DNA from: Propionispira arboris
GTDB taxonomy: Bacteria > Bacillota > Negativicutes > Selenomonadales > Selenomonadaceae
Length of the DNA: 64,000 nt
Direction: 5' to 3'
Assembly: GCF_900109225.1 (NCBI RefSeq)
Contig: NZ_FNZK01000005.1
Span: 186,001-250,000 of the forward strand
In this document: positions 1-64,000 of the stretch, one piece after another
How the letters are laid out: each line of letters begins with the position of its first letter
Numbering within the stretch: position 1 is the first letter of the stretch
Position numbers and translations under genes: made by a program
Notes under the pieces: model-generated
The model's database searches: none
What the model was told of the DNA's origin: nothing
The model's input: the letters and a program-made list of their open reading frames with translations, nothing else

Positions 1-288
1 GGCGGATTATTCAAAAAACTAACGACATTCTTTTCTATAATGGGCTTGTTCGTTTTGGGTATTATGGTATGTAAATTTATCACGATAGATTTTTCCTGGG
101 TTCCAGTTCTTGGCGGCAAGGAAATTGTAGTTAAAGATTTGATGAATCAGATTGTTCCTAAGGCATTGCCATTGCTTATAACGCTTGCTGCCTGGAAGGC
201 AATCATGCGTGGGGTAAAAGTAGTTTATGTATTGTTGGCATTGTTTGTTTTTGCATTAGTTGGTGGTGCATTAGGAATTATTGGCTGA
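1..288 (+). CDS. PTS mannose/fructose/sorbose-family IID component, C-terminal end (partial)
   Basis: The frame is open at the left edge and ends with TGA at 286-288, giving about 95 residues. It begins GGLFKKLTTFFSIMGLFVLG, which matches the conserved late segment of IID subunits, and ends in a hydrophobic helix rich in Val, Leu and Ala. IID is one of the two membrane subunits that move mannose-class sugars through the inner membrane during phosphotransfer. The rest of the operon (IIA, IIB, IIC) should lie to the left. A LevR-type activator for this PTS class follows about 640 bases downstream, which supports the call. Only the family is certain; the sugar is not. Confidence 0.8.
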   Translation, partial: GGLFKKLTTFFSIMGLFVLGIMVCKFITIDFSWVPVLGGKEIVVKDLMNQIVPKALPLLITLAAWKAIMRGVKVVYVLLALFVFALVGGALGIIG

Positions 289-332
289 TCTATAGAAAAT
301 TTTGAGGGAAATCAGTTCATAGATTGATGAAA

Positions 333-359
333 ATTGCCTATTCTTTTCGAATAGGCAAT
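333..359 (+). terminator. Stem-loop after the PTS operon
   Basis: Perfect 11-bp stem ATTGCCTATTC / GAATAGGCAAT with a 5-nt loop, 45 bases after the PTS stop codon. It lacks a following T-tract. The group II intron relic begins only 8 bases later, so the original U-run may have been displaced by the insertion. Confidence 0.5.
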
Positions 360-367
360 CTGACGTT

Positions 368-736
368 GTGCACCACGCATGGCACGTAATTCGGCAGTGA
401 AAAGTCCCATGGGGGGGCTGGCGTTGCCAATTATTAGCCAAGCGCAAGGGTGTTCAGCATGAGGTGGAATTTGAAGAAAGTGTGATGAGCAAAGTTTCGA
501 CATGAGGAACACGAATCATATTAGGCATTCGAAGTGGGATGAGTCTGCGATTCAAGGCGGTAACGTTAGCCCTTTATGTAGTTCATATTGAACGAGCTTG
601 ATCATACACTGGAACACAGAGTAATTCGCTTTTAGATATGCGAACGATATGTTGCTCTTTGCTAAGACAAAACGGTCACTTGCGGAACCGTTTGAGTAGT
701 GATATGAGAGGTCAGCTATTCAAATAGTGGATAGAT
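368..736 (+). mobile_element. Degenerate group II intron, domain I relic without reverse transcriptase
   Basis: The non-coding segment has a string of motifs in the order I know from domain I of the mitochondrial-like group II introns of bacteria: GTGCACCACGCATGG at 368 (5' end), GTGAAAAGTCCCATGGGG at 397, TTAGCCAAGCGCAAGGG at 434, GAGGTGGAAT at 461, GAGGAACACGAATC at 504, GATGAGTCTGC at 538 and GAGGTCAGC near 709. No maturase/reverse transcriptase reading frame follows, and I see no domain V or VI, so the copy is deleted and inactive. The 3' limit is approximate. It sits just after a stem-loop, a favoured landing place of some intron classes. Confidence 0.65.
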
Positions 737-911
737 TCCTACTCGGCTTTGAGATTTTATAAAAGAGAACGAGGCGTTAGCGTGGAAGAAAATCAATGAT
801 TTGCGAAACCGTATAAAACCCCACAGGGAAAAAAGGTGGGGGTAAAGAATATAATATTAAGTTTAGTATTGTTGCCGCTGCAAAAATTGGAATACAGGTA
901 AGTTTGTTGAT
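737..911. other. Leader of the LevR gene, with one hairpin
   Basis: No gene is visible here. A hairpin CCCCAC (819-824) / GTGGGG (836-841) is followed on the minus strand by TTTTAT, so it could stop transcription coming from the right, but no minus-strand gene is known there. The rest is AT-rich leader of the downstream regulator. Confidence 0.35.
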
Positions 912-924
912 AGGGGGTATAGAT

Positions 925-3687
925 ATGGCTAGAATTGATAGAGTGATAGAATATCTTGAGCAATATGCTGCAATGGGAAGTAAAGGCGTTAGTGCACAGG
1001 ATGTGGCAGCGAAACTTGATATTCATCGTAGTGATGCTTCAGCGGATTTAAATCGACTCTTCAAGCAGGGCAAAGTGAAGAAAACGGGATCTCGTCCAGT
1101 AGTTTATCAATCTCTTGCAGTAGTTGCAAATATCAAGACAAAAGCGTGGGACAAAAAATCGGCATTTTCGGAAATTGTTGGTTATGACGGCAGCATTAAG
1201 GCACAAATTGAGCTTGCTAAGGCCGCAATTGTATATCCGCCGAACGGGCTGCATACCTTGATTTTTGGAGAAAGCGGTGTTGGTAAAAATTTGTTGGCGG
1301 AGGCCATGCAGAATTATGCCAGAGAATGCTGGACAAAAACTGATGATGAAGATATTCCGTTTATACAGTTTAATTGTGCGGATTATGCTGCAAATGAGCA
1401 GCTTCTCATAGCACAACTTTTCGGTTATGTGAAAGGTGCTTTTACGGGTGCGAATGAAGATCGAGAGGGTGTTGTCGATCACGCCCAGGGTGGGATCCTT
1501 TTCCTTGATGAAATTCATCGGTTGCCGCCAGCGGGGCAAGAACTGCTGTTTATGCTCATTGATAAAGGGGTTTATCGCAGGCTGGGTGCAACTCGTGCGG
1601 AATGCAAATCCCATCTTATGATCATTGGTGCAACCTCGGAAGATATATCGAGCTCATTACTCATGACATTTCGTCGCCGCATTCCAGTGCAGATCAGTTT
1701 GCCGCGTATTAGTGAACGGCCAATACGTGAACGTATAAATCTCATCATACACTTTGTGCATCAGGAAGCAATACGTCTTGGTGTGCCTGTCTGGATTGAA
1801 GGCAAGGCACTTGAAACTTTTGCAAATTACAATTGTCCAGCGAATATTGGCGAACTGCGTAATGATGTCCTACTCTGTTGTGCAAAAAGTTATTTATCCT
1901 ATATAGCAACCTTGGCCGAGCAGTTAGAATTAAAATCAGAAAATATTCCGCAGCGGGTATTTTCTCTCGTAAAGCATCAGACGGTTCTTGATGATAGGGT
2001 AAATGATCTTTTTCATTCAGGAATTCTGGTAGAACCAGATGGAGAACCGATACATTCTGAGCAGGCAAATCCGCATGATTTTCATATTGACCTTTATGGG
2101 TATGTGGATCGTAAACTCGCAAACTATCAACAACTTGGTATCCCTGCAGCGGATATTGCGGTGAAAGTCGGACATGATCTTGAAAAATACTTTGGTTCGG
2201 TGGCACAGATCCTGCGTCGTAGGGAAACTTCTGATATGCCGGCAAGTATTATTGATGAAGAAGTTTGGGAGGCGGCGAATGATCTTTTGAACGATGCGGC
2301 AGACCGCCTAAACCGTAGTTATGGTCGTAATACTTTGGTGGCACTGGCTTGGCATTTGCAGCAATTTAAAGAAAGAATCACCTCAGGCAGGATAATTTAT
2401 AATCCTAATTTAAATCATGTGAAGACGACACATAAAGATGCTTTTCAAATTGTTGAAGAACACGCAAGAAATATTTCAAAACAACTAAACAGCAAAATAT
2501 CAACGGATGAAATGGGATTTATGGCGATGTTTCTCGTTCATGGGGCGGAGAATCTCACGCATTTGAGGATTGGCATTATTATTGCAGCACATGGACGCGG
2601 TACGGCACAGAGCATGGCTGAAGTTGCCAATAACCTGTTGGGAACAGATCGGATAAAAGCTTATGATATTCCACTGAATAGGAATAACGCACAAACTATA
2701 GAAGATCTGCAGGATGTCGTTAAAATGACTGACGAGGGCTGTGGGGTAGTTCTTCTTGTCGATATGGGATTTCTCGTGACGATGGAAGATGCCCTAAATC
2801 GAGAAACTGGTGTGCAGGTAAGAATTATTCCAAATGTCACGACAGCACTGGTTTTGGAAACTGGGCGTCGTTTGTTTACAACCGATGACGATATTGATAC
2901 AGCTGTAAAACGTATTTATGAAGCTTATGAGGACTACGTTGTGACCCTTCGTCAAAAAAGATATCAATTTTTGTCGGCAGCGAGGAAAATCACACGTAAA
3001 ATTGTGTTGTTGATTTGCGCTAGTGGTAAAGGGGTGGCAGAGAAGGTCAAAGATATTCTGCTCACGAATATTCCTGAAGTGCAACAAATGAATTTTATTA
3101 TGGCAAGTGCTGTTGAAAATATTCAAGAAATTATTGCGCAGGCTGAGGGTGATGTTTGTCTCATTGTCGGGAGCAGCGATCCGCAGATTCAGGATATCCC
3201 ATTTGTCCATATTGGTAGTCTCTTTGTCGATGGCGGCATGACCATTATTCGTAATTTACTTCAGCAGGAAAATGCTGCAGTATTGGATACGCCTGTTTCA
3301 ATAAGACGTTATGAGGATGTTTATAAATTGCTGGCGGGGCAGCTCAGTAAATTTGTGAAATCTTTGCCAGTAGCGGAAGTTAGTAGTTGTTGTGAGAGAC
3401 TTGTCGAAAAAATTGATTGTGAATTTTTTATGGGAGTCATGGAGCAAGACGGCATTATTAGGACATATCTCCATGCAGCCTGTATGTTTGATCGTATCCA
3501 TGCTGGTGAAGCTTTACAGGATCCCGATTGGAGCGGCAAGATACAGCGCGAAAGAGCAAAGGATTTTCAACGTCTGCGTAAGTTCGTGCAGGGCTGCGGG
3601 GCTAAAATGTCTTTGCAGATTCCTGACGGAGAACTATGTTATTTTTTGAGCAGTTTGCCAGCGAAAAATGAAAAAAAACAATCATGA
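925..3687 (+). CDS. levR: LevR-type sigma-54-dependent PTS-regulated transcriptional activator
   Basis: 920 residues with the full LevR domain order. An N-terminal winged helix-turn-helix (1-65) is followed by an AAA+ sigma-54 activator domain with Walker A GESGVGKN (115-122), the sigma-54-contacting GAFTGA loop (171-176), Walker B ILFLDEIH (191-198) and an arginine-finger region TFRRRI near 250. A first PRD (about 435-550, with the His-bearing FLVHGAEN), an EIIA-Man-like domain with IIAAHGRGTA near 570, a IIB-like segment (LLICASGKG) and a second PRD (YLHAACMFDRI) come next. It should activate a -12/-24 promoter of a mannose-class PTS and be tuned by PTS phosphorylation. Start chosen at ATG 925 because AGGGGG lies 7 bases upstream. 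The IID gene at the left edge is the likely target. Confidence 0.88.
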   Translation: MARIDRVIEYLEQYAAMGSKGVSAQDVAAKLDIHRSDASADLNRLFKQGKVKKTGSRPVVYQSLAVVANIKTKAWDKKSAFSEIVGYDGSIKAQIELAKAAIVYPPNGLHTLIFGESGVGKNLLAEAMQNYARECWTKTDDEDIPFIQFNCADYAANEQLLIAQLFGYVKGAFTGANEDREGVVDHAQGGILFLDEIHRLPPAGQELLFMLIDKGVYRRLGATRAECKSHLMIIGATSEDISSSLLMTFRRRIPVQISLPRISERPIRERINLIIHFVHQEAIRLGVPVWIEGKALETFANYNCPANIGELRNDVLLCCAKSYLSYIATLAEQLELKSENIPQRVFSLVKHQTVLDDRVNDLFHSGILVEPDGEPIHSEQANPHDFHIDLYGYVDRKLANYQQLGIPAADIAVKVGHDLEKYFGSVAQILRRRETSDMPASIIDEEVWEAANDLLNDAADRLNRSYGRNTLVALAWHLQQFKERITSGRIIYNPNLNHVKTTHKDAFQIVEEHARNISKQLNSKISTDEMGFMAMFLVHGAENLTHLRIGIIIAAHGRGTAQSMAEVANNLLGTDRIKAYDIPLNRNNAQTIEDLQDVVKMTDEGCGVVLLVDMGFLVTMEDALNRETGVQVRIIPNVTTALVLETGRRLFTTDDDIDTAVKRIYEAYEDYVVTLRQKRYQFLSAARKITRKIVLLICASGKGVAEKVKDILLTNIPEVQQMNFIMASAVENIQEIIAQAEGDVCLIVGSSDPQIQDIPFVHIGSLFVDGGMTIIRNLLQQENAAVLDTPVSIRRYEDVYKLLAGQLSKFVKSLPVAEVSSCCERLVEKIDCEFFMGVMEQDGIIRTYLHAACMFDRIHAGEALQDPDWSGKIQRERAKDFQRLRKFVQGCGAKMSLQIPDGELCYFLSSLPAKNEKKQS

Positions 3688-3703
3688 AATGAGGCATGCA
3701 AAT

Positions 3704-4519
3704 ATGAAAATTGATGGAATTGTTTTTGATTTAGACGGGACACTGCTCAATTCAAAAAAAGAAGTCAGCGAAAAAAATAAAGCGGTTTTACAAATGCTCC
3801 AATTTCGGGGAATAAAAGTTATTTTAGCAACGGGGCGGAACGATATCTATGTGAAAGGACTTGCTGGACAGCTTGGCATAAGGGAACCTATTATTGCTTG
3901 TAATGGTGCTTCTATAAGAAATTGTCAGAGTGGAGAGGTTATCTATCACAAATTTTTGCAACCGAAAAATGTACAGAAAATTGCTGCATATTGTTTTATA
4001 CATGGTTATGATTTTACAGTAAGTGTTTATGATGCGATGTATTGTACGGCGGAAAGCCAGCGGGCGGAAGTTTTTCATGAATACAACCGAAAAGTGGAAG
4101 AAAAGTTTAGAATTCCAATACGAACGATGGTATCGGTTGCCGATCTCGTACGGGAAAATGTCTTGAAGATGTTCATCTGGCAACTGCCAAAAAATGAAGC
4201 TACAGCACTTGAGGCTGCCTGTAATACTGATGCTGAATTGGTTTTTGTGAGTTCAGAAAAAGGTGGATTGGACATCGCTGATATAGCAACGAGCAAAGGA
4301 AATGCCGTGAAAATTCTTGCAAAGAGGTATGGTATCGAGTTGACAAGAATGGCAGCCTTTGGTGATCATTACAATGATATCAGTATGCTTGAAGCAGTAA
4401 AGTATTCATTTGCGATGGGGAACGCTTCAGAAAAAGTCAAACGGGCGGCACAATCTGTTACAAGGAGTAATGATGAAGACGGTGTGGCATGGGCCGTAGA
4501 AAAATATCTCAGCAAATAA
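3704..4519 (+). CDS. Cof-type HAD-superfamily phosphatase
   Basis: 271 residues. The catalytic loop VFDLDGTLL is near the start (nucleophile Asp9, acid/base Asp11), motif II is LATGRN, and the C-terminal motif AFGDHYNDISML binds Mg. The large cap insert between them makes it a Cof/YkrA-type (IIB cap) HAD, a group that removes phosphate from small sugar or cofactor phosphates in the cytoplasm. An in-frame ATG lies upstream at 3668 inside the end of levR, but GAGG at 3691 places the start at 3704. It sits 16 bases after levR and is probably cotranscribed, consistent with a role near PTS sugars. The substrate cannot be read from sequence. Confidence 0.82.
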   Translation: MKIDGIVFDLDGTLLNSKKEVSEKNKAVLQMLQFRGIKVILATGRNDIYVKGLAGQLGIREPIIACNGASIRNCQSGEVIYHKFLQPKNVQKIAAYCFIHGYDFTVSVYDAMYCTAESQRAEVFHEYNRKVEEKFRIPIRTMVSVADLVRENVLKMFIWQLPKNEATALEAACNTDAELVFVSSEKGGLDIADIATSKGNAVKILAKRYGIELTRMAAFGDHYNDISMLEAVKYSFAMGNASEKVKRAAQSVTRSNDEDGVAWAVEKYLSK

Positions 4520-4526
4520 AAAATAA

Positions 4527-4712
4527 TACAAAATCGGAGCATTCTATAACATTGGTTCAATTGATGAAATTAAAAAAATAAAAAGTAAAAATACCGATTT
4601 AGAAATATTTTCATTAGAAGACAAAGAAATAACTTCAAAACATATTTTAAAATCGGAAGTGTTTAAGGAGTTTGTGGACCCGTTTACGGGTAGCAAGAAG
4701 CAAAAGGCATAA
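4527..4712 (+). pseudogene. C-terminal fragment of an unrecognised protein
   Basis: An open frame of 61 codons without a usable start codon runs to TAA at 4710-4712. It reads as real protein (YKIGAFYNIGSIDEIKKIKS near its start, FVDPFTGSKKQKA at its end) and is lysine-rich and AT-rich, unlike the HAD gene before it. It begins just after the HAD stop codon, so it is probably the 3' remnant of a gene whose front was lost in a rearrangement. I do not recognise the family. Confidence 0.4.
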
Positions 4713-4717
4713 ATAAA

Positions 4718-4841
4718 AAGCCCCTTTAGGGGTCGCCCGAAAAAGTAAAACGTTGGTTAGACCATTCGGACACCCCCTTGAGGGGCTTATGTTAGTAATA
4801 TGCCCTTCCAGGGCTTGAGCAAGCCTCCGTTTTACCGGAGG
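4718..4841. repeat. Cluster of nested hairpins between the fragment and the MFS gene
   Basis: Outer arms AAGCCCCT (4718-4725) and AGGGGCTT (4781-4788) enclose CCGAA (4737-4741) / TTCGG (4765-4769). GCCC / GGGC (4802-4814) and CCTCCG (4824-4829) / CGGAGG (4836-4841) follow. None has a clear U-run. The nested palindromes next to a gene fragment resemble the end of a mobile or phage-derived element, and they also separate two convergent genes. Confidence 0.45.
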
Positions 4842-4847
4842 TCATGA

Positions 4848-6167
4848 CTATTGAGGCGGATTCTCTTGATTTTTATTTTGAGGGATTAACAAGTAAGACA
4901 CGACTCCCAGCAAGGCGAGGATATAATAAATACTAGAGAACGGAATATTCAGGTCAATAAGTCGGCCAATCACCGCAGGACCGAAGGAGCCGCCCAACAG
5001 GTAAAACAATGTAAAGATACCCATGCCTGAACTGAGTTCTGACAAGTTCAGTGTTGATGGCACTAATTTCGCACTAGCGGTCAGGATTCCGTTGAATCCA
5101 ATCATCAGAATAATGATCCAAAGAGCATCAACCCACGGTGGAAGGTGTATGGAAAAGCCCATTAGAATAAATCCGCTGATAATACAGCAGTGTGAAATTT
5201 TGAGTACCGGTGAACTTCCATAATGATCAGTCCACCGGCCAATGATAGATCCGAGTAGTGCAGCAGAGATAGCGCCAGGGAGTATAAGTAGACCAATCGT
5301 GCTTGTCGGTAAGTAAAAAGTATCCTTAAGCATGATTGGCAACACGAAAGTGAGTCCGGTATTGCCGATAAAAGTAAGAAAACTTATCCACAGGATTCGT
5401 TGGTAGGGAAGATTTTTAATGAAAGTTACCGGTATAAACGGTTGAACTGTTGTCTGAATATGCCGACCAAATCCAATAAGAAAGGCGATACCGATCAACA
5501 TTAATAACCATTTTAAAGTAACTCCTAGTAATATGAACGTCAACCCTGCCGAAAATAAGATAGATCCGAGGATATCGAAGGCCCCCCGCTTGTGTTCGAT
5601 ATTCGGGACATACTTGAGGATCAGAGGAATGATGAATATGCTTAAAGCAGACACTAGGAACAAGGCATGCCAGCCGACGTATTGTTCGATAATTCCCCCC
5701 AGTACAGGACCGAAGCCGGAAGCAAATGCAATTGTGGCGGACAGAGCACCGAGTACCTGTCCTCTGACATTGGGCGGAAAATATTGGGTTGCAATTGCGT
5801 AAGATAGTGGCGAAATGGCTGATGCACCTGCTGCTTGCAACAGTCTGCCAATTATTACTTGCCAATAGGCAGTTGCAAAGAATCCAACAATGGAGCCAGC
5901 GGCAAAAAGGATTAACCCAACAATATATAACCGTTGAAAAGAAAAAGAATCAGCTAATTTACTATAGGTTCCTGCACCGATGGCCATCAGAATGCTGTAA
6001 CCGACCATCACCCAACTGGCTTGTGAAGAGGTGAGCATAAAGGATGCCGAGATCGCTGGAACGGCTAGATTGAACATTGTTAGATTGATATTCCCAAATA
6101 TGAAGAGTAAGCAAAGCGTTCCAATTAAATGATGATCATTTTTGGTTAAGTGGGAGTGATTGTTCAT
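4848..6167 (-). CDS. MFS transporter, drug:H+ antiporter (DHA) type
   Basis: 439 residues with about 12 hydrophobic segments. The N-terminal half has NLTMFNLAVPAISASF in helix 1 and GRLLQAAGASAISPLS, the antiporter-type motif C region, in helices 4-5, placing it among the DHA exporters related to Bmr/QacA. The 14-TM DHA2 proteins are longer, so a 12-helix form is more likely. It starts 17 bases after the AHL lactonase gene and must share its promoter and TetR control. Export of a toxic small molecule, perhaps one linked to the lactonase substrate or product, is the natural guess but is not shown. Confidence 0.8.
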   Translation of the reverse strand: MNNHSHLTKNDHHLIGTLCLLFIFGNINLTMFNLAVPAISASFMLTSSQASWVMVGYSILMAIGAGTYSKLADSFSFQRLYIVGLILFAAGSIVGFFATAYWQVIIGRLLQAAGASAISPLSYAIATQYFPPNVRGQVLGALSATIAFASGFGPVLGGIIEQYVGWHALFLVSALSIFIIPLILKYVPNIEHKRGAFDILGSILFSAGLTFILLGVTLKWLLMLIGIAFLIGFGRHIQTTVQPFIPVTFIKNLPYQRILWISFLTFIGNTGLTFVLPIMLKDTFYLPTSTIGLLILPGAISAALLGSIIGRWTDHYGSSPVLKISHCCIISGFILMGFSIHLPPWVDALWIIILMIGFNGILTASAKLVPSTLNLSELSSGMGIFTLFYLLGGSFGPAVIGRLIDLNIPFSSIYYILALLGVVSYLLIPQNKNQENPPQ

Positions 6168-6184
6168 AAGGGCATTCCCCTCCG

Positions 6185-6943
6185 TTACAAGAAGTCGGGG
6201 AATGTGCGTCCCTTTGATGCTTGATTGTTATCGTGTCCAAAAAAAATAACTTTGGGATGGATTTCCTGAATTAGTTCCTTCAGATGCCCAATTGATTTTG
6301 CAGCCATCTCGGGATCAAATGACAGGAAGGGCAGGTTATTTTCAAAATTATGTTTGGTGTAAGCACCGTCAAGCGTCAACAATACTGGACCTGATTTTTC
6401 AGTTGTTACAATCACCGATTGATGTCCTGGTGAGTGACCAGGCGTAGACAGAATCTTCACTCCAGGCACTAAATCATAGTCCCCATCAATGATTTGATAT
6501 TGTAAGTCAGGAAGCCGGCACTCTATCGGAGAATAATCCTCATTGTTCATGGCGGTGTCAAACTCTGCCCTCTGGATGATAATCGGAGTATTACGGAAAT
6601 GACCATTTCCACCCGCATGATCCAAGTGTAAGTGAGAGCTGATGACCGCCTTTATGTCATCAGTACGATAACCGACACGTTTCAAAACATTTACCATAGT
6701 GTCACTTTCAAGCATATGAGGGACAAGACGTCCCTCTCTTTTTGTTCCTTTATAATAATCGGGATTGTTGACAAAGGAATCAGGCATTCCTGTATCGATT
6801 AAAATTGGTCCATCATCTGTTTCCAAAAGGAATGACCATACTGGCATATTTACCAATTTTCCAGGAGGAAGATTTCGATTTACTGCTGATTGGTCGAGTT
6901 CGCAAGAACCAACAGATAGGATGTATAATTTTTTAACTGTCAT
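6185..6943 (-). CDS. aiiA: N-acyl-homoserine lactonase, metallo-beta-lactamase fold (AiiA-like)
   Basis: 252 residues, nearly the 250 of Bacillus AiiA, and similar from the first residue (MTVKKLYILSVGSCELD) to the end (GRTFPDFL). All metal ligands are present at almost the AiiA numbering: SSHLHLDH gives His104, His106, Asp108 and His109; His170 in TPGHSPGHQ; Asp192 in LTLDGAYTK; His237 in FFGHD. Tyr195, the ring-carbonyl contact in AiiA, is also kept. The enzyme opens the lactone of acyl-homoserine lactone signals in the cytoplasm and so silences quorum sensing of other bacteria. It is first in a two-gene unit with the MFS gene, under a consensus promoter with TetR-type operators. Substrate range is inferred from homology. 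Confidence 0.85.
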   Translation of the reverse strand: MTVKKLYILSVGSCELDQSAVNRNLPPGKLVNMPVWSFLLETDDGPILIDTGMPDSFVNNPDYYKGTKREGRLVPHMLESDTMVNVLKRVGYRTDDIKAVISSHLHLDHAGGNGHFRNTPIIIQRAEFDTAMNNEDYSPIECRLPDLQYQIIDGDYDLVPGVKILSTPGHSPGHQSVIVTTEKSGPVLLTLDGAYTKHNFENNLPFLSFDPEMAAKSIGHLKELIQEIHPKVIFFGHDNNQASKGRTFPDFL

Positions 6944-6971
6944 AGGGGTATCACCTATCCTTAAATAAATT

Positions 6972-7000
6972 TTGTTGTTACATATGAAAATATGATATAA
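6972..7000 (+). promoter_or_regulatory. Promoter of the TetR gene
   Basis: TTGTTG (6972-6977), a 17-bp spacer and an extended -10, TGATATAAT, ending at 7000. Initiation near 7006 would fall inside operator 1, so the repressor should control its own synthesis. Confidence 0.6.
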
Positions 7001-7005
7001 TCAAT

Positions 7006-7020
7006 AGGACAAGTTGTCCT
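7006..7020. promoter_or_regulatory. TetR operator 1
   Basis: AGGACAAGTTGTCCT, a palindrome broken only at its central base. It lies at the predicted start point of tetR and just downstream of the aiiA start point. Confidence 0.7.
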
Positions 7021-7032
7021 TGTCGTGTCTTG

Positions 7033-7061
7033 ATTATAACGGACAACTTGTCCTGTGTCAA
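7033..7061 (-). promoter_or_regulatory. Consensus promoter of the aiiA-MFS unit
   Basis: Read on the minus strand: TTGACA (7061-7056), exactly 17 bases, TATAAT (7038-7033). This is a perfect sigma-70/sigma-A promoter. Operator 2 lies wholly in its spacer, a classic arrangement for tight repression. Confidence 0.75.
7041..7053. promoter_or_regulatory. TetR operator 2
   Basis: GGACAACTTGTCC, the same 13-bp palindromic core as operator 1 read on the other strand, inside the aiiA promoter spacer. Centre-to-centre distance to operator 1 is about 34 bp, close to three helical turns. Confidence 0.7.
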
Positions 7062-7096
7062 CAAAAAATAAAATTCTATTTTAAGGAGAATGCTAA

Positions 7097-7705
7097 ATGG
7101 CTAAAACACTTGGCTTTATTATAAATTCTACAGATGAGGTTTTTCGGCGGCGAATTTTAGAGTCGGCAAGAACGTTGTTCATTGAACAAGGCGTTGAGAA
7201 TGTGAATATGCATCAGATCGCAAAAATGGCTGAAGTTGGGCAAGCGAGCTTATACCGCCGCTATACAGAAAAAGGTGATATTTGCATGGAGATCGTACGC
7301 GAAGAATGTCAGCCTTTATTTGAAGACGTGAAAGCGTATCTTGATCAATCTACGGAAGTTCCTCCTTTAAATCGACTCTATCAAGTAATCGAAAAATTTG
7401 TTGCTTTTTTGGAGGCGAAGGTTCCCTGGTTATGTGCAGTAAGTCGAGCTTCATCTGGATTTCGTCCATTGCAATCGCCACTATATCAATCGATGCGCAT
7501 TACATGCCAGGATTTGTTGAATGAGGCCGTTGAACTAGAAGACGTAGAGGATGTGGATGTTTTGTATACCGTAGAGGCATTATTGGCTGCACTTCACAAC
7601 ATTGATTTTCATATCCAAGATCAAGGGTTTTCAACGAAACAAATTTTGCAAGGCTTACGCCGAATTTTCATTGAAGGATTAAAAAAAAATCCTGTACCCA
7701 AATAG
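7097..7705 (+). CDS. TetR-family repressor of the aiiA-MFS unit
   Basis: 202 residues. The N-terminal 60 residues form the TetR helix-turn-helix (ILESARTLFIEQGVENVNMH, then IAKMAEVGQASLYRRYTEKG); the rest is an all-helical ligand-binding and dimer domain without a recognisable subclass. AAGGAGA precedes the ATG by 8 bases. It is divergent from aiiA, and the two palindromic operators between them make it the obvious repressor of both directions. The inducer may be the MFS cargo or an acyl-homoserine lactone; nothing in the sequence decides this. Confidence 0.85.
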   Translation: MAKTLGFIINSTDEVFRRRILESARTLFIEQGVENVNMHQIAKMAEVGQASLYRRYTEKGDICMEIVREECQPLFEDVKAYLDQSTEVPPLNRLYQVIEKFVAFLEAKVPWLCAVSRASSGFRPLQSPLYQSMRITCQDLLNEAVELEDVEDVDVLYTVEALLAALHNIDFHIQDQGFSTKQILQGLRRIFIEGLKKNPVPK

Positions 7706-7720
7706 GACATATTGGAATAG

Positions 7721-7860
7721 AGAGGTAAACATGCACTTGTAGGACTGCATATTTACGAAAAATCCAACAAATACCTAAAGAAGATTGGATTCATATCAGT
7801 TAATGAAAGATATTCAGTAGGACATTCATTTTTATTGAATCACTTTATACCGAACGGTAC
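7721..7860 (+). pseudogene. Remnant of an unrecognised gene
   Basis: Frame without a start codon that reads like the end of a protein (GLHIYEKSNKYLKKIGFISV, then NERYSVGHSFLLNHFIP) and then runs into the terminator sequence. An out-of-frame ATG at 7731 stops after three codons. Probably a C-terminal relic; the family is not identified. Confidence 0.3.
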
Positions 7861-7880
7861 GTACAGTGGGTTGAGAAGAC

Positions 7881-7929
7881 GGGGCTGTCGTATGAAGTGC
7901 TTTTTCACTTCTGCGGCGGCTCTTTTTTT
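7881..7929 (+). terminator. Intrinsic terminator after tetR
   Basis: Stem formed by GGGCTGTCG plus GAAGTG against CACTTC plus CGGCGGCTC, loop CTTTTT, followed by TTTTTTT. The lower stem contains G-T pairs and a short bulge. Confidence 0.7.
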
Positions 7930-8011
7930 AGGAACAAAACAGTTTGAAGTCCTTTTTTATATTGAAGGATAAAAAAAGGCGCACGAAAAGAGCCTACCTA
8001 TTAATGGCTTT

Positions 8012-8065
8012 TTGAACTGACCCCCATAAGTTAGATCTAAATCTAATTTATGGAGGTCAGTTCAA
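8012..8065. repeat. 54-bp near-perfect palindrome, probably two fused insertion-sequence ends
   Basis: Arms start TTGAACTGACC and end GGTCAGTTCAA and pair almost throughout (inner CCATAA / TTATGG and AGAT / ATCT). The outer sequence TGAACTGACCCCCATAAGTT looks like the terminal inverted repeat of an IS3-family (IS150-type) element, here present as left and right ends with nothing between. It may also serve as a terminator for the gene ending at 8104 on the minus strand. Confidence 0.6.
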
Positions 8066-8103
8066 TCGTTTTATTTCGTTTCCGTTTTTTTATTTTACCA
8101 AAA

Positions 8104-9051
8104 CTATAATAATTGATTAAGCTTGCTTTCTGGCTCGTTACCATTTTCTACACGTTTAATATTATTCACAAAGAAATCATATCTTTTTTTATGAAATTTG
8201 AGACCATCAGGCATGCCGGCGGTATGAGGAGTAAGTATTACATTAGCCAGATCCCTGAGCTCACTGTCAATTGGAAGAGGTTCAGATTCAAATACATCAA
8301 GGCAGGCGCCGGAAATATCCCCATTTTTTAATGCAAATATCAAGTCTTGTTCATTGACAATCCCACCGCGAGCTGTATTGACAAAAAGCACGGAATTATT
8401 CATTTTTTCAAATACGGATTTGTTGATCAGGTTTTTGGTTTGCTGATTCAGGGCTGCATGTACACTTATTATGTCTGATGTGCGTACAAGAGTATCGAAA
8501 TCCGTCATTTTCACAAAACTGTCAGATGGTACAACCGTATTTCTTGCATAAGCTAGCACATTCATATCAAAAACCTTGCAAAAATTAGCTACTTTTCTAC
8601 CGACAGCTCCCAATCCGATAATACCAATCGTTTTGTCCTTTAATTCACTCCCTGTATAGTCCAATTGACTTTCATCCATCCTGTTCTTCATGAAAGTATC
8701 AAGAAAGGGTATGTTTTTATAATAAGATAATATCAGTGCCATTACGTGCTCGGCTACTGCTTGTGCATTCACGCCTGCGGCATTGGCTGCCCAAATGCCG
8801 AGTTGCGTGCAAGACTTGATATCTACATTATCAAATCCTGCACCCGTCTGTACTAATTTTAAATTTTTTGCTATAGAGAGCAGGCTGCTGTCGACTTTAA
8901 TATGTTCAGGTATAAGCACATGGCAATCTTCAATATGATGTAGCATTTCTTTTCCAGGCGGGACGATTACAATGTCCCAGTTTTTCGGGAAATTCCTTAT
9001 AATATTTAATTTTGAGGTCTCGCTAAAATAGCCAACAATGAGAATTTTCAT
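8104..9051 (-). CDS. D-isomer-specific 2-hydroxyacid dehydrogenase
   Basis: 315 residues with the two-part fold of the SerA/LdhA family: a substrate domain at each end and a central NAD domain with IGIIGLGAVGRKV (dinucleotide motif) near residue 145. The catalytic set is present: Arg in VNTARGGIV, a Glu in the following segment (FESEPLP) and His in LTPHTAGM. It reduces a 2-keto acid or oxidises a D-2-hydroxy acid with NAD(P) in the cytoplasm. The start at 9051 is preferred over 9069 because AAAGGTGG lies 8 bases before it. It stands alone, so the substrate is open; a phosphoglycerate-specific role is unlikely without an ACT domain. Confidence 0.82.
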   Translation of the reverse strand: MKILIVGYFSETSKLNIIRNFPKNWDIVIVPPGKEMLHHIEDCHVLIPEHIKVDSSLLSIAKNLKLVQTGAGFDNVDIKSCTQLGIWAANAAGVNAQAVAEHVMALILSYYKNIPFLDTFMKNRMDESQLDYTGSELKDKTIGIIGLGAVGRKVANFCKVFDMNVLAYARNTVVPSDSFVKMTDFDTLVRTSDIISVHAALNQQTKNLINKSVFEKMNNSVLFVNTARGGIVNEQDLIFALKNGDISGACLDVFESEPLPIDSELRDLANVILTPHTAGMPDGLKFHKKRYDFFVNNIKRVENGNEPESKLNQLL

Positions 9052-9170
9052 TGGTAAACCACCTTTCATGTTCTATGCTATGATTCGAAGAAAATCCGTT
9101 TCGTATTACAAATCTACCATAAAGGTATAGTGTACGAGATTTAAACTGTATATGTGGTAGGAATAGATTG

Positions 9171-9575
9171 TTACTTCCTTTTATATCTTTTTAGTCGCTG
9201 CGAAAGTGTTCCGGTATGTATTTCAAACAAATGATTGTCGAAGTCATAAAAATACAATGACTGGCCTTCGCCTTCTACGCGGGGGCGTGGTGGCTTAAAA
9301 TCTATACCTAGTTTTCGAATGCGTAATTTATATGTTTCAAAATCTGCTTCTGGTATTTTAAAAGCGATATGGTTGTAGGTGCGAGTTGGAAGAGACGCTC
9401 CTTCCATTATTGCAATCCATTGCCCGCCAATCATGAAGAATTTCTCTCTTGATATTGAAAATGTAGTATCTCCACTAGAGTAAACTTCTTCTGCGTTAAA
9501 TATTTGTTTGAAAAATTTAGTTGCAAGTTCAAGGTCTCTAACAATAAAAGTTATGTGACTGATGCCTTCTATCAC
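9171..9575 (-). CDS. fosX: FosX-type fosfomycin resistance hydrolase
   Basis: 134 residues, one more than Listeria FosX, with continuous similarity (EGISHITFIVRDL, RTYNHIAFKIPE, SLYFYDFDNHLFEIHTGTL). It is a vicinal-oxygen-chelate metalloenzyme: His7 and the His and Glu of YNHIAF and LFEIHTG should bind Mn, and Glu44 in SREKF is the general base that separates FosX (water addition to the epoxide) from the thiol transferases FosA and FosB. The GTG start at 9575 is set by GGGAGG 7 bases upstream; the upstream in-frame ATG would add 29 unrelated residues. It is divergent from a LysR gene. Confidence 0.85.
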   Translation of the reverse strand: MIEGISHITFIVRDLELATKFFKQIFNAEEVYSSGDTTFSISREKFFMIGGQWIAIMEGASLPTRTYNHIAFKIPEADFETYKLRIRKLGIDFKPPRPRVEGEGQSLYFYDFDNHLFEIHTGTLSQRLKRYKRK

Positions 9576-9711
9576 ATTATCGCCTCCCGTGAAAATAGTT
9601 ATTTGACTAGTAGCTTTGTTAATGATAATTTTACATATATAGAATAATGCTGTAAAGATCAAATATTTTGTAATATATATTAAATTTTTCTATATATTGA
9701 GGGGCGTTTTT

Positions 9712-10593
9712 ATGTACTTTCCCGGTATTGAGGCTTTTTTAGCTATCGTAAAAACTGGAAATTTAAGCAAGGCAGCAGAATTCCTGCATTTATCTCAAGC
9801 TACAGTAAGCTATCGATTGAAGACCTTAGAGCAGGAAATGGGTGGATTGTTGGTAGAGAGAAGAAAAGGGGAATCTCAAATCAGTCTGACTCCAAAAGGG
9901 GAAAGCTTTTTTTACATTGCAGAAAGATGGGAGGCTCTCTGGCGGGAAACTCAAGTCTTGCAAACGAATGAAGCTCAATTAAGTTTGGCAATTAGTGTCG
10001 CTGAAAGTATAAGCCATTTTGTTTTGCCACCGTTATATCAGATGTTACAGCAGCATAATCCCGCGATCCGGTTGCAAATTCGAACGCAGCATACGCAGGA
10101 AGCATTTGATAGTATTGAACGACGTGAGATGGATGTGGCGTTTGTGGTAAGAGAAATAGCTTCGCCATGTGTCATGGTTAAGCCATTTTTTGCTGAAGAA
10201 ATGATGCTGTTGCGTCTTGCTTCACCGAAACGTCAGGCCGGGGACATTGTTGAAATAAAAGAATTGGAACCGCAACACGAAGTATTCATAATTTGGAATA
10301 AAGAATTTCAATTCAAACATGATCAGTGGTGGGATCCGCATTGCCCTTCGCGTATTCATTTAGATTCGGCAGGGCTTATTACTACTTTTATGAAGGACAT
10401 CAGGCAATGGGCTATCGTCCCGGCTTCTGTAGGTGCACACATGATACAAACTGGACAGTTTGTTCTGCAGAAGTTATCAGAGCCAATTCCGCAAAGAATA
10501 TGCTATAAGGCAACCCATAAATTTCCTTACACGGCTTTAAATAGGACACTTTGCATTCTTGACAATTATCTGCAGACTATATTTGGCGTATAG
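9712..10593 (+). CDS. LysR-family transcriptional regulator
   Basis: 293 residues. The N-terminal helix-turn-helix is typical (GNLSKAAEFLHLSQATVSYR, then LKTLEQEMG), followed by the two-lobed effector-binding domain that starts near residue 90 (LSLAISVAESISHFVLPPLY). GAGGGG lies 7 bases before the ATG. It is divergent from fosX with 136 bases between the start codons, the usual arrangement for a LysR protein and its target, so control of fosX is plausible; a ligand cannot be named. A long perfect stem-loop ends the gene. Confidence 0.85.
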   Translation: MYFPGIEAFLAIVKTGNLSKAAEFLHLSQATVSYRLKTLEQEMGGLLVERRKGESQISLTPKGESFFYIAERWEALWRETQVLQTNEAQLSLAISVAESISHFVLPPLYQMLQQHNPAIRLQIRTQHTQEAFDSIERREMDVAFVVREIASPCVMVKPFFAEEMMLLRLASPKRQAGDIVEIKELEPQHEVFIIWNKEFQFKHDQWWDPHCPSRIHLDSAGLITTFMKDIRQWAIVPASVGAHMIQTGQFVLQKLSEPIPQRICYKATHKFPYTALNRTLCILDNYLQTIFGV

Positions 10594-10629
10594 GTTGTTA
10601 CCTTAATAATTCATTTGTACAAAAAATAG

Positions 10630-10665
10630 GTCGAGGTAAGCAATTTGTTTTTTGCTTACCTCGAC
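10630..10665. terminator. Bidirectional terminator between convergent genes
   Basis: Perfect 14-bp stem GTCGAGGTAAGCAA / TTGCTTACCTCGAC with loop TTTGTTTT, placed between lysR (+) and the PNPOx-like gene (-). Confidence 0.75.
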
Positions 10666-10696
10666 ATTTGTTATAGAACCCTAAGAATAAAGCTTC

Positions 10697-11074
10697 TTAA
10701 AGCATTTGTGTTGCAGTCGTTACAGTTATTTCTAATACGGCACGAATCCAGGAAAACTTTTCCTTCATATGATCGAAATCATCACCTGATTTTATAAAAC
10801 GGGCAGTTCCTTTTACAATAAACCCGGTTCCTTTCGCTTTGTAACCTTCTATTTCCCTGCTGGCAATGGATAGAAGAACATGGTTGTGAATGCTAAGGTT
10901 TTTTTCTGTTTTGTTAAAGCCAGAAACTGGAATTAATAGTTTGTCGTCAGGTGTAACTACTATATAATTATTCCAAGTATTGACTAAATGTGGATCAGCA
11001 TCACCATTTGTTACAATGCTGACGGCTCCATCGACGGGATGTGAAAGTACATCCAATAATTTTTTGTTAAGCAT
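10697..11074 (-). CDS. Pyridoxamine 5'-phosphate oxidase-like FMN-binding split-barrel protein
   Basis: 125 residues, the size of single-domain split-barrel flavoproteins. LLDVLSHPVDGAVSIVTNGD with LVNTWNNYIVV is the typical front of this group, and KGTGFIVKGTARF is its central strand pair. Such proteins bind FMN or F420 as dimers; many are of unknown reaction rather than true PdxH. The ATG at 11074 is used because the one at 11083 would abut its ribosome-binding site (AAAGGATG). The gene is divergent from a MocR-type PLP-dependent regulator, and that pairing hints at a link to vitamin B6 metabolism. Confidence 0.75.
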   Translation of the reverse strand: MLNKKLLDVLSHPVDGAVSIVTNGDADPHLVNTWNNYIVVTPDDKLLIPVSGFNKTEKNLSIHNHVLLSIASREIEGYKAKGTGFIVKGTARFIKSGDDFDHMKEKFSWIRAVLEITVTTATQML

Positions 11075-11126
11075 AAGAATCATCCTTTTCTGTTTAAGTA
11101 AATTTAGGTATCGGCCGATGCAATGT

Positions 11127-11151
11127 GGTTCGTACGATTATTGTACGAACC
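11127..11151. promoter_or_regulatory. Inverted repeat, operator-like
   Basis: GGTTCGTAC-N7-GTACGAACC, perfect 9-bp arms, between the divergent PNPOx-like and MocR genes and closer to the PNPOx-like start. Likely a regulator site, possibly for the MocR protein. Confidence 0.5.
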
Positions 11152-11195
11152 AGCTAGATTACACTGTATATAATAATGTGTTGTATATCGGATAG

Positions 11196-11253
11196 CCCTA
11201 TTATAAAATAAAACTACCCATAATCACAGTGACAGTTTTATTTTATAATAGGG
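11196..11253. repeat. Perfect 20-bp inverted repeat with 18-base spacer
   Basis: Left arm 11196-11215 begins CCCTATTATAAAA; right arm 11234-11253 is its exact complement. No coding content. It could be a small MITE-like element or a strong cruciform/attenuator in the MocR leader. Confidence 0.6.
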
Positions 11254-11271
11254 GGTCAGATTTTTCGGAAT

Positions 11272-11298
11272 TTGACAATAGATATTACTATCTATACG
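11272..11298 (+). promoter_or_regulatory. Promoter and palindrome upstream of the MocR gene
   Basis: TTGACA at 11272-11277 with TATACG at 11293-11298 (15-base spacer, rather short). The spacer is itself a palindrome, ATAGAT-N6-ATCTAT (11278-11295), suitable for autoregulation. Confidence 0.45.
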
Positions 11299-11342
11299 GA
11301 CGGTAGTTAAAATTTTTCAATTAAATGGGTTGGGTGAGCGTA

Positions 11343-12740
11343 ATGTTTATATTGGATCATAATGGTCAGCAGCCATTACATGCTAAAATCTATGATCAGC
11401 TTAAAAATCAAATATTATCGGGGGAATTATCTCCCAAGACGAAGCTTCTATCTATTAAAAACCTAGCTGGCGAATTATCGGTAAGCCGTAATACGGTGGA
11501 ATATGCCTATCAACAGTTATGTGCAGAAGGGTATATATACAGCAAGCCAAGAAGTGGATACTATGTGTCATTCATAGATCCGGAATTTCTTTCAGCAGCT
11601 TTTCATCCAATTAGCGCATATTCCCCAAAGGCCTTTGCCAACGAAAAAGTATATGCTTTTGATTTTCATCCGGCTTGTCTTTCACCAGGGAGTTTTCCTA
11701 TTAACTTGTGGCGTAAACTTTATACAGAGTGTTTAAAAGCAAGTCCGAAGCAACTTGCTTTCTATAGTAATCAACAAGGCGATTTTGCATTACGCTGTCA
11801 GATTCAAAAATATTTGGCACGCTCTCGGGGTGTTTCTTGTGAGCCTGATCAAATCATCGTTTGCTCGGGGCTTCAGGATAGTCTTTCAATTATCGCACCA
11901 ATATTGAGAGAAAATCATTCTAACTTTGCCATGGAAGATCCTGGACATTTCATTTCCAAAACTGTTTTCCGTAATCATTCTTTTTCTCTCATGCCCATAC
12001 CAGTAAAATCAGATGGTCTAGACTTGGAATTTTTACAAAATACGAATAGTACAGTTGTATATGTCACACCTTCTCACCAATTTCCATTAGGTTGTGTTAT
12101 GCCTGTGGTAAATAGACTGAAGTTGATTAATTGGGCAGAAACCGTTGGCGGTGTCATTATTGAAGATGACTATGATAGTGAATTGAGGTACTTTGGAAAA
12201 CCAATTCCAGCCTTGCAAGGATTGCACCCGCAAGGCAATATAGTATATATAGGGACTTTTTCTAAAGTATTATCTCCGGCACTTCGAATAAGCTATATGG
12301 TCCTGCCTTACCAATTACTCAGCCTATATCGTAGGTTATTTGCCGATTATTCTACGAATGTTTCATTATTAGAGCAGAGAACATTAAGTATGTTTATGGA
12401 ACAAGGGTACTGGGAACGACATCTGCGCAAAATGCGAACGCTCTATAAAAAGAAGCATGATGCAATAATTCAATCTATCCAGCATCATTTCGGCGATCAA
12501 GCTAACATTATTGGACAGGGAGCGGGACTCCACATTGTTTTAGAGTTAGTTGGTAATTCTCTTAATGAAACGGAACTTATAAATCGTGCGCAGGAAAAGA
12601 ATGTTAAATTATTTTCACTCTCCAGTACATATCTGCATAAAAACAATAATAAGTCTCAAATAATGCTTGGTTTTGGTGGTATGAGTAATCATGAAATTGA
12701 TCGGGGAATAGAGCTATTATATCAAGCTTGGTATTCTTAA
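11343..12740 (+). CDS. MocR/PdxR-type regulator: GntR helix-turn-helix fused to an aminotransferase-fold domain
   Basis: 465 residues. Residues 1-75 are a GntR-type winged helix (PLHAKIYDQLKNQILSGEL, then LAGELSVSRNTVEYAYQQL). The remainder is a fold-type I aminotransferase domain with the PLP aspartate segment IIEDDYDSELRY and the Schiff-base lysine in IGTFSKVLSPALR. Such proteins sense PLP or an amino acid through the aminotransferase domain. The ATG at 11343 is preferred to 11325 because GGTGAG lies just before it. It is divergent from a PNPOx-like flavoprotein gene and may regulate it; PdxR proteins control PLP synthesis, but no pdxST is present here. Confidence 0.83.
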   Translation: MFILDHNGQQPLHAKIYDQLKNQILSGELSPKTKLLSIKNLAGELSVSRNTVEYAYQQLCAEGYIYSKPRSGYYVSFIDPEFLSAAFHPISAYSPKAFANEKVYAFDFHPACLSPGSFPINLWRKLYTECLKASPKQLAFYSNQQGDFALRCQIQKYLARSRGVSCEPDQIIVCSGLQDSLSIIAPILRENHSNFAMEDPGHFISKTVFRNHSFSLMPIPVKSDGLDLEFLQNTNSTVVYVTPSHQFPLGCVMPVVNRLKLINWAETVGGVIIEDDYDSELRYFGKPIPALQGLHPQGNIVYIGTFSKVLSPALRISYMVLPYQLLSLYRRLFADYSTNVSLLEQRTLSMFMEQGYWERHLRKMRTLYKKKHDAIIQSIQHHFGDQANIIGQGAGLHIVLELVGNSLNETELINRAQEKNVKLFSLSSTYLHKNNNKSQIMLGFGGMSNHEIDRGIELLYQAWYS

Positions 12741-12922
12741 ATATAACAATTTTGTATATTGCTTTTGCGTCTTCCATGACTTACTATGAAGCTGGGTGTA
12801 TTTGCAAACCGTCTTAGAAAATATTGTGAACAGTGGGGCTCATCATAGCGGCGTTTTCAACAGGTGGTTACATTAGCGCCACTGATAAAGTAGTCGAAAT
12901 CGTGAAAAAAAGGAGCGATATT

Positions 12923-13651
12923 ATGATAAACAAAGTATTAATTTCCGGTGCAAATAAAGGAATTGGTTTTGAAACTGCCCGCCAATTAGGTCAACAAGGT
13001 TGGTCGATCTTATTGGGAGCACGTAGTGAGGAACGTGGCTTAGCAGCCGTGGCGGAGCTTAAAGCTAGTGGTGTCAATGCGGAATGGATCAAAGTAGATT
13101 TGAATGATGTGTCCACTATTCATGCTGCTACGAAATATATTAAAGCCAATCATGCTGACTTGAATGTTTTGATTAACAATGCCGGTATCCCCGGTGACAT
13201 GCATAAGGATGCTTTAGATTTCAGTACCCTTGAATTACGGGAAGTTTTTGATGTGAATTTCTTTGGAAACTTTGAAATGATTAAAGCCTTTACACCTATA
13301 GTAGCGGTTAATAATGGGCGCATCTTGAATTTGAGCATTCCAACAGTTGCCAGTGATTTCTTTGCACCTTTCGCTTATATGACCAGTAAAGCATCATTAA
13401 ACTCAATGATTGCAGCTTTTGGTGCGTACTATACAAAAAATAATATCTCAGTTGAAATATTTGGTGTGATGCCGGGCGGGATTACGACTGATTTGAACGG
13501 GAATATGACAGGATCATTCATGAAGACTCTTCCGCAAGGGGGCAAGGTCATTGTTGACCTTTTAACGGATGGAAAGCATCACCAAGGCAAGGTATTGAAC
13601 GAATATGGTGTGGCTATGGATTATGAAGCTAATTACTCACTAAAAGCGTAA
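12923..13651 (+). CDS. Short-chain dehydrogenase/reductase
   Basis: 242 residues of a classical SDR: the nucleotide-binding motif SGANKGIGFE near residue 8, the NNAG motif and the catalytic pair in FAYMTSKAS (YxxxK). Arg at the end of the second strand (LGARSEERG) suggests NADP. The substrate is not predictable. Start at 12923 with AGGAG 9 bases upstream. The same frame is open for 30 codons further up (from 12833), without a good ribosome-binding site; that stretch may be a relic of another gene rather than an extension. It follows the MocR gene by about 180 bases. Confidence 0.8.
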   Translation: MINKVLISGANKGIGFETARQLGQQGWSILLGARSEERGLAAVAELKASGVNAEWIKVDLNDVSTIHAATKYIKANHADLNVLINNAGIPGDMHKDALDFSTLELREVFDVNFFGNFEMIKAFTPIVAVNNGRILNLSIPTVASDFFAPFAYMTSKASLNSMIAAFGAYYTKNNISVEIFGVMPGGITTDLNGNMTGSFMKTLPQGGKVIVDLLTDGKHHQGKVLNEYGVAMDYEANYSLKA

Positions 13652-13714
13652 AATCCATATTAAGACTGCAAAATAACGGACGTATTATGAATAGATAAAG
13701 ACGAGGTGCTGACA

Positions 13715-14416
13715 ATGGCAATTTACATCACAGGTGATATTCACGGTGAGCCACGAGAACGGTTTGCCGAACCTTTTGCCAACCTGACGGCTGATGATAT
13801 TGTTATCGTTTGCGGAGATTTTGGCTTGCCGTGGTGGTCTGCTAAATACGGCAAGTCTTGGGGCGATAAAAAACGGTTGAATTGGCTTGCGAAACAACCC
13901 TATACAACCGTTTTTGTCGATGGTAATCACGAAAATTTTCATTTGCTAAACAATTTACCAATAAAAATATGGAATGGCGGGCATGTTCATGAAGTACGGT
14001 CAAACGTGCTGCACTTGATGCGTGGTGAGGTTTTTGATATTTGTGGGCTGAAAATCCTTGCATTTGGTGGCGCACATTCTACTGATCGGAAGTATCGGGT
14101 TTTGGATTTATCCTGGTGGAAAGAAGAAATTCACAATCAGGAGGAGACTGAAAACCTTAAAAAAAATCTACAAGCTGTAGACTATAAAGTGGATATTGTC
14201 ATCACACATGCTGCACCCGTGCGATTTTTGCATCCCAAAACGAAAGATATAGGAATTGACTGGAGCTTTTTTTGTGACGAGGTGGCTGAGCTGCTAACGG
14301 AGATAGAGCCACAGCTTCAATATAAAATGTGGTATTTTGGTCACTATCATTTAGATTGGGTAGATCACGAATGCCATTGTCGTGGTATTTATACAGAGAT
14401 TGATCAACTTTTATAA
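13715..14416 (+). CDS. Calcineurin-like metallophosphoesterase
   Basis: 233 residues with all metal motifs of the family: GDIHG at residues 7-11, CGDFG, DGNHENF, a late THAAP and the final FGHYH. These bind two metal ions for phosphomonoester or phosphodiester hydrolysis in the cytoplasm (no signal peptide). GAGGTG lies 7 bases before the ATG. It lies between the SDR gene and the accessory island, and such genes often travel on mobile DNA, but the sequence gives no clue to its natural substrate. Confidence 0.8.
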   Translation: MAIYITGDIHGEPRERFAEPFANLTADDIVIVCGDFGLPWWSAKYGKSWGDKKRLNWLAKQPYTTVFVDGNHENFHLLNNLPIKIWNGGHVHEVRSNVLHLMRGEVFDICGLKILAFGGAHSTDRKYRVLDLSWWKEEIHNQEETENLKKNLQAVDYKVDIVITHAAPVRFLHPKTKDIGIDWSFFCDEVAELLTEIEPQLQYKMWYFGHYHLDWVDHECHCRGIYTEIDQLL

Positions 14417-14499
14417 GTTAATAGAAAAATAATTTTTATTGTTTAAAAGTAAGGGATAGCATATGAGTTCAATCGGTCGTGCTGAAATAATTGTGTAAA

Positions 14500-14536
14500 C
14501 CTCCAATGTTAGGTGAAATAAAACTAATATTGGAGG
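14500..14536 (+). repeat. Hairpin at the left border of the accessory island
   Basis: CCTCCAAT (14500-14507) / ATTGGAGG (14529-14536), followed by TATTTTATT. Either a weak terminator or part of the end of the IS relic that starts here. A short open frame of 11 codons from ATG 14463 runs into it and is not considered a gene. Confidence 0.45.
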
Positions 14537-14763
14537 TATTTTATTATAGTAAAAAAGAAAATAACAAACTCAATGATATTATCGAAGAGTATGGTATTAA
14601 AGACATGAATGATGCCCATAATTTTGTTAAAATGCTTACGGTTGAAAGCAGCCAGACAGCTCTTGATGCTGAATTGGATGAAAAACATGGTTACTCTAAA
14701 TATGACTACAAAATAAAAACACAAAGAATAGTCGCAATGGCTATAATGGATAAAGTGTTATAG
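14530..14763 (+). pseudogene. N-terminal fragment of an IS256-family transposase
   Basis: About 78 codons. The segment VKMLTVESSQTALDAELDEK followed by HGYSKYDYK corresponds to the conserved front of Mutator-type (IS256) transposases, where a helix ending in AELDEHLGY precedes the RNG motif. Here the sequence diverges right after this point and stops at 14763; no catalytic DDE part exists in the window. It marks a past insertion at the edge of the AT-rich island. Confidence 0.55.
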
Positions 14764-14879
14764 TTGCTTATATCGAAATATATGAACTTGAAGGAATTTT
14801 TATCGTGGTATGGAATTTTATAGGTGTAAGTTAAAATTTAATAATATTATATTTTGATTATAGAAGGTGATGAAATGAG

Positions 14880-15989
14880 ATGACAGATCATTGCTATTTG
14901 TGTGGGGCAGAAATAAATGACGAGAATATTTCAAAAGAACATATCATTCCTAATGCGATTGGTGGTAAGCTAGTATCAATTAAATTACTTTGCAATAATT
15001 GTAATATTAAAACAGGTGACGTAATAGATTTTGCACTTAGCAAGACATTAGAGCCATTGTGTAATTTGATAAATGTTAAGAGAGACAGAGGAACGCCAAC
15101 TAGCCTTAAAATTACACTTCAATCTGGAAAAAAAATCATACTTAGACCAGGTTTTAAACCAGAGGCAGTTCCTAATGTTGAAAAATTAAATAATAAGTTT
15201 AATATTACCGCACGCAATGAAAATGAAGCATTAGAAACATTACGACACCTACAACTGAAATATCCCAGTATAGATGTTGATAATGCAATGGAGAATTTGC
15301 AACATCAAAAAAAATATCTTGATGAAAAAATACCTTTTAAACTTGAGCTCAATGATGAATGTTTACGATCATTAGGGAAAATAATTGCAAATTTTTATAT
15401 TTATAGAGGAAATGATAAAGAAAAAATATCGGAACTAATAGATTTTATAAAAGACGATCAAAAAATAAAAACTCTTTGGCAGTATACAGAAGATAGTCCT
15501 TTTACATTTAATAAATATGGAGTGTATAATATAGTTTCGATAATTGGGGACAGAAATACCAAAAAGCTAGTAGGTTTTGTTGAAATATTTAGTACGATTA
15601 AATTTTTTATTATAATAAATAACAATTATGATGGAGAAACATTTTCACAAAATTATTACTACAATGTCGAAACCGGTGCTAGTGATAAAGATATTATTAT
15701 AAAGACAGTTAAAAAAGAAAAATTTTTTACAAATATTTCAAGAGATACATATGATATTTGTCTTTCTAATTATGAAAAAAGTTTTAATGAATTAATGAAT
15801 TATTGCCATAAAAAAAGCAATGATGAGGCACGTTTTAGCATTATTTCACAGTCTTTTGATGAATGCCAAAGAAGATTTCCTCCTGAAAAATATCCATATT
15901 TTACAGATGAAATGATTGAATTTTTAAGCAAGGACGTTTCAGAAAAATTTGTGTCATACTTATATGAAACGAAACAGTTAGGGCAATAA
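14880..15989 (+). CDS. HNH endonuclease-domain protein of the caspase-associated module
   Basis: 369 residues. The front is a zinc-binding HNH motif: CYLCGAE (Cys5, Cys8), then EHIIPNAIGG with the HNH His, then LLCNNCN. The remaining 300 residues are lysine-rich and match no family I recognise. HNH domains of this HNH_5-like class cut DNA nonspecifically or at a lesion or site chosen by the partner domain. AAGGTGA lies about 10 bases before the ATG. The gene is very AT-rich and lies between an IS256 relic and a caspase-like gene transcribed in the same direction with 105 bases between them, a setting typical of a defence module. No other gene in the window explains it. Confidence 0.7.
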   Translation: MTDHCYLCGAEINDENISKEHIIPNAIGGKLVSIKLLCNNCNIKTGDVIDFALSKTLEPLCNLINVKRDRGTPTSLKITLQSGKKIILRPGFKPEAVPNVEKLNNKFNITARNENEALETLRHLQLKYPSIDVDNAMENLQHQKKYLDEKIPFKLELNDECLRSLGKIIANFYIYRGNDKEKISELIDFIKDDQKIKTLWQYTEDSPFTFNKYGVYNIVSIIGDRNTKKLVGFVEIFSTIKFFIIINNNYDGETFSQNYYYNVETGASDKDIIIKTVKKEKFFTNISRDTYDICLSNYEKSFNELMNYCHKKSNDEARFSIISQSFDECQRRFPPEKYPYFTDEMIEFLSKDVSEKFVSYLYETKQLGQ

Positions 15990-16094
15990 AAAAATATAAA
16001 AGATGATATATACTACAATCTAATTAAAATTAATAGAACCAATAATTTTAATGGTAAAAAAAATATTGATAAATTTCAGGAATGGAGATAATTT

Positions 16095-17576
16095 ATGGGA
16101 CAACATAAGGCATTATTTATTGGAGTAAATCGATATCTGGATAAAACTATACATAGTTTGGATAATGTTATTAATGATGTTGTAGAGATGAGTACAGTGA
16201 TTACGAGTCCACCGAGTAATTTTGCCTCTATGGATAGTAAAATGATTCAACAGACATTGGCTACTCAGGCTATTATTACAGCCGCTGTTAAAGATTTTTT
16301 TCTTAATGCAAACGATCAGGACGTTTTAGTATTTTATTGGGCAGGGCATGGTGCTTTAATAGCTGATGAAGGCTTTTTTATTGCCTATGATTCTGATGTG
16401 AATCATCTTAGAGATACTGCTATTGCTATGCAGGATTTACGTTCTTATATTGAAAAATCGCCCGCTAAAACGGTGATTGCTATGTTTGATTGTTGTCATA
16501 GTGGAGCCATGATGCGTGCGGTAAATGATAATACACAAATGTTACGTGGATTAACAATACAAGGGACTGGAAAAGTGGTTTTAGCAGCATGTACATACAT
16601 GCAAGGTGCTTATGAACATCAGCATCAATCGCATGGGAATTTTACGGCTTATGTTCTAGATGGATTAAAAGGGGCAGCAGCAGATGCCCAGGGAGCAATT
16701 GATGTTAATCAGTTACATTCATTTGTTTCTAGAAAATTGGAGGAAGATGGAAGGCAGATACCTGTTTATTATGGACAGATTCAGGGAAGAATTATTCTGA
16801 AAAATGTGAGTAGAGATATACAAGAAATATCAAGAGTAAAGACCATTTCGCTATTAACGACGACTATTAATGAATCGGGCAATTGGTGCTTATTAAATGA
16901 AATACCTATGCGATTTGTAAGCATTCAGGAAGATAATGAAAATATAGTGCTTACATTGGATAATCTGACATCTCAAGCTGTAACGTACTTAAAGAAACTT
17001 CAACAAAATCTTTACTTTCAAATAAAAATGAGTACGCTAACTTTTCGGAATTATTCATTTAAAATTAAAATAGTGACAGTTTCAAGTGCTGTAAAGGAGA
17101 ATGTTGAAAGTTTCACAGTGCAATTGAGGCGAGATTTAAACACGAATCATATGATGGATATGTCGGTGAGTTTGAGTGGAATGGTTGCGGTTTCTCCTGA
17201 TGAAATTGCAGAATTGCGTGCTCGAAGAATTTTATTAGGAGAAATTAAAAATAATGATTATAGTAAGACAGAATGGAGCCAATTAGAATGGTGTATTGCT
17301 GGACAAGGTGATATAAAAATTGATAAACCTCCTGCAGTAGATCATTTAAATAGTTATCAGGGTTTGAAAGATGATTATTGGCGATTACGCCGTTTACACT
17401 ATATTTATTTATTAGTACACAGTTTCACCGTAGATGTAATTACGGATTTAACATTAATTATTGAAGGAAATCAAATAAATCATATTCAGTTAGAGGCAAT
17501 ACGATCTTCACCATATACTAATGAACCGACAAGAGTTATCAAGATTGCGGAAGATATGATAAAGAACCTTAGCTGA
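16095..17576 (+). CDS. Caspase-like (metacaspase, peptidase C14) protein with a novel C-terminal domain
   Basis: 493 residues. Residues 1-240 are a caspase fold: KALFIGVNRY strand 1, catalytic His85 in FYWAGHG and catalytic Cys134 in AMFDCCHSG, with Asp132 in the same motif. The acidic specificity pocket of metacaspases (cleavage after Arg/Lys) is likely but not certain. Residues 250-493 have no family I can name; they are rich in beta-strand-like segments and end in a helical portion (DDYWRLRRLHYIYLLVHSF), perhaps a sensor. There is no signal peptide. Bacterial caspases in such settings act as death effectors or activate a neighbour by cleavage; the HNH protein upstream and the small membrane protein downstream are candidate partners. 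Confidence 0.78.
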   Translation: MGQHKALFIGVNRYLDKTIHSLDNVINDVVEMSTVITSPPSNFASMDSKMIQQTLATQAIITAAVKDFFLNANDQDVLVFYWAGHGALIADEGFFIAYDSDVNHLRDTAIAMQDLRSYIEKSPAKTVIAMFDCCHSGAMMRAVNDNTQMLRGLTIQGTGKVVLAACTYMQGAYEHQHQSHGNFTAYVLDGLKGAAADAQGAIDVNQLHSFVSRKLEEDGRQIPVYYGQIQGRIILKNVSRDIQEISRVKTISLLTTTINESGNWCLLNEIPMRFVSIQEDNENIVLTLDNLTSQAVTYLKKLQQNLYFQIKMSTLTFRNYSFKIKIVTVSSAVKENVESFTVQLRRDLNTNHMMDMSVSLSGMVAVSPDEIAELRARRILLGEIKNNDYSKTEWSQLEWCIAGQGDIKIDKPPAVDHLNSYQGLKDDYWRLRRLHYIYLLVHSFTVDVITDLTLIIEGNQINHIQLEAIRSSPYTNEPTRVIKIAEDMIKNLS

Positions 17577-17767
17577 AAATAATGGCTGGAACGATAAGAC
17601 GAATCCAATTATTGTAAAAAGTTATGAGTGGATATTCTTCCTCAACATTTGCTAGTAATTAAAACATAATGTTGCCTTAATCAGAGGGTGAAAGTCTGGT
17701 AGTTGGAGTTGTTTCCATAGCGTTTATATAGTAGTCAAATGGGGTTTTGATTTGATGGATAGAAAAA
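17577..17767 (+). other. Spacer between the caspase and membrane-protein genes
   Basis: About 190 bases with no coding frame. It includes GAGGGTGAAAGTCTGG near 17690, which faintly recalls group II intron text, but nothing else supports that. Confidence 0.3.
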
Positions 17768-17780
17768 TAGGAGTATGTTT

Positions 17781-18029
17781 ATGGGGAAAATAATATCTTT
17801 TATAAAAAAAACATTGTTAGCCATAGTATCTTTTTTTATTGTTTATATTGTAAATATAATATGTTTTTATTCTACTAATAGAACAATTTACATCGATAAT
17901 ATTTATGCAATAATTATTGTATCACTCATGATATATTATTTCGGGATGGTACTAATTGAAAAAATAAAAGATAAAAGAACACCAGGTTTTAATAAGAGTT
18001 TGGAAAGTGAAAAATCTGATGCGTTTTAA
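17781..18029 (+). CDS. Small two-helix membrane protein
   Basis: 82 residues starting at ATG 17781, chosen because TAGGAG lies 7 bases before it (an ATG at 17775 would be too close). Two hydrophobic helices, about residues 9-30 and 36-58, are joined by a short polar turn (TNRTIYIDN) and followed by a charged tail (EKIKDKRTPGF). It is one of the most AT-rich genes of the window. It follows the caspase-like gene in the same direction. Small two-helix proteins are common membrane-disrupting effectors in defence modules, and the basic tail offers possible caspase cleavage sites; this is inference. It could also be an unrelated small gene. Confidence 0.6.
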   Translation: MGKIISFIKKTLLAIVSFFIVYIVNIICFYSTNRTIYIDNIYAIIIVSLMIYYFGMVLIEKIKDKRTPGFNKSLESEKSDAF

Positions 18030-18079
18030 TATTGTATCAGATTTTTTAATTCTATAATAAATGTTGGAGTAAGCAAAAA

Positions 18080-18132
18080 ATAGCAGCCATCGATGTATAC
18101 TCAGAGTATGAATATACATCGATGGCTGCTAT
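18080..18132. repeat. Perfect 20-bp stem hairpin
   Basis: Arms 18080-18099 (ATAGCAGCCATCG...) and 18113-18132 are exact complements with a 13-base loop. No T-run follows. It lies 50 bases after the small membrane gene. It may end the module's transcript, or be an inverted repeat of mobile DNA. Confidence 0.6.
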
Positions 18133-18192
18133 ACTTATTTACAGATTAAAAGACAAAGTTCACGTTGGTAATATCTTCTAAAAACCATAAAA

Positions 18193-18226
18193 AAACATGA
18201 TTTTTATAATAAAAAAAATCATGTTT
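18193..18226 (-). terminator. AT-rich hairpin with U-run on the minus strand
   Basis: 13-bp stem AAACATGATTTTT / AAAAATCATGTTT. On the minus strand it is followed by TTTTTATGG. No minus-strand gene is known to its right, so it may guard against antisense transcription or be part of the island boundary. Confidence 0.5.
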
Positions 18227-18240
18227 CAGCCTATTTTTAC

Positions 18241-18268
18241 TTGCAATCGTTACGAAGAGTAATATAAT
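18241..18268 (+). promoter_or_regulatory. Promoter of the stand-alone transcript
   Basis: TTGCAA (18241-18246), a 16-base spacer, TATAAT (18263-18268). Predicted start near 18275. The next gene is about 350 bases away. Confidence 0.6.
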
Positions 18269-18274
18269 TAGAGA

Positions 18275-18536
18275 TAGGTGGAAATTAAAAAAGTCGCCGT
18301 GTCCTAAGAGTGCTGGTACACTCTTAGGCACGAGCAGGTGGTATGGCACCTACACGTAACAGCTAGCTGTCTACGACGACAATTTATTATACCGTGATTT
18401 TCCTTGAGTGACAAGGGAGATGGTTTGTTCGATATGATGTGATTGTAGTTTTGACAGGAGCTTAGCGTCTGCATGCAATTAAGATATATCAAAGCGCATG
18501 TGTAGGTTGAATAAACCCGCGCATGCGCTTTTTTGA
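18275..18536 (+). ncRNA. Candidate structured non-coding RNA, about 260 nt, family unknown
   Basis: A non-coding stretch bounded by a promoter and an intrinsic terminator. Its 5' half folds into a branched unit closed by GTCG (18293-18296) and CGAC near 18373: a long hairpin CGTG-CCTAAGAGTG / CACTCTTAGG-CACG with loop CTGGTA, a second hairpin AGGTG / CACCT, and a third, ACAG / CTGT. The 3' half has CCTTG / CAAGG and a GATAT...ATATC hairpin, then the terminator. It does not match the riboswitches, 6S, tmRNA, SRP or RNase P RNAs that I can recall. It may be a small RNA of the upstream defence-like island or a riboswitch-like leader for the 98-residue protein downstream. Confidence 0.5.
18491..18534 (+). 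terminator. Intrinsic terminator of the stand-alone transcript
   Basis: Stem AAGCGCATG / CATGCGCTT with an inner GGTT / AACC pair, followed by TTTT. Strong in the plus direction. Confidence 0.75.
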
Positions 18537-18621
18537 TTTCCCCTGAAACAAACTGTAGGGTGGGTTCCTTTATTGGATTACAATAGAGAAACCCCTTGCA
18601 GAATGAGGATGGGGGATATAA

Positions 18622-18918
18622 ATGATGATGAAAAATGTATTTGATTCATTGGCTGCCACGAAGGAACAGGAAATTTTGGTTGGCTTAGATTTAAGAAAAT
18701 ATTCTAGTGAATATTTTCATGCCAGCGAAAAAGTCCTTGCGTATCAGGACAAAATCAAAAATGTTTTGCCCTTGGAATTACAGGAAACCTTGGAACAACT
18801 TGATGATGAATATAATTGTATGATGATGAGCGGAATGGACGTATATTATCGACAAGGTTTTTCCGATGCAGTCCGGTTGATTATGGAGACAATGAGTTGG
18901 TCACCAAGACGGAGTTAG
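18622..18918 (+). CDS. Small conserved-type protein, DUF6809-like
   Basis: 98 residues, soluble and mostly helical. The tail YYRQGFSDAVRLIMETMSW resembles the end of the small Firmicute proteins grouped as DUF6809, where a similar RxGFxxGxxLMxE segment occurs; this assignment is tentative. GGGGGA lies 6 bases before the first of three ATG codons. It has a leader with a possible hairpin (GGGTT / AACCC near 18560-18596) and its own terminator, so it is probably a single-gene unit. Function is unknown. Confidence 0.6.
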   Translation: MMMKNVFDSLAATKEQEILVGLDLRKYSSEYFHASEKVLAYQDKIKNVLPLELQETLEQLDDEYNCMMMSGMDVYYRQGFSDAVRLIMETMSWSPRRS

Positions 18919-18922
18919 AAGG

Positions 18923-18967
18923 AACGAAACACCCCAGTGATTTTAAAAATCGCTGGGGTGTTTCGTT
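18923..18967 (+). terminator. Stem-loop after the 98-residue gene
   Basis: Stem ACGAAACACCCCAG / CTGGGGTGTTTCGT with ATTTTTAAAAAT-like pairing in the loop. Very stable, with only a weak T-run after it. Confidence 0.65.
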
Positions 18968-19068
18968 GTGCGCCAAATCTGAATAAAATCGGCAAATAGT
19001 TAGGTTGAGAAACACGAACATCGAAAGCTATTTGCTATAAAAAGAATGGTAAATATGAAAAGACTCCA

Positions 19069-19097
19069 TTGACATAAATTAACAGAGATGTTATTGT
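19069..19097 (+). promoter_or_regulatory. Promoter of the gcv operon
   Basis: TTGACA (19069-19074), a 17-base spacer, TATTGT (19092-19097). Start predicted near 19104, just ahead of the riboswitch. Confidence 0.6.
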
Positions 19098-19140
19098 AAT
19101 CGTATATATGACAGTGAAATAATAAATTAGAATGATGGTT

Positions 19141-19300
19141 ATAGGAGAGATCGCGAAAGCGGCGCCGAAGGAGCAAGAACTTTGTCAAACTCTCAGGTAA
19201 AAAGAACCATAACCGGACTAAACTCTGGAGAGAACGCTCAGATAATGGGCGTCACCGATGGGGAGCCTTTTAGGCAAAACTCTCAGGTACAACAGACAGA
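19141..19300 (+). ncRNA. Tandem glycine riboswitch
   Basis: Two successive aptamers. The first (about 19141-19217) has GGAGAG, the core GCCGAAGGAGCAA and AACTCTCAGGTAAAAAG. The second (about 19223-19300) has CTGGAGAG, GTCACCGATGGGGAGCC and AAACTCTCAGGTACA. These are the paired glycine-binding domains known from gcv operons. A terminator overlapping the end of aptamer 2 completes a switch that allows read-through into gcvT when glycine is abundant. Confidence 0.92.
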
Positions 19301-19344
19301 GACAAAGGTGGATTCGTCCGCCTTTGTCTCTGTCTTTATTTTTT
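19294..19344 (+). terminator. Regulated terminator of the glycine riboswitch
   Basis: Stem AGACAGAGACAAAGG paired with its complement, capped by a TTCG tetraloop, followed by TTATTTTTT. The left arm overlaps the 3' end of aptamer 2, so ligand binding and terminator formation can compete. Confidence 0.85.
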
Positions 19345-19376
19345 GCCCAAATATAAGAAAGAAGAGGAGAGGGACT

Positions 19377-20486
19377 ATGACAGAAGCAAAAAAGACACCT
19401 CTATATGAAACTCATCTGGAGCATGGTGGTAAAATCGTTGAATTTGGTGGATGGTTACTCCCTGTGCAGTATAGCGGGATTTTAGAGGAACATCGAGCCG
19501 TTAGAGAAAAGGCGGGACTCTTTGATGTTTCGCATATGGGCGAGGTGCTTGTGAAGGGCGATGATGCGTTGGCATTCTTGCAAAATTTAGTAACAAATGA
19601 TGTATCTCGCCTTACCCAGAATAAAATACAATATACGCCAATGTGTTATAAAGATGGTGGTATCGTTGACGATCTATTAATTTATAAGCAGGGTGAAGAG
19701 GATTATTTATTGGTCATTAATGCGGCTAATATTGAAAAAGATTGGCAGTGGATGCAGGAGAATAAAGGAAACTTTCAGGTAGAACTAACCAATGTATCTG
19801 CTAAAACAGCACAATTGGCATTGCAAGGACCTCTGGCACAGAGTATTCTTAGCCATTTGACAGATACGAAACTAGAGGAACTCGCGTATTATTGGTTTTT
19901 ACCAAACGTAATCGTAGCTGGTAAGGAAACTCTTATATCAAGAACTGGGTATACTGGTGAGGATGGTTTTGAAATTTACTGTCAGGCTGAGGATGCTGCC
20001 GAGCTGTGGGCTGCGATCATGGCTGCGGGGAAACCGTATGGATTATTGCCAGTGGGGTTAGGTTGTAGAGATACCTTGCGTTTTGAAGCTTGCTTGCCAT
20101 TATATGGGCATGAGTTATCCAAGGATATTTCACCGCTCGAAGCCGGCATTGGGATGTTTGTGAAGCTTGACAAAGGTGAGTTTAATGGTCAGGCTGCTTT
20201 GGCACAGCAAAAGAAAAATGGTGTAAAACGTAAGAGTGTTGGCTTTGTCATAACTGGCCGCGGTATTGCTCGGGCGGAATATCCAGTGATGGCTGAAGGC
20301 AGGCGTATTGGTACAGTAACCACCGGAACCTATGCACCAACTTTAGAGAAGAATATTGGACTTGCTTTAGTGGAAACTGAGTTTGCGAAGGTTGGTCAAG
20401 AATTTGCGATAGAAATTCGCGGTAAAAACGTAGCAGCACAGGTGATTCCTAAACCGTTTTATAAAAGAGAGGGGCAAAAAGTATGA
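19377..20486 (+). CDS. gcvT: Glycine cleavage system T protein (aminomethyltransferase)
   Basis: 369 residues, the normal GcvT length. Landmarks are GKIVEFGGWLLPVQY at the front, GLFDVSHMGEV, NDVSRLTQNKIQYTPMC, and RTGYTGEDGFEIY with the catalytic Asp region. It transfers the methylene group from the aminomethyl-lipoyl arm of GcvH to tetrahydrofolate and releases ammonia. The ATG at 19377 follows GAGGAGAGGG and lies just past the riboswitch terminator. The stop codon overlaps the gcvH start by four bases (ATGA). It is the first gene of an eight-gene operon that also makes the lipoyl cofactor. Confidence 0.93.
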   Translation: MTEAKKTPLYETHLEHGGKIVEFGGWLLPVQYSGILEEHRAVREKAGLFDVSHMGEVLVKGDDALAFLQNLVTNDVSRLTQNKIQYTPMCYKDGGIVDDLLIYKQGEEDYLLVINAANIEKDWQWMQENKGNFQVELTNVSAKTAQLALQGPLAQSILSHLTDTKLEELAYYWFLPNVIVAGKETLISRTGYTGEDGFEIYCQAEDAAELWAAIMAAGKPYGLLPVGLGCRDTLRFEACLPLYGHELSKDISPLEAGIGMFVKLDKGEFNGQAALAQQKKNGVKRKSVGFVITGRGIARAEYPVMAEGRRIGTVTTGTYAPTLEKNIGLALVETEFAKVGQEFAIEIRGKNVAAQVIPKPFYKREGQKV

Positions 20487-20872
20487 ATATTCCAGCAGAA
20501 CTAAAGTATTCGCGTGACCATGAATGGGTAAAAATTGAGGGTAATCAGGCAACAGTAGGCATTACGGATTATGCACAGTCGCAGCTTGGCGATGTGGTTT
20601 TTGTTGAAGTGCCTATCGCTGATACGAGTGTCGTTGTGGGAGCGGGATTTTGCGTGGTAGAGTCAGTGAAGGCGGTGTCTGATATTTATGCGCCAGTTGG
20701 CGGCGAAATTGTCAAAATAAATGATGCACTTACCGATACGCCAGAAATAATGAATGAAGATCCTTACGGCGAAGGGTGGATCGCAGTAATCAAAATAGCC
20801 GATCAAGCCGATTTAGATAATTTACTGAGCAGTGAGGAGTACGAAAAATTCATAACGGAGGAAGGTAATTAA
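20483..20872 (+). CDS. gcvH: Glycine cleavage system H protein (lipoyl carrier)
   Basis: 129 residues. The lipoyl attachment lysine is Lys63 in ESVKAVSDIY, and the front (KYSRDHEWVKIEGNQATVGI) is typical. The protein shuttles the lipoyl arm between the P, T and L proteins. In organisms using LipM, GcvH is also the scaffold on which octanoate is attached and converted to lipoate. That fits the operon here, which carries both an octanoyltransferase and two radical SAM proteins downstream. Translation is coupled to gcvT by a 4-base overlap. Confidence 0.94.
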   Translation: MNIPAELKYSRDHEWVKIEGNQATVGITDYAQSQLGDVVFVEVPIADTSVVVGAGFCVVESVKAVSDIYAPVGGEIVKINDALTDTPEIMNEDPYGEGWIAVIKIADQADLDNLLSSEEYEKFITEEGN

Positions 20873-20873
20873 A

Positions 20874-22220
20874 ATGGCATGGAGCTATTTACCTCATACC
20901 GATGAAGATCGACGGACGATGCTGGCGGCAATTGGCGTAGAAAAAGTGGAAGAAATTTTTTGTGATATCCCTGATAAATTATTATTTAAAAGGCCACTTG
21001 ATTTACCACCGGCAATGTCTGAACCTGAACTTGTCAGCGCAATGCAGAAGTTAGCGGGCAAAAATGCCAATCTGCAGGAGTATACCTGCTTTCTAGGGGC
21101 GGGAGCTTATGATCACTACATTCCGAGTGTGGTTGATCATGTGATCGGGCGGTCGGAGTTTTATACGGCGTATACGCAATATCAGCCAGAGATATCACAA
21201 GGCTATTTGCAGGCTTTGTGGGAATATCAGAGTATGATTTGCCAGTTAACCGGCATGGAGGTTTCCAATGCTTCGATGTATGACGGTGGTACGGCCTTAG
21301 CTGAGGCAGCGATGATGGCTTGCAGTGTTATGCGCCGAAGTGAAGTACTCGTCGCGAGTACCGTACATCCGAATTATCGTGATGTACTTCATACCTATGG
21401 AAGGGATCGGGACTATACAATAACAGAACTCGGCTACGCGGATGGTACTGTCAATTTGGCAGAATCTACTCAGCTCATGAGTAAAAATGTAGCAGCGATC
21501 ATTCTCCAATCACCGAATTTCTTTGGCTGTGTGGAAGATGTGAAAAAATTTGCTGAGCTCGCGCATGCGCAAGGCGCACTCCTTATCGTTGCGGTTGATC
21601 CGATTTCCTTAGGTCTTTTAGAAGCACCGGGCGTACTCGGTGCTGATATCGTAGTCGGCGAAGGTCAACCGATGGGGTTAGCACCTGCTTTTGGCGGTCC
21701 TTATTTAGGCTTTTTTGCGGTGAATGAAAAACTCATGCGTAAAATGCCAGGGCGTATCGTCGGGCAGACAGTAGACCATGAGGGCAATCGTGGCTTTGTG
21801 TTAACTCTGCAGGCAAGAGAACAACATATTCGCAGGGAAAAGGCGACTTCCAATATCTGCTCGAATGAAGCACTATGTGCCTTGACCGCAGCTGTCTATT
21901 TAAGTGCTGTCGGTAAAGTCGGTTTACAGAAAGTAGCGGGATTGTCGCTGCAAAAAGCGCATTATACTTGCCGTGAGCTGACAAAATTGAGTGGGTTTAG
22001 CAGTGTTTTTGGTGCAAGTTATTTTAAAGAGTTTGTGATCCGTTGCCCAAAACCTGTAGCCAAGATCAATGCGGAATTATTACAGGAAAAAATAATTGGC
22101 GGACTCGATCTGGAGTGTTATTATCCAGAACTTAAAAACTGTATGCTCCTATGCGTAACAGAAAACAGAACACAGGGCGATATTGATAAATTAGTTGAAA
22201 AATTGGGGGCGATGGTATGA
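20874..22220 (+). CDS. gcvPA: Glycine dehydrogenase (decarboxylating) subunit 1
   Basis: 448 residues, the N-terminal half of the P protein in organisms where it is split. Markers are [58 protein letters not shown] and GEGQPMG. It pairs with subunit 2 to decarboxylate glycine using PLP. The PLP lysine is in subunit 2, so this half is inactive alone. It starts 1 base after the gcvH stop and overlaps gcvPB by 4 bases. Confidence 0.93.
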
Positions 22221-23668
22221 GGAAAACAAAAGCCTTGATTTTTGAAATAAGCAAAGCAGGTCGCTGTGGATTAGATCTGCCGAAATGTGATGTGCCAGAA
22301 GAAGCAATTGATTCACTGATTCCTCAAGAATTTTTGCGGAAAGAGCCTGCACCATTGCCAGAGATTAGTCAGCTCGATTTAATGCGGCATTATACGCAGT
22401 TGTCGCAGCGCAACTTTGGTGTGGATTCTGGTTTTTATCCACTGGGTTCGTGTACGATGAAGTATAATCCAAAAGTGAATGAGGATGTTTGTCGGTATCC
22501 CGGCTTTTCATTGGTGCATCCGCTGCAGCAGCCGGAAACTGTGCAGGGAGCACTAGAACTACTTTATGATATGGAGCAGTATCTTGCCGAAATTGCTGGC
22601 ATGGATGCGATTACGATGCAGCCAGTTGCTGGGGCGCATGGTGAATTGACAGGGCTCAAACTGATTCGTGCGTATCATCGCCATAGAGGGGAAATGCGAA
22701 CGAAGGTAATCGTTCCAGATTCCGCGCATGGTACCAATCCTGCTTCGGCTGCTGTATGTGGACTCGAAATCGTGGAAATAAAATCAAATGAAGATGGATC
22801 GATTAATCTAGGCGCACTCCGCGCAGCAGTTGGTAAAGATACGGCGGCGCTCATGTTGACGAATCCGAGTACCTTGGGCTTATTTGAGACGAATATTGAA
22901 GAGATTGCCAGTATCGTTCATGAAGCCGGAGGTTTGTTATATTATGATGGAGCGAACGCCAATGCGATTATGGGTATCGTTAGACCTGGTGATATGGGCT
23001 TTGATGTGGTTCATTTTAATCTACATAAGACCTTTGGTACACCACATGGCGGCGGTGGCCCGGGCGCTGGTGCTGTCGGAGTAAAGAGCAGTCTTGCATC
23101 ATATTTACCGACGCCGATTATTACCTTTGATGGCAGTAAATATGATCTCGATTATAATCGTCCAGAGTCTATTGGCAAGGTGCATTCTTTTTATGGAAAT
23201 TTTGGTGTGATTGTTCGTGGTTATGCCTATATCCGTGCTTTGGGACCAGATGGACTGCGGCAGGCCAGTGAGGATGCCGTAATGAACGCGAATTACTGCT
23301 TGAGTCAATTGAAGGAACAGTATCATGCACCTTTTGATCGTTTCTGCATGCATGAGTGTATCTTAAATTCCAAGAAACAAGCCCAATATGGGATTCATAC
23401 CCTCGATCTTGCGAAACGTCTGCTCGATTATGGCTATCATCCACCAACGATTTATTTTCCAATGATTGTAGAAGAAGCAATGATGATTGAACCGACGGAT
23501 ACGGAAAGCAAAGAAACCTTGGATGCTTTTATTGACGTAATGATTAAAATTGCGCAAGAAGCTGAGTCGGATGCAACAGAGATCAAGAGTGCACCCCATA
23601 CGACGGTCGTTGGTCGTTTGGATGAGACCTTAGCAGCTCGTAAGCCGGTACTAAGATGGAAGGCATGA
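22217..23668 (+). CDS. gcvPB: Glycine dehydrogenase (decarboxylating) subunit 2
   Basis: 483 residues, the C-terminal half of the P protein. It has [25 protein letters not shown] and the PLP-binding Lys271 in [15 protein letters not shown]. With subunit 1 it releases CO2 from glycine and leaves the aminomethyl group on GcvH. It is translationally coupled on both sides: ATGA overlap with gcvPA and with the radical SAM gene that follows. Confidence 0.94.
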
Positions 23669-24456
23669 TCCGTTTTGCCTACCCAAATCAGACAAAATCC
23701 GTTAGCGTAACCGCTGCGCATTGCGAGCAAAACTGTGCGCATTGCGGTGGTCATTACCTAAAACATATGCTGCCGATTTCAGCAATGGCGGCGAGTCGTG
23801 CCACGAGTTTTTTAATCAGTGGCGGCTGCGGTTCCGATGGTAAGGTTCCGATTGTCGAGCATGTTGCAGAGCTAAAAGAGTTAAAGCAGGGCAGACGGTA
23901 CAATCTCCATGTCGGTTTGATCGATGAAGCGGAAATCGCAAAAATCGCGGAGATTGCTGACTGTGTTTCTTTTGATTTTATTGGTGATGATGAAACGATT
24001 CGTGAAGTATTGGGTATTAAGCGGACGGTACAGGATTATATCCATTGTTATCAAACGTTACGTCAGCAGGTGAAGGTGATGCCGCATATTTGCATCGGAC
24101 TACAGGGCGGTGAACTTAAGGGCGAGTATCGCGCGATCGAACTTTTGCGAGAACTCGGTGTAGACAGCTTAACTTTTATTATTTTTACGCCAACGCGCAA
24201 AACGCGGTATGCCGAGTATTCACCGCCAAAGCTGGAAGAAGTCGTAGAACTATTAAAGTGGGCGAGAAAAACTTGTCCGTCGATCCCGATTCACTTAGGT
24301 TGTATGCGACCGGGGGGACGATATCGTAGTGAGATTGATCAATGGGCGGTTAAAATCGGACTCGATACGATTGTGAATCCTACCCCTAAAGCTGTGGAAC
24401 TAGCAAACGAACTAGGCAGGACGATTCAACGAAGTGAGGAGTGCTGTGTATTATGA
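23665..24456 (+). CDS. Radical SAM protein, candidate lipoyl synthase component 1 (LipS1/LipS2-like)
   Basis: 263 residues. A CX3CX2C cluster, CEQNCAHC near residue 20, binds the 4Fe-4S of radical SAM enzymes; the rest is a TIM-barrel-like core (LNAH-type strands, [24 protein letters not shown]). It is not a classical LipA, which has an extra N-terminal CX4CX5C cluster. It is locked between gcvPB and a second radical SAM gene by ATGA overlaps, and a LipM-type octanoyltransferase follows. This matches the described two-protein lipoyl synthase (LipS1 plus LipS2), in which two radical SAM proteins together insert the two sulfurs into octanoyl-GcvH. Which of the two this is remains undecided. Confidence 0.7.
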
Positions 24457-25436
24457 ACCTTTGGAAAATTTCAGCAGGTACAGCTTGCGTCATTGGCAAG
24501 AAGAAAATTAAGGTGAATGCTCTGCCGACGACGGCTTATATCATGCTCGGGGAGAAGTGCAAAAACAATTGCCAGTTTTGTGCCCAGTCACGGGAAAGTG
24601 CAGCGCGGACAGACTTGCTTTCCCGCGTGACTTGGCCGACGGTTGCGATTGAAGAAGCTACGGCTGGTATCAATGATGCTTATACTGCAGGAAAATTAAA
24701 ACGAGCTTGCTTACAGGTGGTAGACAGTACTGATAGCTGGGAACATACGGTGCGAGCCGTTGAGTCCCTGCATAACTGTAGTGAAGTGCCAATCTGCGTA
24801 GGAAGTCATCTGGAAACAGTAGAGCAGGCGGAAGAACTGGTAGCAAGAGGCGCAGAAAGGGTTTGTATTGCACTAGATGCCGTTACACCAGCATTATATG
24901 CAAACGTGAAGAATGGTGATTGGGCTGCTACGTGGAATCTGCTGCTAGCCTGTGCAGAAGCCTTACCGGGGCATATTACTACGCATCTTATCGTGGGCTT
25001 GGGTGAAAGTGAAGAAGAGACGGTGCAGCGGATGGCAATCTGTATCGACAAAAGCATCAGCATTGGTTTATTTGCCTTTACGCCTGTACGTGGAACTGCT
25101 TTAGCAGAGAAACTACCGCCGGACATTGCTACGTATCGGCGCATTCAAATTGCACATCAATTGCTTAAATGTGGCTATTCGCCAGACGTTATTGCTTACC
25201 AAAATGGTTGTATTTCCGCGTATAAAGTACCAGAAGCAGAGCTGTTTGAGGTATTGCTGGATGGGCAGGCTTTTCAAACGAGTGGCTGTGTGGATTGTAA
25301 TCGGCCTTATTATAATGAACGTCCCGGTGGCGTTATGTACAATTATCCTCAGCCACTTACTTTACTTGAAGTGATGGAGGCGATAGAGGTGTGTGGGATT
25401 GTTAGGGGAGTGCATGATGAACTGGCGAATTATTAA
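24453..25436 (+). CDS. Radical SAM protein, BioB-like, candidate lipoyl synthase component 2 (LipS1/LipS2-like)
   Basis: 327 residues related to biotin synthase: CKNNCQFCAQS gives the CX3CX2C cluster at Cys36, Cys40, Cys43, followed by a barrel with VCIALDAVTP and THLIVGLGESEEETVQ. Late cysteines in QTSGCVDCNRPYYNERPGG could bind an auxiliary, sacrificial iron-sulfur cluster as sulfur donor. No biotin genes are nearby and the flanks are glycine cleavage and octanoyl transfer, so lipoyl synthesis is a better reading than biotin synthesis. ATG 24453 overlaps the previous stop; GAGGAG lies 11 bases upstream. Confidence 0.72.
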   Translation: MNLWKISAGTACVIGKKKIKVNALPTTAYIMLGEKCKNNCQFCAQSRESAARTDLLSRVTWPTVAIEEATAGINDAYTAGKLKRACLQVVDSTDSWEHTVRAVESLHNCSEVPICVGSHLETVEQAEELVARGAERVCIALDAVTPALYANVKNGDWAATWNLLLACAEALPGHITTHLIVGLGESEEETVQRMAICIDKSISIGLFAFTPVRGTALAEKLPPDIATYRRIQIAHQLLKCGYSPDVIAYQNGCISAYKVPEAELFEVLLDGQAFQTSGCVDCNRPYYNERPGGVMYNYPQPLTLLEVMEAIEVCGIVRGVHDELANY

Positions 25437-26241
25437 CAGTGGAATCGCGGATGCCGCAACCAATATGGCGGTTGATGAAGCCATACTACTGGCACACAGT
25501 GCAGGTAAAGTTCCTCCGACCCTCAGATTTTATGGCTGGAAGCCAGCGGCGGTTAGTTTAGGCTATTTTCAACGGTCTAAGTCTGAAATCGATGTAGAGC
25601 AATGTAAAAAGCAGCAAATTGATGTGGTGCGCAGGTTAACTGGCGGCAGAGCGGTGCTGCATGATGCTGAATTAACCTATAGCATCGTGGTGCGGGAAGA
25701 TGCTCCGCGTATTCCGCGGACGATTACGGCATCGTATTGCTATTTTAGTAAGGGACTTTTAGCAGGACTTGAACAGTTGGGGGTCAAAGCGGAAATGACA
25801 GTGCCAATCGCGGCGTATGGACAGAAAAAAAAGCAACCTGCGTCAGCGGCTTGCTTTGATGCTCCTTCGTATTATGAACTTACCGTAGCAGCGCGAAAGC
25901 TCGTCGGTAGTGCGCAAGTGCGTAAAAACGGTGTTATATTACAACATGGCTCCTTGCTTTTACGGTTTTCCGCTGAGCAGTTCGTAGGTTTATTGCGAAT
26001 GCAGTCAGAAGAAAAGCGAGAACAGATGATTCAAATGTTAAAAAGCAGGGCGACTTCTCTGGAAGAAGTGCTAGGCAGACCAGTCACTTGGGAGGAAGTA
26101 TATCGTCCGATGCCAGAAGGGTTTGCAACGGCACTCGGAATACAGCTGGAGCGCAGTGAACTTACTGCAGCGGAACAGGCAATAAGTAAGGAGCTTGCTG
26201 CCACAAAATATAGTCAGGATTCTTGGAATATGCTGCGTTGA
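25417..26241 (+). CDS. lipM: LipM-type octanoyltransferase / lipoate-protein ligase family protein
   Basis: 274 residues of the LplA/LipB/LipM fold: MNWRIINSG start, RFYGWKPAAVSLGYFQRS, VVRRLTGGRAVLHD (substrate loop) and SAACFDAPSYYEL with Cys146, which corresponds to the catalytic Cys150 of Bacillus LipM. Lys161 in ARKLVGSAQ completes the site. LipM moves octanoate from acyl carrier protein to GcvH. Lipoate ligases use ATP and lack this cysteine, so octanoyl transfer is favoured. ATG 25417 is set by AGGGGAG; the front overlaps the end of the radical SAM gene by 20 bases. It provides the substrate of the two radical SAM proteins before it. Confidence 0.8.
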   Translation: MNWRIINSGIADAATNMAVDEAILLAHSAGKVPPTLRFYGWKPAAVSLGYFQRSKSEIDVEQCKKQQIDVVRRLTGGRAVLHDAELTYSIVVREDAPRIPRTITASYCYFSKGLLAGLEQLGVKAEMTVPIAAYGQKKKQPASAACFDAPSYYELTVAARKLVGSAQVRKNGVILQHGSLLLRFSAEQFVGLLRMQSEEKREQMIQMLKSRATSLEEVLGRPVTWEEVYRPMPEGFATALGIQLERSELTAAEQAISKELAATKYSQDSWNMLR

Positions 26242-26279
26242 GATGTATAGAAAATAGCGAAATCGATGGAGGGAAAAAC

Positions 26280-27680
26280 ATGCAATATGATGTAGCGGTA
26301 ATCGGTGGCGGTCCCGGTGGCTATGTTGCTGCCATACGAGCTGCCCAGCTAGGCGGAAAGGTTTTATTAATAGAAAAAGATCAATTGGGCGGCGTCTGTT
26401 TAAACCGTGGTTGTATACCAACGAAGACTTTGTTAAAGAGTGCAGAAAAATGGCAGGAACTAAAAAAATGCGCTGACTTTGGTTTGCAAGCGGATAATAT
26501 AGGGTTCAATTTTGCTGCGATTACGGAGCGAAAAAATCAAGTGGTACGTAAACTGCGGGGCGGGATTGAGCAGTTGATTAAAAGCAACGCGATCGACCTG
26601 GTACATGGGACGGCGATGCTGGAGAACGCGAATCGCTTGAATGTTAAGCAAGCTGATGGACAAATCCGTTATGAAGCAAAAAACATCATCCTTGCTACAG
26701 GATCGGTGCCAATGCGTTTACCGATACCAGGGCAGGATTTGCCTGACGTCATTGACAGCAATCAGCTGTTAGAAATGACTGAGGTACCGCACAGTATGGT
26801 CGTGATCGGCGGCGGTGCGGTAGGCATCGAATTTGCTGCTATTTTTCAAGCCTTTGGCTGTGAAGTTACCGTAGTAGAGATGCTTCCAACCATTTTACCG
26901 AATGTCGATTGTGACTTAGTAAAACGGGTAGGCATTCCGCTGCGTAAACAAGGCATTAAAATGCTGACCAAGACGAAAGTAACGAGTATCGAAGCGAGTG
27001 CTGACGGTGTAAAGGTTTTCATTGATAACGGTAAGGGGCTCCAAGTGCTTGCAGTCGAAAAAGTATTGATAGCAACTGGACGAAAAGCTGTAGTAGAGGG
27101 ACTTGGTCTTGAAACGGCGGGAATTCAATATAGCAAGCACGGTATCAAGGTGAATGATAAAATGGAGACCAATATAGCAGGTATTTACGCCATTGGTGAT
27201 ACAACTGGACAAGAAATGTGGGCCCACGCCGCTTCGGCAGAAGGCATGGTTGCCGCCGAAAATGCAATGGGCGGCAAGGCTGTGATGGATTACAGTGCAG
27301 TGCCGGGCTGTATATTTACGACGCCAGAAGTAGGGATGGTTGGCATTACCGAGCAAGCGGCTGAGGCACAAAACATAGCGATAAAAGTCAGCAAATTTAA
27401 CTTCGCCAGCAACGGCAAGGCTGTTTCCATGGGTGAAACAGATGGGCTAGTAAAAATCATCACCAATGCTGATAACGGCAAGGTTATAGGCATGCACATC
27501 CTTGGCGCCCATGCCAGCGACCTCATCATGGAAGGTGCCATCGCCATTCGTAATGGTCTAAAAGCAGAGGATATTGCGAAAACGATTCATCCCCATCCAA
27601 GTTTATCCGAGACAGTAATGGAAAGTGCCCATGGAATCAATGGGAATATAATTCATCAGATTTTGTTGAAGGGCCGGTAG
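26280..27680 (+). CDS. lpdA: Dihydrolipoyl dehydrogenase (L protein)
   Basis: 466 residues. FAD motif VIGGGPGGYVAAIRAAQLG at the front, redox-active disulfide GGVCLNRGCIPTK (CX4C), NAD motif VIGGGAVGIEFA, central ATGRKAV, and the C-terminal catalytic HPHPSLSETV with the His-Glu pair. It reoxidises the dihydrolipoyl arm of GcvH with NAD. The ATG at 26280 follows GGAGGG. It closes the eight-gene gcv-lip operon; no terminator is obvious directly after it. Confidence 0.93.
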   Translation: MQYDVAVIGGGPGGYVAAIRAAQLGGKVLLIEKDQLGGVCLNRGCIPTKTLLKSAEKWQELKKCADFGLQADNIGFNFAAITERKNQVVRKLRGGIEQLIKSNAIDLVHGTAMLENANRLNVKQADGQIRYEAKNIILATGSVPMRLPIPGQDLPDVIDSNQLLEMTEVPHSMVVIGGGAVGIEFAAIFQAFGCEVTVVEMLPTILPNVDCDLVKRVGIPLRKQGIKMLTKTKVTSIEASADGVKVFIDNGKGLQVLAVEKVLIATGRKAVVEGLGLETAGIQYSKHGIKVNDKMETNIAGIYAIGDTTGQEMWAHAASAEGMVAAENAMGGKAVMDYSAVPGCIFTTPEVGMVGITEQAAEAQNIAIKVSKFNFASNGKAVSMGETDGLVKIITNADNGKVIGMHILGAHASDLIMEGAIAIRNGLKAEDIAKTIHPHPSLSETVMESAHGINGNIIHQILLKGR

Positions 27681-27913
27681 TTGGAACGGATGTGATAGAT
27701 TGATGGCAGGAGTTTTGTAGTTTTAAGGGAAAAGTTTAATTGAAGATACATTTGTCTATGCTCATCAATGAGATTTTTATTGTGCTGTGCGGCCATGCAA
27801 ACATTGTTGATTGCCCTGGCTGCTCAAGTTAATACGGTTTGGCATGTAAAAGCTTAATGCTTGTACTAAAGTTATTAACTATAAAAAGAATAGCAAATAT
27901 GATATAATTATAA
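27681..27913. other. Intergenic stretch with an extended -10 promoter
   Basis: No gene seen. GGCAGGAGTTTTG at 27706 resembles the motif repeated elsewhere in the window. CTATAAAAAGAATAGCAAAT at 27879 begins a 24-base near-copy of 19035-19058. TGATATAAT (extended -10) ends at 27907, six bases before the antitoxin-like relic. Confidence 0.4.
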
Positions 27914-28126
27914 GGTGAAGAAACTAAAAAGAAAAGTGGCGAAACTATACTAAAGACAAGACATCAAGCAGTTGAACATGCCACGAAAACACTGGAATTA
28001 GAAGGGATTTCCTTCTCCATCGAAGAAAAGAGAATATGTCCTCTCAAAAATAACAAAAAAATCCCAATCGCGATAGATAATCTTCTAGCGATTGGGATTT
28101 TTAAGCGAAGAATCTATCAGAAATAG
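27914..28126 (+). pseudogene. Relic of a small antitoxin-like (VbhA-type) protein
   Basis: The frame HQAVEHATKTLELEGISFSI resembles the helix of VbhA-family antitoxins of Fic toxins (xAVExAxxSxxLEGxxxS). No start codon exists in this frame; the GTG at 27915, with AAGG just ahead, opens another frame that stops after 12 codons, so a frameshift has probably killed the gene. The open frame then runs through the terminator, which no working gene would do. No toxin gene follows. Confidence 0.35.
28057..28102 (+). terminator. Intrinsic terminator
   Basis: Perfect 15-bp stem AAAAATCCCAATCGC / GCGATTGGGATTTTT with a 16-base loop. Ends whatever is transcribed through the antitoxin relic. Confidence 0.75.
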
Positions 28127-28203
28127 AAAAAGCAAGCAGACTAGGAGGGGTAAACTATAGAAATTGAATTCCACACAGATAAAGATAAATTGGAGGGTTC
28201 ATG

Positions 28204-28959
28204 ATGAACAATACAATAAAATCAATCAAAAATCATAGATCCATCCGGAGTTATTTAGAGAAAGATATATCGGCTGAAATGCTGGAAGCAATCTTAGAAG
28301 CCGCACAGGCGATGCCTACTTCCATTAACGGACAGCAACTATCGGTGGTTATTGTAAAGGATAAAGCAAAAAAAGCTAAAATTGCAGAATTGGCAGGAAA
28401 TCAGAATTGGATTGCCCAAGCTCCTGTATTCTTGGTGTTTGTGGCTGATTTTTACAAAACTAGTATCGCGGGTGAGAAAAACAAAATGCCTTCCCTGATC
28501 CATGAAAGTCTTGAAGGAACGATGGTAGGAACTTTTGACTGTGGACTCGCCATGGGAGCAGCCATTGTTGCGGCAGAGTCTATGGGGCTTGGAATCGTGC
28601 CAATCGGTGCGGTCCGGAAAAACCCCGAAGAAATGATTCATTTGTTGAATTTGCCAGAGCGTACATTCCCTGTGGCGGGACTTGTTGTTGGATATCCTGA
28701 AAATAATTCAGCGCAAAAACCTCGTTTTCCATTGCAGGTATTTGCACATAAGGAAACCTATCAGGCGAAAGACATGAAACAGGCGGTAGATGACTATGAT
28801 ATAGTAATGGCGGATTATTATAAGAAGCGCGCTAGTGAAACAGGGGATGCATCGCAGGAAACAAATTGGAGCAGCCAGGTTGCAGATGCTTACAAGCAAG
28901 TTTATTTTCCAGCCGTATATCCGGCTTTAATCAAACAAGGTTTTAAGAACGATAAATAA
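28204..28959 (+). CDS. NADPH-dependent nitroreductase-family oxidoreductase (NfsA/NfrA-like)
   Basis: 251 residues of the FMN nitroreductase fold: NHRSIRSYLEKDIS near the N-terminus binds FMN phosphate, PTSINGQQLSVVIV follows, and AAESMGLGIVPIGAVRKNPE with VVGYP forms the second FMN face. The long C-terminal extension (QVADAYKQVYFPAVYP) is typical of the NfsA/NfrA group that uses NADPH. It reduces nitro compounds, quinones or FMN in the cytoplasm. The second ATG (28204) has the better spacing to GGAGGG. A single-gene unit bounded by terminators on both sides. Confidence 0.82.
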   Translation: MNNTIKSIKNHRSIRSYLEKDISAEMLEAILEAAQAMPTSINGQQLSVVIVKDKAKKAKIAELAGNQNWIAQAPVFLVFVADFYKTSIAGEKNKMPSLIHESLEGTMVGTFDCGLAMGAAIVAAESMGLGIVPIGAVRKNPEEMIHLLNLPERTFPVAGLVVGYPENNSAQKPRFPLQVFAHKETYQAKDMKQAVDDYDIVMADYYKKRASETGDASQETNWSSQVADAYKQVYFPAVYPALIKQGFKNDK

Positions 28960-29030
28960 AAATAGTAAGAAAAAACGAGCATGGTAATGAGGGTACGATA
29001 CCAAAGTAAAGTTTTTATAGTTTACTTGAA

Positions 29031-29068
29031 AAACTTAGGAGGCAGAGAATCTGCCTCCTAAGTTTTTT
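29031..29068 (+). terminator. Intrinsic terminator after the nitroreductase gene
   Basis: 16-bp perfect stem AAACTTAGGAGGCAGA and its complement, loop GAA, then TTTTTTT. Confidence 0.85.
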
Positions 29069-29125
29069 TACAGGATAACGATCCGTAAATTTATCCCGGA
29101 ACATTGCTGTGAATTATGTATGAAT

Positions 29126-29160
29126 TTGGCAGGAACTTTGTTTTTTGTGATGAAATGTAG
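29126..29160 (+). repeat. Recurrent leader motif, copy 1
   Basis: TTTGGCAGGAACTTT, then GTTTTTTGTGATG, then GAAATGTAG. A second copy at 48762 differs in only a few bases, and a weaker one lies at 62394. It is found about 100 bases ahead of a gene start each time it occurs strongly conserved here, and its role is unknown. Confidence 0.6.
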
Positions 29161-29261
29161 ATTATCAAAGCAATCGTATATATAGGTTTTTTCTGAGGGA
29201 AAATAAAGCTGAAAAATGGAAATACAACTGCTTAACGTAAGGTGAAGGACGGAGGAAGTAA

Positions 29262-30767
29262 ATGAAGCAAACAATAGATTTTCATATGGAACTGTTTCTC
29301 GCGAAAGCATTGGGGTTGCGTACGGCTGTTTATAAGGACATTGACCATATTTATTATCAGAAAAAAGAAGAGTTTTTTGCGTCTGCAAAAGAAAATGAAT
29401 TTTACCAATCTAGATTTTTTCGTGAAAATAATATAGAAGTTGAATTGTATTCAAAAAAAGTTTTAGGAATTTTGATGTATGCAGCAGAGTGTTCTAGTTT
29501 TGATAAAGAAATTTTTAGTTTGGTAAAAAAAGCTTATAAAAATGTGTATCGTTATTTGGATGCAGATCAACATAAATTCTATTTTAGTGATTTCTTGGAA
29601 AAAGTAATTTATAGCCAATCTCATCCCGCCCAAACCGATTTAGAAGCTCTGGGTTGTTTTTCAGCGTTTTTATTTTTAGCAATGGCAATGGGGAAAGAAA
29701 TTTCGCGTGAAGATACTGAGTTTCGGCAAGCAATCAACTTGCTATCACACATGATGGAAGAATATCAATATCCGCCCAATGAACCGATCAAAGAAAATCT
29801 TACCCCAAAACGGCAAGTTTGTATGGCAGAATTAAAAAAGAAATTAAAAAAAGAGTATGGGATATTGCATGCCATCGGTGTTTATGAAGAGAGTGAAGAC
29901 TATAAATCAGATCGGCTTTATCAATGTCTGAGCTTTGTGCCAAAGTTAGATGCAGTACCGTTTTGGGCTATGGAACACATTCAATTTAGTCAGGAAGATT
30001 TGCAGGATGTGATTGGACTCTATCTTTGTGCGTTCGATGAAAATATAACAGCTGATCAGATTGATTTCACTGAATTTAAAGAATATATTGTTTTGGCAAT
30101 TGTGATTCGTGCTTATGCACGTGAGTATAACAATGCAAAAAAAATGATTGTAGAAAAAACATTGGAACGAGTGGATGATGAGGAACAAAAAAGTCTTAAA
30201 CAAGAGGTAAAAGAAAAAAGTCTTCAAGAACAGCAGTTTTTAGAAAAAATTGAATTCCTTGAGAAGCAAAATAGAGAAAAACAAGAATTGTTAAATAAAA
30301 AGCAAATAGAGCTTGATCGTTTTAACGATACAAAAAATTCACAATTGGAAGATCTGCAATTGCAGATAGAGCAGCAAAGTCAACAAATTGACCAAATGGA
30401 AAGAACAATAGAACTATTTGGACAAAAAGATGAGGTTTTGGCTATAGATATGGCTCTACTTCAAACGTTGAATGTTGCGATTGTTGGCGGCCATGAAAAA
30501 TGGCAAAGACGTTTAAAAGACAGCTTTCCAGAGTTTGTTTATATTGAGACAGATGCTGTCAAGTTTGATGTGAATATTCTCGCACAAAGTGATATTGTAG
30601 CAATTTATTATAAATATTTAAATCATGCGATCTATCAGAAAGTTATTTCATATGCACGAACCCAGCAAAAACAAATAGTGTATTTGCAAAATACAAACGA
30701 TAACCTACTATTTTATGTTCTACAAGAAATCGTAAATAAAAACATGGTAGAAAAAAATAAAATTTAA
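29262..30767 (+). CDS. Coiled-coil protein with C-terminal DUF2325 domain
   Basis: 501 residues. Residues 1-300 are helical and of no known family (MKQTIDFHMELFLAKALGLR at the start). Residues 305-395 are a strong coiled coil rich in Gln, Glu and Lys. The end (410-490), starting LNVAIVGGHEKWQRRL, is a DUF2325 domain, a small Rossmann-like module of unknown role often found in Firmicutes. There is no signal peptide or membrane helix. It stands alone between a terminator and the fdh block. GGAGG precedes the ATG. The layout (sensor-like front, coiled-coil stalk, DUF2325) suggests a scaffold or signalling protein. Confidence 0.7.
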   Translation: MKQTIDFHMELFLAKALGLRTAVYKDIDHIYYQKKEEFFASAKENEFYQSRFFRENNIEVELYSKKVLGILMYAAECSSFDKEIFSLVKKAYKNVYRYLDADQHKFYFSDFLEKVIYSQSHPAQTDLEALGCFSAFLFLAMAMGKEISREDTEFRQAINLLSHMMEEYQYPPNEPIKENLTPKRQVCMAELKKKLKKEYGILHAIGVYEESEDYKSDRLYQCLSFVPKLDAVPFWAMEHIQFSQEDLQDVIGLYLCAFDENITADQIDFTEFKEYIVLAIVIRAYAREYNNAKKMIVEKTLERVDDEEQKSLKQEVKEKSLQEQQFLEKIEFLEKQNREKQELLNKKQIELDRFNDTKNSQLEDLQLQIEQQSQQIDQMERTIELFGQKDEVLAIDMALLQTLNVAIVGGHEKWQRRLKDSFPEFVYIETDAVKFDVNILAQSDIVAIYYKYLNHAIYQKVISYARTQQKQIVYLQNTNDNLLFYVLQEIVNKNMVEKNKI

Positions 30768-31076
30768 AATAAAATTTCATCAATATGTTACAGAAATTGA
30801 TAGAGAAATAGGTTTTTTTGGCTTTAAAATAAACAAATAGTTGCCTTCCTTGGACATTGAGAGTCGACAAAAAATATCAAAAACATCCATAAGAAAAAAT
30901 AATGATGATAGCATGTTTATTTAAATAAAAGTTATATGTTATAATAAATTGGAAATCTTATCACATATAAATTTTACGAGATAATTTTTCTTGAAAAAGA
31001 AAAAGTTGTTTTGCTAAAAATTGAACAGTGTAAGATAAATAACAGGCGTATCCTGTATAAAAAAGGAGGTTGAGTT
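30768..31076 (+). other. AT-rich leader of the formate dehydrogenase block
   Basis: No gene seen. TATAAT at 30940-30945 is a possible -10 without a good -35. Short inverted pieces (TTTTTC / GAAAAA near 30985) and TTGAAC at 31020 are present. No riboswitch that I recognise, in particular nothing like the Moco-binding RNA. AAAAAGGAGG just ahead of 31077 is the ribosome-binding site of fdhA. Confidence 0.4.
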
Positions 31077-34067
31077 ATGCCAATACTTACAAGAAGATCA
31101 TTTCTGAAACTGATGGCAACAGGTACAGCAGCTGCTTTGTGGCAGGGAAATAAAGCAGTACCGGCTATGGCTTCGCCACAATCATATCGTTTGAAGGATA
31201 CGAAAGTTGCACCTTCACTTTGTATTTATTGTGGGGTAGGCTGTGGATTACTGGCATACTCCAAAGACGGTAAAATCGTAAACGTCGAGGGAGATCCAGA
31301 CAATCCAAACAACGAAGGAGGTCTTTGTCCAAAGGGCGCATCTTTAGCTGAGTTATACAGCAGTCCGCGTCGATTGAAAAAGATTCTGTATCGTGCACCT
31401 TATTCTGACACTTGGGAAGAAAAGGAATGGAGCTGGGCAATTCCTGAGATTGCGAAACGTATCAAGGCAACTCGTGACAAGAGCTTTACGAAAACGCATA
31501 ATGGGGTTACGGTTAACCGTACAGAAAAATTAGCGCAATTGGGTGGGGCGTCACATGATACAGATGAAAATTACTTACTCATGAAATTTGCCAAGTCTTT
31601 AGGTATCGTGAATCTTGAACATCAAGCACGTATTTGTCATTCTTCAACAGTAGGTAGTCTTGCTCCTAGTTTTGGACGCGGCGCAATGACCAATTCTATT
31701 CCAGATGTGGCCAATGCAGATGTTATTTTGATTTGTGGTGGTAATCCAGCGGAAAATCATCCAGGGGTATCACGGTTTATTAATCGTGCCAGAGACAAGG
31801 GCGCGATTGTTATTTCGGTAGATCCACGTTATACGAAATCTTCCGTTTTGGCTGATCTTTATGCACCAATCCGACCTGGTACAGATGTAGTGTTCTTCAA
31901 TGCAATTGCAAATTACATTATGAAGAATAAAAAATATTTTGAACCAGCCGTTGTAAATTACACCAATGCATCTTATATCTTAAAAGATGATTTTGCGTTT
32001 AAAGAGGGCTATTTCAGCGGTTGGGATGAAACGAAAAACCAATATGATTTCAAATCTTGGGATTATCAGATCGATGCGAGTGGCGCACCACTGCGGGATA
32101 AAACTTTGCAAAATCCTCAGTGTGTATTCCAACATATGATAAGGTTCTATTCCCGTTATACACCAGAAATGGTAGAAAAGACGACTGGGATGAAACAAGA
32201 TATCTTCTTGAAGATTTCTGAGGTTATTGCGTCAACTGGTGTACCGGATAAAGCTGCGACCCTTCTTTATGCAATGGGGCTTACGCAACATACACATGGC
32301 GTACAAAATATCAGAGCGTTTGCAATTGTACAACTTTTACTGGGAAATCTGGGTATTCCTGGTGGTGGGATCAATGCAATGCGTGGTGAATCAAATGTAC
32401 AGGGTTCAACAGATAATGGACTCTTGTATGATGCTTTAACTGGATATTTGCCAGCACCAACAGAACAAAAACATGCAACATTAGAAGATTATTTGAAAAA
32501 TGTTAAAAAACCGAATAGTTTCATGGAAAATGCACCGAATTTTGCAGTCAGCCTGCTAAAAGCATGGTGGGGTGATAAAGCGCAACCAGAAAATAATTTC
32601 TGCTATGAGTATTTGCCTAAATATTCACGTCCACACAGCTTCATGGATATCTTTGATGATATGTATGCTGGTGGCATTGAGGGTATGATGCTTTGGGGGA
32701 TGAACCCAGTCGTATCTGGCCCAAATTATAACAAACAAGGTGCTGCGCTCGAAAAGCTTGATTGGCTTATGGCAGCTGACCTCTTTGAATCAGAAACACA
32801 TCGTTTTTGGAAACGTCCTGGCGTTGATCCTAAGACCATTAAGACAGAAGTCTTTTTACTCCCGGCAGCTGGCATGATGGAGAAAGATGGATCCGCGACC
32901 AATACGAGTCGTTGGCTTCAGATTCGTTATAAATCAGTAGAACCGATTGCCGATAGTAAAGAAGATTCCGTGATGATTCATTTGCTTGTAGAAGAGTTAA
33001 AACGCTTATATGCAGAAGATGCAAATGCTGTATTCCCAGATCCGATTCGTGATCTTACTTGGGGCTATGGTGGCGAGCATCATGATACAGAACGTGTCTT
33101 TAGAGAAATGAATGGCTGGACGGTTGGCGATAAAAAGCAATTGTCAGGCTTTGCGCAATTAAAGGGAGATGGCTCAACGGCTAGCGGTAACTGGATATAT
33201 TGTGGTATGTATCCACCAGAAGGCAATCTTGCCAGACGTCGTATTCCAGAAAAAAGTGGTATTGGAATTCATGCACAATGGGCATGGGCCTGGCCGATGA
33301 ACCGCCGTATTCTTTACAACCGTGCAGGTTGCGATCTTGCAGGTAAGCCGTTCAGTGATAAAAAAGAATTGATTCATTGGGATTCGTTGCAAAATAAATG
33401 GACAGGCATGGATGTGCCAGATTTTATTGCCAACCGTGCACCAAGTGCGCCGCTTGGCGACGCCCCATTTTTGATGATTCCTTATGGTTTAGGTCGTTTA
33501 TTTGTACCAACTGGCATGGTCTGCGATGGACCTATTCCAGAACATTACGAGTCTTATGAGTCGCCAGTGCATAATACGTTCAGTAAAGTGCAAAGCAATC
33601 CAGTCGCAATCACATTCAACTCTGTTTTTGATAAAAAATCAGAAGTAGATGATGATAATTTCCCTTATGTTGGTACGACGTATCGTTTGTGCGAACATTA
33701 TCAATCAGGGAATATTACCCGCAAAATTAAAGTGACAACGGAAGCTGCGCCAGAAGCTTTTGTTGAGATTGATCCAGACCTTGCAAAAGAAAAAGGAATT
33801 AAAAATGGCGAGTTTGTAGAACTTTCCTCTATTAGAGGTACTTTAAAGGTAAAGGCTTTTGTAACACCAAGATTACAGCCGTATACAATCGATGGTAAGA
33901 AAGTGCATGTTGTTGGTATGCCTTGGAATTACGGATTTATTGGGATTGATCCTTTGGCTGACGGAAATCTTGTGCAAATAGCAAATATGCTTACTCCGGC
34001 AGTCGGCGATCCGAATACACGTATTCCGGAGTATAAATCCTTTAAAGTAAATGTAAGGAGAATATGA
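31077..34067 (+). CDS. fdhA: Formate dehydrogenase catalytic subunit, Tat-exported, cysteine form
   Basis: 996 residues. A twin-arginine signal TRRSFLKLM opens the protein, so it works outside the cytoplasmic membrane. A 4Fe-4S site is formed by Cys49, Cys52, Cys56 and Cys84 (CIYCGVGC, LCPKG). The metal ligand is Cys187 in ARICHSSTVGSLAPSFGRG, next to His188; in E. coli FdnG this position is selenocysteine. The C-terminal molybdopterin domain starts near residue 880. The enzyme oxidises formate to CO2 and passes electrons to FdhB and the membrane cytochrome. Mo or W is the metal; the neighbouring tungstate importer makes W possible. It heads a 16-gene codirectional block devoted to its cofactor. 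Confidence 0.9.
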   Translation: MPILTRRSFLKLMATGTAAALWQGNKAVPAMASPQSYRLKDTKVAPSLCIYCGVGCGLLAYSKDGKIVNVEGDPDNPNNEGGLCPKGASLAELYSSPRRLKKILYRAPYSDTWEEKEWSWAIPEIAKRIKATRDKSFTKTHNGVTVNRTEKLAQLGGASHDTDENYLLMKFAKSLGIVNLEHQARICHSSTVGSLAPSFGRGAMTNSIPDVANADVILICGGNPAENHPGVSRFINRARDKGAIVISVDPRYTKSSVLADLYAPIRPGTDVVFFNAIANYIMKNKKYFEPAVVNYTNASYILKDDFAFKEGYFSGWDETKNQYDFKSWDYQIDASGAPLRDKTLQNPQCVFQHMIRFYSRYTPEMVEKTTGMKQDIFLKISEVIASTGVPDKAATLLYAMGLTQHTHGVQNIRAFAIVQLLLGNLGIPGGGINAMRGESNVQGSTDNGLLYDALTGYLPAPTEQKHATLEDYLKNVKKPNSFMENAPNFAVSLLKAWWGDKAQPENNFCYEYLPKYSRPHSFMDIFDDMYAGGIEGMMLWGMNPVVSGPNYNKQGAALEKLDWLMAADLFESETHRFWKRPGVDPKTIKTEVFLLPAAGMMEKDGSATNTSRWLQIRYKSVEPIADSKEDSVMIHLLVEELKRLYAEDANAVFPDPIRDLTWGYGGEHHDTERVFREMNGWTVGDKKQLSGFAQLKGDGSTASGNWIYCGMYPPEGNLARRRIPEKSGIGIHAQWAWAWPMNRRILYNRAGCDLAGKPFSDKKELIHWDSLQNKWTGMDVPDFIANRAPSAPLGDAPFLMIPYGLGRLFVPTGMVCDGPIPEHYESYESPVHNTFSKVQSNPVAITFNSVFDKKSEVDDDNFPYVGTTYRLCEHYQSGNITRKIKVTTEAAPEAFVEIDPDLAKEKGIKNGEFVELSSIRGTLKVKAFVTPRLQPYTIDGKKVHVVGMPWNYGFIGIDPLADGNLVQIANMLTPAVGDPNTRIPEYKSFKVNVRRI

Positions 34068-34068
34068 G

Positions 34069-34899
34069 ATGAGCAGACTGGCTTATTATTATGACAGTTC
34101 AAAATGTATGGGGTGCCGCGGTTGTCAGGCTGCCTGCAAAGAGTGGAATGAAGAAGAAGTAGAAAATACGCATTTTGAAGGCAGTTACCAAAATCCACCT
34201 CAATTAAGTCCGGATACCCGTATGATTATAAAATTCTATGAGAACTTTGAAAAAGATACGGTTCCACAGCTTAATATGCTTAAATATCAATGCTTCCATT
34301 GCGGTGATCCAGCTTGTGTAAAAGTGTGTCCAAGTGGTTGCTTGCAACGCACCGAAGATGGCGTTGTGATCATGGATAAAGATAAATGTATTGCTTGCGG
34401 CTATTGTCACAGTGCGTGTCCGTTTACGATTCCGTCGATTGGAAAAACAGTAAATAAATGCGATATGTGCTTTAGTCGAATTCGCGAAGGCAGTGAAAGT
34501 GAAAAAACTTCCACGCCAGCTTGCGTAAAGGCATGTCTAGCTGATGCACTTTCTTTTGGAAATCGTGATGAACTTGTTCAAAAAGGAAAAGAGCGTGTTA
34601 CTTGGCTCAAGACACGTGGTTATGAAAATGCGAATCTCTATGGCGAGTCCATTCTCGGTGGCTTAGGCGTTTTATCCGTATTGAAAGATAAACCAACCAA
34701 ATACGGCTTGCCAGAGGAACCATCTATGCCACTGGAAATTACGGCTTGGAAAGATATCTTAAATCCTATTGCACCACTTGCATTTGTTGGTGCGATTGGG
34801 CTCTCTGCAGTGCAGCATCTTTGCGCACTTAAACAGATCAAAGATGAGAAGAAAAAAGATGATACTGATAAAGATGATGCTGATAAAGGAGAGAAGTAA
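34069..34899 (+). CDS. fdhB: Formate dehydrogenase iron-sulfur subunit
   Basis: 276 residues with four ferredoxin-type cysteine groups: CMGCRGCQAACKEWN, CFHCGDPACVKVCP, CIACGYCHSACPF and CDMC...CVKACLADAL, enough for four 4Fe-4S clusters in a wire from FdhA to the cytochrome. One hydrophobic helix (PLAFVGAIGLSAVQHLCAL) near residue 250 anchors it, followed by a lysine/aspartate tail (KKKDDTDKDDADKGEK). It has no signal of its own and should be carried across with FdhA. Starts 1 base after the fdhA stop; overlaps the next gene by 1 base. Confidence 0.92.
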   Translation: MSRLAYYYDSSKCMGCRGCQAACKEWNEEEVENTHFEGSYQNPPQLSPDTRMIIKFYENFEKDTVPQLNMLKYQCFHCGDPACVKVCPSGCLQRTEDGVVIMDKDKCIACGYCHSACPFTIPSIGKTVNKCDMCFSRIREGSESEKTSTPACVKACLADALSFGNRDELVQKGKERVTWLKTRGYENANLYGESILGGLGVLSVLKDKPTKYGLPEEPSMPLEITAWKDILNPIAPLAFVGAIGLSAVQHLCALKQIKDEKKKDDTDKDDADKGEK

Positions 34900-35570
34900 T
34901 GATGAAAGAAAAAATGATTTTGAAACATGAGAAGTCTACGCGTATCTTTCATTGGGTTAATCTTGTGATTTTCCTAGCACTTCTCTTTAGCGGTTTGGCA
35001 ATCTTTAATCCTAACTTTAGATTCTTTGCCTTTCTATTCGGCGACCTAAGAGGAGCTGCGGAGCTTCATAAATATTTTGGGATTGCTTATCTTGTAGTGC
35101 CATTTATTTATATTGTTACGCATTTTAAATTGTTTAAAAAATTCATAGCACGCATCGCTGATTTTGATGAAGACGATCATAAATGGCTTAAAATCTCTGG
35201 TGGGTATATGGCACCTTTGATTAAAGGCGAACCTCCTGAACAGGGGAAATTTAATGCTGGTCAAAAATCTTTGGGCTGGATTATTATTGTTGTCTCTTGC
35301 ATCTTAGGGATCACAGGACTAATCATGATGTTTTATACCCAAGTACCGCCAGTATTGGTGCGGTATTCATATCTTATTCACGCGGCAAGTGGCTTATTTA
35401 TTGGCTGTGGGATATTGGTGCATTTCTATTTAGCGGCAATTCACCCAAAATCCAGCAAAGAATGCAAAACGATGATGGGCAATGGCTATATTGAAGCGGA
35501 GTTTGCCAAACATCATAATGCAAAATGGTATAGAGAAGTAGCAAAAGAAGATAAATCTTCAGAAAAATAA
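34899..35570 (+). CDS. fdhC: Formate dehydrogenase cytochrome b subunit
   Basis: 223 residues with four membrane helices and the histidines expected for two b hemes (HEKSTRIFHWVN in helix 1, LRGAAELHKYFGIAYL, YLIHAASGLFIGCG, ILVHFYLAA). It transfers electrons from FdhB to the quinone pool and so links formate oxidation to respiration. TAATG overlap with fdhB shows translational coupling; a second ATG 3 bases later is equally placed relative to GGAGAG. Confidence 0.9.
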   Translation: MMKEKMILKHEKSTRIFHWVNLVIFLALLFSGLAIFNPNFRFFAFLFGDLRGAAELHKYFGIAYLVVPFIYIVTHFKLFKKFIARIADFDEDDHKWLKISGGYMAPLIKGEPPEQGKFNAGQKSLGWIIIVVSCILGITGLIMMFYTQVPPVLVRYSYLIHAASGLFIGCGILVHFYLAAIHPKSSKECKTMMGNGYIEAEFAKHHNAKWYREVAKEDKSSEK

Positions 35571-35577
35571 TAAAATA

Positions 35578-35609
35578 TAGAAGTGGAAAGAAGTTCTTTC
35601 CACTTCTAT
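35578..35609 (+). terminator. Hairpin between fdhC and fdhE
   Basis: TAGAAGTGGAAAG against CTTTCCACTTCTA with a short loop. No T-run follows, so it is more likely a processing or attenuation element that sets the ratio of structural to accessory proteins. Confidence 0.5.
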
Positions 35610-35633
35610 CCTCATAAGAAAGGGGGAAAAAAG

Positions 35634-36419
35634 TTGATTTCATTCGAAAGCTTTGGAGAAAAATATCCGTTTTTAAAAGAAAATCTGCCTTTTTGGCAAA
35701 AATATCAACAAGCACGACAAGCTATATTTAAGTTAATGCCACAGTTCATAGATATTGAAAAGTTAAAGCAAACAGATTTTTTGGAACATATGGATCAAAA
35801 GAAACCGTTTCTGGCCTATCAGAACGTTTTTATAACAGCGCAAGACAGTGAACGGTTAATTCAAGTGTTTTGTGAGGTCATGGGTTTAAAAAATAGAAAA
35901 TTAGTATTCCTTGAGCAAATACCAATGTTTGAGGATTTAAACATAGAAGCAGATGAAGCAGGATTTATCGTTGCTGAAGTACATGCGGGTATCGCTGCTT
36001 TTATTGGGCAAAAGCTTAACGAGCTGCAAACACCTGTAAATTGGTTAGAGAATCGTTGCCATATTTGCGGAGCACCTGCAGGAATGGGTATTATCGATGA
36101 GAAGGGTAAAAAAGAACTGGTTTGCAGTCATTGTCATTCGGTTTGGCGTTATATCCGTACTTGCTGCGGAATCTGCGGCAATTTAGAAGAACGCGGCAGT
36201 ACTTTCGTTACAGCGGATGAAGCACCAAATTGGCTGATTGAACTTTGCGATAAATGCCATGGTTCTTTGAAGGTGTGTGACATGCGTAACAGTCAGCCAG
36301 ATATTATCATGTATCCATTACATTATTTAACGACTTGGCAACTGGATCTTGCTGTACAGGATCGAGGGTATGAACCGGCGATGTTCTGGATTTTTGAACG
36401 TGCCGGCTGGTTAGAATAA
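35634..36419 (+). CDS. fdhE: Formate dehydrogenase accessory protein FdhE
   Basis: 261 residues. The C-terminal half holds the rubredoxin-like cysteine pairs of FdhE: CHICGAP, CSHCHSVW, CCGICGN and CDKCHGSLK, which bind iron. FdhE helps maturation of exported formate dehydrogenases, possibly by checking the enzyme before Tat export. The TTG start at 35634 is preferred because AAAGGGGG lies 8 bases upstream; an ATG at 35583 would lie inside the preceding hairpin. Its presence fits the Tat signal of FdhA. Confidence 0.82.
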   Translation: MISFESFGEKYPFLKENLPFWQKYQQARQAIFKLMPQFIDIEKLKQTDFLEHMDQKKPFLAYQNVFITAQDSERLIQVFCEVMGLKNRKLVFLEQIPMFEDLNIEADEAGFIVAEVHAGIAAFIGQKLNELQTPVNWLENRCHICGAPAGMGIIDEKGKKELVCSHCHSVWRYIRTCCGICGNLEERGSTFVTADEAPNWLIELCDKCHGSLKVCDMRNSQPDIIMYPLHYLTTWQLDLAVQDRGYEPAMFWIFERAGWLE

Positions 36420-36437
36420 AGAGCGGGAGGAACGCAT

Positions 36438-37241
36438 ATGAAATTTGGAAAAGTAGATGCGATAAAAACATATGAAGTCCTTCGATTTAAACATGGTACA
36501 ATTCAGGAAGTTAAGCAAATGATATCGGAAGAAATGCCGCTTACCGTTTATTTAAATGGGAAAGAAATGACAACGATGCTTTGTTCACCCGTAGATCAGA
36601 AATATTTAGTGATCGGGTTTTTAATTTCTGAGGGGATGGTTCAAAGGATCGAGGATATTAAGGAAATGGTCATTAATGAAGATGACGGCTTGGTAAATGT
36701 TGAAGCTGATATTGTAGAAAGAGAAGCGGCACAAGGTTATCTAAGGCGATGTTTGACTGCTTGTTGTGGCCGGGGCCGGGCTGGTTTTTATTTTGCGAAT
36801 GATCATAAAACAACCAGATATATTGACAGTAGCGCACAGTTTACGGCAAGTGATATTCTTAAAAGTACAGATATCTTGCTCAATGAAGCTTCGGCTACAC
36901 ATCATAAAACCAATGGTGTTCACAGTGGTGCAATTGTCAAGAATGGTGAATTGATACTGTACTCAGAAGATATTGGAAGACATAATATTTTTGATAAATT
37001 ATATGGAAAATGCTTAGAAAAAAATATGATAATGGACGATAAAATGCTCGTGTTCAGCGGTAGAATTTCTTCGGAAATTCTTATTAAAGTAAGTAAGATG
37101 GGAATTCCTTGTGTTGTGGCAAAATCAGTACCAACTACGCTCGCTTTAGATCTGGCAAAAGATTTGGGCATTACAATTGTCGCAAGCATGCGTCGTGATT
37201 CGTTTTGCGTGTATACGCATCCAAAACGAATCATTGATTGA
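36438..37241 (+). CDS. fdhD: Formate dehydrogenase sulfurtransferase FdhD
   Basis: 267 residues. FdhD passes sulfur from a cysteine desulfurase to the bis-molybdopterin cofactor of formate dehydrogenase. The flexible loop with the working cysteines is LTACCGRGRAG near residue 110, and the conserved core has SGAIVKNGELILYSEDIGRH and FSGRISSEILIKVSKMGIP. Both cysteines are adjacent rather than CXXC, as in other Firmicute forms. It lies between fdhE and an AOR-like gene, 18 bases after fdhE, with GGGAGG before its ATG. Confidence 0.9.
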   Translation: MKFGKVDAIKTYEVLRFKHGTIQEVKQMISEEMPLTVYLNGKEMTTMLCSPVDQKYLVIGFLISEGMVQRIEDIKEMVINEDDGLVNVEADIVEREAAQGYLRRCLTACCGRGRAGFYFANDHKTTRYIDSSAQFTASDILKSTDILLNEASATHHKTNGVHSGAIVKNGELILYSEDIGRHNIFDKLYGKCLEKNMIMDDKMLVFSGRISSEILIKVSKMGIPCVVAKSVPTTLALDLAKDLGITIVASMRRDSFCVYTHPKRIID

Positions 37242-37261
37242 TTTGGCGAGGAGATAATAAG

Positions 37262-38233
37262 ATGCTATATCGGGTTGATATGAGCAAAATGGTCGTGACC
37301 CAAGAAAAAGAAACTGAATATCAAGGCCTTGGTGGTAGATTGCTTAGCAAAAATATCCTCCGCCAAGAGCTTGCCGTGACTGCTGATGTGTGGAAAGACA
37401 ATAAGATTGTGCTTGCGACAGGACTATTGGCGGGGATGCAACCAATTTATGCAGGCCGACTTTCGCTTTGTATGAAAAGCCCTGTTTTGGGCGAAGTGAA
37501 AGAAAATAACACGGGAGGAATGCTTGCGGATCAACTGGGGCGAATGAATACCCGGGCTATTATCATTGAGGGGCTGCCTAGCGTAAAAAGCACATACATA
37601 CTTTATATTTCTCCGAAAAAAGCAGAGATTCAGGTGATGCCTACTCTACAAAATTTAGATTTTCAAGTAACTGCAGATTTTTTATCTGCACATTTTGGCA
37701 AACAAATTGCTGTAGGTTGTATTGATGCTGCAGGAGAAAAACAGTTGACTGAAGGTATGTTTGGCATAACGAATATAAAAGGCAAAGTTGTCCATTTTGC
37801 CGGACGCAGCCAAAGTGGTGTTGCAGCTGTTTTTGCCAGTAAAGGAATTAAAGCTATTGTGGTGGATGCTGAGGGAGAAATCCCTGTGGCGGTAGATCAA
37901 CTCGCATTTCAAACCGCTTCGGCATATATACTTTCGCTGTTAAATCAAGGCGAAGGCATGAGTCAGCAGCGTTTAAAAGAAGGTGCATGCCTAGCTTGTG
38001 GCAATCTTTCTTGCGCGAAATGGAGTCACGTTGAACCGGGGCATACAGAGCATCGCTATATGTTTTGGAAGTCAGCGGAGAATGGTTTTATTGATAGTAT
38101 GGGTGTATGTTTGTTTGCAGTGAAAACTTTGCAGCAGGATAAGACTGGTCTGGAGAAACTTGCGATGATGTGCAACGCTCGTTATGGGTGGAATAAAACT
38201 TTGGCAGAGTATCTTTCATTAGCCGAAAACTAG
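37262..38233 (+). CDS. Shortened aldehyde:ferredoxin oxidoreductase (AOR)-like protein
   Basis: 323 residues against 600-700 for true AORs. Residues 1-205 match the AOR N-terminal domain (YQGLGGRLLSKN, LATGLLAG, AGRLSLCMKSPVLGEV, NNTGGMLAD, AIIIEGLP). The remainder holds an iron-sulfur-type set, Cys243, Cys246 and Cys251 (CLACGNLSC), and then Cys283 in FIDSMGVC, which resembles the fourth ligand region of AOR, but the roughly 200 residues normally between them are missing. The protein may still bind a tungstopterin partly, or serve as a carrier or chaperone. It is not a frameshift product: the frame is intact and coupled to its neighbours, with GAGGAG before the ATG. Confidence 0.7.
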   Translation: MLYRVDMSKMVVTQEKETEYQGLGGRLLSKNILRQELAVTADVWKDNKIVLATGLLAGMQPIYAGRLSLCMKSPVLGEVKENNTGGMLADQLGRMNTRAIIIEGLPSVKSTYILYISPKKAEIQVMPTLQNLDFQVTADFLSAHFGKQIAVGCIDAAGEKQLTEGMFGITNIKGKVVHFAGRSQSGVAAVFASKGIKAIVVDAEGEIPVAVDQLAFQTASAYILSLLNQGEGMSQQRLKEGACLACGNLSCAKWSHVEPGHTEHRYMFWKSAENGFIDSMGVCLFAVKTLQQDKTGLEKLAMMCNARYGWNKTLAEYLSLAEN

Positions 38234-38241
38234 GAGGTTTT

Positions 38242-39489
38242 ATGGATTTTTTTCAATGTATTTCATTAAAAGAAGCACAGCGGCTTATTGAAAATGAGCT
38301 GCTCAATCATAAAATAGAGCAGGAAATCTTAGCATTACCCGCTTCACTTGGGCGAATTGCTGCTTGTGATATTCAATCCACGGTTGTTTTGCCTTCGTTT
38401 AGTCGGTCGACTGTCGATGGGTTTGCTGTACGCAGTAGTGATACGTTTGCAGCAAGTGAGACGAGCCCCGCGATGTTTACGATTGTTGGCGAAGTTTGCA
38501 TGGGGAAAAGTACGGCGCTTAAACTCTTGCCAGGGGAAGCTGTCCATATCCCAACAGGCGGGATGCTGCCACAAAATGCCGATGCGGTTGTGATGATTGA
38601 ATATACCGAGCAAATGGATGAAACGATGCTGATGGTATTGCATGCTGCCACGCCAAAAGAAAACGTAGTCTGGCGCGGTGAAGATGTACAGGCCAAGCAG
38701 TTGCTTGTGGAAAAAGGTCAGCAGATTGCGTCTAGACATATTGGCATATTAGCTGCCTGTGGCATTGGACAAGTTGCTGTGAATAAAAAGCTTCGTGTCG
38801 CAGTTTTTTCAACGGGGGATGAACTCGTTGATCTTGGGCAAAAACCAGAAGCTGGTCAGCTTTGGGATACAAATTCATATGTATTGGCCGCAATGCTCGA
38901 AGAACAAGGGTTTTGCGCTGTGCGGATGGGTATTGTTGAAGATACGCAGACTGCTTTTTTAGCAGCATTACAAAAAGGAATCGAAGGGTTTCAGGCAGTG
39001 CTGATATCTGGCGGGAGTTCGGTTGGGGTGCGGGATCATACCGTGAACGCAGTCAATGCACTCGGTAAGCCGGGGGTTTTATTTCATGGACTTATGATTA
39101 AGCCTGGCAAGCCGATGATTTTTGGCAGTGTCAATGCGGTTCCTATTTTTGGTCTGCCAGGACATCCAGTCGCCGCTTGTACCGTTTGTAAAGCTTTGGT
39201 TTTGCCGGCATTGGCAAGAATGTCTGGGGAAAATGTAAGCCATGAGATTACGATCAAAGCGAAGCTCATGCGAAATATAGCTTCTTCGGTAAGTAGAGAT
39301 GATTTTATTCAGGTGAAATTGGTATACCAAGAGGGTGAATATCAAGCGATACCGATTTTAGGTAAATCCGGTCTGATTCGTCTGCTGGCGGAGGCTGATG
39401 GAATGATCCAGATTCCTGCAGGGAAAACCGGCTGCTCAGAAGGTGAAATCGTCGAGGTTTTTCACATTCATCAAATCAAGAGGGTGTAA
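38242..39489 (+). CDS. moeA: Molybdopterin molybdotransferase MoeA
   Basis: 415 residues, normal MoeA length. Markers: SFSRSTVDGFAVRSSDT, HIPTGGMLPQNADAVVMIEY, FSTGDELVDLG, GGSSVGVRDHT (MPT-binding) and IFGLPGHPVAA. It inserts molybdate or tungstate into adenylylated molybdopterin. AGGAGG lies before the ATG, 8 bases after the AOR-like gene. A second, larger MoeA paralogue follows after 3 bases; one may serve Mo and the other W. Confidence 0.92.
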   Translation: MDFFQCISLKEAQRLIENELLNHKIEQEILALPASLGRIAACDIQSTVVLPSFSRSTVDGFAVRSSDTFAASETSPAMFTIVGEVCMGKSTALKLLPGEAVHIPTGGMLPQNADAVVMIEYTEQMDETMLMVLHAATPKENVVWRGEDVQAKQLLVEKGQQIASRHIGILAACGIGQVAVNKKLRVAVFSTGDELVDLGQKPEAGQLWDTNSYVLAAMLEEQGFCAVRMGIVEDTQTAFLAALQKGIEGFQAVLISGGSSVGVRDHTVNAVNALGKPGVLFHGLMIKPGKPMIFGSVNAVPIFGLPGHPVAACTVCKALVLPALARMSGENVSHEITIKAKLMRNIASSVSRDDFIQVKLVYQEGEYQAIPILGKSGLIRLLAEADGMIQIPAGKTGCSEGEIVEVFHIHQIKRV

Positions 39490-39492
39490 ACA

Positions 39493-41424
39493 ATGAAAAA
39501 TAAAGTATATTTAGATTGTTTGAATCGGGAAGAAGCACAAAAACTATGGATCACAAAATTGCAGGAGATTGGCTTTTTCAGCAATTTACCAACAGAAGAA
39601 GTATTGACCACCGATGCACTTGATCGTGTAACAGCGCATACCGTGTATGCTAAAGTTTCTGTGCCACATTATAATGGTTCTGCGATGGATGGGATTGCTG
39701 TTTATGCAGAGGATACGTTCGGTGCACAGGAAAATGAGCCAACCACTTTAAAACTTTTACCAGAAGGTGAGCCGTTTACCTTTGGCTGTTGTTATATGGT
39801 TGATACGGGTGATATGATGCCATTGGGAACGAATGCGGTGATTATGATCGAAGATGTGCAATGGGAAAAAGAGGCTGCTGAAATTATTGCTGCTGCAGCA
39901 CCTTGGCAGCATGTACGAATTATCGGTGAAGACATAGCGGCACACGAACTGGTTTTGCCAGAGCATAGATGCATTTGTCCTACGGATATAGCAGCATTGC
40001 TTTCGGCAGGGCTCGATACTATTGAAGTCTTAAAAAAACCGACCGTAGCGATTATTCCTACGGGCGATGAAATCGTCACTCCCGGACAAAGTCTCGAACC
40101 CGGCAAGATTAAAGATGTAAACTCTTATATGTTGGCTGCGGCGATTCAAACATGGGCGGGGCATGCAGAACGTTTTCCTATATTAAAAGACAAGAAAGCT
40201 ACCATTCAATCGACGGTTAAAGAAGCATTGCAACAGTTTGATATGGTGATCGTCAATGCCGGCACTTCGGCGGGAAGAGATGATTATACCGCCGAAGTAT
40301 TGGCTGAACTTGGCGAGGTACTCGTGCATGGTATTGCAACAAAACCTGGTAAGCCAGTAATTCTCGCTTTATGTGAGGGCAAACCAGTGATTGGATTGCC
40401 TGGCTATCCTGTTTCGACGATGCTGACGGCAGAACTGTTTGTACGCGATCCAGTACGCCGGAGGCAGTGCCTTTTGGCTGAGAAAGCAGAAGTGGTTTTG
40501 GCGAGTATGGTGAAGCCGTTGCCATCGACCATTGGTGCAGAGGAATATGTTAGAGTTTCTTTGGGCAATGTACGAGGTAAGTTAATTGCGGCCCCGCTAA
40601 GTCGTGGGGCTGGACTATTATCATCGTTGACAAAAGCACAAGGCATTGTCAAGATAGAAATGCAGAGTGCAGGTATAGGAAAAGGTCAGCAAGTTCCGGT
40701 GCGTTTATTGCGACAGGAAAATCCACAAAATACATTGCTTGCAGTAGGAAGCCATGATCTGGCGGTAGAACTCTTAGGCGTTTTTTTACGTCGCCGTTAT
40801 GCCCAAATAACACTGGCTTGCGCGAATGTTGGCAGTATGGGCGGGGTTATGGCAATTCGTAACAATGAAGCACATATTGCAGGTGTTCATATGCTCGATG
40901 AAGTTACTGGTCAATATAATATACCGATTTTACAACATTTTTTTAAGGATGAACCTTATAAACTGGTTCATATGGCAAAACGGAAGCAAGGCTTTATGGT
41001 GCCGTTTGGTAATCCTAAAAACATTCGGACACTAGAAGATTTGACTCGTAAAGATGTAAGGTTTATCAATCGGCAACGTGGTTCAGGAACGCGGATGCTG
41101 CTTGATTTTGAAATAAAAAAGCAAGGTATTTACCCAAAACAGATTTGTGGTTATGAAATGGAAGTTGCTACGCATATGGCGGTGGCGGCATCGGTTGCAG
41201 CTGGTAGTGTAGATGTCGGACTCGGAGTTCAGGCAGCAGCTAAAGCTTTGGGACTTACTTTTGTTTCAGTTGCAGCAGAAGACTATGATTTATTGCTCAA
41301 TTTTGCTGACGATGATGAACGTTTTCTTATGATTCTAGATATTTTAAAGTCTAAGGAATTTCGCGAGGAAGTAGAATCTCTGGGGGGCTATGATCTTAGC
41401 TGTTCAGGGAAGTTTATTTTATAA
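39493..41424 (+). CDS. MoeA fused to a periplasmic-binding-protein-like domain
   Basis: 643 residues. Residues 1-405 are a second MoeA (YNGSAMDGIAVYAEDTF, DTGDMMPLGTNAVIMIED, IIPTGDEIVTPG, NAGTSAGRDDYT, VIGLPGYPVS). Residues 415-643 form a type 2 binding-protein domain (LLAVGSHDLAVELLG, GSMGGVMAIRNNEAHI, FINRQRGSGTRMLLDFE, GLGVQAAAKALGL), here inside the cytoplasm since there is no signal peptide. The added domain could bind an oxyanion or the cofactor and so select the metal. Such fusions are known in molybdopterin loci of Firmicutes and archaea. It is directly followed by the tungstate-binding lipoprotein gene. Confidence 0.85.
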   Translation: MKNKVYLDCLNREEAQKLWITKLQEIGFFSNLPTEEVLTTDALDRVTAHTVYAKVSVPHYNGSAMDGIAVYAEDTFGAQENEPTTLKLLPEGEPFTFGCCYMVDTGDMMPLGTNAVIMIEDVQWEKEAAEIIAAAAPWQHVRIIGEDIAAHELVLPEHRCICPTDIAALLSAGLDTIEVLKKPTVAIIPTGDEIVTPGQSLEPGKIKDVNSYMLAAAIQTWAGHAERFPILKDKKATIQSTVKEALQQFDMVIVNAGTSAGRDDYTAEVLAELGEVLVHGIATKPGKPVILALCEGKPVIGLPGYPVSTMLTAELFVRDPVRRRQCLLAEKAEVVLASMVKPLPSTIGAEEYVRVSLGNVRGKLIAAPLSRGAGLLSSLTKAQGIVKIEMQSAGIGKGQQVPVRLLRQENPQNTLLAVGSHDLAVELLGVFLRRRYAQITLACANVGSMGGVMAIRNNEAHIAGVHMLDEVTGQYNIPILQHFFKDEPYKLVHMAKRKQGFMVPFGNPKNIRTLEDLTRKDVRFINRQRGSGTRMLLDFEIKKQGIYPKQICGYEMEVATHMAVAASVAAGSVDVGLGVQAAAKALGLTFVSVAAEDYDLLLNFADDDERFLMILDILKSKEFREEVESLGGYDLSCSGKFIL

Positions 41425-41449
41425 ATAGATAATATGAGGAGCGGTAATA

Positions 41450-42328
41450 ATGAAATTTAATAAATCACTTTTTTTATCAATTTGTATGTTGGTCATCGTT
41501 TTTGCGACAACTGCTTGTGGAACACAAAAGGAAGCTGCACCAGAGAGTAGTAAAGCACCAGCCGATGCAAATCTTATTTTAGCAACGACAACAAGTACGC
41601 AAGACAGCGGCTTGCTTGATGTATTGATCCCTGCATTTGAAAAGAAAACAGGGTATAAGGTGAAGACAATCGCTGTTGGTACAGGCAAAGCACTTGCTAT
41701 GGGAGAAAAAGGTGAAGCCGATGTGCTTTTGGTACATGCACCAAGTGCGGAAAAAAAAGTAATGGAAAGCGGTTCAACGATAAATCGCCAGCTCGTGATG
41801 CATAATGACTTTATTGTTGTTGGCGTTGCAAATGATCCGGCTCAAATTAAGGGAAAAACTACGGATGATGCTTTTAAAGCAATTGCAGCCAAACAAGCAC
41901 TGTTTGTTTCTCGTGGTGATGATTCTGGAACGGATAAAATGGAAAAACAAATTTGGAAAGATATTAAAGTTGCAGCCGATGGCCCATGGTATTTATCTGC
42001 TGGTGCAGGTATGGGACAAACTTTAAAAATTGCCAATGAAAAAAATGGCTATACCTTAACGGATAGAGCCACCTATCTAGCACAAAAGAAAAATCTTTCG
42101 TTAGACATTCTTGTTGAAGGCGATAAAAAATTATTAAATATTTATCATGTCATGGAAGTAAATCCAGAAAAATTTAATAAAGTAAATAAAGATGGCGCGA
42201 AAGCGTTTAGTGAATTCTTATTAGCAAAAGAAACACAAGCAATGATTGCAGAGTTTGGTAAAGACGAATATGGTCAGGCTTTATTTTTTGCTGATGGTGA
42301 TAAAACCGATGCGGATTTAGGTTTATAG
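41450..42328 (+). CDS. tupA: Tungstate ABC transporter substrate-binding lipoprotein
   Basis: 292 residues. A lipoprotein signal ends at the lipobox TTACG (Cys23). The mature part begins with LILATTTSTQDSGLLDVLIP, the TupA signature whose TTTS loop contacts the oxyanion, and has SRGDDSGTDKMEKQIW later. TupA binds tungstate far better than molybdate. It stays attached to the outer face of the cytoplasmic membrane and feeds TupBC. The gene follows the MoeA fusion by 25 bases and is followed by its permease. Confidence 0.9.
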   Translation: MKFNKSLFLSICMLVIVFATTACGTQKEAAPESSKAPADANLILATTTSTQDSGLLDVLIPAFEKKTGYKVKTIAVGTGKALAMGEKGEADVLLVHAPSAEKKVMESGSTINRQLVMHNDFIVVGVANDPAQIKGKTTDDAFKAIAAKQALFVSRGDDSGTDKMEKQIWKDIKVAADGPWYLSAGAGMGQTLKIANEKNGYTLTDRATYLAQKKNLSLDILVEGDKKLLNIYHVMEVNPEKFNKVNKDGAKAFSEFLLAKETQAMIAEFGKDEYGQALFFADGDKTDADLGL

Positions 42329-42337
42329 TACGCAGTT

Positions 42338-43036
42338 ATGGAAATGCAAGCTTTTTGGGAAGCGTTGCAATTTGTCGTTACGGGAAATGATGAAGTTTGG
42401 GCGATTGCATGGTTAACGATTCAGGTTTCAGGGATAGCAACATTAATTAGTGTTGCTATCGGCCTGCCTTTTGGCATTTGGCTGGCACTCACTGATTTTC
42501 CGGGAAAAAAATTGATTTATAGCTTTATTAATTATGGTATGGGATTTCCACCTGTTGTAGCAGGTTTGATGATTAGTCTGCTGTTATGGCGTTATGGTCC
42601 ACTGGGCAATTTGAGTTTAATGTATACGCCAACGGCTATGATTTTGGCGCAAACCATGATTGCGATGCCCATTATTATTGGCTTTAGCTTTACGGCAATT
42701 ATGTCCGTTAATCCATTACTGCGTTATCAGTTCTTATCTTTGGGGGCAAAAAAATGGCAGGCAGACTGGCTGCTTATTAAAGAGGCTCGGTTAGGACTTT
42801 TAGCGGCAGTCATCGCTGGATTTGGCCGTGTAAGTGCAGAGGTAGGAGCTTCAATGATGGTTGGCGGCAATATTAAAGGGCAAACGAGGGTATTGACGAC
42901 AGCAACCGTTATGGAAGTAGGTAAGGGCAATTATGAGATGGCTCTTGCAATCAGTGCGGTACTATTGATGATTGCCTATAGTGTAGTCCTTTTGTTAACG
43001 TATTTACAGCATGAGAGAAAGCGTGAGATACGATGA
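42338..43036 (+). CDS. tupB: Tungstate ABC transporter permease
   Basis: 232 residues with about six membrane helices. The EAA loop region that docks to the ATPase reads FLSLGAKKWQADWLLIKEAR, and GRVSAEVGASMMVGGN follows, as in TupB and ModB. It forms the channel of the importer as a homodimer. Start ATG 42338, 9 bases after the tupA stop; the end overlaps tupC by 4 bases. Confidence 0.9.
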   Translation: MEMQAFWEALQFVVTGNDEVWAIAWLTIQVSGIATLISVAIGLPFGIWLALTDFPGKKLIYSFINYGMGFPPVVAGLMISLLLWRYGPLGNLSLMYTPTAMILAQTMIAMPIIIGFSFTAIMSVNPLLRYQFLSLGAKKWQADWLLIKEARLGLLAAVIAGFGRVSAEVGASMMVGGNIKGQTRVLTTATVMEVGKGNYEMALAISAVLLMIAYSVVLLLTYLQHERKREIR

Positions 43037-44100
43037 AAGAAGCAATTTTGAAAATGGACCATCTGCAAGTACAAAGAGAAGGAAGACAGGTACTCCAAAT
43101 CGATCATTTTCAGCTAAAGCGCGGTGAACTATTAGCGATTGTCGGTTCGAATGGAGCTGGAAAATCGACATTTTTGCAGACAGTGAATGGTCTGCAAAAA
43201 TTTTCGGGGAAAATCTCTCTTTTTGGTGAAACGATGCAAGACGATAACCGGACAAGGCTGCGTAGGCGGATGTCAATGGTGTTTCAAGAAACCATCTTGC
43301 AATCTGGATCCGTAGCGGAGACGATTGGCATTGGCTTAACGTTTCGTGAGATGAAAAAAATAGAAATACTAGAAAAAGTGGAAAAGGTAAGTACTGTTTT
43401 AAGATGCAATCATTTACTAAAGCGCCAATCAAATACTTTATCTGGCGGCGAAAAGCAGCGTATCGGTATCGCTAGAGCCTTGATTACAAAACCTGAGTTA
43501 TTATTATTAGATGAACCCTTTGCTGCCTTAGATTTACGGATCCGTCGTGAGATGATAACGAAAATTCGGGCGATTGCTCAAAAAGAAGCAATGTCAGTCA
43601 TTTTGGTTACCCATGATTTTGCGGAAGCTTTAGCGTTTGCCGATCGAGCAATCGTAATCGAGCAGGGGAAAATCGTACAGGATGCTTCGCCACAATATAT
43701 AATGTATCATCCAGTGAATGAAGTTTTGGCGCGGCTGGTGGGGATTGAAAATATCCTTTCATGCCAGCTGCAGATTCAAGAAAATACGTATGCCGTTCAA
43801 TTACAAAACGGGGCGGTTTTACCCTATAAAAATTTATCTAAAGAAGCAGTGTCTAAGTGTTGCATTCCCGCAGACATATGTATATTTGCCAATGAAATTG
43901 AAAAGCAAAAGCACGGGGACTGGTTCCCTTTTGTCGCTACCTGCAACGAGATACGACCATCCAAAAATGGTTATGAGCTAACGATAGATTGGCAGAAACA
44001 ACAGTTGAAATTGTACTTTTCACGGCAGAAAAAAGAATGTTTTGCCGTAAATCAAGAAATAGAGTTTGCTTTAAATCTTGCAGAGTTACATTTAATTTAA
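43033..44100 (+). CDS. tupC: Tungstate ABC transporter ATPase
   Basis: 355 residues. Walker A GSNGAGKST, signature LSGGEKQRIGIARAL, Walker B LLLLDEPFAAL and switch His in LVTHDF. Residues 240-355 are a regulatory extension, probably a TOBE/MOP-like fold that could bind oxyanion and feed back on uptake; Cys pair SKCCIPADIC lies in it. It powers TupB. A short hairpin (ATCGTT / AACGAT) follows, and then a second importer begins. Confidence 0.9.
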   Translation: MKEAILKMDHLQVQREGRQVLQIDHFQLKRGELLAIVGSNGAGKSTFLQTVNGLQKFSGKISLFGETMQDDNRTRLRRRMSMVFQETILQSGSVAETIGIGLTFREMKKIEILEKVEKVSTVLRCNHLLKRQSNTLSGGEKQRIGIARALITKPELLLLDEPFAALDLRIRREMITKIRAIAQKEAMSVILVTHDFAEALAFADRAIVIEQGKIVQDASPQYIMYHPVNEVLARLVGIENILSCQLQIQENTYAVQLQNGAVLPYKNLSKEAVSKCCIPADICIFANEIEKQKHGDWFPFVATCNEIRPSKNGYELTIDWQKQQLKLYFSRQKKECFAVNQEIEFALNLAELHLI

Positions 44101-44172
44101 AAAAAAATCGTTAAGAACGATATGATATAGAGTTCATATAAACTATAATTTAAGTAGAAAGAATGTGAAGCT
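44101..44172 (+). promoter_or_regulatory. Leader between the two importers
   Basis: ATCGTTAAGAACGAT hairpin near 44107-44121 and a palindrome TATAG-N12-CTATA at about 44127-44148. The latter loosely recalls ModE-type sites (AT-rich, TATA-based), but the match is poor. Confidence 0.35.
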
Positions 44173-45258
44173 ATGATCAATAAAAATTTTAATGTAAAAT
44201 ATCTCCTAATTGCTATTTCAATTGTATTGAGCTTTGTCGTAACAGCTTGTGGAGGAGAACAAGCTGTTACAAAAAACGAAAAGTTAGTGATCACTGATAC
44301 CACCGGAGCAAAGTATGAGATTCCTAATAAAATAGATAGCATCGCTGATGCTTGGCCCGCGCATAATGAAGTCTTAGCGATGCTTGGTGCTGGTGATAAA
44401 ATTAAGGCCACCGTACATACCAAAGAAGTGAGACCGTGGCTTTATAAAGTAAATCCGCATATGAATGATGCACAAACTGTATTTACTACGAATGATGTCA
44501 ATATTGAAGAATTGATGAAAACAAAACCAGATATCATCTTTATACCGACAAATAGTGTGAATGCTGCTAAATTAAAAGATTTGGGCATTCCGGTACTACA
44601 ATTAGCCTTTACTGATTTTGATGGACTAAAAGATTGTTTCCGCACAACTGGTAAGATTTTAGGCCCTGCTGCAAGTAAGAAAGCGGAAGCATATATTACG
44701 TATCTTGATGAGAAATTGACGAAAGTCAAGGCTGTCACAGATCCAATCGCGAAAGAACAACGCCCAAAAGTTTTACATATTACGGCATTAAATCCATTGA
44801 TTGTTGATGGAACAAATACCATTATTGATAACTGGATTGAAGTTGCTGGTGGAATCAATGCGGCTGCCGATATCAAAGGAAATATGAAAACAGTAACGAT
44901 GGAACAGATTATCGCTTGGAATCCTGATGTCATTATTGTTAGCAGCAATACGTTAAACAATGCCAAAGATGGTATTCGTAGTACGGATGTACTTTTGAAT
45001 GATCCGGCATGGCAAGGAATCAAGGCAATTCAAACGAAAAAAGTTTACGTAAATCCCGATGGAGCATTTTTGTGGGATCGGTATGGTGCAGAAGAGGCAC
45101 TGCAAATTCAATGGGCAGCAAAAGTGTTATATCCAGAACAGTTTAAAGATATTGATGTAGTAAAAGAAACACAGTATTTTTATAAAAATTTTATGCAGTA
45201 TGATCTTTCCGAAGCGGACGCAAATCGTATTATTGCCGGACAAAATCCCGAACAATAA
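44173..45258 (+). CDS. Class II (FecB/BtuF-type) ABC binding lipoprotein, probable molybdate/tungstate
   Basis: 361 residues. Lipobox VVTACG, then a two-lobe cluster A-II binding protein (VITDTTGAKYEIPNKIDSIA at the front, NVDVEEL-like NIEELMKTKPDIIFIP, VDGTNTIIDNWIEVAGGINA, MEQIIAWNPDVIIVSS). By fold it would be called an iron-siderophore or cobalamin receptor. Its place between tupC and moaC suggests oxyanion uptake, as in the Haemophilus MolBCA system, which is a FecCD-type molybdate/tungstate importer. No iron or cobalamin genes are nearby. The ligand is inferred from context only. Confidence 0.75.
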   Translation: MINKNFNVKYLLIAISIVLSFVVTACGGEQAVTKNEKLVITDTTGAKYEIPNKIDSIADAWPAHNEVLAMLGAGDKIKATVHTKEVRPWLYKVNPHMNDAQTVFTTNDVNIEELMKTKPDIIFIPTNSVNAAKLKDLGIPVLQLAFTDFDGLKDCFRTTGKILGPAASKKAEAYITYLDEKLTKVKAVTDPIAKEQRPKVLHITALNPLIVDGTNTIIDNWIEVAGGINAAADIKGNMKTVTMEQIIAWNPDVIIVSSNTLNNAKDGIRSTDVLLNDPAWQGIKAIQTKKVYVNPDGAFLWDRYGAEEALQIQWAAKVLYPEQFKDIDVVKETQYFYKNFMQYDLSEADANRIIAGQNPEQ

Positions 45259-45297
45259 CTTGTCTTGGCTAAGTTTATATAAGTGAGGAACAACAAT

Positions 45298-46326
45298 ATG
45301 AAGTTGACCAGAAGTTCTGGAGACTCAATAAAAATAACGGTGCTCTTACTTAGCTTATTGAGTTTATTTTTTATCTCGTTTATGGTCGGTCGCTATCCGA
45401 TTGCGCCAAATATGGTGCTGGAAATTTTAACGGCTAAGGTGATGCATGTAGCACCTTATTGGCCAACAAATATAGAAATTATCATGTTTAAAATTCGATT
45501 GCCAAGGATTATTTCAGCTATTTTGGTTGGAGCAGCCCTGTCAACGGCTGGAGCTGCTTACCAAGGAATGTTTAAAAATCCAATGGTTTCTCCTAGTATT
45601 TTAGGTGTAACGGCGGGAGCAAGCTTTGGAGCGGCCTTGGCAATTTTATTAGCTTGGTCAACGCTTGGCATCCAATTTTCAGCGTATGCCTTTGGTTTGC
45701 TTGCCGTTATGCTGACGTATGGAATTGCAACGTGGGTAGGAAAACGCGGTGATGCAGTGTTGATGATGATTTTGGCCGGCATCATTATTGGTACTTTATT
45801 TAGTTCGTTCGTCTCTTTAACAAAATTTGTCGCTGACCCGGAAAATACATTGCCCGCAATTACGTATTGGCTGCTAGGAAGTCTGGCTTCAACGAATGCA
45901 GATGCCGTGTACTTTGCGGCGATTCCGATCATTGGCGGGATTGTCGTGCTCACGTTACTACGTTGGAATCTTAATGTTATTTCTTTTGGCGATGAAGAAG
46001 CACGTGCATTAGGGGTAAATACCATAAAGCTTCGTTTTTTAGTAATACTATCAGCAACGCTCATTACGTCCGCTGCTGTTTCTATTAGTGGAATTATTGG
46101 AATGGTAGGGTTGGTTGTACCCCACCTGTCGAGGATGCTGATTGGTCCAAATTATAAGGTATTATTACCAGTATCAACGATTATGGGTGCTGTTTTTTTA
46201 CTCCTCGTAGATGATTTTGCTCGAATTCTTTTTTCAGTCGAAGTACCATTAGGGATATTGACATCCTTAATTGGAGCACCATTTTTTATTTATCTATTAT
46301 ATAAAACACGTAAAGGCTGGGCCTGA
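45298..46326 (+). CDS. FecCD-family ABC permease, probable molybdate/tungstate
   Basis: 342 residues with about ten membrane helices. FecCD marks: RLPRIISAILVGAALSTAGA, YQGMFKNPMVSPSILGVTAGASFGA, GIIGMVGLVVPHLSRMLIG near the end. Works as a homodimer with the ATPase that follows. GTGAGGAA precedes the ATG at 45298. It resembles BtuC/FhuB in architecture, and MolB of the MolBCA oxyanion importer has the same build, so context is again the guide to its cargo. Confidence 0.82.
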   Translation: MKLTRSSGDSIKITVLLLSLLSLFFISFMVGRYPIAPNMVLEILTAKVMHVAPYWPTNIEIIMFKIRLPRIISAILVGAALSTAGAAYQGMFKNPMVSPSILGVTAGASFGAALAILLAWSTLGIQFSAYAFGLLAVMLTYGIATWVGKRGDAVLMMILAGIIIGTLFSSFVSLTKFVADPENTLPAITYWLLGSLASTNADAVYFAAIPIIGGIVVLTLLRWNLNVISFGDEEARALGVNTIKLRFLVILSATLITSAAVSISGIIGMVGLVVPHLSRMLIGPNYKVLLPVSTIMGAVFLLLVDDFARILFSVEVPLGILTSLIGAPFFIYLLYKTRKGWA

Positions 46327-46338
46327 TCAGGAGGAGCT

Positions 46339-47154
46339 ATGCAACTGAAATTAGAGAATGTACAATGTGGTTATGGCAATAAAAAAATTATCGAAGCTAT
46401 CTCTTTTACAGTAGAATCGGGTGAATTTCTTTGTCTGCTAGGTCCAAATGGAGTCGGGAAAACGACATTATTTAAAACGATACTAAGGCTATTAAAATTG
46501 CAGTCAGGAAGAATCCTCATTGATGGAGAAAATATCGCGAAATGGACACAGCAAGAATTTGCTAAAAAAGTTGGCTATGTGCCGCAAGCGCATGCCTCCT
46601 CATTTGCATTTCGAGTCTTAGATGTTGTAGCGATGGGGCGCGCTGCACATCTAGGGATTTGGGGTTCGCCAAGTAAGATGGATCTTGAGATTGCCGAGGA
46701 GGCCATTGATACCCTGTCAATAGGATACTTGAAAAATTCGATTTACACGGAAATCAGTGGTGGAGAACGGCAACTTGTCTTAATTGCTAGAGCCCTGGCA
46801 CAAAAACCAGAGTTTTTAATTATGGATGAACCAACATCAAATCTTGATTATGGCAATCAGATTCGAGTCATGGATTATATAGCAACGATGATTAAAAAAT
46901 CGGGATTGGGCGTCATCATGACGACGCATTCGCCAAATCATGCGCTACAATATGGATCGAAAGTTGCGGCGATTAGTCGTAATGGTCAATTTTATATCGG
47001 GGAGCCACGAGACGTTATCACAGCAAGTTATTTAAAAGAGACCTATCATGTGCAGATTGAAATTTTGCAATCCGTGCTACAAGATGGCACGCAAGCCACG
47101 ATCTGTGTACCACTTGCCAAACAAGATTTTTGGAGTAAAATAACGAAGGAATAA
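46339..47154 (+). CDS. ABC ATPase of the FecCD-type importer
   Basis: 271 residues. Walker A LLGPNGVGKTT, signature ISGGERQLVLIARAL, Walker B FLIMDEPTSNLD, switch His MTTHSPNH. Related to FecE/BtuD/MolC. It pairs with the permease 12 bases upstream. GGAGG lies just before the start. The C-terminal 60 residues after GEPRDVITASYLKETYHVQI are usual for this group. The next gene, moaC, follows by 17 bases, so the importer is embedded in the molybdopterin block. Confidence 0.83.
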   Translation: MQLKLENVQCGYGNKKIIEAISFTVESGEFLCLLGPNGVGKTTLFKTILRLLKLQSGRILIDGENIAKWTQQEFAKKVGYVPQAHASSFAFRVLDVVAMGRAAHLGIWGSPSKMDLEIAEEAIDTLSIGYLKNSIYTEISGGERQLVLIARALAQKPEFLIMDEPTSNLDYGNQIRVMDYIATMIKKSGLGVIMTTHSPNHALQYGSKVAAISRNGQFYIGEPRDVITASYLKETYHVQIEILQSVLQDGTQATICVPLAKQDFWSKITKE

Positions 47155-47171
47155 TAGATGAGGTGTGAAAA

Positions 47172-47657
47172 ATGGCTGGATTAACCCATTTTGATGCAAC
47201 GGGAAATGCGATTATGGTCGATGTAAGTGAAAAAAGTGGTACAAGCCGTATTGCAGTTGCCAAGGGCAAAATTGTTGTCAATCAAGAAGTGTATAAAGCA
47301 ATTGCTGCTGGAAATGTAAAAAAAGGTGATGTATTGGGAGTTGCTCGGGTTGCGGGGATCATGGCTGCAAAACAAACCAGTACGTTAATCCCGATGTGTC
47401 ATCCATTACTCATTACCAAATGCAGTGTCGATTTTGTCATGTTTCCGGATGAATCGGCGATCGAAGCGAATGCTACGGTAAAAGTAAATGGACAGACTGG
47501 AGTAGAGATGGAAGCGTTAACGGCTGTAAGCATAGCACTGCTGACGATTTATGATATGTGTAAGGCATTAGATAAAACAATGGAAATTCAAAATATCGCG
47601 CTGATAGAAAAATCTGGCGGGAAAAGCGGTCATTTTGTCAATCCAAAAGTTTCGTAA
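47172..47657 (+). CDS. moaC: Cyclic pyranopterin monophosphate synthase MoaC
   Basis: 161 residues, standard size. [18 protein letters not shown] at the front, [19 protein letters not shown] with the catalytic His, [26 protein letters not shown] with the conserved Asp-Lys, and IEKSGGKSG at the end. MoaC turns the MoaA product into cyclic pyranopterin monophosphate, the first stable intermediate of molybdopterin. The ATG follows GAGGTG. It is placed directly ahead of moaA. Confidence 0.93.
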
Positions 47658-47675
47658 AGTAAGAAGGTGAGACTG

Positions 47676-48656
47676 ATGTTAGATCAGTTCGGACGAACCA
47701 TAGAATATATGAGGATTTCCGTTACGGAGCGTTGTAATTTACGTTGTACATATTGCATGCCCGCAGAGGGAATCAAGCAAATGCGTTGTAAGGATTTACT
47801 TTCTTACGAAGAAATTATCAGACTGGCAAAAATTTTTGCTGAGCTTGGTATTAAAAAAATTAAATTAACGGGCGGTGAACCGTTGGTTAGATTGAATATT
47901 TGTCAGCTTATCGCTGAGCTGAAAGCAATTCCCCAAATTGAGCAGGTTACGATTACGACCAATGGTGTTTTGTTGCCGCAGATGGCAAAAGACCTGATTG
48001 CAGCTGGTCTTGATGGTGTTAATATCAGCTTAGATTCTGTCAATCGAGAATCCTTTCATCAATTGACACTGTGTGATCAGCTGCCTAACGTATTGCAGGG
48101 AATCGATACTTTACTCGCGTTGAATTTTAAAAGTATTAAGCTCAATTGTGTACCAATTGCAGGAATAAATGAAGATCAATTGATGGATATCGCTGGCTTT
48201 GCGCAGAAGTATCCAATTTCAGTTCGCTTCATTGAATTGATGCCAATCGGTATGGCACATGATTTTACGGCGATCGAAACCACGAAAGTTCTGTCTATGC
48301 TGCAAGAGCGATATGGTGTTTTGACTCCTTATACGAGTCAGCTTGGTAATGGTCCGGCGACGTATTATTCACTCCCGAATTTTAAGGGGAAGATTGGTTT
48401 TATTGAAGCGATGCATCATAAATTTTGCACCAATTGCAATAGAGTTCGCCTGACTTCAAATGGATTTTTAAAACTTTGTCTACAGTATGATAAAGGAATC
48501 GATTTAAAAGATCTACTGCGCAGTCAAAAAGCGGATAATGTGATTCGTGAGGTGATCGAAGAAACTATTTATCAAAAGCCCAAAGAACATCTTTTTGATG
48601 ATAGTTCTATCGTTGAAGGAAAAGATCAGCGCAATATGTTTCAAGTCGGCGGTTGA
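47676..48656 (+). CDS. moaA: GTP 3',8-cyclase MoaA
   Basis: 326 residues. Radical SAM cluster Cys20, Cys24, Cys27 in ERCNLRCTYCMP; second cluster in FCTNCNRVRLT with a third Cys about 14 residues later; C-terminal GG, which MoaA needs for activity. It starts molybdopterin synthesis by cyclising GTP. The ATG at 47676 with AAGGTGAG upstream is preferred over a GTG at 47667. It is the last gene of the Mo/W block; a hairpin follows. No moaD, moaE, mobA or moeB is in the window. Confidence 0.93.
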   Translation: MLDQFGRTIEYMRISVTERCNLRCTYCMPAEGIKQMRCKDLLSYEEIIRLAKIFAELGIKKIKLTGGEPLVRLNICQLIAELKAIPQIEQVTITTNGVLLPQMAKDLIAAGLDGVNISLDSVNRESFHQLTLCDQLPNVLQGIDTLLALNFKSIKLNCVPIAGINEDQLMDIAGFAQKYPISVRFIELMPIGMAHDFTAIETTKVLSMLQERYGVLTPYTSQLGNGPATYYSLPNFKGKIGFIEAMHHKFCTNCNRVRLTSNGFLKLCLQYDKGIDLKDLLRSQKADNVIREVIEETIYQKPKEHLFDDSSIVEGKDQRNMFQVGG

Positions 48657-48665
48657 AACAGAGAA

Positions 48666-48706
48666 ATACAAAGCCTTCTGGGGTTTTAACGCAGAGGGTT
48701 TTGTAT
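48666..48706 (+). terminator. Stem-loop after moaA
   Basis: ATACAAA / TTTGTAT outer stem with CC-TCTG / CAGA-GG inside and a GGGGTTTTAACG loop. T-run weak. Marks the end of the block. Confidence 0.55.
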
Positions 48707-48761
48707 ATGTGGGTTTAAAATAAGGATTGACAATAAAAGTTTTTGCTGAATGACGTATTAA

Positions 48762-48796
48762 TTTGGCAGGAACTTTATTTTTTATGGGGAAATGTG
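48762..48796 (+). repeat. Recurrent leader motif, copy 2
   Basis: TTTGGCAGGAACTTT, then ATTTTTTATGGG, then GAAATGTG. Nearly identical to 29126-29160 over 35 bases, although the flanks differ. Confidence 0.6.
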
Positions 48797-48862
48797 ACTT
48801 TAATGGAAAGCAGCATATAATTTTAATTTGTTTTTTATTGAATCGACTCATATTGAATAGTA

Positions 48863-48933
48863 AAACACAGATATAAAAAGATTCTGATATCTGTGTTTAT
48901 AGATATACAAATATGTTATTATTTGTATATCTA
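48863..48933. repeat. Two adjacent perfect hairpins
   Basis: AAACACAGATAT (48863-48874) / ATATCTGTGTTT (48887-48898), then TAGATATACAAATA (48900-48913) / TATTTGTATATCTA (48920-48933). No coding content. The second could be an operator, the first a terminator-like element. They precede a gene fragment. Confidence 0.55.
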
Positions 48934-48946
48934 AGGACGCGCCTTC

Positions 48947-49075
48947 GAATTGACTCATAATGAACTAATATATTTGACTAAAGGGACATTCACTGATTAT
49001 AATGAAATTATTCAGGAGTTGATTTCGATGTTTGATGAAAATACGAAAAAAAATTGGATGAAACAGAGTGTATGA
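48947..49075 (+). pseudogene. Short gene fragment ahead of the threonine aldolase gene
   Basis: A 42-codon frame (ELTHNELIYLTKGTFTDYNE, then IIQELISMFDENTKKNW) with no ATG at its front; a TTG at 48950 is a possible start with weak AAGGA upstream. Protein-like composition but no family I can name. Either a very small gene or the end of a lost one. Confidence 0.3.
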
Positions 49076-49106
49076 TAGGTCATAGAACGTAAAAAGGGGA
49101 TTTGAA

Positions 49107-50144
49107 ATGTATAGTTTTAAAAATGATTATAGTGAAAGTGCTCATCCAAATATTTTGAAAGCTATTATTGATGCAGGCTTAGAGCAAAACGATGGATATG
49201 GTATGGATTCTCATTGCGAGAATGCCAAAGTGCTAATTAAAAAGGCAATCCAATGTGAAAGTGCTGATATTCATTTTCTCCCAGGCGGGACGATTACAAA
49301 TTCAACTTTTATTTCGTATGCTTTAAAACCTTATCAGGCTGTTATTTCAGCGGATACCGGTCATATTAATATTCATGAAACAGGAGCGGTGGAAGCTAGT
49401 GGGCACAAAATCCTTGATATTGCTACGCCTGATGGCAAATTGACTCCAGAATTAATTCAGCCAGTTCTTGCTCAACATCAAGATGAGCATTGGGTACAGC
49501 CTAAAATGGTCTATATTTCCAATCCGACAGAGATCGGCACTATATATTATAAAACTGAACTCGAAAATCTTTCTAAGTATTGCAAAGAGAATGATATGCT
49601 GCTTTTTTTAGACGGCGCCAGACTGGCAATGGGTCTAACTGCTAAAGGAAATGATATTGCACTTATTGATTTGCCAAAACTTGTCGATGCATTTTATATT
49701 GGCGGAACAAAAGTAGGAGCGTTGTTTGGCGAAGCTTTAGTTATTACCAATGACCTTCTAAAAAAAGATTTTCGTTTTAATATGAAGCAACGAGGCGCAA
49801 TTCTGGCAAAAGGATGGCTTCTTGGTATGCAATTTGAAGAATTATTCAAAGATAATTTGTATTTTGAATTAGGATTACATGCAAATAATATGGCGTATTT
49901 ATTGAAGACTATTTTTGAGAAAGCGGGCGTTTCTTTTCTTGGCGATGCTCCATCCAATCAGCTTTTTCCGATTCTACCAAATTGGCTATTGGAAAAAATA
50001 TCTCAAAAATATATCATATCTGTTTGGAGTAAGCCAGACAGTCATCATACCTGTGCTCGTTTCTGTACATCATGGGCTACCCAGGAGACGGATATTATTT
50101 CTTTTGAAAAGGATTTTAGTGAAATGTTGATAAACAAAAAATAG
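49107..50144 (+). CDS. ltaA: Low-specificity L-threonine aldolase
   Basis: 345 residues of the fold-type I aldolase family: MYSFKNDYSESAHPNIL start, HFLPGGTITNST (PLP phosphate contact), ISADTGHINIHETGA with the stacking His, LDGARL with the PLP aspartate, and the Schiff-base Lys202 in IGGTKVGALFGE. It splits threonine or allo-threonine into glycine and acetaldehyde in the cytoplasm and so supplies glycine. A YdfG-type dehydrogenase able to act on allo-threonine or serine follows in the same direction. GGGG precedes the ATG. Confidence 0.87.
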   Translation: MYSFKNDYSESAHPNILKAIIDAGLEQNDGYGMDSHCENAKVLIKKAIQCESADIHFLPGGTITNSTFISYALKPYQAVISADTGHINIHETGAVEASGHKILDIATPDGKLTPELIQPVLAQHQDEHWVQPKMVYISNPTEIGTIYYKTELENLSKYCKENDMLLFLDGARLAMGLTAKGNDIALIDLPKLVDAFYIGGTKVGALFGEALVITNDLLKKDFRFNMKQRGAILAKGWLLGMQFEELFKDNLYFELGLHANNMAYLLKTIFEKAGVSFLGDAPSNQLFPILPNWLLEKISQKYIISVWSKPDSHHTCARFCTSWATQETDIISFEKDFSEMLINKK

Positions 50145-50301
50145 AGGCTTTTATGATTAATCGAATTATAAAAAGATCAAGTCTACAATTTTAAGATTTG
50201 TTACGGACGGACAATATTATTGAGAGCTTTTTGAAGTGTTTATTGTCGCTGGTTTTGTTAGTCCATAGGAAACTAAAATAAAATAAAGAAGGTAATAAAC
50301 A

Positions 50302-51090
50302 ATGGAAAAATTAAAAGATAAAATTGTATTTATTAGTGGGGCAAGTAGTGGTATTGGTAAAGCTTGTGCTGAAGCATTTGCAAAAGCAGGTGCACATTTA
50401 ATCTTGTGTGCGCGCAGCACTGATAAAGTGAAAGCTGTTGCCAGAGAATTGCAAGATATGTATAAAATTGAAATTGTAAGTTTTGGCTTAGATGTGCAAG
50501 ATAAAAAGCTAGTAAATGCAGCGATTGATAACTTGCCAGAGAAATGGCGTAAAATTGATATTCTTGTGAATAATGCGGGACTTGCGCGTGGACTGGAAAA
50601 ATTATATGAGGGCGATACCGATGATTGGGATGCTATGATTGATACCAATGTTAAAGGGTTACTATATTTGACGAGGAAAATTGTGCCTTTTATGCTGAAA
50701 AATCAGGTAAATGGTCATATTATTAATATTGGATCCATAGCAGGAATCCATGCTTATCCTGGGGGCGCAGTATATTGCGCTACGAAGACAGCCGTGAAAT
50801 TTATCAGTGATGGACTAAGAATGGATCTTGTTGATAAACCAATACGAGTTACTGCGGTGCAACCTGGGATGGTGGAAACTAATTTTAGTGTGGTTCGATT
50901 CCATGGTGATAAACAAAAAGCGGGCAGCGTCTATGCGGGAATTAAACCTTTAACTGCAGAGGATATTGCTGATGTTGTTATGTATGCCGCTAGTGCGCCG
51001 CCGCATGTTCAGATTTGTGAAGTTACGGTTACGCCTACGAATCAGGCAACCGGTGGTATTGTATATAAGGAAAATGTTAATTTGCATTAA
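50302..51090 (+). CDS. YdfG-like SDR: NADP-dependent 3-hydroxy acid dehydrogenase
   Basis: 262 residues. ISGASSGIGKACAEAFAKAG (cofactor motif), CARSTDKV with an Arg for NADP, VNNAG, NIGSIAG with the catalytic Ser and VYCATKTAVKF with Tyr and Lys. The closest characterised type is E. coli YdfG, which oxidises L-allo-threonine, serine and 3-hydroxy acids. The threonine aldolase upstream fits that substrate range. GAAGG lies before the ATG. It ends 72 bases before an FAD oxidoreductase gene and may be cotranscribed with it. Confidence 0.8.
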   Translation: MEKLKDKIVFISGASSGIGKACAEAFAKAGAHLILCARSTDKVKAVARELQDMYKIEIVSFGLDVQDKKLVNAAIDNLPEKWRKIDILVNNAGLARGLEKLYEGDTDDWDAMIDTNVKGLLYLTRKIVPFMLKNQVNGHIINIGSIAGIHAYPGGAVYCATKTAVKFISDGLRMDLVDKPIRVTAVQPGMVETNFSVVRFHGDKQKAGSVYAGIKPLTAEDIADVVMYAASAPPHVQICEVTVTPTNQATGGIVYKENVNLH

Positions 51091-51162
51091 AATACACAAT
51101 TGTATAATAATAATTTATTTGTATGCATTATGAAATATAAAAGCAGTAAGGAGAATGTTATC

Positions 51163-52602
51163 ATGTATGATGTGTGTATTATTGGAGCAGGTGTGGTCGG
51201 AATGAACATTGCTCGTGAGTTGTCGAAATATAAGCTGAAAATTTGTGTTCTTGAAAAAGAAGACGATGTCAGCTGTGGCTGTTCGAAGAGCAATAGTGGG
51301 ATCGTTCATGGTGGTTATTCGGATGAACCGGGAACATTGAAGGCTGAGCTTTGCGTAAAGGGCAATCAGATGTATGAACAGCTTGAAACTGAGCTGCATT
51401 TTGGTTATCGTGAAACAGGATCTTTTGTGCTTGCTTTTGACGTAGAGGAAATACCTACCCTTGAAAAGCTTTATCGCTATGGAATGGAAAATGGGGTCGG
51501 TGGCCTCAAACTGATGGACGCGGCAGAAACAAAACAACATGAACCATATCTGAGTGATACGGTTAAGGCATCGCTTTATTGCAAAAATGCCGGAGTTGTA
51601 TCTCCTTATGAGTTTGTTATTGCTTTGGCAGAAAACGCTATGGTAAATGGCGTGGAATTGATGCTCCAGCATAAAGTAGAAACAATTGAAAAACAGGGTG
51701 AGGGCTTTCTCATTGGAACCAACAAAAAAAGCATCGAGTCACGTTTTGTTATTAATGCAGCAGGTGTATATAGTGACCAAATTTCTGCATTAGCAGGGGA
51801 TGACCAATATAACATTACGCCACGGCGCGGTCAATATGTGATATTGGATAAAGATCAGAACTATCTTGTGAATTCCGTAATATTTCAGGTGCCGACGAAG
51901 CTTGGCAAGGGGATTCTAGTTACGACAACCTATCATGGTAATCTTATGATCGGACCGAATGCTGAAGAGCTTGGTGATAAGGACGATGTTGGAACGGATG
52001 AAAAAACATTGAAATATATAACGGAAACAGCACGTAAATCCGTACCAGGTTTTAATATGAAGAAGGCTTTAAAATCTTTTGCAGGCAATCGACCGGTATC
52101 CAATAAAAAAGACTGGGTTATTGAAGAGAGTCGGGTCAAAGGCTTGATCAACCTAGTTGGAATTGATTCTCCTGGACTCACATCATCTCCGGCTATTGCT
52201 TTGAAAACAGTTTCGATTTTAAAGGAAGCTGGGCTTGTTTTAGAATCAAAGCTTGATTTTAAGGCAGAACGTCGGCCAATTATTCAAAAAAAGACAGCTG
52301 ATTTTGCGGGTGTTATTGATTCGCAAGATCCAGCACTTAATATTATTTGCCGATGCGAACAAGTTACGGAGGCAGAAATTATAGATTGTCTGCATCGCGG
52401 AATTCCAGTGCGATCCGTTGATGCTGTTGGACGGAGAACGAGAGCGGGATATGGTCGCTGTCAAAATGCTTTTTGTGGATCTCGCATACGTAAGCTAATT
52501 GCCCGTGAACTCAATATTTCGGAAGAAGAAGTTGTAGAAAAGGGGAAAGGGACATCCTCGCTGGCACAACGTGCAAAACGTATAGTGCTTACTAAAATGT
52601 AG
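51163..52602 (+). CDS. FAD-dependent oxidoreductase with C-terminal [2Fe-2S] domain (GlpA-like)
   Basis: 479 residues. An N-terminal FAD motif (CIIGAGVVGMNIARELSKYK) opens a DAO/GlpA-type domain with KSNSGIVHGGY and FVINAAGVYSD. Residues 400-460 are a BFD-like [2Fe-2S] domain: CRCEQVTEAEI and GRCQNAFCG. This layout is shared by anaerobic glycerol-3-phosphate dehydrogenases and their many paralogues in anaerobes. The substrate is a 2-hydroxy acid or glycerol phosphate. No glpB or glpC partner is next to it. AAGGAG precedes the chosen ATG at 51163; a strong terminator follows. Confidence 0.8.
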   Translation: MYDVCIIGAGVVGMNIARELSKYKLKICVLEKEDDVSCGCSKSNSGIVHGGYSDEPGTLKAELCVKGNQMYEQLETELHFGYRETGSFVLAFDVEEIPTLEKLYRYGMENGVGGLKLMDAAETKQHEPYLSDTVKASLYCKNAGVVSPYEFVIALAENAMVNGVELMLQHKVETIEKQGEGFLIGTNKKSIESRFVINAAGVYSDQISALAGDDQYNITPRRGQYVILDKDQNYLVNSVIFQVPTKLGKGILVTTTYHGNLMIGPNAEELGDKDDVGTDEKTLKYITETARKSVPGFNMKKALKSFAGNRPVSNKKDWVIEESRVKGLINLVGIDSPGLTSSPAIALKTVSILKEAGLVLESKLDFKAERRPIIQKKTADFAGVIDSQDPALNIICRCEQVTEAEIIDCLHRGIPVRSVDAVGRRTRAGYGRCQNAFCGSRIRKLIARELNISEEEVVEKGKGTSSLAQRAKRIVLTKM

Positions 52603-52652
52603 CAGAGGTAAGCCTACACGCGTTTGTCTACTTGCGTATATATAATTTATCG

Positions 52653-52695
52653 AAAAAAATCTCAAGTTCGTAGTTTAACGGCTTGAGATTTTTTT
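52653..52695 (+). terminator. Intrinsic terminator after the FAD oxidoreductase gene
   Basis: AAAAAATCTCAAG / CTTGAGATTTTTT stem with a 15-base loop and a T-run that continues to 52695. Confidence 0.85.
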
Positions 52696-52716
52696 AGTGC
52701 AGATGATTTAAAAAAT

Positions 52717-52730
52717 AGAATACTTGTTCT
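52717..52730. promoter_or_regulatory. LexA box 1
   Basis: AGAATACTTGTTCT: one base away from the Firmicute SOS box GAAC-N4-GTTC. Confidence 0.6.
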
Positions 52731-52748
52731 AAAAAAACAATTTTACAC

Positions 52749-52777
52749 TTGAAAGAACATACGTACTGTGATAGAAT
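52749..52777 (+). promoter_or_regulatory. SOS promoter of the LysM gene, with LexA box 2 in the spacer
   Basis: TTGAAA (52749-52754), 17 bases, TAGAAT (52772-52777). The spacer begins with GAACATACGTAC (52755-52766), a LexA-type box with one mismatch, so bound LexA would block RNA polymerase. Confidence 0.72.
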
Positions 52778-52790
52778 AAACTCAATAAAA

Positions 52791-52802
52791 GAACTAATGT
52801 TC
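52791..52802. promoter_or_regulatory. LexA box 3
   Basis: GAACTAATGTTC, a perfect GAAC-N4-GTTC palindrome, between the transcription start and the ATG at 52820. Three boxes in 90 bases make LexA control very likely. Confidence 0.75.
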
Positions 52803-52819
52803 TAAAGGGGTGTTCTATT

Positions 52820-53089
52820 ATGAAACTAATTCTAGTTTTACTTATGGTGATGTCTATGTGGAGATTTGTTCCGGTTCATCTGGCAAATGAATATTTGCAG
52901 TGTACGGAGTATAGTTATGTAACGGTGAAAAATGGTGAGAGTTTATGGGTTATTGCTGAAAAATATGTTAGCAATGGTAAGGATATTCGAGAGTTAATAG
53001 CAGCGATACATCAATTGAACGAATTAGATAGTAATGGAAATCTTGTTCCGGGACAGATCTTAAAAATCCCAGTACTGGCAAGTTTATAA
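52820..53089 (+). CDS. yneA: SOS-induced LysM protein, YneA-like division inhibitor candidate
   Basis: 89 residues: a hydrophobic anchor (residues 1-19) and one LysM domain (34-85, VTVKNGESLWVIAEKYVSNG to LVPGQILKIP). Bacillus YneA has the same size and layout, is anchored in the membrane, binds peptidoglycan and delays division after DNA damage. The three LexA boxes ahead of this gene give the same regulation. The usual lexA neighbour is absent, so the call rests on architecture and promoter. AAAGGGG lies 9 bases before the ATG. Confidence 0.72.
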   Translation: MKLILVLLMVMSMWRFVPVHLANEYLQCTEYSYVTVKNGESLWVIAEKYVSNGKDIRELIAAIHQLNELDSNGNLVPGQILKIPVLASL

Positions 53090-53177
53090 ATTACTTTTTC
53101 ATTGTAAAAAGGATTCTGCCATTTAATGTCTAATAAAAATAAATTGGAACATGTAAAAATTTTAGGACGGTGCAATT

Positions 53178-53945
53178 ATGAGTCAGGCAGAAAATATTAG
53201 ACAAAAAATAGTGGAAGCAATTAAAGGCGAAGAAGATTTAAATAATATGGTGGTAGAAATAGATGCAAACGTGGAAGGGAAAACTGCATCGTATCCAGTT
53301 GATTTATATTTGGCATGTACAGCGGATAATGGTTTAAATTATAAAATACTGATTCAAACCAAAACGGCTGGCAAGACTTTAGAAAAAAGTGACTTGTTTC
53401 ATTTTTCCAATATTCTTCAAGATGTACAGGGGCAGGTTTTAGGCGTTATATTCACGCAACCTGTATATGATAAAGTTGTACAAAGTGTGGCAAAAGATGT
53501 TGGTATCATGTTATATGAAGTGCAAGCGGAAGAAAATCAAATTATATGGGAACCAGCTGTTTCAGACATTAAGATCGATGTGGACAAAGAGTGGGTTAAG
53601 GTTGAGAAGGAAAAACATCAATTAGGGGATGCACCAATTCAATCAGGCGGGGATCCAAAATATATGTTTTTATATGATGAGCAGGATTTGTGTGTGAATA
53701 CGATTGAGGGTATTTTTGACCAATATATCAAAGAAGCAACTGCAAAAGGTGAATATAAAATGGTATCCATTCAACATGAATTTAAAGGTGGTGCCATTTA
53801 TTTGAATACAGAACATGAATTGATTAAACGTGTTAAATTAAACAGTATCAGTTTTACGATCAATTTCCGCAAACTGTCTACTATGGATGGTCTGGATATG
53901 GTTAAAAATATATTGCGTACGGCACTTCGTGCTAAATTAAATTAA
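53178..53945 (+). CDS. Uncharacterised protein with a possible PD-(D/E)XK nuclease-like core
   Basis: 255 residues, cytoplasmic. The first 115 residues read like an Mrr-type nuclease core: YPVDLYL with Asp42, then YKILIQTKTAG with Gln60-x-Lys62, then FSNILQDVQGQVLGVIFTQP and a strand ending IMLYEV. This matches the D...QxK pattern of Mrr relatives and the later helix that reads as loss or gain of control by the partner sequence. Residues 150-255 are an unknown second domain. The catalytic reading is a hypothesis. The gene is single, follows the SOS gene by 88 bases and precedes the thrS T-box; GGACGG lies before the ATG. Confidence 0.5.
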   Translation: MSQAENIRQKIVEAIKGEEDLNNMVVEIDANVEGKTASYPVDLYLACTADNGLNYKILIQTKTAGKTLEKSDLFHFSNILQDVQGQVLGVIFTQPVYDKVVQSVAKDVGIMLYEVQAEENQIIWEPAVSDIKIDVDKEWVKVEKEKHQLGDAPIQSGGDPKYMFLYDEQDLCVNTIEGIFDQYIKEATAKGEYKMVSIQHEFKGGAIYLNTEHELIKRVKLNSISFTINFRKLSTMDGLDMVKNILRTALRAKLN

Positions 53946-53977
53946 AGGGAATACCTAGTAAACAAATTGAATTTAGG

Positions 53978-54006
53978 TTGACAGTTATTTGTTGTGGGAA
54001 TATAAT
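53978..54006 (+). promoter_or_regulatory. Promoter of thrS
   Basis: TTGACA (53978-53983), exactly 17 bases, TATAAT (54001-54006). Perfect consensus ahead of the T-box leader. Confidence 0.8.
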
Positions 54007-54011
54007 AAATA

Positions 54012-54270
54012 CAAACTTACATTATTATAAAAGTAATGCAGAAGACATGATGCTATTCAAATTGTTGCTCAGAGAGAAATGCCTTGGCTGGAAGCATTTT
54101 TAACATAGAATAGAGTTACCACTTCTAAACTGCAGGCTGAACTTAAGTAGGCTGTGCCGGAGTAGTTTCCGTTATCAAATTATGAGCTGGTCAGATTTAA
54201 CAATCTGTCAATCAGGGTGGAATCGCGAAGCATAGCCTCGTCCCTATTTTGGGATGGAGGCTATTTTTTT
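54012..54270 (+). ncRNA. T-box leader for threonyl-tRNA synthetase
   Basis: The T-box core AGGGTGGAATCGCG is at 54214-54227. AGAGAG-type stem I base lies near 54070, and the specifier loop carries ACC (Thr) in GAGTTACCACTTC near 54117. The terminator ATAGCCTC...GAGGCTAT with TTTTTTT (54232-54270) closes the leader. Uncharged tRNA-Thr would stabilise the antiterminator and allow thrS expression. Confidence 0.88.
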
Positions 54271-54291
54271 ATTTTAAAGGAGGAGTTTGTT

Positions 54292-56202
54292 TTGATTAAA
54301 ATAACATTAAAGGATGGTGCTGTACGTGAAACGGCAGCAGATACAACTGTTCTTGATTTTGTAAAAGCTTGTAGCAATAGTTTGGCAAAAAAAGTTTTGT
54401 CAGCAAAAGTCAATGGGAAAACTGTAGACTTGATGACAAAGTTAACGGAAGATTGCAGTGTTGAATTTCTGACATTTGAAGATGCTGCTGGTAAATGGAC
54501 ATTACGCCATAGTGCATCGCATATTTTAGCGCAAGCGGTAAAACGTTTATATAAAGACAGCAATGTGAAACTGGCAATTGGACCGGCAATCGATAATGGA
54601 TTCTATTATGATTTTGATATAGAAAAACAACTGACGGCAGATGATTTGGTAAAAATCCAAAAAGAAATGGAAAAAATCGTCAAAGAAAATCTTAAAATTG
54701 TTCGCCGCGAGTTAAGTCGTGCCGATGCATTAGCTATGTTTGAAGAACAAGGCGAAATCTATAAAGTGGAACTGATTCAGGATTTACCGGAAGATGCAAT
54801 CATCTCATTATATGAACAAGGGGAGTTTGTTGATCTTTGTGCTGGTCCTCATGCTACAAGCACGGGAAAAGTGAAAGCAATCAAATTGCAAAGTGTTGCG
54901 GGTGCTTATTGGCGTGGTAGCGAAAAGAATAAAATGCTGCAACGTATCTATGGGACAGCTTTTGAGAAAAAAGCGGATTTAGATGAATACTTAGCTATGC
55001 TGGAAGAAGCGGCAAAACGTGACCATCGTAAATTGGGTCGTGAACTTGATTTGTTCAGTTTACATGAAGAAGGTCCAGGTTTCCCATTTTTTCATCCAAA
55101 TGGCATGGTAATACGGAATGAACTCATTGCCTATTGGCGTGAAGTTCATCGCGAATTTGGTTATCAGGAAATTCAAACGCCAATGATTTTAAATCGTAAA
55201 CTTTGGGAACAGTCTGGTCACTGGGATCATTATAAAGACAATATGTATTTTACGAAAATTGATGGTGAAGATTATGCGATCAAACCAATGAACTGTCCGG
55301 GCGGTATTATCGTCTATCGTACCCAGCAGCATAGTTATCGTGAATTGCCGTTGCGTACTGCAGAACTGGGGCTTGTGCATCGCCATGAATTGTCCGGTGC
55401 GCTTCATGGTTTAATGAGGGTTCGTAATTTTACACAAGATGATGCGCATATTTTTATGCTGCCATCGCAAATCGAAGCTGAAATACAGAAAGTCATTGAT
55501 TTATTTGATCGTATCTATAATACGTTTGGTTTGGAATATCGTGCCGAACTCAGTACGCGTCCAGATGATTCGATGGGTTCAGATGAGATTTGGGAAAAAG
55601 CAACTGCTGCACTGCGGAATGCTTTGGACAAACGTGGTTTGAAATATGTGGTTAATGAAGGTGATGGGGCATTTTATGGTCCTAAAATCGATTTTCATTT
55701 AAAAGATTCGATTGGTCGGACTTGGCAGTGTGGAACAATTCAATTAGATATGCTGATGCCAGAAAAATTTGATTTGAATTATATTGGTGAAGATGGACAA
55801 AAACATCGTCCAGTTATGATCCATCGTGTAGTTTATGGCAGTATAGAACGTTTCATCGGGATTTTAATTGAAAATTATGCCGGTGCTTTCCCTGTATGGC
55901 TGGCACCAATACAAATTAAGATATTGCCAATTACAGATAAGCATGCCGATTATGCCTATGAACTTAAAAAGAAAATATTTGATTTGGGCATGCGTGTGGA
56001 AGTTGACGATCGTAATGAAAAAGTTGGCTATAAGATGCGTGAAAGCCAAATGAAAAAAATCCCATACATTTTAGTAGTGGGGGATCAGGAAGTTGAGTCA
56101 AAACAGGTTGCTGTCCGCAAATATGGTGAACAAGATAGTGCTGTAATGTCGGCAGATGCTTTTATTGCCGATGTTTTAGAAAAAATTGCCACAAAAGCTT
56201 AA
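54292..56202 (+). CDS. thrS: Threonine--tRNA ligase
   Basis: 636 residues with the full ThrRS order: TGS domain (1-62, IKITLKDGAVRETAADTTVL), editing domain with HSASHILAQA (two zinc-like His) and CAGPH, catalytic class II core with FFHPNGMVIRNEL, MNCPGGI (zinc Cys), RHELSGALHGLMRVRNFTQDDAH (motif 2) and MIHRVVYGSIERFIG (motif 3), and the anticodon-binding end. The start codon is TTG 54292, with AAAGGAGGAG 7 bases upstream. Controlled by the T-box leader just ahead. Confidence 0.95.
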   Translation: MIKITLKDGAVRETAADTTVLDFVKACSNSLAKKVLSAKVNGKTVDLMTKLTEDCSVEFLTFEDAAGKWTLRHSASHILAQAVKRLYKDSNVKLAIGPAIDNGFYYDFDIEKQLTADDLVKIQKEMEKIVKENLKIVRRELSRADALAMFEEQGEIYKVELIQDLPEDAIISLYEQGEFVDLCAGPHATSTGKVKAIKLQSVAGAYWRGSEKNKMLQRIYGTAFEKKADLDEYLAMLEEAAKRDHRKLGRELDLFSLHEEGPGFPFFHPNGMVIRNELIAYWREVHREFGYQEIQTPMILNRKLWEQSGHWDHYKDNMYFTKIDGEDYAIKPMNCPGGIIVYRTQQHSYRELPLRTAELGLVHRHELSGALHGLMRVRNFTQDDAHIFMLPSQIEAEIQKVIDLFDRIYNTFGLEYRAELSTRPDDSMGSDEIWEKATAALRNALDKRGLKYVVNEGDGAFYGPKIDFHLKDSIGRTWQCGTIQLDMLMPEKFDLNYIGEDGQKHRPVMIHRVVYGSIERFIGILIENYAGAFPVWLAPIQIKILPITDKHADYAYELKKKIFDLGMRVEVDDRNEKVGYKMRESQMKKIPYILVVGDQEVESKQVAVRKYGEQDSAVMSADAFIADVLEKIATKA

Positions 56203-56210
56203 GACAAAGC

Positions 56211-56239
56211 TTGACATAGTGATTTATAAATGGTATTAT
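56211..56239 (+). promoter_or_regulatory. Promoter of infC-rpmI-rplT
   Basis: TTGACA (56211-56216), 17 bases, TATTAT (56234-56239), starting 9 bases after the thrS stop. Confidence 0.75.
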
Positions 56240-56245
56240 ACCAAA

Positions 56246-56363
56246 GTAAGTTATTTAAGCAGAGGCCACCGCTTCTCACCTTATGATGTGCAATCAGTAA
56301 GGTTTTAAGAATTTCCATGTATAGTTATGGGTATTGAGGGTGGCGGAGAGCCACCCTTTTTTT
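56246..56363 (+). ncRNA. Autoregulatory leader of the infC-rpmI-rplT operon
   Basis: About 120 nt with GAGGCCACCGCTTCTCACCTT, a sequence type conserved in Firmicute L20/IF3 leaders, here quoted only in part: CCACCGCTTCTCACC. It ends in an intrinsic terminator, GGGTGGC-GGAGA-GCCACCC (56338-56356) followed by seven T. CCACC at the front can pair with the GGTGG of the terminator to form an alternative structure. L20 is the expected effector. Confidence 0.7.
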
Positions 56364-56399
56364 ATTTTGATTTTATATATTATTAGGAGGTGAATTTCA

Positions 56400-56918
56400 A
56401 TTAGCAAAGAAAGTTTGAGAATTAATGAAGAGATTCGTGCAAGGGAAGTTCGTGTAACCAGTGCAACTGGTGAAGCATTAGGTATTATGCTCGTAAGAGA
56501 TGCATTACACCTAGCTGAAGAACAACATTTGGATCTGGTAGAAGTTGCTCCAATGGGCAAACCGCCAGTTTGTCGTATCATGGATTTTGGTAAATTCAGA
56601 TATGAACAACAAAAGCGCGACAAAGAGGCGAAGAAAAAACAAAAAGTTGTTAGTATTAAAGAAGTAAAATTTCGCCCCAACATTGAACAACATGATTTTG
56701 ACGTCAAGTTGAAAAATGCACTTCGTTTTATCGAAGAAGGTAACAAAGTTAAAGTTACTATTATGTTCCGCGGGAGAGAATTATCTCATCCGGAACTTGG
56801 CAGAGTGGTATTACTGAAAGTAGCAGCTGAGTTGAAAGACTTAGTAACTGTTGAACGTGATCCGAAACTTGAAGGTAAAAATATGATAATGATTTTATCA
56901 CCAAAGGCGCATAACTAA
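56400..56918 (+). CDS. infC: Translation initiation factor IF-3, with AUU start codon
   Basis: 172 residues. The frame [20 protein letters not shown] is the usual IF-3 front, and its first codon is ATT at 56400, 6 bases after AGGAGGTGA; no ATG, GTG or TTG fits the ribosome-binding site. The AUU start is the hallmark of infC: IF-3 rejects non-canonical starts and so limits its own synthesis. The C-terminal domain ([20 protein letters not shown]) contacts the 30S subunit. First gene of the operon with rpmI and rplT. Confidence 0.93.
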
Positions 56919-56932
56919 AGGAGGAAATAGAA

Positions 56933-57130
56933 ATGCCAAAAATGAAAACTCGCAGAGCTGCTGCAAAAAGATTTACAGTAACTGGTTCAGGTAAATTCAG
57001 ACGTAATAAAGCTTTCAAAAGCCATATTTTAGAAAAGAAAGCTCCGAAACGTAAACGTAATTTACGTAAAGCTGCACTTGCATCGAAAGCCGATACAAAT
57101 CGCGTAAGCCGGATGCTCCCTTACGCTTAA
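56933..57130 (+). CDS. rpmI: 50S ribosomal protein L35
   Basis: 65 residues, highly basic. [20 protein letters not shown] at the start and [17 protein letters not shown] in the middle are diagnostic of L35. It lies between infC and rplT, as in nearly all bacteria, with AAGGAGG before its ATG. Confidence 0.95.
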
Positions 57131-57159
57131 AAAATAAAGATTATTAGGAGGAACGAAAC

Positions 57160-57513
57160 ATGCCAAGAGTTAAAAAAGGCGTGACAGCACATAGACGTCA
57201 TAAAAAGATTTTAAAATTAGCCAAAGGTTATAGAGGCGCTAAAAGCAAACAGTTTAAAAAAGCTAACGAAACCGTAATGAAAGGTCTTTATTATGCTCGT
57301 CGTGACCGTCGTGCTAAAAAAGGCGAATTCCGTAGATTGTGGATTGCTCGTATCAACGCAGCAGCCCGTATTAATGGTATTTCTTATAGCCGTTTAATCA
57401 ATGGTTTAACAAAAGCTGATGTTCAAGTAAATCGTAAGATGCTTGCTGATCTTGCAATTAACGACGCTGCTGCTTTTGCACAGTTAGTTACTGTAGCAAA
57501 AGAACAACTGTAA
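57160..57513 (+). CDS. rplT: 50S ribosomal protein L20
   Basis: 117 residues, basic, with the L20 marks [20 protein letters not shown] at the front and [20 protein letters not shown] later. An early assembly protein of the large subunit and, in Firmicutes, the likely repressor that acts on the leader of this operon. A terminator follows. Confidence 0.95.
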
Positions 57514-57521
57514 TATAGATA

Positions 57522-57555
57522 AAAGGTTCTGATTTTAATAGTCAGAGCCTTTTTT
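57522..57555 (+). terminator. Intrinsic terminator after rplT
   Basis: AAAGGTTCTGA / TCAGAGCCTTT stem with a 9-base loop and TTTTTT after it. Confidence 0.85.
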
Positions 57556-57698
57556 GCTCATAATATCCATTTGTTTAGTTGAAAACAGAGTACTTTGTTT
57601 TTTTTAGTATTGTGTTTTTTATTAAAAATTATATTGATGTGTTATGTTCTGCTTAGGGGAAGTGGCACTCATATTAAAGGATTGGAGACTTTGGCAAA

Positions 57699-58508
57699 GT
57701 GATAGAAATTATTACGAGTCCAGCTAATAAAAAAGTGAAACTGGCAGCGAGTTTAAAACAGAAAAAACATCGAGATGAAACGAATCTTTTTATTGCCGAA
57801 GGCATCCGTTTAATCGAAGAAGCGGTGAAATCAAATTGGCAAATTGAGTTTTGTATTTGTACAGATGAAGTTTTACACAATAGTCGTGTTACAACGATTT
57901 TTCAGATTCTTGAACAGAAAAAATGTGATGTGTATCAGGTTTCAAAAGCGATTTATGATAAAATTAGTGATACGAAGGAGCCTCAGGGAATTTTACTGGT
58001 CTTGCAAAAACAGCAAACGCAGCTAGCAACATTGGAAGTGGCAGATAATCCTTTATTCATTGTACTAGATGAGCTGCAAGATCCAGGTAATGTGGGTACT
58101 ATTATTCGTACGGCAGATGCGGTTGGTTGCCAGGGTGTTATTATAATGAAGGAATCCGTCGATTTATTCGCTGCTAAGACGGTGCGTGCGACAATGGGGT
58201 CGCTGTTTCATGTACCAATTATTACCGAAGTTTCAGCAGATACTTTATTGACGTTTACGGATCAACATAAAATTGTCCTGCAGGTTACGGCACTTGATCA
58301 TGAAGCAAAAGAATATTTTGATTCGGATTTTAGGGACGCAACGGCAATCGTTTTTGGTAATGAAGGTAATGGGGTGAGCCACTCTTTGCTGGATGCAGCA
58401 AAACAGAAAATTTTCATTCCCATGCTCGGACAATCAGAATCACTGAATGTAGCTACAGCAGCAGCCGTGATTTTATATGAATCCTTTCGCCAGCGCCGCT
58501 CTAGCTGA
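57699..58508 (+). CDS. SpoU/TrmH-family RNA 2'-O-ribose methyltransferase
   Basis: 269 residues. The N-terminal substrate-binding part (NLFIAEGIRLIEEAVKS) precedes a SPOUT domain with the three family motifs: LDELQDPGNVGTIIRTADAVG, VFGNEGNGVS and IPMLGQSESLNVATAAAVIL, which form the knotted SAM site. It resembles RlmB/TsnR-like enzymes acting on 23S rRNA; the target base is not predictable. The start is GTG 57699 with a weak GGAG upstream; no better candidate exists. Often found just before pheST in Firmicutes, as here. Confidence 0.87.
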   Translation: MIEIITSPANKKVKLAASLKQKKHRDETNLFIAEGIRLIEEAVKSNWQIEFCICTDEVLHNSRVTTIFQILEQKKCDVYQVSKAIYDKISDTKEPQGILLVLQKQQTQLATLEVADNPLFIVLDELQDPGNVGTIIRTADAVGCQGVIIMKESVDLFAAKTVRATMGSLFHVPIITEVSADTLLTFTDQHKIVLQVTALDHEAKEYFDSDFRDATAIVFGNEGNGVSHSLLDAAKQKIFIPMLGQSESLNVATAAAVILYESFRQRRSS

Positions 58509-58516
58509 TTTTATAT

Positions 58517-58545
58517 TTGTTTTTAATTGCAATATATGATATACT
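58517..58545 (+). promoter_or_regulatory. Promoter of pheST
   Basis: TTGTTT (58517-58522), 17 bases, TATACT (58540-58545). Confidence 0.6.
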
Positions 58546-58551
58546 GATTTT

Positions 58552-58797
58552 CATAATATTATATTTATGTAAACCATGATAGAGAGAGTAAGTTGTGTGT
58601 GTCTTTTACAGGAAGATACTTGTCGTGATTGAGAACGGTATCAAGAGCAACAACTGAAGTTCACTCTGGAGTTTCTTAAGTGAAGGTCATATCCTTAGCT
58701 TGAGCGTTTGCTGCGTTAAAGCTTTTGAGTATCTATTAGGGTGGTACCGCGAAATTTGACTTTCGCCCCTTGTCCGGGGCGGGAGTTTTTTATTTTG
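58552..58797 (+). ncRNA. T-box leader for phenylalanyl-tRNA synthetase
   Basis: T-box core AGGGTGGTACCGCG at 58738-58751, AGAGAG at the base of stem I near 58582, and a specifier TTC (Phe) in GAAGTTCACTC near 58659. The terminator CGCCCC / GGGGCG with a long T-run (58764-58797) ends the leader. Confidence 0.88.
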
Positions 58798-58832
58798 TCT
58801 ATCTTTAGTTTAAATAATATCGGGAGGTACAT

Positions 58833-59858
58833 ATGGAACAAGAGTTGAAAGAATTAAAACAAGAAGCTGTTACGGCAATGGCTGTAGCACAAAATGTTTC
58901 AGACTTAAATGATTTACGAGTGAAATATCTTGGTAAAAAAGGTACATTGACGAGTCTGTTACGTGGCATGGGGAAATTAAGTCCTGAAGAACGTCCACGC
59001 ATTGGACAGTTGGTGAATGAAGTAAGATCAGAACTGGAAACAGTTCTTGAAAGCAAGAACGAAGAACTTAAAAAGTTAGAACTAGCACAGCGTTTGGCGA
59101 CTGAAAAAATAGATGTGACATTACCAGGGCGTATTCAACCGCTTGGTCATTTGCATCCTTTGACTTTAACGTTAAACCGCATCAAGAATATTTTCATGAC
59201 GATGGGTTTTTCAGTTGAAGAAGGTCCGGAAGTTGAAAAAGATTATTATAATTTTGAAGCTTTGAATTTGCCAAAAGATCATCCGGCACGCGATATGCAG
59301 GATTCATTTTATATAACGGAAGATATTTTACTTAGAACGCAAACTTCACCAGTACAGGCGCGTACGATGCAGGCACATGAACCAAATAGTCCGATTCGGA
59401 TGATTGCACCAGGGCGTGTGTATCGTCGTGATGATTATGATGCAACGCATTCGCCGATGTTTACACAGGTGGAAGGTCTTGTAATTGATAAAAATATTAG
59501 TTTTTCAGATTTAAAAGGAACATTGGAGCTTTTTTTACATCAGATTTTCAATGAAAACGTTGGTGTTCGTTTTAGACCTAGTTTTTTCCCGTTTACAGAA
59601 CCTAGTGCAGAAGTTGATATTTCTTGCGTGATGTGTCAGGGAAAAGGTTGCCGGGTATGTAAAGGCACAGGATGGCTGGAAATTTTGGGCGCAGGGATGG
59701 TTCATCCACATGTGCTGGAAATGAGTGGCTACGATCCAAAGAAAGTTAGTGGTTTCGCCTTTGGTCTTGGTGTCGAACGCGTTGCGATGCTTGCTTATGG
59801 TGTTGATGATTTGAGACTGTTCTATGATAACGATATGAGATTTTTACGTCAATTTTAA
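58833..59858 (+). CDS. pheS: Phenylalanine--tRNA ligase alpha subunit
   Basis: 341 residues: an N-terminal coiled coil (residues 1-85) that reaches the tRNA, then the class II catalytic core with [62 protein letters not shown] (motif 2) and [17 protein letters not shown] (motif 3). A CXXCXGXGCRXC patch ([12 protein letters not shown]) is also usual for this subunit. Works with pheT, 28 bases downstream, as a heterotetramer. GGGAGG precedes the ATG. Under T-box control. Confidence 0.96.
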
Positions 59859-59886
59859 GAGAAGAATTCATAGGAGGAGCTAAAAT

Positions 59887-62319
59887 ATGCAGGTATCAAT
59901 AAAATGGTTAAAAGATTATATAGATTTTACAGAAACTCCGGAAGAGTTAGCTGATAAATTAACAATGGCTGGAATTCCAGTTGAAAATGTACTAGACCCG
60001 GGTGAAGGTTTGGAGAAAGTTATCACAGGCCGCATTGAAAAACTCGAAAAACATCCGGATGCCGATAAACTTCAAATTTGTACGATTAATGTAGGGCAGA
60101 CTGAACCGATTATTATTGTTACAGGAGCAGCAAATGTTGCAGAGGGTCAGATCGTGCCAGTAGCAATGATTGGAGCAAAATTGCCAACCGGGGTTAAAAT
60201 ATCGAAGGGCAAGCTGCGTGGTGTCATGTCATACGGGATGCTTTGTTCAGCAAGTGAATTAAAGCTGGATCTTGAAAAGCTTCCTGAAACGCAGAAAACA
60301 GGAATCTATATTTTACCAGAAGACATTGAGCCGGGAATTCATGTTAAAGATATCCTGGGTTTGAATGACAGTATTCTTGAATTTGAACTTACAGCAAATC
60401 GTGGCGACTGTTTTAGCGTTTGGGGATTGGTTCGCGAAGTGGCTGTGCTTACAGGAAATGTACCAAAATGGCCGGTCATTTCTGTTAAAGAAGATGCAGC
60501 TGAAAAATCAGCGGATCTTATCGATATTCGTATTGAGGCACAGGATTTATGTTCGCGTTTTTCTTCGCGTGTTATAAAGAATGTAAAAATCGGTCCTTCA
60601 CCTGAATGGATGCAGCAACGTCTGGATGGAGCTGGAATTCGCGCCGTCAATAATGTTGTCGATGTGACAAACTTTGTTATGATTGAATTAGGACAACCGA
60701 TGCATGCCTATGATTATGATCATATTACGGGCAGGACACTTGCTGCCCGCCATGCAGTTATAGGAGAAGAACTTCATACATTAGATGATTCTTCAAGGCT
60801 GGCACAAGCAGATATGCTTGTGATTGCTGATGCCAAACGAGTTGCTGGGCTTGCTGGTGTGATGGGGGGCTTGGCAACAGAAGTGACTGAGGCTACGACG
60901 ACTGTTGTTTTGGAGGCTGCTTCGTTCAATGGTGCAAGTGTTCGTCGGACTTCTAGAGCTTGCGGACTTCATTCGGAAGCTTCTGGCCGTTTCGAACGTG
61001 GTGTTGATATCGTGAATACACCGCGTGCACTTGATAGAGCCGTACAGCTTTTACAAGAAATGGGTGCCTGTACAGTTTGCCAAGGGATTGTTGATGTTTA
61101 TCCAAACCCAAAACAAAGTGTAAAAGTGTGCTTTAGTCCTGATCAAATCAATCGTCGCTTAGGAACGCTTATTCCTGTGGCAACGATGATTGATATTTTA
61201 CAAAAACTTGAATTTGTTGTGGATAACAGCAAGGAAGTTTTTGAGGTTTTGGTTCCATCTTGGCGCAATGATGTGACTTGTATGGAAGATTTATCGGAAG
61301 AAATTGCCAGAATTTATGGTTTTGAAAATATCACATCGACAAGACCGAGTGGCAATGTAATGCAGGGCTGTCAAAGTAAAAAACAAAATTTTGTGGATCG
61401 TCTGAAATCTATATTGAGCGGACTTGGTATGAATGAAGCAATTTCCTTTAGTTTTACCAATCCGTCCATGTTTGATAAATTAAATATTGCAGCAGACAGT
61501 GAGCTTCGTCAGGCTGTGCCAATCATGAATCCGTTGACGGATGAATATACATTGCTTCGAACGACTTTACTCAGTAGTGTGTTTGAAAATGTTATGCGGA
61601 ATTTATCGCGAAAAAATGATGATATTCAATTATTTGAAATCGCTCCTGTTTTTGCCGCGCAAGCTTTACCTGTTACCGAACAACTGATTGAAACATGGAA
61701 ACTGGCTGGGGCAATCACGGGACGACGTCAGGTTGTTGGCTGGAATCAAGATAATTCGGCTGTTGATTTTTATGATGCCAAAGGGATTGTGGAAGAATTA
61801 CTAACACAACTTAGCGTTTCACGTTATACAGTTGAAGTTGGAGAACATTATGCAATGCATCCGGGTAAAACAGCTGTATTTAAAAAAGGCAGAGAAGTTC
61901 TTGCTATGGTAGGGGAAGTACATCCGCAAGTTTTGGATGCGTTGAGTATTTCTAAAAAAACCTATATTTTTGAGCTGGATGTTGAAGTTTTGATGAAATA
62001 TGCCGCAGAATCGGTTCACTATCAGGCTCTGCCGAAGTATCCTGCTATCAGTCGTGATTTGGCAATGCTGGTGGCGGATGATATTAGTGCGGGTGATATT
62101 GAAAAAATTATTATGAAAAATGCAGGAAACTTACTGGTAGATCTTCGCTTATTTGATCTTTATAATGGGGAACAAATTGAAAAAGGGCAAAAGAGTTTGG
62201 CTTTTTCACTTCAGTTCCAGTCAAATACGAAAACATTAACCGATGCAGAAGTTGATCCATATTATAATGCCGTTTTGAAAAAACTTGAAGATACGTTTTC
62301 CGCTAAATTAAGAAGTTAA
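59887..62319 (+). CDS. pheT: Phenylalanine--tRNA ligase beta subunit
   Basis: 810 residues in the usual order: B1 with MQVSIKWLKDYIDF, an EMAP/tRNA-binding-type insert (40-150), B3/B4 editing domain with GNRGDCFS-like ANRGDCFSVWG and GQPMHAYD, B5, an inactive class II core and the C-terminal B8 anticodon-binding domain (LPKYPAISRDLAMLVADDIS). The subunit edits mischarged Tyr-tRNA-Phe. AGGAGG precedes its ATG. It ends the pheST unit. Confidence 0.96.
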   Translation: MQVSIKWLKDYIDFTETPEELADKLTMAGIPVENVLDPGEGLEKVITGRIEKLEKHPDADKLQICTINVGQTEPIIIVTGAANVAEGQIVPVAMIGAKLPTGVKISKGKLRGVMSYGMLCSASELKLDLEKLPETQKTGIYILPEDIEPGIHVKDILGLNDSILEFELTANRGDCFSVWGLVREVAVLTGNVPKWPVISVKEDAAEKSADLIDIRIEAQDLCSRFSSRVIKNVKIGPSPEWMQQRLDGAGIRAVNNVVDVTNFVMIELGQPMHAYDYDHITGRTLAARHAVIGEELHTLDDSSRLAQADMLVIADAKRVAGLAGVMGGLATEVTEATTTVVLEAASFNGASVRRTSRACGLHSEASGRFERGVDIVNTPRALDRAVQLLQEMGACTVCQGIVDVYPNPKQSVKVCFSPDQINRRLGTLIPVATMIDILQKLEFVVDNSKEVFEVLVPSWRNDVTCMEDLSEEIARIYGFENITSTRPSGNVMQGCQSKKQNFVDRLKSILSGLGMNEAISFSFTNPSMFDKLNIAADSELRQAVPIMNPLTDEYTLLRTTLLSSVFENVMRNLSRKNDDIQLFEIAPVFAAQALPVTEQLIETWKLAGAITGRRQVVGWNQDNSAVDFYDAKGIVEELLTQLSVSRYTVEVGEHYAMHPGKTAVFKKGREVLAMVGEVHPQVLDALSISKKTYIFELDVEVLMKYAAESVHYQALPKYPAISRDLAMLVADDISAGDIEKIIMKNAGNLLVDLRLFDLYNGEQIEKGQKSLAFSLQFQSNTKTLTDAEVDPYYNAVLKKLEDTFSAKLRS

Positions 62320-62393
62320 TGGTCGAAAATAAGCAGGTATGCTTTTAAGAGCTGCTTGCTTATTTTTATTCAATATTTCTGTGTTTTATAGTA

Positions 62394-62430
62394 ATTTTAG
62401 CAGGACTTTGTGCTAGCTGTAGAGAAATAT
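62394..62430 (+). repeat. Recurrent leader motif, divergent copy 3
   Basis: TTTTAGCAGGACTTTG, then TGCTAGCTGTA, then GAGAAATATTC; similar in order and spacing to 29126 and 48762. It lies ahead of zapA, with TATAAT at 62443-62448 just after it. Confidence 0.45.
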
Positions 62431-62463
62431 TCTATAAAAATGTATAATATATTGGGTGAGGTT

Positions 62464-62709
62464 ATGGATAAAAATAAAGTAACGGTGGAAATTTTCGGTG
62501 AGACGTATGCATTGAAAGGCGATATGGATCCTGAACGTGTCAAACGCCTAGCCCGTATCGTAGATGAACAAATGAAAATAGTAGCCAATGGAAATCATCG
62601 TTTGCCGGCAGCACGGGTAGCTGTTTTGGCGGCAATGAATTTTTGTGATGATTATTTAAAATTGGAAACAGATTATCAGGATTTACTCGGAATATTAAAA
62701 GATGAATAA
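62464..62709 (+). CDS. zapA: Cell division protein ZapA
   Basis: 81 residues. KVTVEIFGETYALKGDMDPE at the front and VKRLARIVDEQMKIVANGN in the middle, then a coiled-coil tail, as in Firmicute ZapA. It promotes bundling of FtsZ at midcell. ATG 62464 is chosen because GGGTGAGG lies just ahead. It precedes a U32 peptidase gene, a common arrangement in this lineage, with a terminator between them. Confidence 0.88.
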   Translation: MDKNKVTVEIFGETYALKGDMDPERVKRLARIVDEQMKIVANGNHRLPAARVAVLAAMNFCDDYLKLETDYQDLLGILKDE

Positions 62710-62721
62710 TTTATTTGATTA

Positions 62722-62745
62722 AGGCATCCAAGGGGGTGCTTTTTC
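62722..62745 (+). terminator. Intrinsic terminator after zapA
   Basis: GCATCC / GGGTGC stem (one G-T pair) followed by TTTTT. Confidence 0.65.
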
Positions 62746-62961
62746 ATTTGAATTGATTTTTATCCTTGTCAGATTGACAGGGAGGGCGAAAAATGAAGTT
62801 TGGTTGATTATCGGAAATTAGACTGTAAATTTAAAACAGATAGAAAAGAATAACAGGGATATGCTATAATAATAAATTAGAATATAAACAGATATGGTAT
62901 TTGTGTTTCATAAATACCAGCTTTGTTCTATAGATAGCTTATATTGATGGATTTGGAAGGA

Positions 62962-64000
62962 ATGAAAGTTTTGATTGAATTATTAGCTCCGGTGGGGAGT
63001 CAAGATGCCTTGGTTGCGGCTGTTGAAAGTGGTGCCAATGCGATATATTTAGCTGGACGAATGTTTGGTGCAAGAGCGTATGCGGATAATTTTGATGAAG
63101 CTGGTTTACGAGATGCTATTCGATTTGCCCATATGCGTAATGTTTTAATCAACGTAACGGTGAATACAATGGTTGATGATCAGGAATTTAAGGAACTCGC
63201 ACAATATTTACGTTTTTTGTATGAGGCTGGTGCCGATGCGATTCTGGTACAAGATTTGGGTGTCGTTAAATTAGCCAGGGAAATTATACCCAATATGCCG
63301 TTACATGCAAGTACTCAAATGACGGTACATAATTTAGAAGGGGTGCGTGTTTTACAGGACCTCGGTTTTACACGTGTTGTTTTAGCGCGCGAAGTATCCA
63401 TGGAAGATATTCGTTATATCTGTGCGAACAGTGAAATTGAAATTGAAGTCTTTATTCATGGAGCTTTATGCGTATGTTATTCTGGACAGTGCCTCATGAG
63501 TAGTATCATTGGCGGGCGCAGTGGCAATCGAGGTCGTTGTGCACAGCCTTGTCGGCTCCCTTATACGTTAGTCGATTCTGAGGGAAATGATGTTCTGGAA
63601 AACGCCGATGCTGGTAACTATCTGCTAAGTCCGCGCGATATGAATACACTTGATTTATTGCCTGAGCTTATTGAAGCGGGTGTGACATCTTTGAAAATTG
63701 AAGGACGAATGAAACGACCGGAATATGTTGCGACTGTTGTCGATACCTATCGTCGTGGTATTGATTCATATTTATTGAGTAAAGCCGATTTTACGATAGC
63801 AGAAAATGATCAAAAAAATTTAGCTCAGATTTTTAATCGCGATTTTACAAGTGCTTATTTAAAAGGAAAACCAGGCCGGTTTATGATGAGTGACAGACGT
63901 CCTAATAATCGGGGTGTCTTGCTCGGACGGGTTTTATCCTATAAAGCAGCTACACAGGAAGTTATCATTAAATTAAATGAAGAACTTCATATTAATGATA
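62962..64000 (+). CDS. U32-family peptidase / RNA hydroxylation protein (partial, cut by window end)
   Basis: About 346 codons to the right edge, still open. It begins ELLAPVGSQDALVAAVESGA, contains AIYLAGRMFGARAYADNF and VLAREVSMEDIRYIC, and carries the U32 signature IEVFIHGALCVCYSGQCLMS with GNRGRCAQPCRLPY, whose four cysteines bind an iron-sulfur cluster in relatives. E. coli members (RlhA, TrhP) hydroxylate rRNA or tRNA rather than cleave protein. The start is uncertain: ATG 62962 is used, ATG 62947 and TTG 62971 are in frame, and GGAAGG at 62955 favours 62971. The leader has a GGTATTT / AAATACC hairpin (62896-62918). Confidence 0.88.
   Translation, partial: MKVLIELLAPVGSQDALVAAVESGANAIYLAGRMFGARAYADNFDEAGLRDAIRFAHMRNVLINVTVNTMVDDQEFKELAQYLRFLYEAGADAILVQDLGVVKLAREIIPNMPLHASTQMTVHNLEGVRVLQDLGFTRVVLAREVSMEDIRYICANSEIEIEVFIHGALCVCYSGQCLMSSIIGGRSGNRGRCAQPCRLPYTLVDSEGNDVLENADAGNYLLSPRDMNTLDLLPELIEAGVTSLKIEGRMKRPEYVATVVDTYRRGIDSYLLSKADFTIAENDQKNLAQIFNRDFTSAYLKGKPGRFMMSDRRPNNRGVLLGRVLSYKAATQEVIIKLNEELHIND

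Follow-up and report, generated by a model that had tools for sequence, protein, structure and literature searches.

The region 18241-18536 of the window (the whole 64,000-nucleotide stretch of DNA that was analysed), which looked like a stand-alone RNA gene, most likely encodes two overlapping RNAs instead, namely a small antisense RNA and the leader of a small-protein mRNA that the antisense RNA can switch off. That such an overlapping pair is present is considered highly probable. The locus is read as a transcription attenuator controlled by a cis-encoded antisense RNA, with a probability of about 0.7. A broader proposal, favoured only by a little, is that the locus belongs to a natural family of chromosomal antisense attenuators that are orthogonal to one another, in which a frozen backbone would form a portable on/off cassette before unrelated small-protein genes, with at least eight in one genome, two kissing loops per copy diversified against cross-talk, and a range covering Negativicutes and at least one genus of Clostridia. 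The initial annotation had proposed a stand-alone structured RNA gene of unknown family. The unknown family stands as regards Rfam; the stand-alone gene is not supported, since the conserved folded domain is that of an antisense RNA on the opposite strand and the plus-strand transcript is leader-like.

The features of the locus, in coordinates of the window, are the following.

18167..18974, plus strand: whole repeated unit as found in Propionispira (upstream hairpin, plus promoter, leader with the antisense gene, small ORF and its terminator), from blastn against copies L096, L097 and L041
18241..18268, plus strand: leader promoter TTGCAA-N16-TATAAT; among 81 copies TTGCAA is found in 62 and TATAAT in 60
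18277..18293, plus strand: 5' strand of helix P1, GGUGGAAAUUAAAAAAG, from the fold; its complement includes the antisense U-run
18287..18380, minus strand: predicted antisense RNA of about 95 nt, a cloverleaf (fold z -6.5, -45.8 kcal/mol)
18313..18318, no strand assigned: apical loop 1, in hairpin H1 (18296-18335); 39 distinct sequences in 81 copies
18341..18346, no strand assigned: apical loop 2, in hairpin H2 (18336-18351); 64 distinct sequences in 81 copies
18348..18355, plus strand: preemptor ACCUACAC, within the region that the antisense RNA covers; complement of the terminator 5' arm; kept across the family
18385..18392, plus strand: 5' strand of helix P4, TATTATAC, present in 77 of 78 leaders; shares positions with the antisense -10 box
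18386..18414, minus strand (18414->18386): antisense promoter TTGTCA-N17-TATAAT; 11 of 12 matches, the top score in the promoter scan
18494..18534, plus strand: leader terminator, a hairpin followed by a U-run, with the 5' arm GUGUAGGU at 18500-18507; from the folds and from wobble pairs (G.U 9, A.C 0)
18528..18543, plus strand: 3' strand of helix P1, CUUUUUUGAUUUCCCC; from the fold, pairing permutations and wobble pairs (G.U 15, A.C 3)
18622..18918, plus strand: small ORF of 98 aa, DUF6809-like, that would be controlled by the leader; Pfam DUF6809 at E 1e-5, 26.7 bits against a cut-off of 27
18925..18966, plus strand: terminator-like hairpin after the ORF, read from the sequence; a similar hairpin lies behind the ORF in the other Propionispira copies examined

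Most of the original description of the stretch was reproduced. The plus-strand promoter is present at 18241-18268 with 10 of 12 matches in the promoter scan, a scan in which the region holds 13 promoter-like sites against 8.3 expected, so that a single site is weak evidence. Folding of 18270-18536 is far beyond chance (z -5.8). On extension to 18546 the score falls to z -7.9, because the closing helix P1, which includes the terminator U-run, comes in. The long hairpin, the two smaller arms and their GTCG/CGAC closure are all as described. The terminator-like hairpin with its T-run at 18494-18534 is visible in the folds and is missing from a simple terminator scan, which takes loops of 3-8 nt only. 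Corrections were needed in extent, strand and copy number. The plus-strand structure reaches 18543, where 18277-18293 pairs with 18528-18543 over the terminator U-run; the branched 5' domain is conserved on the minus strand, as an RNA that has a promoter to itself (18414->18386), a feature absent from the initial annotation; and the element is multi-copy, not single-copy.

The suggested comparison with Rfam gave no confident match to a known class, in agreement with the unknown family: no family reached its gathering score in this stretch when the 64-kb window was scanned, or at six other loci. In a permissive scan of 18030-18640 (611 bases), hits touching the stretch stayed at or below about half the gathering score, the best being Atu_C9 (E 0.0064, 19.3 against a gathering score of 40 bits). 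The top hits of that scan overall were miRNA families and came from a separate hairpin at 18072-18140. No tRNA or tmRNA was found by ARAGORN.

A stretch of 311 bp is present at five places in its own genome, with 92-100% identity. Four copies are more likely than five, because L002 and L004 both lie at contig ends and do not differ over the stretch compared. The ends of the repeated unit are sharp: blastn of the window against L096, L097 and L041 ends on the left at 18167, 18167 and 18180, and on the right at 18970, 18974 and 18971, respectively, with 91-94% identity. The element was found in 11 of 60 genomes, own genome included, and a pattern scan of named genomes returned 65 stretches from Propionispira, Pelosinus, Sporomusa, Propionispora, Anaerospora, several MAGs and Desulfosporosinus sp. 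SRJS8. Propionispira belongs to the class Negativicutes and Desulfosporosinus to the Clostridia. With a covariance model the element was detected in 33 of 380 genomes of the class Negativicutes (17 of 102 genera), again with the own genome, and in a phylum-wide sample in 3 of 398 genomes, namely the own genome and two genomes of one genus outside the class; no more than nine candidates were scored per genome, and copy numbers from these scans are lower bounds. A viral collection contained one contig with the element (L098, with the same core as L015), and blastn against plasmid and phage collections gave no match. The total of 97 hits was reduced to 81 distinct sequences. These 81 copies are those that fit the 5'-domain pattern, and more diverged copies lie outside the set. 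Leader-based counts start from the 78 of the 81 that have a terminator match; the alignment of the 5' domain holds 67 of 72 sequences chosen from the 81, and the alignment in antisense orientation holds 40. The orthologous locus of P. raffinosivorans, L063, keeps a copy at the same site. Conservation and covariation in relatives, which had been named as a check on the RNA, were both found.

A G.U pair in an RNA appears as A.C on the complementary strand, and wobble pairs therefore show which strand folds. The helices of the 5' domain, with 32 pairs in 67 aligned sequences, have 111 A.C, 6 G.U and 13 other non-Watson-Crick cells when read on the plus strand, and in H1 and H3 alone the ratio is 109 A.C to 1 G.U. 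These cells are not independent, a single column supplying 41 of the 111; counted by column, 13 contain A.C and 3 contain G.U (p 0.02). The outermost closing pair of the domain leans to the plus strand (4 G.U, 1 A.C). From the excess of A.C it follows that selection acts on the minus-strand RNA. The remaining helices were read on the plus strand with G.U and A.C scored alike in the alignment, and gave 15 G.U, 3 A.C and 27 others for P1 (49 distinct duplexes), 9 G.U, no A.C and 3 others for the terminator (46 distinct duplexes), and 59 G.U, 16 A.C and 22 others for P4 (75 distinct duplexes). In their wobble pairs P1, the terminator and P4 are the reverse of the 5' domain, which indicates that the plus strand has selected parts of its own. 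Consensus folding with RNAalifold yielded -40.3 kcal/mol and 6 pairs changed on both sides in the antisense orientation (40 sequences), and -21.7 kcal/mol and 4 such pairs in the sense orientation (67 sequences). A plus-strand RNAalifold run on 37 short-linker leaders (-58 kcal/mol) was disregarded, as the P1 3' strand was misaligned in it. An antisense RNA that appears to be under structural selection on its own strand is a property of the pT181/pIP501-type class of attenuators. A riboswitch would have its conserved aptamer on the mRNA strand, and the strand test places the 5' domain on the other one.

The minus-strand promoter is kept across the family. TATAAT is found in 79 of the 81 copies and TTGT in 75, and the spacer is exactly 17 in 72 copies, with 15 in four, 18 in three and 19 in two of the others; the pattern by which the copies were collected does not include this promoter. 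Two fixed words of the alignment, TATTATAC at 18385-18392 and ACAAG, fit the minus-strand -10 and -35 boxes. By its score the promoter is unremarkable, 1.5% of shuffled regions reaching the mean of the copies, and the argument for this putative promoter is its constancy across diverged copies and not its score. It is located inside the leader of the gene that would be regulated, as the pT181/pIP501-type class demands. The predicted cloverleaf consists of an 8-bp closing stem (GUCGUCGU/ACGGCGAC), three hairpins and a U-rich tail ending in U6 (18292-18287). The antisense U-run measures just 3-6 nt across the copies, and the plus strand of 18287..18380 also folds well (-39.6 kcal/mol, z -3.9).

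The plus-strand leader is about 270 nt long, with the terminator at its end, and is followed by the small ORF; its start lies 8 nt past the -10 box in 60 of 81 copies. The partners in P1 bind each other better than permuted partners do: 44 of 48 distinct arm pairs beat the cross mean, and the total was reached in 0 of 2000 permutations (77 of the 78 leaders, L031 being left out), a statistic that still includes shared ancestry. Matched changes in P1 are seen, for example, in L022, L074 and L085. The partner of P4 takes 24 forms among the 70 leaders with at least 7 of 8 pairs, while TATTATAC is constant. This is as expected if TATTATAC is constrained by a promoter besides the helix.

The word GTGTAGGT occurs twice in the window, on the minus strand at 18348-18355 in the antisense RNA and on the plus strand at 18500-18507 in the terminator 5' arm. 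The count by itself proves nothing, since 19 of 100 shuffles also contain two or more; what matters is the place and the constancy. In nascent leaders, cut before the terminator 3' arm, the minimum-energy fold includes the preemptor helix, with 6 or more of its 8 bp, in 55 of 78 copies, and enforcing it in all copies costs 0.6 kcal/mol on average. For the window's own copy the cost is 1.7 kcal/mol, and the minimum-energy fold of its nascent leader lacks the helix, as do those of 22 other copies. The terminator belongs to the full-leader minimum-energy fold in 72 of 78 copies; its motif is found in 78 of the 81 copies and was not found in 3. Because the preemptor and the terminator arm hardly vary, covariation lends no support to their pairing. 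From the sequence, the leader thus appears to hold what characterizes the pT181/pIP501-type class, a preemptor in the region targeted by the antisense RNA, with complementarity to the terminator 5' arm, and an intrinsic terminator between the leader and the start codon. Other conserved parts of the leader are a segment between P4 and the terminator (18460-18478), GCTTAGCGTCTGCATGCAA, which is nearly unchanged in short-linker copies, and, past P1 at 18544-18610, another long hairpin (CTGTA...TGCAG) that immediately precedes the ribosome-binding site. By eye, this hairpin is kept in many copies with differing ORFs (32 loci less the partial L023, L024, L030 and L032).

Both promoters, the folding strand of each part, the terminator, the complementarities, the hypervariability of the loops and the association with a small ORF are supported by the sequences compared. 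The proposed mechanism is as follows. Transcription from the plus promoter at 18241 would give the structured leader of about 270 nt and would read into the 98-aa ORF at 18622. The minus promoter within the leader would give the cloverleaf of about 95 nt (about 18380->18287), whose sequence is the complement of roughly the first 105 nt of the leader. When the antisense RNA is absent, ACCUACAC would pair with the emerging terminator 5' arm GUGUAGGU, the terminator would come late, and the ORF would be transcribed. When it is present, it would pair with the nascent leader, with kissing contacts at loops 1 and 2 first; ACCUACAC would be taken into the duplex, the terminator would form, and transcription would end before the ORF. 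Differences in the loops from copy to copy would let each antisense RNA act mainly on its own leader. We infer that both RNAs would be produced, that binding would bring about termination, and that the loops would provide specificity.

The two apical loops are the variable part of an otherwise frozen structure, with 78 distinct combinations of loop 1 and loop 2 in 81 copies. The mean column entropy of the two loops is 0.88 and 1.30 in Sporomusa (14 copies; 0.11 in the rest), 1.48 and 1.07 in Propionispira (8 copies; 0.07 in the rest) and 0.75 and 1.00 in Pelosinus (9 copies; 0.14 in the rest). Among the other columns, the six most variable have 0.80, 0.63 and 1.06 in the three genera, respectively. 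In Pelosinus a six-column stretch outside the loops is thus equally variable, and simple drift may account for some of the variation in the loops. Among 131 within-genome pairs (57 copies of the own and ten named genomes with at least three copies each; genomes with one or two copies and L004, which is identical to L002, left out), loop 1 is common to 6 pairs, loop 2 to 5, and both loops to none; Pelosinus fermentans JBW45 contributes 8 copies and Sporomusa ovata 7. This shows diversity and is not proof of avoidance, because copies from different genomes also seldom share both loops. Between the window and the orthologous L063, loop 1 differs at 4 of 6 positions and loop 2 at 3 of 6. The loops thus account for changes at 7 of 12 positions, and the rest of the leader has 6 in 255 (Fisher p 7e-8); changes number 1 in 82 in the rest of the antisense RNA and 41 in the 297 bases of the ORF. 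The likeliest source of the loop variability is copy-specific recognition, by analogy with kissing-loop antisense systems; a less likely account is that the loops are unconstrained and simply drift. The U-turn motif YUNR is present on the plus strand in 15 of the 39 distinct sequences of loop 1 against 6.9 expected (2 of 1000 shuffles reach 15), and on the antisense strand in 12 against 8.0 expected (80 of 1000 shuffles); in loop 2 it is not significant on either strand. The enrichment would lend minor support to the recognition reading. By eye, no pattern of kissing between loops 1 and 2 within one RNA was seen. A guide-RNA reading, suggested by short variable loops on a frozen backbone, was set aside because no common transposase or nuclease was seen beside the copies read, and because the strand test and the inner promoter offer a simpler account.

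The option in the initial annotation that the RNA is a leader for the small protein at 18622 holds: an ORF of a recurring family lies downstream on the same strand in 66 of 81 copies. By short motifs, which are loose for the first class, the downstream ORFs are DUF6809-like in 26 copies, YRTYRTT in 13, KKQETELY in 13, SymE in 12 and an ACT/PAS regulator in 2, with no class in 15. On reading, six of these 15 (L007, L020, L038, L046, L065, L078) are DUF6809-like as well, and several others end too early to be judged. SymE was identified by Pfam PF08845 in two proteins scanned, at E 3.5e-11 and 5.5e-11, both above the cut-off. DUF6809 is above the Pfam cut-off in the L049 type (E 9e-24) and below it in the L020 type; the MSDGM, MNIPIRS and MLKNIL types gave no DUF6809 match when scanned, and 'DUF6809-like' denotes the short motif alone there. 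No known toxin family was matched in the non-SymE representatives scanned. The AF2 model of the window ORF is all-helical (mean pLDDT 73.8, pTM 0.39) and has no match in the 'pdb' library at E <=0.001; the ORF was not found in viral contigs, and 'DUF6809' is without mention in the literature searched. The model of the YRTYRTT protein is poor (pLDDT 52). L012, L059 and L090 are the ACT/PAS cases, two of them found by motif and a third by eye. In them the leader precedes not a small protein but a gene that starts with an ACT domain (Pfam, L059 type) and looks by eye like a TyrR-like regulator. Outside the class (G714, G752) the element is followed, among others, by a small KMYFQLAA protein and, by eye, by SymE-like and response-regulator-like proteins. 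A plasmid replication initiator was not among the downstream genes read, which are small proteins and a few regulators. At 7530-7824, L041 carries most of the DUF6809-like ORF a second time, following unrelated sequence and lacking the RNA; this is apparently a remnant.

The other option, that the RNA is a part of the HNH/caspase island, is not supported. In P. raffinosivorans, L063 is collinear with the window at 11373-14436 and 18104-22299 with about 95% identity, and about 740 bp replace the 3.7-kb HNH/caspase stretch (window 14437-18103); the unit is there without the island. To judge by this comparison, the RNA unit is unrelated to the island. The island itself is a presence/absence difference between two close Propionispira species. 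At its right edge, where the collinearity of L063 resumes (18104), lies a long near-perfect hairpin (18083-18132), which was not seen at the same locus in L006. Further RNA elements of the window are a group-II-D1D4-3 intron match in Rfam at 453-629 (37 bits), a glycine riboswitch aptamer at 19132-19219 directly downstream of the unit, followed by a gene that we take to be gcvT-like, and a T-box leader at 58567-58773 (Rfam).

Several other explanations of the locus were weighed. The antisense RNA might act on translation or mRNA stability, similar to a type I toxin-antitoxin system, with the duplex blocking the ribosome or being cut by RNase III, and with the hairpin at 18494 merely a part of the fold. 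This main rival is considered unlikely, and such control could also act together with attenuation. It would fit the presence of SymE, a type I toxin family, behind 12 of the 81 copies by motif, and L085, in which the T-run is broken and the P1 pairing kept. The P1 3' strand ends in CCCC, which might pair with the GGGGG ribosome-binding site at 18611-18615 and might mask it once the antisense RNA takes the P1 5' strand. However, some 240 nt lie between the end of the antisense target and the start codon, 78 of 81 copies retain the hairpin motif of the terminator, and the segment complementary to the terminator arm would have no other explanation; most downstream proteins are non-SymE by motif, and the window ORF is modelled as helical. 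It is quite improbable that the cloverleaf of the minus strand serves chiefly as a small RNA acting in trans or as an RNA bound by protein, with the plus-strand leader as a sponge or of secondary importance. The cloverleaf is indeed highly conserved, closed and equipped with its own promoter, but the plus strand too has selected parts (P1, terminator, P4), a conserved promoter and family ORFs in 66 of 81 copies, and the antisense RNA varies most at its apical loops, where contacts in trans would naturally be made.

Control of the ORF by a metabolite riboswitch in the leader is very improbable. A large structured leader with P1, a terminator and a possible anti-terminator before several gene families would suit it, and yet the conserved domain appears to be selected on the minus strand, the leader contains a conserved minus promoter, the downstream families share no evident pathway, and the apical loops are hypervariable. 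Hardly any weight is given to a mobile, MITE-like repeat with a structure that reflects its own transposition, although the unit may have been mobile in the past. The sharp-ended repeat of about 800 bp at several places, the copy L098 on a contig of the viral collection and the ORF behind L015, serine-recombinase-like by eye, point in that direction. Against it, none of the copies read showed a transposase beside it, different copies are followed by different genes, P. raffinosivorans has its copy at the same site, and covariation and two promoters are conserved.

An attenuator under antisense control would resemble RNAI/repC of pT181 and RNAIII/repR of the pIP501 type, which, according to the available part of the source, share the long leader, the internal antisense promoter and the terminator just before the gene (PMC5703833). 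In pT181 the pre-emptor is likewise complementary to the terminator 5' arm, as given in that part of the same source (PMC5703833). In contrast to these plasmid systems, several units are present per genome here, before unrelated small-protein genes and without a replication initiator, and the antisense RNA folds into a closed cloverleaf, the leader has P1 as an additional closing helix, and Rfam has no match. RnaG/icsA of Shigella is similar in its kissing complex, premature intrinsic termination and control of a non-replication gene, to the extent that the accessible sections describe it (PMC5394118), whereas these traits are predicted from sequence here. According to the same sections, RnaG/icsA is one virulence-plasmid locus with a 450-nt antisense RNA transcribed within icsA (PMC5394118), and the present family has many paralogous loci with diverged loops. 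By analogy with the plasmid attenuators and RnaG/icsA, the proposed mechanism is of a known kind.

The Sib/Ibs loci form a family of homologous antisense loci in one E. coli chromosome, as do the loci here. Sib/Ibs, a type I toxin-antitoxin system, also has two recognition sites per pair, as stated in the part of the source at hand (PMC3919570). Sib overlaps the ibs coding region, whereas the antisense RNA here covers the far-upstream leader and is associated with several unrelated protein families. By analogy, Sib/Ibs is the nearest in spirit to a chromosomal multi-copy family. SymE/SymR is a type I toxin-antitoxin system. SymE-family proteins are found downstream of 12 of 81 copies by motif; unlike in SymE/SymR, most copies are not before SymE, and no Rfam family matches the RNA. 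Engineered orthogonal attenuators derived from pT181 are sets kept apart by changes in the recognition hairpins (PMC3753616). The plasmid-derived loop TTGGCG of that paper is identical to loop 1 of four copies here. In those engineered attenuators, the loop alone did not dictate specificity (PMC3753616). Those sets were designed, whereas the present one is natural. No description of a multi-copy family on the chromosome that combines a single backbone with copy-specific loops and varied cargo genes was found in the literature searched, which covered few subscription journals.

Antisense transcription attenuation has so far been known mainly from single plasmid loci. If the reading of the family as orthogonal attenuators is true, it would reveal by what means many RNA switches of nearly the same sequence are kept apart in evolution, a matter so far examined mostly with engineered attenuators, and it would provide a ready set of natural switches. 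It would also point to unstudied small proteins (DUF6809-like, YRTYRTT and KKQETELY) that are seemingly under a SymE-like control.
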